Of a stretch of 34,210 nucleotides of DNA, positions 1 to 34,210 are shown piece after piece. Below the pieces are notes generated by a model. The model did no database searches and had not been told where the DNA came from. It saw nothing but the letters and a program-made list of their open reading frames with translations. The translations under genes were made by a program, and so were the position numbers. The DNA is from Salinicola peritrichatus (GTDB taxonomy: Bacteria > Pseudomonadota > Gammaproteobacteria > Pseudomonadales > Halomonadaceae), in the NCBI RefSeq assembly GCF_003206715.1, contig NZ_PZJU01000046.1:11762-45971 (forward strand), written 5' to 3'. Every line of letters begins with the position of its first letter. Position 1 is the stretch's first letter.

Positions 1-604
1 TGGTGTCGAGCGGTTTCTTCTTGGCTTTCATGATGTCGGGGAGCTTGGCGTAGCGCGGCTCGTTGAGGCGCAGGTCGGTGGTGACCACCGCCGGCAGCTT
101 GAGCGCGAGGCGCTGCAGGCCGCCGTCGATCTCGCGGGTGACGTGGATCTCGCCGTCGTCGATGGCGACCTCGGAGGCGAAGGTGCCCTGGGGCATGCCG
201 CTGAGCGCGGCGAGCATCTGGCCGGTCTGGTTGTTGTCGCTGTCGATCGCCTGCTTGCCGAGGATCACCAGGTCGGGCTTTTCGTCATCGACCACGCCCT
301 TGAGCAGCCTGGCCACCGCCAGCGACTCGACGCGCTCGTCGGTTTCGACATGAATGGCGCGGTCGGCGCCCAGCGCCAGCGCGGTGCGCAGCTGTTCCTG
401 GGCGGCCCTGGGGCCGACGGTGACGGCGACGACTTCGGTGGCGACGCCCCGCTCCTTGAGCCGCACCGCTTCTTCCACGGCGATCTCGCAGAAGGGATTC
501 ATGGCCATCTTGACGTTGGTGAGGTCGACGTCGGAGTGATCCGGCTTGACCCGGATCTTGACGTTGTAGTCGATGACGCGTTTGACCGCGACGAGGATTT
601 TCAT
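1..604 (-). CDS. etfB: Electron transfer flavoprotein beta subunit, partial (N-terminal ~201 residues)
   Basis: Reading leftward from ATG at 604 the translation starts [20 protein letters not shown] and stays open to the window edge, so the last ~50 residues of a normally ~250-residue protein are missing. Recognisable ETF-beta features are the N-terminal strand, the [17 protein letters not shown] segment near residues 40-56, the VTVGP and [11 protein letters not shown] nucleotide-binding stretch and the [13 protein letters not shown] loop near residues 125-137. EtfB with EtfA carries electrons from acyl-CoA and other flavin dehydrogenases to ETF-ubiquinone oxidoreductase; it binds AMP while FAD sits mainly in EtfA. 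A Shine-Dalgarno AGGAGA lies 5 nt upstream of the start. etfA is expected just outside the window to the left. The gene is divergent from the LysR regulator at 817, so a regulatory link is possible but not shown. Confidence 0.95.
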
Positions 605-816
605 GACTTCTCCTGACAGTAATTTCAGAAACAACGCCCAGACTTTAGTCGCACATCGATAACCCAAGCGTTCCAGCCGGGAGTATAGTTGCCCATCCCA
701 AGCCCTAGCTTGACCGGGCAGGTGACGAGAGGAAATTCGGCATTGCATAAACCGGCCTTCGAGCGCACTTAAGATGCCACCTCCAAGCCGACCATCTTCA
801 GCGACGAGACAGGCCC

Positions 817-1746
817 ATGCATTTCGACCTCGCCGATCTTCGCATCTTCGTACATGTCGCCGAAGAGTGCAGTCTGACGGCCGGCGCCCAGCGCGTCCAC
901 CTTTCCACCGCGGCGGTCAGCACGCGTATCAAGGCACTCGAGCACCAACTCAACAACCGGTTATTCTATCGCAGCAGCCAGGGAGTCGAGCTGACCCCCG
1001 CCGGTGATCACCTGCTGCGTCATGCACGCCTCATCCTGCGTCAGGTCGAGCGTGTGAAAAGCGATTTTTCCGGTTATGCCAATGGCGCCATGGGGCATCT
1101 GCGCATCTTCGCCAATACCACGGCGGTCATCGAGTTCATGCCCGAAGTCCTGGCCGACTTTCTCGCTACCCGCCCCGGCGTCACCGTGGATCTCCAGGAG
1201 CGTCTGACCAGCGATATCATTCGCGGCGTGCTCGACGGCACGGCCGACATGGGGGTTCTCGGCATCATGGTGGGAATCGAGGTGCCGCCGCGACTCAAGA
1301 CGCTGCCTTTCAGCCGCGACCGGCTGGTGCTGGCCACGCCGCTCGATCACCCCCTGACCGAGCGCCAGGAGGTCACGTTCGAGGACGCGCTGGATTTTCC
1401 GCACGTCGCACTGCACGAAGGCAGCACGCTGTTTCATTTTCTGAAGACGAAGGCGCTGGAGCTGGGCAAGCAGTTGCCGGTCAGGATCCAGGTCTTCGGC
1501 TTCGAATCTGCCTGTCGCATGATCGAAGCCGGGGTTGGGGTCGGCATCCTGCCGGAGTCCTGCGCCCTGCGCTATCAGCAGAACATGCGCCTCGGCGTTC
1601 GGCATCTGAGCGACGCCTGGGCCTACCGTGAGCGCAGCATCCTCGTACGCCAGGAAGGCGTGCTGCCCGGCTGCGCCCAGGAGTTGTTGGATACCATCGT
1701 CGCGCGCAAGCAAGTTCTGCAGCCCAAACTGAGCCACAGCGCCTAG
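817..1746 (+). CDS. LysR-family transcriptional regulator
   Basis: 309 residues, the usual LysR length. The N-terminal winged helix-turn-helix covers about residues 1-60 ([19 protein letters not shown], then [20 protein letters not shown]), followed by a linker helix and a periplasmic-binding-protein-like effector domain from about residue 90 to 300. LysR proteins act as tetramers and often control the divergent neighbour; here that neighbour is etfB, with 212 bp between the starts. The effector cannot be read from the sequence. The next gene downstream is convergent, so this gene is probably monocistronic. The start has only a weak upstream purine stretch (GAGACAGG), but the HTH begins at once, which supports this ATG. 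Confidence 0.9.
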
Positions 1747-1829
1747 GTAGCGGTTCGTGGCGACATCGGTGGCCTGCTCGGCTTTCCCCGTGGTTCGGGT
1801 GGCCAAGTTCCGAGGCAACCCATTGTCCA

Positions 1830-2942
1830 TCACTCTTCGGCGGGCTTGCCCGGCGTGGGCGCTGCCGATTCGGTCCGGTTGGTGTCGTCATTCGCCAGCA
1901 GCTGCCGGTAGAGCCGCACATAGTCCCGAGCCATACGCTGGGCGGTGAAGCGTTCGAGGAAAGCCGCACGGACGCGGCGGCGATCCAGTTCCGGCAAGCG
2001 CTTCACGGCGTCCACCGCCGCCTCGAAGGAATCGACGACAAAACCGCTGACGCCCTCTTCGACGATCTCTTCGACGGCACCGTTACGCCAGGCAATGACC
2101 GGTGTGCCGCAGGCCATGGCCTCGATCATGACCAACCCGAAAGGCTCCGGCCAATCGATCGGAAACAAGAGCGCCCGCGCATCACCGAGCAATTGCTGCT
2201 TCTGGCGGTCATTGATCGGACCGACATGACGAATGCGCTCGTCGAGTTCGGGAGCGACATGGCGATCGAACCACTGGGGATTGCCTACATCGACGTCACC
2301 CGCCAGGCGCAGCGAGTGGCCGCTGGCCCGGGCCACATCGATGGCACGGTCGGGGCGTTTCTGATCGGTCATGCGACCAATGAAGGCCAGATATCCCCCT
2401 TCGCCGTTACCCAGGTTAAAGCGCTTCGGGTCGAGCCCGTGATAGACCGTTCCCAAGCGGTTCGATGCCGGTATGGCGGCGCCCTGGGCGTGGGAAATGG
2501 CCGCCACCGGCAAGTCCGGGAAACCGGCGAAGAAAAGCTGACGGTCGAGTTCGTCCACTCGCCAATGGATGGTGGTCAGACTATGACGGTGCCGCTCGCC
2601 GAGAAGCGCGGCATGACAGAACTCGCCGTGGCAGTGAATAACATCGAACCGATCCAGGTGCTGGCGCAGCTGTTCGAGCATCAGCGACTCCAGGACACCG
2701 GGAACGCCCGGCGGCACGTTGTCTCGAAGCCGTTGCCACTGGCTCAGGCTGGCTGAAGCCGCCAGATGGCGAGCGCTGGTATGGCTATCCGACGGAGCCA
2801 GCAGAGTCACGTCGTGGCCCATGGCCACCAGCGCCTCGGTCAGATCGAAGACGATACGCTCCGTGCCGCCGTTATCGACGGGGGGAACCGGAAAGATGAC
2901 CGGTGCGACCTGGGCAATACGCAGACGCGCTTTACGAGCCAT
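1830..2942 (-). CDS. GT4-family (GT-B fold) glycosyltransferase
   Basis: About 370 residues from the ATG at 2942 (MARKARLRIAQVAPVIFPVP). I chose this start because GGGGAG lies 10 nt upstream and the Rossmann strand RIAQVAP follows directly; longer in-frame starts at 2984 and 3047 have no good ribosome site and would run into the divergent gene. Motifs are NGGTERIVFDLTEAL (acceptor side), GRMTDQKRPDRAI and the donor-binding EPFGLVMIE (E-x7-E) with ACGTPVIA, which define retaining GT4 enzymes using a nucleotide-sugar. There are no membrane segments, so it is probably cytosolic. It diverges from the sucrose-phosphate-synthase-like gene with 40 bp between the chosen starts, so the two promoters must be close or overlap the coding starts. 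Acceptor and product are unknown; the context suggests a soluble glycoside or oligosaccharide. Confidence 0.88.
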   Translation of the reverse strand: MARKARLRIAQVAPVIFPVPPVDNGGTERIVFDLTEALVAMGHDVTLLAPSDSHTSARHLAASASLSQWQRLRDNVPPGVPGVLESLMLEQLRQHLDRFDVIHCHGEFCHAALLGERHRHSLTTIHWRVDELDRQLFFAGFPDLPVAAISHAQGAAIPASNRLGTVYHGLDPKRFNLGNGEGGYLAFIGRMTDQKRPDRAIDVARASGHSLRLAGDVDVGNPQWFDRHVAPELDERIRHVGPINDRQKQQLLGDARALLFPIDWPEPFGLVMIEAMACGTPVIAWRNGAVEEIVEEGVSGFVVDSFEAAVDAVKRLPELDRRRVRAAFLERFTAQRMARDYVRLYRQLLANDDTNRTESAAPTPGKPAEE

Positions 2943-2982
2943 AGAAGGAACGCTCCCCATCAGGTGAAAAGGATTTTCACTC

Positions 2983-5070
2983 ATGCATATCGTACATGTG
3001 GCATTGCAGGGCTGCCTGCGCGGTGGCGATATCGAGTACGGCATCACTGCCGATACCGGCGGTCACATTCGTTACCTGCTGGAACTGGTCGAGGCCTCGG
3101 CGCAGGACCCGCTGATCGAGCGGATCACGCTGGTCACCCGCGCGTTCGACTGCGACTTCAGCAGCGTAGACTATAGCCGTCCGAGCGAAGTCGTCGGGCC
3201 CAAGATCACGCTGATCCGGCTGCCGACCGAACGGCCCGGCTATCTGACCAAGGAGCAACTGTGGCAGGAGTTGCCCGCGTTCGTAGCGGCTTTCGAACGT
3301 TGGCTGGCAACGCTGCCGGCGCTACCGGACGTGCTCCATGCCCACTATGCCGATGCCGGCGAAGTCGCCGCCGAGATCGGTAGCCGTCACGCAATCCCGT
3401 TCGTGTTCACCGCCCATTCGCTGGGGCGCAGCAAGTTGAAATGCTTGGCCGGCGACAGCCTTGGCTTCGATGTCGAGACGCAGCGGGCGTTGCAACGGCG
3501 CATCGCGTTCGAGGAGCGCGCCATTCGCGAGGCCGCGCTGATCATCGCCAGCTCCCGCGATGAAGCCGAGGTCCAGTACGCCGACTATCTCCATTACGAC
3601 GCCGGACGCATTCGGGTGATTGCGCCCGGTAGCCATCTGGCCGATTTCACCGAGGCCACTTCGACCCCCGCGGTGGAAGCGATGCTTCGGCAGTTTCTGG
3701 CGGATCCCGACAAGCCGGCCCTATTGGCCATCGCGCGGCCGGTGACGCGAAAGAACCTGGCCGCCCTGGTACGCGCTTTCGGGGAGAGCGAAGCGTTACG
3801 CCGGCAGGCCAACCTGGTGATCGTGGCCGGCGTTCGCGAGCGCCTCGATGCGCTGGAGCCCGAGCTTGCCGTCAATCTGTGCGAACTGCTGAAGCTGATC
3901 GACGACTACGATCTCTACGGGCAGGTGGCCTACCCCAAGCATCACGCCCCGGAAGACATTCCGGCGCTCTATGCCTGGGCACGCGAGCGCGGCGGCGTGT
4001 TCGTCAACCCGGCTCTCAACGAGCCGTTCGGGTTGACGCTGCTGGAAGCGTCAGCGGCGGGCCTGCCATTGATCGCCACTGACAGCGGCGGCCCCAACGA
4101 CATCGTCGAGCAGTGCGGCAACGGTATATTGATCAACCCGCGTCACAGCGATGAGATCGCCCAACAGGCGCTCGCCCTGCTTCAGGACCGTTCGCGCTGG
4201 CGCCGCATGGCCGACAATGGCCATCGAGCCGTCATGGCGTTCGACTGGCGGCGCCACGCGCAGCGTTATCACGACCTGCTCGCTCGCCTGTGCCGCTCGG
4301 CGCCCAGCGCGCCGCTGCCGCAAGCGCTGCTGATCTGCGATATCGACAACACCCTGACCGGTTCGCCGGCCGGCATCCGCGCCTTCAATGCCTGGTATCA
4401 GGCGCAGCCTCAGCTGGGATTCGGCGTTGCGACCGGGCGCAGCTTCCATAGCGCGCTGTCGATTCTGGAACAGGCCGGTATTCACTACCCGCAGTTGATC
4501 ATCTCTTCGGTCGGCTCGGAAATTCACTATCTGGATGCCAATGGCGTGACCTACCGCCAGGATCGTGGGTGGTCGGAGTGGATCGATCGTCGCTGGCAGC
4601 AGGAGGCCATTCAGCAAGCGCTGCGCGACTTCCCGGGACTGACGCCCCAGGGCACGCTGGAGCAGCGGCGGCACAAGCTGAGCTATTTCAGCGATGGCGA
4701 TCCGGGCCTCGTCACCCGAGTCCATGCGCACCTGCGCAAGCAAGGCCTGGCCGGCACGGTCATCCATAGCCATGGCCGCTACGTCGATATCCTGCCGGTC
4801 GATGCCTCCAAGGGACTTGCGGTCGAACACGTGCGCAAGCGCCTGCGGATCGATCGCGAGGCGCTCTACGTGGCTGGCGATTCCGGCAACGATCTCGACA
4901 TGCTGCGCTCGGTGCCCTGCTCCATCGTCGTCGCCAACCATAGCGATGGGCTCCTCGAGGCGCCGGGCATGACACATGTCTACGCCGCCAGCGCCGCGCA
5001 TGCGCTCGGCATCATCGAAGGCGTCAAGCATTTCCAGCGTCGCCAGCCGACGGGAGACCTCGCTTCATGA
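2983..5070 (+). CDS. Fused sucrose-phosphate synthase / sucrose-phosphate phosphatase-like enzyme
   Basis: 695 residues with two domains. Residues 1 to ~440 are a GT-B glycosyltransferase of the sucrose-phosphate synthase type: N-terminal RGGDIEYGITADTGGH matches the acceptor-binding pattern of that family, and ARPVTRKNLAALVRAFGE and the donor site EPFGLTLLE (E347, E355) are present. Residues ~445-690 are a HAD-IIB phosphatase resembling bacterial sucrose-phosphatase: DIDNT (D453, D455), ATGRS, DASKG and GDSGND (632-637) are all intact. The expected chemistry is UDP- or ADP-glucose plus fructose-6-phosphate to sucrose-6-phosphate, then dephosphorylation to sucrose, a compatible solute. Both active sites look complete, so a bifunctional enzyme is likely. 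AGGTGAAAAGGA precedes the ATG. Its stop overlaps the next gene (ATGA), so they are cotranscribed. A related hexose-phosphate acceptor instead of fructose-6-phosphate remains possible. Confidence 0.88.
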   Translation: MHIVHVALQGCLRGGDIEYGITADTGGHIRYLLELVEASAQDPLIERITLVTRAFDCDFSSVDYSRPSEVVGPKITLIRLPTERPGYLTKEQLWQELPAFVAAFERWLATLPALPDVLHAHYADAGEVAAEIGSRHAIPFVFTAHSLGRSKLKCLAGDSLGFDVETQRALQRRIAFEERAIREAALIIASSRDEAEVQYADYLHYDAGRIRVIAPGSHLADFTEATSTPAVEAMLRQFLADPDKPALLAIARPVTRKNLAALVRAFGESEALRRQANLVIVAGVRERLDALEPELAVNLCELLKLIDDYDLYGQVAYPKHHAPEDIPALYAWARERGGVFVNPALNEPFGLTLLEASAAGLPLIATDSGGPNDIVEQCGNGILINPRHSDEIAQQALALLQDRSRWRRMADNGHRAVMAFDWRRHAQRYHDLLARLCRSAPSAPLPQALLICDIDNTLTGSPAGIRAFNAWYQAQPQLGFGVATGRSFHSALSILEQAGIHYPQLIISSVGSEIHYLDANGVTYRQDRGWSEWIDRRWQQEAIQQALRDFPGLTPQGTLEQRRHKLSYFSDGDPGLVTRVHAHLRKQGLAGTVIHSHGRYVDILPVDASKGLAVEHVRKRLRIDREALYVAGDSGNDLDMLRSVPCSIVVANHSDGLLEAPGMTHVYAASAAHALGIIEGVKHFQRRQPTGDLAS

Positions 5071-5942
5071 AGCTCAGCGTGTTGACCTTGGTCCGCCAGC
5101 GCCGCGAACACCTCGTCAACCTGATGCTGAGTCTCGACGCACAGCGACATCGTCCCGACGAACTGGTCATCGCCTGGATGCAGCCCGAGCCGGAAGCGAA
5201 CCTGCCCGCCGTGCGCTTTCCCGTTCGCCACGTCATGGTGGAGGGCGACACGCTCCCGCTGGCACGGGCGCGTAACGCGGCGGCGTCCGCCGCCCACGGC
5301 GAGGCTCTGGTTTTTCTCGACGTCGACTGCATCGCTTCACCGCCGCTGATCGAGCGCTATCGCGACGCCCTTTCCTCCCGCCCGGCGCTTTACCTGGGCG
5401 AGGTGCACTACCTGCCGGCCGACGCCGTGCGCTACCGTGCCGACGGTACGCTGGACCTGGAGCGTCTGGCCACCCTGGGCGAACGTCACCCGGCGCGTCC
5501 GACGCTCGCCGCGCGGGAAATACGCTTCGACCCCGACCCCGGCAATCTGTGGGGACTCTCTTTCGCCCTGATGCGTGAAGATCACCTGCGTGCCGGCGGC
5601 ATGGATGAGGGATATGTCGGCTACGGCGGCGAAGAAACCGACTATGCCTGGCGGCTGGCGGCGGCGAACGTTGCGCTCTACTGGGTTGGCGGAGCGCTGG
5701 CCTGGCACCAGTATCATCCGCTGTATGCCCCGCCCTGGCCGCACTTCGACGCCATCATCGCCAATGCCCGACGCTTCCATCAGCGCTGGAACCGCTGGTG
5801 CATGGATTATTGGCTGGAGCAGTTCTGCGAGGCCGGCGCGATCGACTGGTCGCCCGATGCCGAACGCATCGAGGTTCTGCGGCGCCCCACCGCGCAGGAG
5901 ATCGCCGCGGCGCGCCTGCCGGCCAGTGCCCGCTACTGCTGA
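5067..5942 (+). CDS. GT2-family glycosyltransferase with galactosyltransferase-like C-terminal segment
   Basis: 291 residues. The N-terminal GT-A fold shows SVLTLVRQRREHLVNLMLSL, an ARARNAAASAAHGE segment and the metal-binding DVD (D85-V-D87, in VFLDVDCIA). Around residues 180-200, GGMDEGYVGYGGEETDYAWR is the conserved acceptor/metal block seen in GT7C-like domains of inverting glycosyltransferases. No transmembrane helix is evident, so it is probably cytosolic or peripheral. Its start overlaps the stop of the sucrose-phosphate-synthase-like gene by 4 bp (ATGA), a sign of translational coupling and a shared pathway; it may extend or decorate the product of that enzyme. Its last 10 bp overlap the end of the convergent MurG-like gene. 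Substrate unknown. Confidence 0.85.
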   Translation: MKLSVLTLVRQRREHLVNLMLSLDAQRHRPDELVIAWMQPEPEANLPAVRFPVRHVMVEGDTLPLARARNAAASAAHGEALVFLDVDCIASPPLIERYRDALSSRPALYLGEVHYLPADAVRYRADGTLDLERLATLGERHPARPTLAAREIRFDPDPGNLWGLSFALMREDHLRAGGMDEGYVGYGGEETDYAWRLAAANVALYWVGGALAWHQYHPLYAPPWPHFDAIIANARRFHQRWNRWCMDYWLEQFCEAGAIDWSPDAERIEVLRRPTAQEIAAARLPASARYC

Positions 5943-7132
5943 TAGCCGTCGTTGGCGACCGAGCGTTTGGTACTCAGCGAGGTGACACGATCGCGAGTGC
6001 CGTCGGTGACCCGAGCGGCCGGCTGCGCAGCCGCTGCTCCCTCCCAGAGGCGATCGACACAGCGTTCGAGCCACTGCGCGGCGCAGCGGGCGGCATCGGC
6101 AGCGTAGAGTTCGCTCAACCTGGCGACATCCAGTGCCCGCGCCTGGCCGAGCACGGCCTGCCAGCCGGCGAAATCGGCCGGCCACACCGTCATGTTGACC
6201 GCCGCCCCCAGTTCGGCCAGGCGTTCGGCCTTGCGTGTCTGTTCGCCGAAGTAGCGCCATTCCGGCGCGACGATGTAGGGCCGTTCGAGCATGGCGACTT
6301 CATGCACGGTGTTGTCGCCGGCGGAGGCCAGCACGATATCGCTGGCGGCCAGGTAATCCACCACGTTATCGACCCAGCCGCAGTTGATCAGGTTGGCGAA
6401 GTCGGTCTCGTGACCTTCCCGGCGCAGCGGGCCGATGGTCAGGAATAGCGTTTCCGGCGCCGCCCGCGCGGCGACCGTCAGCGGCGCGTACGGCGTGCCC
6501 GAGCCGCCACCGCCGGTCAGCGCCACCACGATCTCGCGCGCCGGATCGAGCCCCAGCCGTTGCCGTGCTTCCTCCCGGCTCGGCACTCGTGCCGCGGTGG
6601 TGCAAAGCCCACCGCTGTAGAAGGTTTTCTGTCGCAGGTAGTCGGGATAATCGGCCTGCTCGAGGCGCTCGTCGAACGGCGCCAACATGCCCACACAGAC
6701 TTCGTAGGCGCCCAGATGCCCGGGGTCGTTGCGATCGCCGTGCATGCGCACCTTGATCGCCGGAACGCTGGCGATCCGCGACAGCAGCGCCAGTTCCGCC
6801 GAGACATCGATGACGAAGAGGCCGACATCGACATCGTCGAGATGGTCGATGATCCGCCGCATGGTCTGACGCATCTCGAGGACACCCATGGGCACGCAGT
6901 GCATGACCGAAGGCGTGGGCTGCTCGAACAGCGCCTGGGTGGGCACGTCGGCGCCGATCATGTCGGGCAGCGCGACGAGGTCGATCTCGCGTTCGAAACC
7001 ATCGAACAGCGAGGGATCTGCGGTCATGACACTGACCGGACGATCCAGGGAAAACTCGCGAATGATGGCCATGGTGCGCCGTGCATGGCCTCGCCCCTGA
7101 TGGTGCACGAAAAAGCTGATGGGTTTCTTCAT
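5933..7132 (-). CDS. MurG-like glycosyltransferase (GT28/GT1-type GT-B)
   Basis: About 399 residues from ATG at 7132 (MKKPISFFVHHQGRGHARR). The alternative ATG at 7144 adds four residues; at 7132 a GGA lies 8 nt upstream and the first beta strand begins immediately. The HHQGRGH turn resembles the glycine-rich acceptor loop of MurG/MGDG-synthase enzymes, VALTGGGGSGTPYAPL opens the second Rossmann domain, and DIVLASAGDNTVHEVAMLERP is the C-terminal nucleotide-sugar block. Lipid-linked or small soluble acceptors are both possible in this fold. It is convergent with the GT2 gene, the stop codons overlapping by 10 bp. Its upstream spacer (7133-7335) also holds the nspC terminator, so it has its own promoter. 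Product unknown; presumably part of the same carbohydrate cluster. Confidence 0.83.
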   Translation of the reverse strand: MKKPISFFVHHQGRGHARRTMAIIREFSLDRPVSVMTADPSLFDGFEREIDLVALPDMIGADVPTQALFEQPTPSVMHCVPMGVLEMRQTMRRIIDHLDDVDVGLFVIDVSAELALLSRIASVPAIKVRMHGDRNDPGHLGAYEVCVGMLAPFDERLEQADYPDYLRQKTFYSGGLCTTAARVPSREEARQRLGLDPAREIVVALTGGGGSGTPYAPLTVAARAAPETLFLTIGPLRREGHETDFANLINCGWVDNVVDYLAASDIVLASAGDNTVHEVAMLERPYIVAPEWRYFGEQTRKAERLAELGAAVNMTVWPADFAGWQAVLGQARALDVARLSELYAADAARCAAQWLERCVDRLWEGAAAAQPAARVTDGTRDRVTSLSTKRSVANDGYQQ

Positions 7133-7282
7133 GACACATTCCATGTGTGCGGTGGCTCACAAATCAGTGTGGCAGGTAAGCGCGGAAAATACCTTCGGTC
7201 TGATCGTCGAATTGGCCGTGCGCGGCCACATTGATGGCGATCGCGCATGCCCCCGCCACGATGTCGACTTTCGACACGCCAC

Positions 7283-7309
7283 GAAAAACGCCCCGCGGCG
7301 GCGGGGCGT
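7283..7309 (-). terminator. Rho-independent terminator of the carboxynorspermidine operon
   Basis: On the minus strand, 27 bp after the nspC stop, a perfect 9-bp stem (ACGCCCCGC / GCGGGGCGT) with a 4-nt loop is followed by TTTTT. The arms lie at 7288-7296 and 7301-7309. Confidence 0.85.
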
Positions 7310-7335
7310 CAGTCGTCATAATGGAACGATACGTC

Positions 7336-8493
7336 TCAACTCAACCGCGTCTTGTAATCCTCGTAGCCGAAGGTCTTGACCGTGCGCACCTCGCGGCTGA
7401 CCGCGTCGACCCGGCAGATCGCCGGCAACCGAATGCCGTTGAAGGTGGTGGTCTTGACCATGGTGTAGTGGGCCATGTCGGTGAACACCAGCCGGTCGCC
7501 GATCTCGAGCGGCGCATCGAACGAGTAGTCGCCGATCACGTCGCCGGCGAGACAGGTCGTGCCGCCGAGCTTGTAGGTATGCGCCTTCTCGCCCGGCTGG
7601 CCGGCGCCGATGATTTCGGGTCGGTACGGCATCTCCAGTACGTCCGGCATGTGTGCGGTGGCCGAGGTATCGAGGATCGCGATGGGACCGTCGTTGTCGA
7701 CGATATCCAGCACGCTGGCGACCAGAAAGCCGGTATTGAGCGCAATCGCCTCGCCCGGCTCCAGGTAGACCTCCAGGTGCGGATGGCGCGCCTTGAAGTC
7801 GCGCACGATCCGCACCAGCCGCTCGACGTCGTAGTCGGGCCGGGTAATGTGATGGCCGCCGCCGAAATTGACCCAGCGCAGCCCCGCCAGATAGTGCCCG
7901 AACCCGGCCTCGAACGCCGCCAGCGTCTCTTCCAGCGCATCGCTTCCCTGCTCGCACAGGGTATGGAAATGCAGCCCTTCCAGCCCGTCGAGATCGCCCG
8001 GCGCGATATCCGCCGCCCGCGTGCCGAGACGCGAGCCCGGCGCGCAGGGGTCGTAGAGCGCGACTTTTCCCGTCGAGTGCTCGGGATTGACCCGCAGCCC
8101 GCAGGAGATTCGGCGCGGTGCCGCTTTCACGATCTCGCGAAAATGGCGCCACTGCCGCGGCGAGTTGAAGCTCAGATGATCGGCGTAACGCAGCACCACG
8201 TCCATCTCCGGCGTGGTGAACGCCGGAGAATAGACATGCACCTCGCCACCGAAGGTCTCCGCTCCCAGACGCGCCTCGTCCTGGCCGCTGGCCGTCGTGC
8301 CGACCAGATACCGGCTCACCAGCGGAAAGGTGTTCCACATGGCGAAGCCCTTGAGCGCCAGCAGGATCTTCGCACCGCTCTCGGCCTGTACCCGCGCCAG
8401 CAGTTCGAGATTCCGAGTCAGCAGCGCGTCGTCGACCACGTAGGCCGGCGACGGGCAGGCATGGATGTCGAAAGGGTAAGCGTCGTGGCTCAT
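7336..8493 (-). CDS. nspC: Carboxynorspermidine/carboxyspermidine decarboxylase
   Basis: 385 residues from ATG at 8493 (MSHDAYPFDIHACPSPAYVV), 5 bp after the stop of the upstream dehydrogenase gene; the open frame continues upstream, but that extension lies inside the dehydrogenase gene. A fold-III PLP enzyme: PLP lysine K48 in ALKGFAMWNTFP, GLHFHTLCEQ, VNFGGGHH, the phosphate-binding EPGEA, and the second-subunit active-site cysteine in GGTTCLAGDVIGDYSF. NspC removes CO2 from carboxyspermidine (or carboxynorspermidine) to give spermidine (or norspermidine), the last step of the aspartate-semialdehyde-dependent polyamine route that replaces SpeD/SpeE. It is the second gene of a two-gene operon with the partner dehydrogenase, ending in the terminator at 7283-7309. 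Polyamine choice cannot be read from sequence. Confidence 0.94.
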   Translation of the reverse strand: MSHDAYPFDIHACPSPAYVVDDALLTRNLELLARVQAESGAKILLALKGFAMWNTFPLVSRYLVGTTASGQDEARLGAETFGGEVHVYSPAFTTPEMDVVLRYADHLSFNSPRQWRHFREIVKAAPRRISCGLRVNPEHSTGKVALYDPCAPGSRLGTRAADIAPGDLDGLEGLHFHTLCEQGSDALEETLAAFEAGFGHYLAGLRWVNFGGGHHITRPDYDVERLVRIVRDFKARHPHLEVYLEPGEAIALNTGFLVASVLDIVDNDGPIAILDTSATAHMPDVLEMPYRPEIIGAGQPGEKAHTYKLGGTTCLAGDVIGDYSFDAPLEIGDRLVFTDMAHYTMVKTTTFNGIRLPAICRVDAVSREVRTVKTFGYEDYKTRLS

Positions 8494-8498
8494 CGCGC

Positions 8499-9698
8499 TC
8501 AGGCCAGCGGGTCGGATTCGGGGTCGAGCTCGACCATCTGCCACGGCAGGCCCATCTCGCCGATGCGCTCCATGAACGGATCGGGATCGAGCTGTTCGAC
8601 GTTGAACACGCCCTCGCCCTTCCAGATGCCTTGCAGCATCAACATGGCGCCGGTCACCGCGGGCACGCCAGTGGTGTAGGAGATCGCCTGGGACTTGACT
8701 TCCTGGTAGCTCTTTTCATGATCGCAGATGTTGTAGATATACACCTTGCGACGCTTGCCATCCTTGATGCCGTCGAGGATCACGCCGATGTTGGTCTTGC
8801 CCTTGGTGCGCGGGCCGAGCGAGGCCGGGTCCGGCAGCACGCGCTTCAGGAACTGCAGCGGCGAAATCTCCACCCCGTCGATCTCGATCGGCTCGATATC
8901 GGTCATGCCGACGTTCTCGAGCACCTTGAGGTGGGTGATGTACTTCTCGGAGAAGGTCATCCAGAAACGGATGCGCTCCAGCCCCTTGATGTTGCGGGAC
9001 AGCGATTCCAGCTCCTCGTGGTAGAGCAGGTACATCTCCTTCTCGCCGATGCCGTCGAAGTCGAAGGTACGCTTTTCCGCCAGCGGCGCGGTCTCGATCC
9101 ACTCGCCCTTCTCCCAGTAACGGCCGTTCGCGGTGATTTCGCGAATGTTGATCTCCGGGTTGAAGTTGGTGGCGAACGGGTAGCCGTGGTCGCCGCCGTT
9201 GGCATCCAGAATATCGATTCGATGGATCTCGTCGAACAGGTTCTTCTGGCCGTAGGCGCAGTAGATGTTGGTCATGCCCGGATCGAAGCCGCAGCCCAGC
9301 GTGGCCATGTTGCCGGCCTTGGCGTAGCGCTCCTGGAACGCCCACTGCTCCTTGTACTCGAACTTGGCCTCGTCCGGGTGCTCGTAGTTGGCGGTATCCA
9401 GGTACGGCACGCCGGTGCGCAGGCAGGCCTCCATGATGGTCAGGTCCTGATACGGTAGCGCGACGTGGATCAGGACGTCCGGCTTGAACGACTCGATCAG
9501 CGCCACCAGGGCCTCGACGTCGTCGGCGTCGACCTGGGCGGTCTGGATGGAGCGCGGGAGTTGCTCGGCGATCGCCTTGCACTTCGCCTCGTTGCGGCTG
9601 GCGAGACAGATCTCGCTGAACACCTCGGGATGCTGCGCACACTTGTGAGTGACGACACCGCCGACGCCGCCGGCACCAATAATCAGGACTTTGCTCAT
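8499..9698 (-). CDS. Carboxynorspermidine/carboxyspermidine dehydrogenase (saccharopine-dehydrogenase family)
   Basis: 399 residues. N-terminal Rossmann motif VLIIGAGGVGGVVTHKCAQ; then the saccharopine-reductase-like core with HVALPYQDLTIMEACLRTGV, YLDTANYE, GCGFDPGMTNIYCAYG and LDANGGDHGYPFATNFNPEINIRE broken by short loops, and a C-terminal TTGVPAVTGAMLML. The enzyme couples L-aspartate semialdehyde with putrescine or diaminopropane using NADPH to form carboxyspermidine or carboxynorspermidine, which NspC decarboxylates. The product is known as CASDH/CANSDH; I give no symbol because usage varies. The start has GGAAGCG about 7 nt upstream. It is the first gene of the operon; a dyad at 9732-9745 in its upstream region may be an operator. 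Confidence 0.93.
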   Translation of the reverse strand: MSKVLIIGAGGVGGVVTHKCAQHPEVFSEICLASRNEAKCKAIAEQLPRSIQTAQVDADDVEALVALIESFKPDVLIHVALPYQDLTIMEACLRTGVPYLDTANYEHPDEAKFEYKEQWAFQERYAKAGNMATLGCGFDPGMTNIYCAYGQKNLFDEIHRIDILDANGGDHGYPFATNFNPEINIREITANGRYWEKGEWIETAPLAEKRTFDFDGIGEKEMYLLYHEELESLSRNIKGLERIRFWMTFSEKYITHLKVLENVGMTDIEPIEIDGVEISPLQFLKRVLPDPASLGPRTKGKTNIGVILDGIKDGKRRKVYIYNICDHEKSYQEVKSQAISYTTGVPAVTGAMLMLQGIWKGEGVFNVEQLDPDPFMERIGEMGLPWQMVELDPESDPLA

Positions 9699-9731
9699 GA
9701 GTTCGCTTCCAGATCGGGAAAAGTCAACAGT

Positions 9732-9745
9732 GATAAGGTCTTATC
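9732..9745. promoter_or_regulatory. Possible operator: 14-bp dyad upstream of the polyamine operon
   Basis: GATAAGGTCTTATC is a perfect 6-bp inverted repeat with a 2-bp centre, 34 bp upstream of the dehydrogenase start. Its position and the AT-rich arms fit a repressor or activator site overlapping the promoter, but no regulator is identified and no convincing -35/-10 pair was assigned. The rest of 9699-9953 showed nothing further. Confidence 0.3.
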
Positions 9746-9953
9746 GGTAGTGGGCAACTCAAAGCGCACCCCGACCCGATGCCACCCCGGTCTTGGTTTC
9801 CCGCCGGTCCGCCAAGGATCGACGAGAGGGCGCAGATAATGGCCTCGTCAAAGGCTGGCCTCAAGTCTTTTTCGCGTCAAATTCCGGCAAATTGTAGCGG
9901 CCGTAAGCGACAACCCGAAGACAGCGCGGCAACCGAGCCGACCGCCGGGAGAC

Positions 9954-10277
9954 TCAGCTCCTCGGCCCGAACAGAATCACGCCGGCACCGGTCAGGCAGA
10001 TCAGCGCGCCCGCGATGTCCCAACGATCGGGCAGACGCTGTTCGACCAGCCACAGCCACAGCAGCGACGTGACGATATAGATGCCGCCGTAAGCGGCGTA
10101 GGCCCGCCCCGCGTAGTCACTGTCGCTCAGCGTCAGCAGCCAGGCAAAGGCGATCAGGCTGACCACGCCGGGGATCAGCCACAACGGCGTCTTCTCCAGA
10201 CGCCACCAGGCCCAGAAAGCGAAACAACCGGCGATTTCCGCCAGCGCGGCGGCGCAGTAGATCAAGGGCGTGAGCAT
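9954..10277 (-). CDS. ynfA: YnfA/UPF0060 family small membrane protein
   Basis: 107 residues from ATG at 10277 ([20 protein letters not shown]), matching the usual YnfA length of ~108; the open frame extends upstream, but GGAAGG 9 nt before this ATG and family length decide the start. Four predicted membrane helices, with signature pieces [32 protein letters not shown] and [19 protein letters not shown]. The family is related to small multidrug-resistance transporters; in a few species a role in drug or cation efflux has been proposed, but its physiological substrate is not established. It is transcribed alone, divergent from the DUF2243 gene. Confidence 0.9.
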
Positions 10278-10402
10278 TGTGGCTGGCCTTCCGAGGTGAC
10301 GTTGCGCCGCCACTCTAGCGCGACGGGGCGATGAACGCACCGCCGGCACACGCCATCGTCTACCCTGACTCTGACAGCCATCGATCGAAAGGAGTCAGGG
10401 CT

Positions 10403-10870
10403 TTGACGTATACACCGAGTCATCCCAACCGCAGGGCCACCCTGATCGCCGCGGCACTGCTCGGCGTCGGTTTCATGGCCGCCATCGACGAGGTCATCTT
10501 CCACCAGCTGCTGGCCTGGCACCATTTCGTCGAGACCGAGAGTTCGGCGCTGGCGCTGGCTTCCGACGGGTTGCTGCACACGCTGGAACTCGTCGTCCTG
10601 GTTGCCGGCGGCGCCGTGATGCTGCGCCTCCATGAAACCGGGCGTCACGCGCCGGGCTACCGGGGGGCCGGTTTCCTGTTGGGCATGGGCGGCTTCCAGC
10701 TGTTCGACGGCATCGTCGATCACAAGATCCTGCGGCTACACCAGGTCCGTTACGTGGACGACGTCTTGCCTTACGACATCGCCTGGAATCTGGCGGGGGT
10801 GGTGCTGTTGCTGGCGGGCGTCTGGCTTTACCGACGCGCGGCAGGCGGACGGGCGATCAGCCAGCGATGA
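10403..10870 (+). CDS. DUF2243 membrane protein (probable TTG start)
   Basis: The open frame reaches an ATG at 10331, but the TTG at 10403 has a strong Shine-Dalgarno (AAAGGAG, 8 nt upstream) and starts just before the first helix, so a 155-residue protein (from TYTPSHPNRRATLIAAALLG) is more likely than 179. Four hydrophobic helices are visible, with the family-like GVGFMAAIDEVIFHQLLAWHH broken across helix 1, GGFQLFDGIVDHKIL and YDIAWNLAGVVLLLAGVWL. The conserved His and Asp residues (HQLLAWHH, DGIVDHK) could bind metal, but the function of DUF2243 is unknown. Its stop overlaps the start of the CtaG-like gene (ATGA), so it likely works in cytochrome oxidase assembly or copper/haem handling; that is an inference from context. 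Confidence 0.8.
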   Translation: MTYTPSHPNRRATLIAAALLGVGFMAAIDEVIFHQLLAWHHFVETESSALALASDGLLHTLELVVLVAGGAVMLRLHETGRHAPGYRGAGFLLGMGGFQLFDGIVDHKILRLHQVRYVDDVLPYDIAWNLAGVVLLLAGVWLYRRAAGGRAISQR

Positions 10871-11631
10871 GCGTACTCGCCGGCGCCATGCTCGTAGCGC
10901 TCGCGCTCTATTTCCGGGGCACTTGGCGTCTGCGATCCCGTGGGCGTGCCTGGCCGCTCTGGCGCCCCACGATATTCGCCCTGGGAGCGCTGAGTGTCGT
11001 TGCCGTATTGAGCCCGCCCATCGCCTCCTGGGCTCACCACGATTTCCGGGGCCACATGCTGGTCCACCTGATCGTGGCGATGCTGGCACCGATCGGCCTG
11101 GTGTTCGCCGCCCCCGTCACCCTGGCGCTGAAGAACGTTCCGGCGGCGTGGGGTCGCGCCTGGGTAGCCCTGCTCGGCCACCCGTGGGTGCGTTTGCTTT
11201 GCCACCCCATCACGGCCGCCACTCTGGACGTTGGCGGTCTCTATCTGCTCTACCTCACCGGCCTGTACGGTTACATGCTGGAAACGCCGGCTTTCGCCGT
11301 CTGGCTACACTGGCACTTCCTGCTGGCGGGTTGTCTGTTCACGTGGGCGATCGCCGGTCCCGATCCGGCGCCGCGCCGGCCGTCGCTGCCGATGCGCTGC
11401 GCGACGCTGATAGCAGCAATGGTGGCTCATGGCGTACTGGCCAAGTGGATGTATCGCTTCCATTTTCCGCGCGAGGAAAGCCTGGCGGCGGTGCAGCAGG
11501 GGGCGGAGTGGATGTTCTATCTCGGCGAAGTTCCCGAGGCGATTCTCGTCTATGTGCTGTTGAGCCAGTGGCTACGGCGACGCTATCCGGCGACCCCATC
11601 ACGCCCGGAGTCGGACCCCGCCCTGCATTGA
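10867..11631 (+). CDS. CtaG-type (caa3) cytochrome c oxidase assembly protein
   Basis: 254 residues, with about seven predicted membrane helices, of the caa3_CtaG family (distinct from the copper chaperone CtaG/Cox11). Conserved pieces include PPIASWAHHDFRGHMLVHLI, MLAPIGLVFAAPVTLALK, LHWHFLLAGCLFTWAIAGPDP and AHGVLAKWMYRF, rich in membrane-embedded histidines that could bind copper. In Bacillus the family is needed for active caa3 oxidase; in proteobacteria the target oxidase is less certain. Translationally coupled to the DUF2243 gene by a 4-bp overlap. No oxidase structural genes are in this window, so this pair acts on an oxidase encoded elsewhere. Confidence 0.85.
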   Translation: MSVLAGAMLVALALYFRGTWRLRSRGRAWPLWRPTIFALGALSVVAVLSPPIASWAHHDFRGHMLVHLIVAMLAPIGLVFAAPVTLALKNVPAAWGRAWVALLGHPWVRLLCHPITAATLDVGGLYLLYLTGLYGYMLETPAFAVWLHWHFLLAGCLFTWAIAGPDPAPRRPSLPMRCATLIAAMVAHGVLAKWMYRFHFPREESLAAVQQGAEWMFYLGEVPEAILVYVLLSQWLRRRYPATPSRPESDPALH

Positions 11632-11640
11632 TGCGCTTTA

Positions 11641-11798
11641 GGGAGACGCTGATTTATTGCTGCGCTCGATATCTTGATCGCCGACGGCGCTGGTGCGCCA
11701 GCCCGGTCAAAATCCTCATTTAACACCGCGTAAACTCCGGTTCTTGCGCTCCGGCGGCGACCAACCTCTCATCGCTCGCGACATGAATCAGTGCCTCC
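11641..11798 (-). repeat. Diverged, inverted copy of the palindromic repeat at 13361-13502
   Basis: The 19 bases at 11735-11753 match the reverse complement of 13406-13424 at 18 of 19 positions. Collinear with it are an AATCCTCA block (11711-11718), a left end GGGAGACGCTGATTTATT resembling the other copy's end GGAAACGCTGAATAAAT, and a TCATC..GCTCGC..GA..ATCAG right part. The copy is degenerate and its borders are approximate. It lies between ctaG-like and arsR, in opposite orientation to the copy after arsH. Confidence 0.6.
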
Positions 11799-11809
11799 TC
11801 AGGAGAGCG

Positions 11810-11847
11810 TTGCGCTTCGCATAACGTGTCTATATTCTTGGACATAT
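11810..11847 (+). promoter_or_regulatory. Candidate arsR promoter/operator
   Basis: TTGCGC (11810-11815) and TATATT (11831-11836) make a weak -35/-10 pair with a short 15-bp spacer. The -10 overlaps an imperfect dyad ATAT-N8-ATAT (11832-11847) that runs into the arsR start codon. ArsR repressors normally bind dyads over the promoter of their own operon, so this is the likely operator. The mRNA leader would be very short. Confidence 0.3.
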
Positions 11848-12211
11848 GGAAATATCAAGCGTGATCGAAAGCTTCGCCGCCCTGTCCCAGGAGACACGCC
11901 TGGAGGCCTTTCGCCTGCTGGTGAAGCATGAACCCGAAGGGCTGGCCGCTGGCGAAATCGCGCGACGACTAGCGGTTCCTCACAACACCCTGTCCGCCCA
12001 CCTCGCGGTGCTGGCGCGCGCGGGCTGGGTCTTCTCCCGTCGCCAGGGTCGCTCGGTCATCTATCGCGCCGACCTCGGTCACGTGCAGGAGACGATCCGC
12101 TTCCTGGTACAGGATTGCTGCGCCGGCCATCCGCAAGTCTGCGAACCACTGGCGACATCCCTGATCGCCTGCTCAACCAGCCAGGACAATGTCGGTCGAG
12201 ACAATGAATGA
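11846..12211 (+). CDS. arsR: ArsR-type arsenic-responsive repressor
   Basis: 121 residues. Winged helix-turn-helix: FAALSQETRLEAFRLLVKH, then GEIARRLAVPHNTLSAHLAVL (recognition helix ~45-58) and the wing VFSRRQGRSVIYRA. It lacks the ELCVC motif of the R773 ArsR in the DNA-binding helix; instead cysteines C91, C92 and C99 sit C-terminally (DCCAGHPQVCE). That is the arrangement known from Acidithiobacillus ferrooxidans-type ArsR, where three C-terminal cysteines bind As(III) and release DNA. First gene of arsRCH(B); its last codons overlap the Shine-Dalgarno of arsC. It should repress the locus until arsenite or antimonite is bound. Confidence 0.92.
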   Translation: MEISSVIESFAALSQETRLEAFRLLVKHEPEGLAAGEIARRLAVPHNTLSAHLAVLARAGWVFSRRQGRSVIYRADLGHVQETIRFLVQDCCAGHPQVCEPLATSLIACSTSQDNVGRDNE

Positions 12212-12218
12212 GGTCATC

Positions 12219-12632
12219 ATGCGCCCCTTGATCTATCACAACCCCGCCTGCGGCACCTCGCGCAACACCTTGGCGATGATCGAAGCCTCGGGAGAGCAGC
12301 CCGAGGTCATCGAGTACCTCGAGACGCCACCCAGCCGCCAACGCCTGGTCGAGCTGCTGGCGATGATGGGCATCCCCCCACGGGAGTTGCTGCGACGCAA
12401 GGGCACCCCCTACGACGAGCTCAATCTCGACGATCCCGCCTTGAGCGACGATCAATTGATCGACGCCATGATGACGCATCCGATCCTGATCAACCGGCCG
12501 ATCGTCGTCACTACCAAGGGCGCCCGCCTCTGTCGCCCATCGGAGCGTGTGCTGGATCTGCTCGACAATCCCGTCGCCACCTTCACCAAGGAGGATGGCG
12601 AGGTGGTTCGTCACTCGGGGGGCGAGTCATGA
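12219..12632 (+). CDS. arsC: Glutaredoxin-dependent arsenate reductase
   Basis: 137 residues from ATG at 12219, which has GAGG 5 nt upstream and aligns with the start of the E. coli enzyme; in-frame ATGs at 12189 and 12204 overlap arsR and have poorer sites. [12 protein letters not shown] carries the catalytic cysteine C11, and ILINRPIVV and RLCRPSE provide the oxyanion-binding arginines; TKEDGE lies at the C-terminus. The enzyme reduces arsenate to arsenite with glutathione and glutaredoxin in the cytosol, making the substrate for ArsB. It sits between arsR and arsH, overlapping arsH by 4 bp (ATGA). Confidence 0.95.
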
Positions 12633-13360
12633 GCCGAGTGGCCACGCTGGAAGAGCTGCCCAACATCGATCCCGCCAGGCTGCACCCCATCGATGTAGAG
12701 GCGCTGGCCGGCCCCGATGCTCCCCGCCACCCGCCGCGCATCCTGGTGCTCTACGGTTCGCTGCGCGAGCGCTCCTACTCGCGCCTGGTCAGCGAAGAGG
12801 CCGGTCGGCTGCTGCGCTGGTATGGCTGCGAGGTGCGCGCTTTCGACCCTGCCGGCTTGCCGCTGCCGGACGGCGCCGAGGCGGACCATCCCAAGGTCAA
12901 GGAACTGCGCGAGCTGGCCGAGTGGTCGGAGGGCATGGTCTGGGTCAGCCCGGAGCGTCACGGCGCCATGACCGGGATCATGAAGGCGCAGATCGACTGG
13001 ATTCCGCTCGCGCTCGGTGGCGTGCGCCCGACCCAGGGCAAGACGCTGGCGGTGATGGAAGTCTCCGGCGGCAGCCAGAGTTTCAACGCGGTCAACCAGC
13101 TGCGCATTCTCGGTCGCTGGATGCGCATGCTGACGATCCCCAACCAGTCCTCGGTACCCAAGGCATTCACCGAATTCGACGAAGACGGCCGCATGAAGCC
13201 ATCACCACTCTACCTGCGCATCGTCGACGTGTGCGAGGAGCTGGTCAAGTTCACCTGGCTGACTCGCGGCCGCTCGGCCTATCTCACCGATCGCTATTCG
13301 GAACGCGTGGAGAGCGCCGAAGCCGTCTCGCGCCGCGTCAATCAAAAAGAAACGATTTAA
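12629..13360 (+). CDS. arsH: ArsH NADPH-dependent FMN reductase/organoarsenical oxidase
   Basis: 243 residues of the flavodoxin-like NADPH:FMN oxidoreductase family. The FMN phosphate loop is [17 protein letters not shown] (about residues 42-58), followed by [20 protein letters not shown] and [13 protein letters not shown]. ArsH oxidises trivalent methyl- and aryl-arsenicals to less toxic pentavalent forms and can reduce quinones or metals in vitro. It is translationally coupled to arsC (ATGA overlap) with GGGGGGCGAG upstream. Its TAA stop at 13358-13360 directly abuts a 142-bp palindromic repeat, an unusual arrangement inside an operon. Confidence 0.94.
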
Positions 13361-13502
13361 GGAAACGCTGAATAAATCGGCGAGCAGGATGAAGCGCAAG
13401 GCGCACGGAGCGCAGGAACCGGAGCCTATGGGGTATAGGTGAGGATTCCGAGCACCGCGCAACGCAGCGATTCGCCTGCGCAGCCATTTATGCCGTGTTT
13501 CC
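13361..13502 (+). repeat. 142-bp palindromic (MITE/REP-like) element between arsH and arsB
   Basis: The ends are imperfect inverted repeats: GGAAACGCTGAATAAAT (13361-13377) against the complement of 13486-13502 (13 of 17 match). The interior is also largely self-complementary, with a central hairpin GGAA...CCTAT-GGGGT-ATAGG...TTCC (13415-13449). No open frame is present. It begins at the base after the arsH stop and ends 2 bp before the AAGGAG of arsB, so the mRNA would fold into a long cruciform-like hairpin. An inverted, diverged copy lies at 11641-11798. I believe similar palindromes recur in Halomonadaceae intergenic regions, but that is from memory and unchecked. Confidence 0.75.
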
Positions 13503-13517
13503 TTCAAGGAGATCGAC

Positions 13518-14828
13518 ATGCTGGCCTTGGCCATCTTCATCGTTACCCTGGGGCTGGTGATCTGGCAACCCCGGGGGCTGGGTATCGGCTGGAGCGCGCT
13601 CGGTGGCGCGCTGGTCGCGCTGCTCACCGGCGTGGTGCAGTGGACGGATGTCGGCGTGGTGTGGCATATCGTGTGGGACGCGACCTTCACCTTCGTGGCG
13701 CTGATCGTGATCTCGCTGCTGCTGGACGAGGCCGGCTTCTTTGCCTGGGCCGCACTGCACGTGGCGCGCTGGGGCAACGGCCGGGGACACCTGCTGTTCC
13801 CGCTGGTCATCGTCCTCGGTGCCGTCATCGCGGCCGTGTTCGCCAACGACGGCGCGGCGCTGCTGCTCACGCCCATCGTGCTGGCGATCCTGCTGCGGCT
13901 GGATTTTTCACCGCCGGCGGCGCTGGCGTTCATCATCGCCACCGGCTTCGTGGCCGACTCCACCAGCCTGCCGCTGATCATCTCCAACCTGGTCAATATC
14001 GTCAGCGCCAACTTCTTCGACATCTCCTTCTCGCGTTATGCCCTGGTCATGGTGCCGGTCGATCTGGTGTCGCTGGTGGCGACCCTCATCGTGCTGTGGA
14101 TCACCTTCGGCCGGCGGGTACCGCGTCGCTATTCACTGGCGCGCCTCGATTCGCCGGCTTCGGCCATCCGCGATCCGCTGGTCTTCCGCACCGCCTTCCC
14201 GCTGCTCGGTGTGTTGCTGGTCGCCTATTTCGTTACCGCGCGCTGGGGTGTTCCCATCGCGCTGGTCACGGGCGCGGCCGCCGTGGCGCTGATGGCCGTC
14301 GCGGGACGCTGGTGGCGCGGTGGAAACGGTGCCGTGGTCTCGGTGGGTGTGGCACTGAAGAATGCCCCGTGGCAGATCGTGTGGTTCTCGATCGGCATGT
14401 ACCTGGTGGTCTACGGGCTCGGCAACGCTGGCCTGACGACGTTAGCCGCCGGCGTGCTGGAGTGGCTGGCCGGCCAGGGCCATCTGGTGGCGACGGTCGG
14501 CACTGGCTTCGTCACCGCGCTGCTGGCCGCGGTGATGAACAACATGCCTTCGACCCTGGTCGGCGCGCTGGCCATCGATCAGGCGCAACTGCCACCGCTG
14601 ACCCGCGAAGCGATGATCTACGCCAACGTCATCGGTAACGATCTCGGCCCCAAGTTCACGCCGATCGGCAGCCTCGCGACACTGCTCTGGCTCCACGTGC
14701 TGGCCACCAAGGGGCAGCGCATCGGTTGGGGACGCTACATGAAGATCGGCCTGCTGATCACGCCGCCGGTACTGCTGGTCACGTTGCTAGCACTCGCGCT
14801 CTGGCTGCCGCTGGCGCCCGGAGCGTGA
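13518..14828 (+). CDS. arsB: ArsB-type arsenite/antimonite efflux permease
   Basis: 436 residues with about 12 hydrophobic helices, typical ArsB length (~430). Family blocks are ANDGAALLLTPIVLAILL, ADSTSLPLIISNLVNIVSA, MNNMPSTLVGALAID and VIGNDLGPKFTPIGSLATLL broken in my reading near residue 375-395. It expels arsenite across the inner membrane using the proton gradient; no ArsA ATPase is encoded here, so it should work as a secondary carrier. AAGGAG lies 7 nt upstream of the ATG. It is separated from arsH by the 142-bp repeat and may be cotranscribed with it, or weakly attenuated by that hairpin. A terminator follows at 14867-14890. Confidence 0.94.
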   Translation: MLALAIFIVTLGLVIWQPRGLGIGWSALGGALVALLTGVVQWTDVGVVWHIVWDATFTFVALIVISLLLDEAGFFAWAALHVARWGNGRGHLLFPLVIVLGAVIAAVFANDGAALLLTPIVLAILLRLDFSPPAALAFIIATGFVADSTSLPLIISNLVNIVSANFFDISFSRYALVMVPVDLVSLVATLIVLWITFGRRVPRRYSLARLDSPASAIRDPLVFRTAFPLLGVLLVAYFVTARWGVPIALVTGAAAVALMAVAGRWWRGGNGAVVSVGVALKNAPWQIVWFSIGMYLVVYGLGNAGLTTLAAGVLEWLAGQGHLVATVGTGFVTALLAAVMNNMPSTLVGALAIDQAQLPPLTREAMIYANVIGNDLGPKFTPIGSLATLLWLHVLATKGQRIGWGRYMKIGLLITPPVLLVTLLALALWLPLAPGA

Positions 14829-14866
14829 AGATCCGCTCCAGTCCCGACAGGAAAGCCAATGTAAAG

Positions 14867-14890
14867 CAAGCCGGGTACGAGCCCGGCTTG
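14867..14890. terminator. Bidirectional terminator between arsB and rsmJ
   Basis: Perfect 9-bp stem CAAGCCGGG / CCCGGCTTG with a 6-nt loop in the 75-bp gap between two convergent genes. The plus-strand side is followed by TTCATTTT, the minus-strand side by a poorer CTTTACATT, so it probably serves arsB better than rsmJ. Confidence 0.7.
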
Positions 14891-14903
14891 TTCATTTTCC
14901 GCA

Positions 14904-15674
14904 TCACGGTTTCAACGAGCGATGCACGTAGAGGTCGTAGCGGCTGGTCTTGCCTTCCAGCACGTGCTGCGGCGCGGGCCCGTCGATCGGCGGCGCCTTG
15001 CGCGGACGCTTGACCACCACGCGATGCGTGGCGACGTCCAGCGCGGCTTCCAACAGGCGCGGCGCGTCGTCGTCATCGCCGGCCAGCTCGCGGAAGAGCC
15101 GCATCTCCTTCTTGACCAACGCCGACTTCTCGCGATGCGGGAACATCGGATCGAGATGGACCACCTGCGGTTGATGCGGCCACTCGGCGATGGCCGAGCC
15201 CAGCGCGGCGGCGCTGTCGGCATGACACAGCGCAAGCCGCGCAACGATATCGGCGACCTCGGGATCGACCGCTGCGCGCTGCAGCGCATCTTCGAGCAGG
15301 GCATGGATGGCGGCCACCCGCTCGACCATCAGCACCTCGGCACCGAGGCTGGCGAGCACGAAGGCATCGCGACCCAGCCCCGCCGTCGCATCCACTATCT
15401 GTGGGACGACGCCCTTGCCGAAGCCGCAGGCGCGAGCGACCAACTGACCGCGCCCGCCGCCGAAGCGGCGCCGATGCGCCACCGCGCCGGAAACGAAATC
15501 CACGCGCACGGGATGGCCATGGCGGCGCGGGTCGCCGGCGATCTCCAGACCCGCCTCGGAAGCCTGCAACGCGAGGCCTTCCGTCGCGGGCGTCGCCTGC
15601 CAGGGCAGACCATAGCGCTCGGCCAGCGCACGCAACGGCTCGCCGACGACGGTGATAAGGCCGACCTCGCTCAT
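14904..15674 (-). CDS. rsmJ: 16S rRNA (guanine1516-N2)-methyltransferase
   Basis: 256 residues from ATG at 15674, which overlaps the uppP stop (ATGA); the frame stays open far upstream only because it shadows uppP. SAM-binding motif [20 protein letters not shown] around residues 98-117, acidic strand end VLMVER, and the catalytic-type [19 protein letters not shown]. RsmJ methylates N2 of G1516 in helix 45 of 16S rRNA. The N-terminal [12 protein letters not shown] and the C-terminal YDLYVHRS fit the family (~250 residues). It is translationally coupled to uppP, an unrelated function; the pairing probably reflects a housekeeping operon. Confidence 0.9.
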
Positions 15675-16468
15675 ACCGCCCAGATAAAGAGCACCACGCC
15701 CAACAACAGGCGGTAGATGACGAACGGCAGCATGCCGATCTTGTCCAGCGCAACCAGGAACAGCTTGATACACAGCCAGGCGGCGATGAACGAAAACACC
15801 ACGCCAAGCAGGATTTCGTGCCACTGGGTCGCGGTGCCTGCCTGTGCCAGTTCGATCCCCTTCAGGGAACCGGCGGCCAGAATCAGCGGAATCGACAGCA
15901 GGAAGGAGAAGCGTGCCGCCGCCTGACGGGTGAAGCCCAGCATCAGTGCGGCGGTCATGGTAATTCCCGAACGCGAGGTGCCGGGAATCAGCGCGATGGC
16001 CTGCGCCAGCCCGATCAGCAACGCGGACTTGGGCGTCATCCTCTCGATCTCCTGCGTGCGGCTGCCACGGGCATCGGCGATCGCCAGCAGGATACCGAAG
16101 ACGATCGTCGTCGTCGCGATCACCACCACCGAGCGGCCGGCCGTCTCGACCCAATCCTCGACCAGCAGCCCGAAGATCACGGCAGGGATCGTGCCGATGA
16201 TGATCGCCCAGCCCAAGCGACTCTCCGGCGTCTGCCCGCGTTCGCCGAACTGAGTGAACCAGGCGTGCAGAATGCGCCAGACCTCATGGCGAAACGCGAA
16301 CAGTACCGCGCCGAGCGAACCGATATGCACGGCCACGTCGAAGGCCAGCCCTTGATCGGACCAGCCCAGCAATTGCGATGGAAGAATGAGGTGTGCGGAG
16401 GAGGAAATGGGTAGAAATTCGGTCAAGCCCTGGATCAAGGCCAGGGCCACCAGATGCAACACATCCAT
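15671..16468 (-). CDS. uppP: Undecaprenyl-diphosphate phosphatase (UppP/BacA)
   Basis: 265 residues with about eight membrane helices. The two catalytic/phosphate-binding blocks are present: [16 protein letters not shown] (residues ~14-29) and [17 protein letters not shown] (~160-176). The enzyme dephosphorylates undecaprenyl diphosphate on the outer face of the inner membrane, recycling the lipid carrier for peptidoglycan and O-antigen, and gives bacitracin tolerance. AGGA lies 12 nt upstream, a rather long spacing. It follows tsaB on the same strand after 48 bp and overlaps rsmJ by 4 bp. Confidence 0.95.
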
Positions 16469-16516
16469 TGTCGTTGGGTATCCTTTTCGATGAGGCTTCG
16501 ATGGTGCCTCGGTCGT

Positions 16517-17206
<690 letters not shown>

Positions 17207-17270
17207 CGATTTCCCGGGGTGACAGCAAAAAGTGGCGGCGATTATACCGCCAACGGGGAACGGAAACGAT

Positions 17271-17292
17271 CGCTCCGCCGGGTGGCGGAGCG
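17271..17292 (-). terminator. Hairpin after adk, probable intrinsic (possibly leaky) terminator
   Basis: Perfect 9-bp GC-rich stem CGCTCCGCC / GGCGGAGCG with a 4-nt loop, 15 bp past the adk stop on the minus strand. It is followed by ATCGTTTCC, a poor U-tract, so it may attenuate rather than stop transcription into tsaB. Confidence 0.55.
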
Positions 17293-17306
17293 ACGACAGG
17301 GAGGTA

Positions 17307-18038
<732 letters not shown>

Positions 18039-18125
18039 TCAATGGCTCACGACGATACCTGCCCATCGCCAGTGGCACAAGACTCGCTTCGGCTAACGCC
18101 CGTTCCCGCCCGGTTCGCAACGAAA

Positions 18126-18157
18126 ACGTCAACGGCTCCCGTGGGAGCCGTTGACGT
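18126..18157 (-). terminator. Strong intrinsic terminator of aceE-aceF
   Basis: A perfect 15-bp stem (arms 18126-18140 and 18143-18157) with a 2-bp centre; read leftward it ends in ACGTTTTCG, giving a short U-tract immediately after the stem. It lies 25 bp past the aceF stop. The left-hand 17958-18125 spacer shows only the adk leader. Confidence 0.85.
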
Positions 18158-18181
18158 CATGCTGGCAAGCGCCGCCGTCGA

Positions 18182-20260
18182 TCAGATCAGCAGGCGACGA
18201 ATGTCGGTGAGTACCTGCGCCAGGAAAGCGGTGAAGCGCGCCGCGTCGGCACCATTGACCGCGCGGTGATCGTAGGAGAGCGACAGCGGCAGCATCAGCC
18301 GCGGCGCGAACTCGCTGCCGTTCCAGACCGGCTTCATGCTCGACTTGGAGACCCCCAGGATCGCCACTTCCGGCGTGTTGACGATCGGCGTGAACGCCGT
18401 GCCACCGATCGAGCCGAGGCTCGAGATGGTGAAGCTGGCACCGCTCATCTCCTCGCGGGACAGCTTCTTGTTCTGCGCCTTCTTCGCCAGTTCCACCGAC
18501 TCCTTGGCCAGATCGATCAGCGACTTCTTGTCGGCGTCGCGAATCACCGGGACCATCAGGCCGTCGGGCGTGTCGACCGCCACACCGATATGCACGTAGT
18601 GCTTGACGATCAGCTTGTCGCCGTCCGGATGCAGGCTCGCGTTGAACTGCGGATACTTGCGCAGCGCGTAGGCACACGCCTTGATCAAGAACGGCAGCGG
18701 CGTCAGCTTGGCGCCCTGGGCTTCCGCCTCGGCCTTCATCGATTTACGGAAGGCCTCGAGCTCGGTGATATCCGCCTCGTCGAACTGCGTGACGTGCGGC
18801 ACGTTGAGCCAGCTGCGATGCAGGTTGGTCGCGCCCACCTTCATCAGCCGGGTCATCGGCTTCTCTTCGATCTCGCCGAACTGGCTGAAGTCGATCGCCG
18901 GTACCTGCGGAATGCCCGCGCCACCGGTTGCCGGCGCCGCTGCGGCACCGCCGCCGCTCTTGCGCTCCTTCATCACCTGCTTGACGAAGGCGTCGACGTC
19001 ATCCTTGAGCACTCGGCCCTTGGGACCGGAACCCTTGACTTCGCCAAGATCGACGCCGAGTTCGCGAGCCAGTTTGCGTACCGCCGGGCCAGCGTGGACA
19101 TGCGCGCCGGCGGTCTTGTCGTCGCCGTGCTTGTGACGCGCTTCCGGGCTGGGCTCGCCGGCCGGCTGCTCGCTGCCCTTGGCGTCGGGTTTCGATTGGG
19201 CATCGGACTTGGCCGGTGCCGGCTTCGTCTCTTGCTTGCTCGACTCGTCTGCGCCCGGCTTCGATGGCTTGGCCGGCTTCCTGGCACCCGCGACTTCGAC
19301 GTAGCCGATCAGATCGCCTTCGGAAACGCTATCGCCCTCCTTGACCGAAACTTCGACGACCTTGCCCTTGTAGGGGCTCGGCACGTCCATCGAGGCCTTG
19401 TCCGATTCCAGCGTGATCAACGTATCTTCTTCGTTGATCTCGTCGCCTTCACCGATCGCGACTTCGATGACCTCGACGCCCTCGCTGCCACCGATATCGG
19501 GAACGCGGATCTCCTTGCGGCTCGGTTCGCCGTCGCCGTCGTCGTCCGCGCCTTCATCGGAGGCGGGCTCGGCTTCGGCACTCGCCGCTTCATCGCTGGA
19601 GGCGTCCGCGCTCGGTGCCTCGTCGGCTTCTTCGTCGTCGCCTTCGCCTGCGATCTCCATGGTGCCGATCAGGTCACCTTCGGAGACGCTGTCGCCTTCC
19701 TTGACGGAAAGCGACACGATCTTGCCACTGTAGGGACTCGGCACATCCATCGACGCCTTGTCAGACTCGAGCGTGATCAGCGTGTCTTCCGCGTTGATCT
19801 CGTCGCCTTCGCCGATCGCGACCTCGATGATCTCGACGCCTTCGCTGCCACCGATATCCGGCACCTTGATCTCGACGGTGCGCTTGCCGCCGCCGGACGA
19901 TTTCTTCTTCGTCTCGGCCTTCTCGGGCTCGGCTTTTTCTTCGGCTGCATCGGACTTGTCGGGGGCCGCCTCTTCAGCGTCATCCCGGCCACCGTCATCC
20001 TGGCTCTCGCCACTGTCGTCGCCTTCGGCTTCGAGTTCGAGGATGTCGTCGCCTTCGGAGACGGTGTCGCCCTCCTTCACCAGCACCTTGACGACCTTGC
20101 CGCCCTTGGGTGCCGGCACGTCCATGCTGGCCTTGTCGGATTCCAGCGTGATCATGGTGTCTTCGGCGGAGATAACATCGCCTTCGCTCACCGCGATCTC
20201 GATGATTTCGACATCGGTGCTGCCGCCGATGTCGGGAACTTTGATGATTTCGCTACTCAA
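18182..20260 (-). CDS. aceF: Pyruvate dehydrogenase E2, dihydrolipoyllysine acetyltransferase (three lipoyl domains)
   Basis: 692 residues from TTG at 20260 ([13 protein letters not shown]), chosen because AAGGAG lies 7 nt upstream and the first lipoyl domain begins at once; an ATG at 20278 would add six residues that encode the Shine-Dalgarno itself. Three lipoyl domains carry [11 protein letters not shown] with lipoyl lysines K43, K168 and K288, joined by Ala/Glu/Asp-rich flexible linkers of marked acidity. The E1/E3-binding domain is about residues 388-425 ([20 protein letters not shown]) and the acetyltransferase domain runs to the C-terminus with DHRAVNG (H665). It transfers acetyl from E1 to CoA in the pyruvate dehydrogenase complex core. 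It follows aceE in one operon and ends in a strong terminator. The E3 gene (lpd) is not here. Lipoyl domains 2 and 3 are almost identical. Confidence 0.96.
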
Positions 20261-20280
20261 GGTCGCGCTCCTTTTCATTT

Positions 20281-20343
20281 GCCAGCCTGCCGTTCAGGCA
20301 AGCTGGCTAAACCTGGCCGTGGCCGCCGCGTTCGACCGGCGGC
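20281..20343 (-). promoter_or_regulatory. Two hairpins in the aceE-aceF spacer
   Basis: Directly upstream of the aceF ribosome site is a hairpin at 20281-20307 (GCCAGC and TGCC arms, one mismatch, 5-nt loop). A second GC-rich hairpin lies at 20322-20343 (GCCGCCG / CGGCGGC). Neither is followed by a U-tract, so they look like mRNA stabilising or processing structures that tune E1:E2 output rather than terminators. Confidence 0.5.
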
Positions 20344-20385
20344 GGCACCTTGATGGGACGCTTCGGTCCAAGACATCAGCGGAGC

Positions 20386-23076
<2,691 letters not shown>

Positions 23077-23437
23077 AGACAACTCTCCGAATGGGAAAAG
23101 GTTTGCCATTCGCCCGGCCATGGCGGGTAGCCGCAGCGGGGCTTGGGAATATGCGCTCTTCGGTGCGGGTGCAGCTCTTTTGGGGCCGCTTTCCGAGATT
23201 TTTGGCTGTAACTGGATTACAGCAGGCGTGCGTGACGCAGAAAATCAGGCGAAGAAGATACCTCAATCATGGACCTGTGCCAATTCGCCGACACCTTGCC
23301 AGCGCTCAAACGCTCGTCCAAATCCATGATTTACAGCGAGTTGGCCATTTCTTGCCCGATGAAGGCCGTGGTCTAGCATTGAGTAGCCCACTTACAACGA
23401 CCGCCACCACGGGCGACACCTCCCCCCAGCATAGCAC
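23077..23437 (-). promoter_or_regulatory. aceE leader/promoter region with inverted repeats
   Basis: No gene is visible in these 361 bp. Seen directly: a perfect dyad GCTGTAA-N5-TTACAGC at 23205-23223, a second half-like GATTTACAGC near 23328-23337, and a 9-bp motif AATCATGGA at 23265-23273 repeated inverted at 23323-23331. A weak TTGTAA-N16-TAGACC promoter-like pair lies at about 23355-23385 on the minus strand. A good match to the E. coli PdhR site (ATTGGT-N3-ACCAAT) was not seen here. The 3' end of ampD-side transcription shows no clear terminator, so readthrough from ampD into aceE is possible. Confidence 0.35.
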
Positions 23438-23998
23438 TCAAGCCGGGCCCGCCAGCCAGCGCCGCAGGTAGGCCCAGTCGAAGGCGGGTCCAGGATCGCT
23501 CTTGCGCAGCGGCGCGATGTGCGCATGACCGGTGATACGCGCCGGATCGATGGCGGGATAGTGGCGCATCAGCACCGTCAGCACGGCGGCCAGTTGCCGA
23601 TACTGGGCATCCCGGTAAGGCAGTTCGTCGGTCCCCTCCAGTTCGATGCCGATGGTGAAGTCGTTGAGGTCTTCACGCAGACGCTCCCCGTCGAACCAGC
23701 GTGACTTGCCGGCATGCCAGGCGCGGCGATCGAACGGCACGAACTGCACGCACTCGCCGTCGCGTCGGATCAGCAGATGCGCGGAGACTCTCAAGGCCGC
23801 GATCGCGGCAAAGGCGGGATGGGCCTCGGCCGCGAGCGTATTGGTGAACAGCCGCTCGATGGCATCGCCGCCGAACTCGCCCGGCGGCAGACTGATGCCG
23901 TGCAATACCACCGCGGAAATCTCGCCGTCGGGGCGCGCGTTGGCATTGGGCGACGGAACGCGTCGTGCCTCTCGCAACCAGTGATCTTCGATGTGCAT
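23438..23998 (-). CDS. ampD: 1,6-anhydro-N-acetylmuramyl-L-alanine amidase AmpD
   Basis: 186 residues from ATG at 23998 (MHIEDHWLREARRVPSPN), which lines up with the E. coli AmpD start; the ATG at 24022 overlaps the upstream stop (ATGA) and would add eight residues, so coupling from there cannot be excluded. Zinc ligands are H33 (VVLHGISLPPGEFGG) and the His and Asp of ITGHAHIAPLRKSDPGPAFDW split across the C-terminus. AmpD is a cytosolic zinc amidase that cleaves anhydro-muropeptides in peptidoglycan recycling; its loss derepresses AmpC beta-lactamase through AmpR in many species. No ampE or ampR is adjacent. Last gene of a fabV - regulator - ampD run. Confidence 0.93.
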   Translation of the reverse strand: MHIEDHWLREARRVPSPNANARPDGEISAVVLHGISLPPGEFGGDAIERLFTNTLAAEAHPAFAAIAALRVSAHLLIRRDGECVQFVPFDRRAWHAGKSRWFDGERLREDLNDFTIGIELEGTDELPYRDAQYRQLAAVLTVLMRHYPAIDPARITGHAHIAPLRKSDPGPAFDWAYLRRWLAGPA

Positions 23999-24018
23999 CG
24001 TCGAATTCCCGATCCGGC

Positions 24019-25011
24019 TCATGATGAGCTCAGGCTTTCATCCAGGACACGACCCAGCCGCTCGTCCCGTGGGCTGATGCCGAAGTGGTGGCGGTAGGCG
24101 GTAGAGAAGTGCGCCCCGGAAGAAAAGCCGTGAGCCAGGGCGATCTCGCCCACCGCCTGGTCGCTCTCGCGCAACAGCCTGCGCGCGCGCTGCAGACGCA
24201 GATTGAGATAGTAGCGGCTGGGCACCGCCTGCAGGTGCTTCTTGAACAGTCGCTCCAGTTGCCGCCGCGAAATCCCCAGATGCGCCGACAGTTCGTGGGT
24301 CGTCAGTGGTTCCTCGATGTTGGCCTCCATCAGCGTCACCGCCTCGACCAGGCTCTGTGGCGCATGGCCGAGGCGCGAGCGCAACGGCACCCGCTGAGGC
24401 TCGTCGGCCATGCGGATGCGCTCGCACACGAAGTGCTCGGAAAGGCGCTGGGCAAGCGAAGCCCCGTGCTGCTGGCCGATCAGCGTCATCAGCATATCCA
24501 TTGCCGCGGTGCCGCCGCCGCAGGTGAGGCGGTCGCGGTCGATCTCGAACAGCTGATGCGAGACATGAATCGCCGGAAAGGCATGGGCGAAGGCGTCCGC
24601 GCTGGCGTAGGGGATCGAGGCGCGATAGCCGTCGAGCACGCCGGAGCGTGCCAGCCAGTAAGTGCCGCCGGCAATGCCGCCGAGCATCACGCCGCGCAGC
24701 GCCAGACGCTTGAGCCAATGGATCAGCATGTCGCCATCTTCCGCCACGGGCCAGCCCGGCGTCGGCGCGCAGACGAACAGCATGTCGAGGTGACGGGCAT
24801 CGCTGCCGGCCACGCTCTCGGGCGCCAGCGACAGCTCGGCGACGCTCTTTACCGGCCGGCCGTCGAGACCGAAGGTGGTGGCGGTATATAGTCGCCGCTC
24901 GGCCAGGGCATTGGCGATGATCAGCGGTTCGATGGCGCAGGCCTGGGCCAGCAGAGAAAATCCCGGCGTCATGACGAACCCCACCTGACGTGGGGCGCCG
25001 CGTGCGTTCAT
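24019..25011 (-). CDS. GlxA-type transcriptional regulator (DJ-1/PfpI domain + AraC HTH)
   Basis: About 330 residues from ATG at 25011 (MNARGAPRQVGFVMTPGFS), 13 bp after the fabV stop; earlier in-frame starts lie inside fabV. The N-terminal DJ-1/PfpI-like domain runs ~residues 8-190 (FVMTPGFSLLAQACAIEPL, MLFVCAPTPGW, GGIAGGTYWLARSGVLDG), and lacks an obvious catalytic nucleophile context, as usual in this regulator class. Two AraC helix-turn-helix motifs occupy the C-terminus (THELSAHLGISRRQLERLFK and GEIALAHGFSSGAHFSTAYR). Relatives regulate glycine betaine, carnitine or arginine catabolism. The effector here is unknown; in a halophile betaine or choline metabolism is a reasonable guess but not shown. 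Overlaps ampD's alternative start. Confidence 0.88.
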   Translation of the reverse strand: MNARGAPRQVGFVMTPGFSLLAQACAIEPLIIANALAERRLYTATTFGLDGRPVKSVAELSLAPESVAGSDARHLDMLFVCAPTPGWPVAEDGDMLIHWLKRLALRGVMLGGIAGGTYWLARSGVLDGYRASIPYASADAFAHAFPAIHVSHQLFEIDRDRLTCGGGTAAMDMLMTLIGQQHGASLAQRLSEHFVCERIRMADEPQRVPLRSRLGHAPQSLVEAVTLMEANIEEPLTTHELSAHLGISRRQLERLFKKHLQAVPSRYYLNLRLQRARRLLRESDQAVGEIALAHGFSSGAHFSTAYRHHFGISPRDERLGRVLDESLSSS

Positions 25012-25024
25012 GATGACAGCGGAA

Positions 25025-26224
25025 TCAGACCTGGACGACGTCGAACTCGACCACCGGATCGACCTCGGCATCGTAGTCGACGTCGTCGCGCTCGAAACCG
25101 AACAGCTTGAGGAACTCGTGCTTGTAGCCGGCGTAGTCGGTCAGCGCGAACAGGTTGTCGCTGGTGACCTGCGGCCACAGATCCTTGCACGCCTGCTGAA
25201 TGTCGTCGCGCAGTTCCCAGTCGTCCAGTCGCAGGCGACCGGCTTCGTCCACCTCGGGCTCGCCATCGGCGTAAAGACGCTCGGCGAACAGACGGTTGAG
25301 CTGTTCGATGGTGCCCTCGTGAACGCCCTGCTCCTTCATCACCTTGTAGACCATGGAGATGTACAGCGGCATGACGGGGATCGCCGCGCTGGCCTGGGTC
25401 ACCACGGACTTGAGCACGGCGACGTTGGCACCGCCACCGCTTTGCTTGAGGCGTTGATCGATCTCGCCGGCGGCACGGTCGAGGTCTTCCTTGGCCTTGC
25501 CCAGTGCGCCGTGCCAGTAGATCGGCCAGGTGATGTCGGTGCCGATGTAGCTGAACGCCACCGACTTGGCGCCCGGCGCCAGTACGCCCGCCTTGTCCAG
25601 CGCATCCATCCACAGCTCCCAGTCCTGGCCGCCCATGACATCGATGGTGTCGGCGACTTCCTGCTCGGTGGCCGGCTCGACGGAAGCCTCGATGATGGTG
25701 TCCTTGTTGGTGTCGATGGCGGTCGCGGTGTAGGTCTCGCCAATCGGCTTGAGACTGGAGCGCTTGAGCTCGCCGCTGTCCGGCAGCTTGCGCACCGGCG
25801 AAGCCAGCGAATAGATCACCAGGTCGATCCGCCCCATGTCCTGCTGGATCAGCTCGATCGCCTTGTCGCGCACCTCGTGGGAGAACGCATCGCCATTGAT
25901 CGACTTGCTGTAGAGCCCTTCGGCCTTGGCGAACTTGTCGAACGCCGCGGCGTTGTACCAGCCGGCGGTGCCGGGCTTCTTCTCGCTGCCGGGCTTTTCG
26001 AAGAATACCCCCAGCGTGTCGGCGCCATAGCCGAAGGCCGCGGTGATACGCGCCGCCAGGCCATAACCGCTGGAAGCGCCGATGACCAGCACGTTGCGCG
26101 GGCCGCCTTCGACACCGCCAAGGTTGGCCCGGGTGGTCTCGATCTGCTCGAGAACGTTGCGCTCGCAACCGAGCGGATGCGTCGTGGTACAGATGAAACC
26201 GCGAACCTTGGGCTTGATGATCAC
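25025..26224 (-). CDS. fabV: FabV-type enoyl-[ACP] reductase (trans-2-enoyl-CoA reductase family)
   Basis: 399 residues with a GTG start at 26224; GAGG lies 6 nt upstream. It opens [20 protein letters not shown], the family N-terminus, then the NADH-binding [20 protein letters not shown] (~residues 45-64) and the catalytic Y-x8-K of [11 protein letters not shown], the long spacing that separates FabV from FabI. C-terminal [14 protein letters not shown] is also family-typical. It reduces trans-2-enoyl-ACP with NADH in the last step of fatty-acid elongation and is naturally insensitive to triclosan. First gene of the leftward run with the GlxA-type regulator and ampD. Divergent from the DUF7079-like gene with 128 bp between starts. 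Confidence 0.95.
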
Positions 26225-26352
26225 GTCTAACCTCGTCTTCTTGGACCGAAACGGAAACCCCGGCGAGCGTCGCCGGATAGTCGCATTGGGCGCATTCTAA
26301 CAGGGTGGCGAAAAAGGGCGCGAATGACACATGCGCTCGCGGGCTTGTGCGC

Positions 26353-26808
26353 ATGTCCGAGCTGTTCGAAGATGCTTGCCCGCGAGTCGAGCCACGAGTC
26401 AAAGTCATGCACGAGCAAGAGATCGAAACCCTCGTCGTCAAGCGCGGCGCGCTGTGGCTGGCGTTGTCGCCGCTGTGGCTCGAACGCGAGCCGCGCGAGT
26501 CCGACTACGCCCGCATGATCCGCGAGATCGATGCCAGCGAGCTGACGCTCAGGCAACTGGAGTGGGTCTACCGTTTGGAGATGTCGCCGGTGATGGCGCG
26601 CTATCAACTATCGATGGCGGGCGAGTGGCGAGCGTTCGACGAAACCGTGCTGCTGACGCGGCTGGTACGCCACAATCGCAAGCTCGCCGGCTGGCGCAAG
26701 GGCTTCTGGTCGCTGTTCTCGGGGCTGACGACGATGATGAGCCGTCCTCGGTTCAACGAATTGGTGGTGCGGCTGATGGTGGCCCGCGGCGAGCAACCAC
26801 CGAGCTGA
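26353..26808 (+). CDS. Uncharacterised protein, DUF7079-like
   Basis: 151 residues if started at ATG 26353 (MSELFEDACPRVEPRVKV); the open frame begins at 26305 and another ATG at 26407 is possible, and none has a good Shine-Dalgarno, so the start is uncertain. The core ALSPLWLEREPRESDYARMI ... TLRQLEWVYRLEMSPVMARY ... AGEWRAFDE resembles, in my recollection, the DUF7079 group (WLD/E-Y pattern, helix-rich, 110-130 residues). No signal peptide or membrane segment. Function unknown. It is divergent from fabV and ends 7 bp from the convergent glutathione peroxidase gene. Confidence 0.65.
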   Translation: MSELFEDACPRVEPRVKVMHEQEIETLVVKRGALWLALSPLWLEREPRESDYARMIREIDASELTLRQLEWVYRLEMSPVMARYQLSMAGEWRAFDETVLLTRLVRHNRKLAGWRKGFWSLFSGLTTMMSRPRFNELVVRLMVARGEQPPS

Positions 26809-26815
26809 GCCGGCC

Positions 26816-27310
26816 TTACGCCGAAAACGGCGTATCCAGGGCATCCTCGATCGCCCGGCGCAGCGCGCGCGGCTCGGCGCGAGGCCCGAAGCGGCGAATC
26901 ACCTGACCGTCGCGACCGACCAGGAACTTGGTGAAATTCCACTTGATCGGCGTGGTGCCGAGAATGCCCGGCGCCTGCCGGCGCAGATGCACGAACAAGG
27001 GATGCCCGTCGCGGCCGTTGACTCTCACCTTCTCCATCACGGGAAAGGTCACCGCGTAGCGCCGCTCACAGAATGCGCCGAATTGCCTGGACGATTCCGG
27101 CGCCTGGCGCCCGAACTGGTTGCACGGGAAGGCAAGCACGGTAAACCCTTGATCGCGGTATTCGCGATAGAGTTTCTCCAGCCCTTCCAGTTGGGGCGTA
27201 AAGCCGCATCGACTCGCGACATTGGCGACCAACAGCACCTGGCCGCGCAGCGCGCGTAGATTGAAGGGCTCACCGGTATGCGTCCGGCAATCTTGGGTGT
27301 ATAGCGACAT
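26816..27310 (-). CDS. Glutathione peroxidase (cysteine type)
   Basis: 164 residues, the normal length of a monomeric thioredoxin-fold Cys-GPx. The catalytic tetrad residues are visible: C35 in NVASRCGFTPQ, Gln in LAFPCNQFGRQ, and Trp and Asn in IKWNFTKFLV. It reduces hydrogen and lipid hydroperoxides, often with thioredoxin instead of glutathione in bacteria. No signal peptide, so cytosolic. A dyad overlapping the likely -10 region (27321-27335) lies 11 bp before the start and may be an operator. Monocistronic, convergent with the DUF7079-like gene. Confidence 0.93.
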   Translation of the reverse strand: MSLYTQDCRTHTGEPFNLRALRGQVLLVANVASRCGFTPQLEGLEKLYREYRDQGFTVLAFPCNQFGRQAPESSRQFGAFCERRYAVTFPVMEKVRVNGRDGHPLFVHLRRQAPGILGTTPIKWNFTKFLVGRDGQVIRRFGPRAEPRALRRAIEDALDTPFSA

Positions 27311-27320
27311 GAATGAGCCG

Positions 27321-27335
27321 ATTGGTATAACCGAT
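27321..27335. promoter_or_regulatory. Dyad ATTGGTATAACCGAT upstream of glutathione peroxidase
   Basis: ATTGGT-N3-ACCGAT is an inverted repeat with one mismatch, resembling the GntR-family PdhR consensus ATTGGT-N3-ACCAAT known from E. coli. On the minus strand its centre reads TTATAC, which could be a -10 box. It sits 11 bp before the gpx start. Regulator unknown. Confidence 0.3.
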
Positions 27336-27409
27336 GATCGACGTCTCGGCGCTCAGGGAACGTCGAGACAGCACTTCGCGGCAGCAAGAGTGCCACGCCG
27401 AGCGTGACT

Positions 27410-27916
27410 TCACCAGCCATCCAGTTCGGCGGCCCTCGCCAGTGCTATGCGCGTGTCCGGCGTGGCTTTTTCCAGCGCCAGGGCCTCGTCCAGCGGCAGC
27501 CAGCGCACCGCTGCGACTTCCTCGGGTTGCAGGCGCAGCGGCCCGTCGTAGCGAACCCAGAACAGGCTGCCATAGAGTCTGAGCCCGCCCTCGGCAAAGC
27601 GGAAGTCGCCGCCGGGTCTCAAGGGCACGCCGCTAATGCCCAGTTCCTCCTCGAGCTCGCGACGCGCGGCGGGCAATGCGGCCTCGCCGGCGCCGACGAC
27701 GCCGCCGGCGGCCAGATCGAACCAACCGGGATGGGTCTCCTTGATCGTCGTGCGCTGCTGCACGCAGATCTCGCCGGCCGCGTTGCGCACCACGATATAG
27801 GTCGCCCGATGCCAGCAACCCAGACGCCGCATCATGACCCGGGAGGTGCTGCCACAGGGACGGTTGAAAGGGTCGACGAGCTGTACCTGCTCGGCGGCGA
27901 TGACGGTCTCGCTCAT
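27410..27916 (-). CDS. NUDIX hydrolase (YfcD-like)
   Basis: 168 residues from ATG at 27916 (MSETVIAAEQVQLVDPFNRP); the open frame extends upstream but without a start that fits the family. A complete Nudix box is visible, GGVVGAGE...RRELEEELGI (G-x5-E-x7-REUxEExGU), with AAGGVVGAGEAALPAA preceding it and HRATYIVVRNAAGEICVQQR as the domain's first strands. The family hydrolyses nucleoside diphosphates linked to another group; YfcD and isopentenyl-diphosphate isomerase share this build, and the exact substrate is unknown. The start lacks a strong ribosome site. Divergent from the AidB-like gene. Confidence 0.88.
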   Translation of the reverse strand: MSETVIAAEQVQLVDPFNRPCGSTSRVMMRRLGCWHRATYIVVRNAAGEICVQQRTTIKETHPGWFDLAAGGVVGAGEAALPAARRELEEELGISGVPLRPGGDFRFAEGGLRLYGSLFWVRYDGPLRLQPEEVAAVRWLPLDEALALEKATPDTRIALARAAELDGW

Positions 27917-28093
27917 AAGGAATCTTACCGATCGACGAAGCGTTGAATCGCAGCGTATCACGTAACGGCCCGGGCGCTGTGTGCGTTGTGCGCCCGACGG
28001 TGCCGAGTTTTCGGATTGCCGCATTTGGTCGAATGGTGACCCTAGCGGGCGGGTATCGGTTTATGCTCGGATCAATCGCCCCGGAGTCAGCCC

Positions 28094-29752
28094 ATGTCCG
28101 ATTACGCCCCGCGCTCCCGACTCGCCACGCATGACGTCGAAAATCAGCCTGCGTCAGACACCTCGCGAGACCTTTGGCTGTCGGATGCCCCCCTGCGCGA
28201 GGCCATCGGCCAGTTGGCGCCGGCATGGGTCGGCGGGCGCCTGGCACCACTCGGCAAGCGCCTGGGAGAAGCCGAGGTGCAGGGCTGGGGCGAACGGGCC
28301 AACCGCTTTCCGCCTCAGCTGCGCGCTTTCGACCGTCATGGCCGCCGCCTGGACGAGGTCGATTATCACCCGAGCTATCACGCGCTGATGGAGCTGGCCA
28401 TCGCCGATGGCTGGCATGCCGTGGCCTGGGAGCATGAGCATTCAGGCGGTCATCAGGCGCATGTCGCCGGGCTCTATCTGCTGACCCAGGCCGAACCCGG
28501 CTTCTGCTGCCCGATCACCATGACCCATGCCGCCATGCCGGTATTGCGCCACCTTGTGGCCGACACTTCCTGGCAGGCGCGGCTCAAGGGCCGCCGATAC
28601 GATCCTCGCGCGATTCCCGCCTGGGAAAAATCGACCAATACCTTCGGCATGGCGATGACCGAGAAACAGGGCGGCAGCGACGTGCGCCGCAACACCACCC
28701 GCGCCGAGCCGCTCGAACTCCCGGGAAGCGGTTCGTGGTATCGCCTGACCGGACACAAATGGTTCTGCAGTGCGCCGATGTCGGACGCCTTCCTGACGCT
28801 GGCGCAAACCGAGGAAGGGCTTTCGTGCTTTCTGGCACCGCGCTTCACCCCGGACGGCGAGCGCAACGCCATCGAGATCCAGCGGCTCAAGGACAAATGC
28901 GGCAACCGCGCCAATGCCTCGGCGGAGATCGAATATGTCGGCGCCTGGGCGCAGCTGGTGGGCGAACCGGGGCGCGGCGTACCGGCGATCCTGGAAATGG
29001 TACAGCAGACCCGACTGGACGCCGCCACCGCGCCGGCCGGGATGATGCGCCAGGCGCTGTCCGAAGTCTGGGCCCATGTGCAGGGGCGCGAGGCGTTCGG
29101 CCGCCGCCTCGCCGAACAACCGCTGATGCAGCGTGTCGTCGCCGATCTCACGGTCGAAACCGAGGCCAGCCTATGGCTCGCGCTTCGGGCCGCCCGTGCC
29201 ATGGACCGCGCGGCCGACGACGAACACGAGGCCGCCCTCGCCCGCCTGCTCCCGGCGCTGGCCAAGTTCTGGCACAACAAGCGCGGGCCGGCATTCATGG
29301 CCGAGGCGATGGAATGCCTGGGCGGCATCGGTTATGTCGAGGAGACGCCGTTGGCGCGGCTCTATCGTGAAGCCCCGGTCAATTCGATCTGGGAAGGTTC
29401 CGGCAACGTGATCTGCCTGGACGTGCTGCGGATAATGGCGCGTCATCCGAGCAGCATCGACGCGCTGCGCAAGGAGCTGGCCCAGGTTCGCGGCGCTCAC
29501 CCGCTGCTGGACGCTGTCATCGATGCTCTCGCCAGGCGATCGACGGCAGCGCCCGAACGTCTACAGGCCGAGGCGCGCTGGCTCACCCGGCATATGGCCC
29601 AGACACTGCAGGCCGCGCTGTTGTTGCGTTACGCTCCGGCCGCCGTGGCGGAAACCTTTTGCGCCACGCGCCTGGGCGAGGCGTCACCGATCTTCGGCGT
29701 ACTGCCGGCACAGGCGCCGGTCAATGCGATTCTCGACCGGCTGAGGCCTTGA
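28094..29752 (+). CDS. aidB: AidB-type acyl-CoA dehydrogenase
   Basis: 552 residues, close to the 541 of E. coli AidB. The family-specific blocks are MAMTEKQGGSDVRRNTT (FAD/substrate motif, ~residues 190-206), LTGHKWFCSAPMSDAFL, ERLKDKCGNRANASAEIEY-like RLKDKCGNRANASAE, GGIGYVEETPLARLYREAP and SIWEGSGNVICLDVLR. AidB binds FAD and DNA in E. coli, has weak isovaleryl-CoA dehydrogenase activity and belongs to the Ada alkylation response; whether that role is conserved here is open, as no ada, alkA or alkB is adjacent. GGAG precedes the ATG by 7 nt. Only 7 bp separates its end from the convergent LysE gene. Confidence 0.9.
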   Translation: MSDYAPRSRLATHDVENQPASDTSRDLWLSDAPLREAIGQLAPAWVGGRLAPLGKRLGEAEVQGWGERANRFPPQLRAFDRHGRRLDEVDYHPSYHALMELAIADGWHAVAWEHEHSGGHQAHVAGLYLLTQAEPGFCCPITMTHAAMPVLRHLVADTSWQARLKGRRYDPRAIPAWEKSTNTFGMAMTEKQGGSDVRRNTTRAEPLELPGSGSWYRLTGHKWFCSAPMSDAFLTLAQTEEGLSCFLAPRFTPDGERNAIEIQRLKDKCGNRANASAEIEYVGAWAQLVGEPGRGVPAILEMVQQTRLDAATAPAGMMRQALSEVWAHVQGREAFGRRLAEQPLMQRVVADLTVETEASLWLALRAARAMDRAADDEHEAALARLLPALAKFWHNKRGPAFMAEAMECLGGIGYVEETPLARLYREAPVNSIWEGSGNVICLDVLRIMARHPSSIDALRKELAQVRGAHPLLDAVIDALARRSTAAPERLQAEARWLTRHMAQTLQAALLLRYAPAAVAETFCATRLGEASPIFGVLPAQAPVNAILDRLRP

Positions 29753-29759
29753 ACCGTCG

Positions 29760-30368
29760 TCAACCGAGCGCCACGCGCGCCGCCAGCATCAGCAGCACCA
29801 CTCCGGTCAGGCGATGAATCCATACCGCGCGCTGTTGCAGCCAGGGCAGCACGCGGGAGTGAGAGAGCGCCAGCGCCACCAGGACGTACCAACCGCCATC
29901 GACGACCGTGGCCGTCGCCACGATCAGCCCGCGCCCGGCGGCACTCATGTCAGCATTGACGAACTGACTCAACAGCGCGATGAAGAAGAGGATCAGCTTG
30001 GGGTTGCCCAACGCCACCAGCAAGCCGTCACGCATCGCACGACGCCTGTCGCTGTGCGCCGGCTCGACGGCGAAACCGCCGCCACGCCCGGCACGCAGCG
30101 CCTGAATCCCCAGCCACGCCAGATAGAGCGCCCCGCCCCAGGTCACCAGCCGAAACAGCCACGGCTGGTGAACGATGACCGTCGCCAGCCCGAGCACCGT
30201 CAAGCCGGCATAGAGCCCGACGCCGAGTGCGTGCGTGATGCCCGCGATCACGCCCGGGAGGCGCCCGCCACCGATGGTATGGCGCATGACCATGGCCAGG
30301 CTCGGCCCGGGCGACATCGCACCCAAGGCACAGACCAGCAACAACGATAACCAGAGTTCCAGCGACAC
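29760..30368 (-). CDS. LysE/RhtB-family amino-acid or metabolite exporter
   Basis: 202 residues starting with GTG at 30368 (MSLELWLSLLLVCALGAMSP). Six membrane helices are apparent; the family signature GAMSPGPSLAMVMRHTIGGG is near residues 16-35, followed by GITHALGVGLYAGLTVLG and NPKLILFFIALLSQFV. The family exports amino acids such as lysine, threonine or homoserine lactone; substrate cannot be assigned. Convergent with aidB. Confidence 0.9.
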   Translation of the reverse strand: MSLELWLSLLLVCALGAMSPGPSLAMVMRHTIGGGRLPGVIAGITHALGVGLYAGLTVLGLATVIVHQPWLFRLVTWGGALYLAWLGIQALRAGRGGGFAVEPAHSDRRRAMRDGLLVALGNPKLILFFIALLSQFVNADMSAAGRGLIVATATVVDGGWYVLVALALSHSRVLPWLQQRAVWIHRLTGVVLLMLAARVALG

Positions 30369-30541
30369 CTGCTATTTTCCCGTTCCGATTTCCCTGCGGC
30401 GACCATCATGACCAGATGCGGGCCCTCTGACCAGCTCGTTCCAGGACTCGCCAGGAAGACGAAGCACAAGTATCGCGCAGGCACTTACCAGCAACTACGC
30501 TGTCAGAGCTACAGGCCCATAAAACATCAGGGAGGTGAACC

Positions 30542-30865
30542 ATGAGCCTATTCAAGCGCGACGAGCAACGCGCCCGCGTCGATCGTATCCGGGAAGACAT
30601 TCACGACATTGGCGATCAGAGCCAGGCATTGGGACAGGACCTGCGCGACGACACCGAGGATGCGATCGAAGAGGCGCGTCTGCGCAGTGAAGAGCAGTAT
30701 GCGCGCATGGCCGCGAACACGCGCCGCCGCAACCGGCGTTTCAAGCATTCGACCGGCCGTTCGATGAACGAGTGTGACCGTTATGTTCGCGAACATCCAT
30801 GGTCCAGTATCGGCGCTGCGACCTTGACCGGCGCCATTGTTGGACTTTTGATCAGTCGACGTTGA
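30542..30865 (+). CDS. DUF883-like (ElaB/YqjD-type) protein with C-terminal membrane anchor
   Basis: 107 residues with a near-perfect Shine-Dalgarno (GGGAGGTGAACC before the ATG). The body is charged and helical (RVDRIREDIHDIGDQSQALG, DTEDAIEEARLRSEEQYARM), and the C-terminus has YVREHPWSSIGAATLTGAIV then GLLISRR, the proline-tryptophan plus single helix plus RR end typical of ElaB/YqjD/YgaM proteins. In E. coli these inner-membrane proteins bind ribosomes in stationary phase. First of a series of small stress-like genes. A small GC hairpin at 30881-30895 follows, without a U-tract. Confidence 0.8.
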   Translation: MSLFKRDEQRARVDRIREDIHDIGDQSQALGQDLRDDTEDAIEEARLRSEEQYARMAANTRRRNRRFKHSTGRSMNECDRYVREHPWSSIGAATLTGAIVGLLISRR

Positions 30866-31025
30866 TCATGCTACCCAGCGCCCCGCTCCGCGGGGTGTCG
30901 ATGACCTTATTACCAGGCAACCGAAGTTTCAAAGATTAACCGCATTCAAACTTTACAAGCGAAGCTGTAGAAAATTGAGAACGATAGTCGTTTAATCGCG
31001 ATAAACCTGACTGCAGGAGACAGAA

Positions 31026-31436
31026 ATGAGCGCTGATAAATGGCAGACGATCGACGTCAAGAATATCGACAAATCCGCCCGATCCCTGCATGCCTGTTCG
31101 CTGGATCCTTCCATTCGCTGTCTGGCCGAGCTGCGCGCCTCGCAGATCAATGGCTGCCTGACTTGCACCCATTTCCGTCGCGAGCAGGCCGAAGCCATGG
31201 GCATTTCGGCCAGCAAGTTGTCTGCGCTGACCGCTTGGGCCGAATCGGATGAATTCGATGAGCGCGAGAAAGCCGCCCTGGCCTGGTGCGAATCCTTTAC
31301 GCATTTCCGTCCGGCAGACCCCGCCACTCGCAAACTGGCGTTGACGGCGTTTTCACCGCGCGAACTGGCGGATCTGACCATGGCGATAGAGATGACCAGC
31401 GCACTCAGCCGCGCTTCGCGCCGCTCCGCGGTCTAG
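31026..31436 (+). CDS. Carboxymuconolactone-decarboxylase/AhpD-like protein
   Basis: 136 residues with AGGAGA 5 nt before the ATG. The CMD-type core is SIRCLAELRASQINGCLTCT with the redox pair C44-x2-C47, then AEAMGISASKLSALTAWAES and ALAWCESFTH, LALTAFSPRELADLTMAIEM. Related proteins act as alkylhydroperoxidases. The usual proton-relay histidine four residues after the second cysteine is not in place (position 51 is Arg; a His is at 49), so peroxidase activity may be altered. It is transcribed alone toward the Crp/Fnr gene. Confidence 0.8.
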   Translation: MSADKWQTIDVKNIDKSARSLHACSLDPSIRCLAELRASQINGCLTCTHFRREQAEAMGISASKLSALTAWAESDEFDEREKAALAWCESFTHFRPADPATRKLALTAFSPRELADLTMAIEMTSALSRASRRSAV

Positions 31437-31794
31437 GCTGCGTACGGAAAACTGCCTGGGTTTGTCCATGCGGCGTAAAAGTCGGCTCAAGAAGCAGGGA
31501 TCGGGCCAGGGCTGGCCATCGCTCGCCGGTTTTTCTTATAGAGCCCGGCCCCGCCCGCGCCAAGGACTGTCGGTCGTTACGCGTTCCTGTGTCGTTTTCG
31601 CGATTGCCGAAAGCGAGCCCGCCGTGTTGTCACTACGACAACCCACCTTTCCGGTCCCGCCGCCAAGCCTTTCATGGGCATGGATTCACGATCCGCTCGG
31701 CTCAGCAAATCGACCGTAACAGTGTCGGTGTACACAAAGGCGATCGTCGTGATGGCTCTCGCAACGAACGGCGAGGCCGAGAACGACGATGGCG
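31437..31794. other. Convergent intergenic region, no gene recognised
   Basis: 358 bp between the AhpD-like and Crp/Fnr genes. Open frames here have no family resemblance or ribosome sites. The only structure seen is a two-tier inverted repeat at 31743-31790: ATCGTCGT / ACGACGAT outside and CTCGC / GCGAG inside, with 7-nt internal loops and an 8-nt top loop. Read leftward it follows the Crp/Fnr stop by only 5 bp but has a poor U-tract (CGCCTTTG), so it is at best a weak terminator. GGCCA-GGGC-TGGCC at 31506-31519 is a minor hairpin. Confidence 0.4.
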
Positions 31795-32523
31795 TTATTC
31801 GACTAGGTCGATATCGTCATAGAGATTGCCGGAGATACAGCCTTCCGACGCCAACGCCTGCGGATCGAGTATGTGCACCCAACCCCGGGCTCGTTTCAAC
31901 AGCCCTTCCTGACGAAACGCCGTCAGCGTGCGGCTGACATGTACCGGCGACAACCCCAGCGCGTCCGCCAGATGCTGCTGTGACAGCGGCACCCGAAAGC
32001 AGTCTCCCAGCGCCTCGTCGTTGCGCTTGAGTCGGGAAAACAACTCGAACAGTAGATACGCCACTCTTTGGCGCGCGCTACGACGCGAGAGATGCACCAA
32101 CCGCTCGCTCAAAAGTGCCTGCTGGTAGGAAGACACCGCGAAACAGAGCGAGGTCAAACGCGGGGAATCTCGAAAGATATCAAGCAGGCGTCGATGCGCG
32201 ATCAGTCGAATCTTCCCCTCCTCCAGCATTGCCACGCTGGAGAGCCGCTCCTTGAAAGGAAACTCACGCAATCCGATGACGTCGCCTGGCAAGAAGATTT
32301 CCAGGATATGTCGCGTGCCATCCTCCAGATATCGGAAGGAGTAGGCCCACCCCCGGCTTAACGTACAGAAATCGCGTGCTGCGTCTCCTTCGCGCCAGAG
32401 GACTTCTCCTTTAGCCATGACGGCGGGCGGTCCCTCGAGTGCATCAAGCTGGCGACGCTCACTTTCGGATAGACTGCCATAATAACCGAAATGTTGAGCG
32501 ATACAGCTTTCCTGCTGTTCCAT
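31795..32523 (-). CDS. Crp/Fnr-family transcriptional regulator
   Basis: 242 residues from ATG at 32523 with AGGA upstream. An N-terminal cyclic-nucleotide-binding-like beta barrel (GEVLWREGDAARDFCTLSRG, LEIFLPGDVIGLREFP, ~residues 38-100), a dimerisation helix and a C-terminal winged HTH with PLSQQHLADALGLSPVHVSR broken at ~184-203 and TLTAFRQEGLLKR. No FNR-type cysteine cluster at the N-terminus and the cAMP pocket is not conserved, so the signal is unknown. The HTH closely resembles the fragment at the right edge of the window, so the two are paralogues. The 367-bp upstream region holds a candidate small RNA on the other strand and a GTTATATAAC palindrome at 32578-32587 that may be its -10/operator. 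Confidence 0.9.
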   Translation of the reverse strand: MEQQESCIAQHFGYYGSLSESERRQLDALEGPPAVMAKGEVLWREGDAARDFCTLSRGWAYSFRYLEDGTRHILEIFLPGDVIGLREFPFKERLSSVAMLEEGKIRLIAHRRLLDIFRDSPRLTSLCFAVSSYQQALLSERLVHLSRRSARQRVAYLLFELFSRLKRNDEALGDCFRVPLSQQHLADALGLSPVHVSRTLTAFRQEGLLKRARGWVHILDPQALASEGCISGNLYDDIDLVE

Positions 32524-32734
32524 TGCATTCCTGCCTTCTTAAAATTTTTCAGGAATGACAGCATGTTAGAGGGATGAGTTATATAACACCGGTTAGATAG
32601 ACAGGCGAAATGGTCCAAGCTATCAGCCATGTTTCCAGCGCTTGTCGATAACGTCGGGGATGAGGTCGGACGGAACCAAAGCCGAAGAGGCAGCGGCTGT
32701 TACAAAAGGCTTCTTTTTAGCTCTTCCTAATATT

Positions 32735-32878
32735 AAAGAGATATTGGACACTCTTCGAGTGGCTCAGCTACAGGGTCACTTTCTCGCATACCACCTTTAG
32801 CGTTCGGAGCCTTACCCACTCGAAGGCTCCAGCTGACCCGATCCGGATAAGGCTCGTCTACCGATCGGGTCTTTTTTT
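32735..32878 (+). ncRNA. Candidate small RNA with alternative hairpins and strong terminator
   Basis: The spacer 32524-32890 has no coding frame but shows ordered secondary structure on the plus strand. Hairpin A is CACTC-TTC-GAGTG (32749-32761). Hairpin B is GGAGCCTT-N9-AAGGCTCC (32806-32830). The terminator hairpin has arms at 32835-32843 and 32863-32871, then seven T. TTCGAGTGG (32754-32762) is fully complementary to CCACTCGAA (32816-32824), and GAGCCTT of B can pair with AAGGCTC (32849-32855) in the terminator loop, so A, B and the terminator can exchange partners. GGA triplets at 32746 and 32845 are unpaired or in loops, as in CsrA/RsmA-binding RNAs. No plus-strand gene follows. The 5' end is a guess; no clear promoter was assigned. 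Confidence 0.5.
32835..32878 (+). terminator. Strong intrinsic terminator on the plus strand
   Basis: Perfect 9-bp stem GACCCGATC / GATCGGGTC with a 19-nt loop followed by TTTTTTT. No plus-strand protein gene lies upstream within 1.4 kb, and genes on both sides are on the minus strand, so it must end an untranslated transcript. Confidence 0.85.
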
Positions 32879-32890
32879 GGCCATCGCCGA

Positions 32891-33124
32891 CTAGCGTTCG
32901 GTGCCTGGAGCCTCATCGCCCGGCAGCCCCTTCTCGACCGAATCGGCAACCTCGTTCTTCACATACTTCTCTTCGCGCTTTTGCATGTCACTGGTGAATT
33001 CGGCCTTCTTCCCGACGATTGCGCCGCAGGCTCCGCAACGGACCTCCTGATCAGGTGCATCCCCCGGGGGAATCTGTAGACTTTCGCTGCCACATTGAGG
33101 GCACCGGGTAACGGTATCTGTCAT
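32891..33124 (-). CDS. Small zinc-ribbon protein
   Basis: 77 residues with AAGGAG 7 nt before the ATG at 33124. Two CxxC pairs, RCPQCGSESL and VRCGACGAIVGKKAEF, form a rubredoxin-knuckle zinc ribbon (C8, C11, C30, C33). The C-terminal half is charged and helical (DMQKREEKYVKNEVADSVEK). Similar short proteins are annotated as hypothetical zinc-ribbon or stress-island proteins; the function is unknown. It ends 12 bp from the plus-strand terminator at 32878. Confidence 0.78.
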   Translation of the reverse strand: MTDTVTRCPQCGSESLQIPPGDAPDQEVRCGACGAIVGKKAEFTSDMQKREEKYVKNEVADSVEKGLPGDEAPGTER

Positions 33125-33204
33125 GGGTTAGCTCCTTACGAAAGGGTATCAAACGTCTGATCCTGGCTAGCGAAAGGATCTCAGCAAGAAAACAGGAATA
33201 TCCA

Positions 33205-33233
33205 ATAAAGAAGGCCCAGCCGAAGCCGGGCCT
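33205..33233 (-). terminator. Intrinsic terminator downstream of the KGG gene
   Basis: On the minus strand, AGGCCC / GGGCCT arms (33228-33233 and 33212-33217) with a one-base mismatch and an inner 2-bp stem are followed by TCTTTATT. It lies about 155 bp after the KGG-protein stop and before the zinc-ribbon gene. The spacer 33125-33388 also has a CATGG-N7-CCATG hairpin near 33252-33268. Confidence 0.7.
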
Positions 33234-33388
33234 CTATAAGGTGCCATTATCATGGCTTCCTGCCATGTATGAAGACATACCCGCATCTCGTTTCTCTAAT
33301 ACCGTACCTTCCCTGGCGACTCAGTATCAGAGTAACCTGCCAAGCAGTCGATAACCCAATGCAGGTTTAAACTTAAGCCAGCAAACTG

Positions 33389-33793
33389 TCATGAGTTGCG
33401 ATTACCGCTACTCTTTCCACCTTTTTCGCCGGCTCTTGATGCTTTCTCTCGATCGTTGGCGAAGTTCCCTCCGCTATGTTCTCCGCCTTTTTGGCCTGCT
33501 TCCGAAGCACGCTCCGGGTCGTTGGCGAAGTTACCACCGCTGTGCTGGCCACCTTTGTGACCCGCTTCAGAGGCACGCTCCGGATCGTTAGCGAAGTTAC
33601 CGCCACTGTGCTCGCCACCCTTGCGGCCGATATCTTCATAGAATTCCCGACCATGGGATTCGGCAGTGGCTTTACCTCCTTTCTCACCGATGTCTTCGTA
33701 AAAATCCTTATCGTGAGTTTGTGAAGTAGCCTGCCCACCTTTCTGGCCTGCTTCGTTAACGCTCATGCTGTCTTTGCTACGCTTGTCAGCCAT
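33389..33793 (-). CDS. KGG-repeat general stress protein (GsiB/con-10-like)
   Basis: 134 residues, GGGAGGT before the ATG at 33793. The protein is built of about five KGG repeats of 21-23 residues, two of the type DFYEDIGEKGGKATAESHGR and then three 22-residue, 66-bp units (KGGEHSGGNFANDPERASEA, KGGQHSGGNF..., KGGEHSGGNF...) that are nearly identical at DNA level. Extremely hydrophilic, Gly/Lys/Glu-rich with no Cys or Trp, like hydrophilin proteins (B. subtilis GsiB, Neurospora con-10) made under desiccation or salt stress. Copy number of the 66-bp units could vary. Monocistronic with a terminator at 33205-33233; the 231-bp upstream is AT-rich. Confidence 0.87.
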   Translation of the reverse strand: MADKRSKDSMSVNEAGQKGGQATSQTHDKDFYEDIGEKGGKATAESHGREFYEDIGRKGGEHSGGNFANDPERASEAGHKGGQHSGGNFANDPERASEAGQKGGEHSGGNFANDREKASRAGEKGGKSSGNRNS

Positions 33794-34024
33794 CTCAACC
33801 TCCCGTTTTCCATCTCTTTAATCAAGGAGAATCCTCCTCCCCTTGAGCTTGAGATCAAAGCGTTTGTTAGCTTGCACTGACCAAGATAGACAACACGATA
33901 GGCTTTTCAAGGGAGACGAAGCGCCCTGAAGCTCTCAAATATGTAACCAATTTTTCAGCGAAGACGACATTCAGCGAATTCTCGCCAAAGCACAAATGAA
34001 AAGGCATAAAAGGTTTAAACAGCA

Positions 34025-34210
34025 TTAATCAGGCATTCCTAAATGAAGATAGAGAGGATCGAAATCGCCTGCTTCTTTCAACTTCTCCCAGTCAGGAATG
34101 GTCATCTGGTTTCTCTTGGTCCGGATCAGGCCATTGGCACGAAGCGCCTGAAGAACCCGGTTCATATGGACCGGGGTAATACCGATCGCATCAGCCTGTA
34201 GTGGTCAACT
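34025..34210 (-). pseudogene. Broken Crp/Fnr-family regulator, C-terminal fragment
   Basis: Leftward from the edge the frame reads ADAIGITPVHMNRVLQALRA then NGLIRTKRNQMTIPDWEKLK and ends LYLHLGMPD with TAA at 34025-34027. That is the recognition helix and wing of a Crp/Fnr HTH, close to the intact regulator at 31795-32523. Upstream of ADAIG, where LTQ-x2/3-L should stand, this frame has SPLQ preceded by an in-frame TGA at 34205-34207, so the reading frame is interrupted. Similarity stops at 34196, where the sequence TGTAGTGGTCAACT begins. A frameshift or, more likely, insertion of a mobile element has disrupted the gene; the rest is outside the window. Confidence 0.6.
34197..34210. mobile_element. 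Possible insertion-sequence end at the window edge
   Basis: TGTAGTGGTCAACT starts exactly where Crp/Fnr similarity ends. A terminal TG is typical of IS3-family ends, and the sequence looks like such an inverted repeat from memory. Only 14 bp are visible, so this remains tentative. Confidence 0.3.

Follow-up and report, generated by a model that had tools for sequence, protein, structure and literature searches.

A predicted small RNA gene of about 120 nt that occurs as two sequence types in part of the genus Salinicola

Comparative analysis of a 34,210-nt stretch of the Salinicola peritrichatus genome (the window) indicates that the spacer upstream of a Crp/Fnr-type regulator gene very likely contains a real small RNA gene, which most likely specifies an RNA of about 120 nt on the plus strand (about 32759-32878). 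The same gene anatomy is repeated in a set of eight genomic copies, which fall into two types (A and B) according to the sequence behind a shared 5' hairpin. From this anatomy we consider it fairly probable that the locus is a free-standing gene for a base-pairing small RNA, with an activator-type promoter, a 5' hairpin, a pairing stretch, an Hfq-type terminator and a type B sister elsewhere in the same genome. The initial annotation of this DNA had proposed a structured, trans-acting small RNA with a switch-like design; the structured RNA gene and a layout typical of trans-acting RNAs are upheld by the present analysis, whereas the switch design is not.

The spacer (32524-32890) was described at the outset as gene-free and AT-richer, which agrees with its GC content of 0.49 vs 0.634 for the window. 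It lies between two minus-strand genes, one encoding the Crp/Fnr-type regulator (31795-32523; PF13545 and PF00027) and the other a small zinc-ribbon-like protein (32891-33124) with Pfam matches below the cut-offs, beyond which a KGG-repeat stress protein is encoded on the same strand (33389-33793; PF10685). Only one plus-strand open reading frame of at least 40 aa touches the interval 32735-32878, namely a 52-aa TTG-start frame (32642-32800), which stops within the RNA and carries an in-frame stop in the relative G003, as judged by eye. It had also been claimed that there is no plus-strand gene for the terminator of this interval to end, and this was confirmed by the list of frames of at least 40 aa, in which the nearest plausible plus-strand gene lies at 31026-31436. 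Assignment of the terminator to that upstream gene was rejected, the Crp-type gene lying in between in the opposite orientation, as was assignment to the minus-strand neighbour (32891-33124), for which the T run is on the wrong side. At the end of the window, the minus strand of 34025-34210 appears by eye to carry another Crp/Fnr-type gene, represented by its C-terminal part and cut at the contig end; the contig (G000:C52) ends at the last base of the window.

The distribution of the RNA was examined in 18 genomes of the genus Salinicola, 275 genomes of the family Halomonadaceae and 390 genomes drawn from the order. A nucleotide search of the 18 genus genomes returned the window itself, G003 and G011, and the type A core, sought directly with three mismatches allowed, was present in two of 151 family genomes (the own genome and G003). 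A pattern of the conserved upstream block, again with up to three mismatches, matched two places in the own genome and one in each of five others (6 of 275 family genomes). A covariance model of the block and 5' hairpin (R1, built from seven copies) then identified eight copies in 7 of the 275 genomes (E 1.4e-16 to 3.3e-13; next match 0.455), of which only that of G017, scoring 94.1 bits, was an independent find. A second model, R2, covered just the RNA and was trained on all eight; it retrieved the identical eight copies (E 6.0e-29 to 4.6e-14; next match 0.022). When R1 was applied with laxer filters to the genus alone, the RNA was found in 7 of 18 genomes and not in the other 11. In the draw from the order, which includes few genus genomes, the own genome alone matched at E <=0.1. 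The RNA is thus restricted, as far as these models can tell, to part of Salinicola, with no other confident match among the 275 family genomes. Weak R1 matches in four genomes (E 0.455-0.864) were regarded as chance, the anatomy being absent by eye, and weak R2 matches in eight genomes (E 0.022-0.858) as well as three weak R1 matches in Crp-type loci (E 0.89-6.9) were dropped as chance on score. A phage origin was also rejected, since the exact upstream pattern occurred in none of the viral-contig stretches.

Type A comprises the window copy and those of G003 and G011, and type B comprises the second copy of the own genome (G000:C36) together with those of G005, G006, G015 and G017; the own genome is the only one of the seven carriers with both. 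The promoter and the 5' hairpin are common to the two types, and the stretch after the hairpin differs (UUUCUCGCAUACCAC in type A vs GUGUCUCC in type B). The small gene beside the type A copies of G003 and G011 has a related open frame beside the own-genome type B copy (tblastn, 49-56% identity, E 2e-16 and 1e-20), and because a related small gene adjoins both types, a single ancestral locus is probable for the two copies. In 3 of the 16 orthologous loci that were examined, the Crp-type gene and type A are no more than 1.5 kb apart. A tree calculated for the Crp-type protein from the untrimmed frames of 16 orthologues and two paralogues, with G002 and G004 left out, grouped eight non-carriers in a well-supported clade (100/99) with the carriers outside it; the branching order among carriers was not settled, and the non-carrier G008 was placed on a long branch.

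Several additional features were observed around these loci. Small proteins of the form SLASLA...MPVGTLK...GRPR adjoin the RNA in three genomes, the own type B copy included (L003 1749-1967, L004 1860-2102 and L022 1573-1800, minus strand). A further hairpin with a T-run (GGGTTGCTCCC...ATCGGGTCTTTTTT), which may be another small RNA or mark where an upstream transcript ends, precedes the type B promoter by roughly 20-110 nt in L018, L021, L024 and L038. L018 and L038 also contain near-identical DNA repeats, which lie no more than about 0.7 kb upstream of their type B copy and show up as repeated peptides (GEP...ATRRSK/ATFKTAP...) when chance frames are translated.

A promoter-like arrangement precedes the RNA in every copy. 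The block TTACAAAAGGCTTCTTTTTAGCTCTTCCTAAT (32700-32731, plus strand, -59 to -28), conserved in the eight copies from seven Salinicola genomes, is probably an activator site that extends into the -35 region. The -35-like hexamer TTCCTA (32724-32729; TT[AC]CTA at equal distance in all copies) and the -10-like hexamer GACACT (32747-32752; family pattern nAnnCT in all copies) are separated by 17 bp in 8/8 copies, and the -10 element is invariably followed after 6 nt by the 5' hairpin, whose first strand begins GTG[AG]CT. This register is equal in all eight, the G017 copy being one base shorter upstream of the -35 element. Within the -10 element, A at -11, C at -8 and T at -7 are fixed in every copy, and position -12 is always G or C and never T; a -10 element with C at -8 resembles those of sigma-S promoters. 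Based on the promoter spacing and the position of the hairpin, we infer a start at 32759, exactly at the hairpin. A scan for consensus promoters and terminators called neither element at this place, its loop limit being 3-8 nt and the loop of the terminator here 19 nt.

When folded from 32759, the window RNA reaches -41.1 kcal/mol (z = -3.05), and z-scores ranged from -2.3 to -6.4 among the six of the eight copies that were folded. The predicted structure begins with a 5' hairpin of 7 bp, leaves most of the next stretch unpaired, and continues through a middle hairpin to the terminator. In each of the eight copies, the 5' hairpin gives way to a stretch of variable sequence and then to a terminator hairpin whose tail is rich in T. 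The 5' hairpin (GUGGCUC-N7-GGGUCAC, 32759-32779) is paired in every cell of the 8-copy alignment, with both sides changed in two of its seven pairs. The following stretch UUUCUCGCAUACCACCUUUAGCGUU (32780-32804), which the alignment and the fold point to as a candidate pairing seed, has a mean unpaired probability of 0.76 over RNA positions 22-46 in the window RNA, and its first 15 nt (32780-32794) are identical in the three type A copies. The middle hairpin GGAGCCUU-N9-AAGGCUCC (32806-32830) is paired in 83.3% of type A cells and has compensatory changes in two of its eight pairs; in the minimum-energy fold of G003, ACCUUU is paired into the middle helix and the middle hairpin is not the pairing adopted. 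The corresponding stretch of type B is less open (0.48-0.61 unpaired), part of it being paired. The intrinsic terminator (32835-32878, plus strand) is formed by a 9-bp stem of GACCCGATC (32835-32843) and GATCGGGTC (32863-32871) that encloses the 19-nt loop and is followed by T7 (32872-32878); its stem shows compensatory changes, and the T tail is interrupted in the own-genome type B copy (TTTCTTATT).

The stems are conserved in relatives, with compensatory changes across the eight copies. For the 5' and terminator stems together, 98.2% of 112 cells are paired and 5 of 14 pairs show double changes, values that were each matched by 1 of 500 shuffles, and sliding the stems out of register left only 5.9-44.8% paired. 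The number of further pair types was not above the shuffles (159 of 500 as high), and an earlier count with seven copies and six pairs had no measure above them (205 of 500). For the three-hairpin fold of the three type A copies, 91.3% of 69 cells are paired with four compensatory pairs, which were matched by 13 and 16 of 500 shuffles.

Taken as a base-pairing small RNA, the gene would be transcribed over 32759-32878 of the plus strand from the -35/-10 promoter with its upstream activator-type site, and transcription would be ended by the intrinsic terminator. The 5' hairpin may protect the end of the RNA, and the pyrimidine-rich stretch behind it would pair with the start regions of messengers, with CCACCUUU of the type A stretch being able to pair with the Shine-Dalgarno-like AAAGGUGG; the terminator and its U tail would be a likely landing site for Hfq. 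The type B RNA of G000:C36, which has a like promoter and another stretch (GUGUCUCC...), might respond to the same signal and act on different messages. This type B stretch contains UCUCC, which, like CCACCUUU in type A, appears suited to pairing with message start regions. The complement of 32780-32794 was searched with up to two mismatches in the three type A genomes, which gave 7, 5 and 5 matches, RNA genes included, and 5, 1 and 7 matches for a reversed-pattern control, that is, no clear excess in these three genomes. The single orthologous pair of matches was located within a long frame of the opposite strand, and the three genomes had no start-region match in common. That G003 and type B pair part of the candidate seed slightly weakens the case for the full mechanism. 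The type A evidence consists of three sequences.

The strings on which the switch proposal was built were all located in the window as described. A 9-bp inverted repeat, TTCGAGTGG (32754-32762) and CCACTCGAA (32816-32824), can be extended to 10 bp (32753-32762/32816-32825), and GAGCCTT (32807-32813) has two AAGGCTC partners (32824-32830 and 32849-32855). Of 2000 dinucleotide shuffles of the 144-nt interval, 2.0% contained one or more 9-mer inverted repeats and 0.1% a 7-mer with two partners; when the window was divided into 474 overlapping tiles of that length, 33 contained a 9-mer inverted repeat. The repeats are therefore unusual yet not unique. These rare repeats would favour an RNA that acts by refolding between mutually exclusive pairings, as would the nearly equal energies obtained if the RNA started at 32735 or 32740, in which case the first alternative (32754-32762/32816-32824) costs 0.8 kcal/mol only. 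Such a switch is nevertheless highly improbable, as neither alternative is kept in relatives. Exact 7-mer complementarity between the arms is confined to the window copy and was found in 0/7 others, a result independent of the type A alignment. Within the three type A copies, the first alternative is paired in 14 of 23 cells (nine being the window's own) and the second (32807-32813/32849-32855) in 9 of 21 (seven being the window's own), both no better than column shuffles. Given the inferred start at 32759, five of the nine bases of the first arm fall in the promoter, and forcing the alternatives costs 12.2 kcal/mol (with the four remaining pairs) and 10.0 kcal/mol, the energies of the second referring to the form without pseudoknot. 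Since this start is inferred, the energy argument is conditional, whereas the conservation argument is unconditional, so that the case against the switch rests on conservation and not on energy alone.

Other explanations concern known RNA families and coding potential. No Rfam family was matched at curated thresholds anywhere in the window, in agreement with the initial annotation, which had not recognised the RNA as a known family. In a permissive cmscan, SdsR_RyeB (RF00111) matched 32772-32877 at 20.1 bits through a core that includes CUUUAGCG, anti-hemB (RF02837) scored 16.0 bits (cut-off 49.5), and a third family scored 12.7 (cut-off 50). The RNA could accordingly be viewed as a distant RF00111 member, i.e., a sigma-S-dependent, Hfq-bound RNA of the SdsR/RyeB type, which would fit the C at -8 of the -10 element as well as the 24.1 bits (E 0.27) that SraC_RyeA, the family of the antisense partner, scores on the opposite strand of the relative L003. 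However, this membership appears very unlikely: the score is well below the cut-off of 38, 0/18 genus genomes exceeded that cut-off, and a genus-wide RF00111 search at E <=10 missed the window place and returned ten other places (16.0-21.6 bits), none of which is among the eight copies. Moreover, CUUUAGCG occurs in two of three type A copies (it is lost in G011) and in none of the five type B copies. A short protein gene, either a leaderless GTG frame of 13-15 codons at the start of the RNA or a mini-ORF of the minus strand, 18-20 codons long in type A, is suggested by frames that are open in most copies by eye, but this possibility is highly unlikely as well, because a 1-nt insertion in the loop of G005 breaks the GTG frame with the stem kept, the G011 frame continues beyond the stop of the others, the minus frame closes early in the type B copy of G000:C36 (all by eye), and the terminators point to the plus strand. 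A protein-sequestering role, which had been considered at the outset, would suit a stand-alone structured RNA, but one of the CsrA/Rsm sponge type is extremely unlikely, given that such sponges carry several conserved GGA motifs in hairpin loops, that the alignment of all eight copies contains no invariant GGA, and that neither the curated nor the permissive Rfam search gave a CsrB/Rsm family match here; a weak RsmW score elsewhere in L021 (20.9 bits, cut-off 52) has no bearing on it.

The preferred reading, a base-pairing small RNA with its own promoter, becomes most interesting on the side of the sibling pair with diverged pairing stretches. We tentatively suggest, at somewhat less than even chance, that the two RNAs are siblings with a common activator-controlled promoter and 5' hairpin and diverged pairing stretches, through which one signal would reach two sets of messages. 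It is possible, with a similar degree of reservation, that this pair represents a lineage-specific duplication with seed divergence caught within the single genus Salinicola. If true, a promoter-tied small RNA pair would provide a small, testable case of new small RNAs arising by duplication. Among the titles and opening parts of abstracts surveyed on SdsR/RyeB and on small RNAs of Salinicola, Halomonas and Halomonadaceae, neither a Salinicola small RNA nor the RNA of the window was found.

Compared with known systems, the window RNA resembles SdsR_RyeB in size, hairpin order and the short CUUUAGCG stretch of two type A copies, but differs from it in reaching only about half of the curated score and in lacking the motif in the rest of its own family. 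Its likeness to anti-hemB, a Burkholderia small RNA, consists of weak scores, obtained by the type A RNA and, at 17.8 and 18.9 bits, by two type B copies; however, all of these scores are far under the cut-off, and other places in those two type B loci scored 17.4 and 16.7 bits. Hfq-dependent trans-encoded small RNAs are typically specified by intergenic genes of about 120 nt with their own promoter, a 5' stem, a partly open stretch and a U-tailed intrinsic terminator. The window RNA differs in having no Rfam relative at the curated threshold, and shares with them, at the level of sequence anatomy, the promoter, the 5' stem, the partly open stretch, the U-tailed terminator and the intergenic location and length of about 120 nt. 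It is a new and narrowly distributed family of a familiar kind, which as a type of regulator is ordinary.
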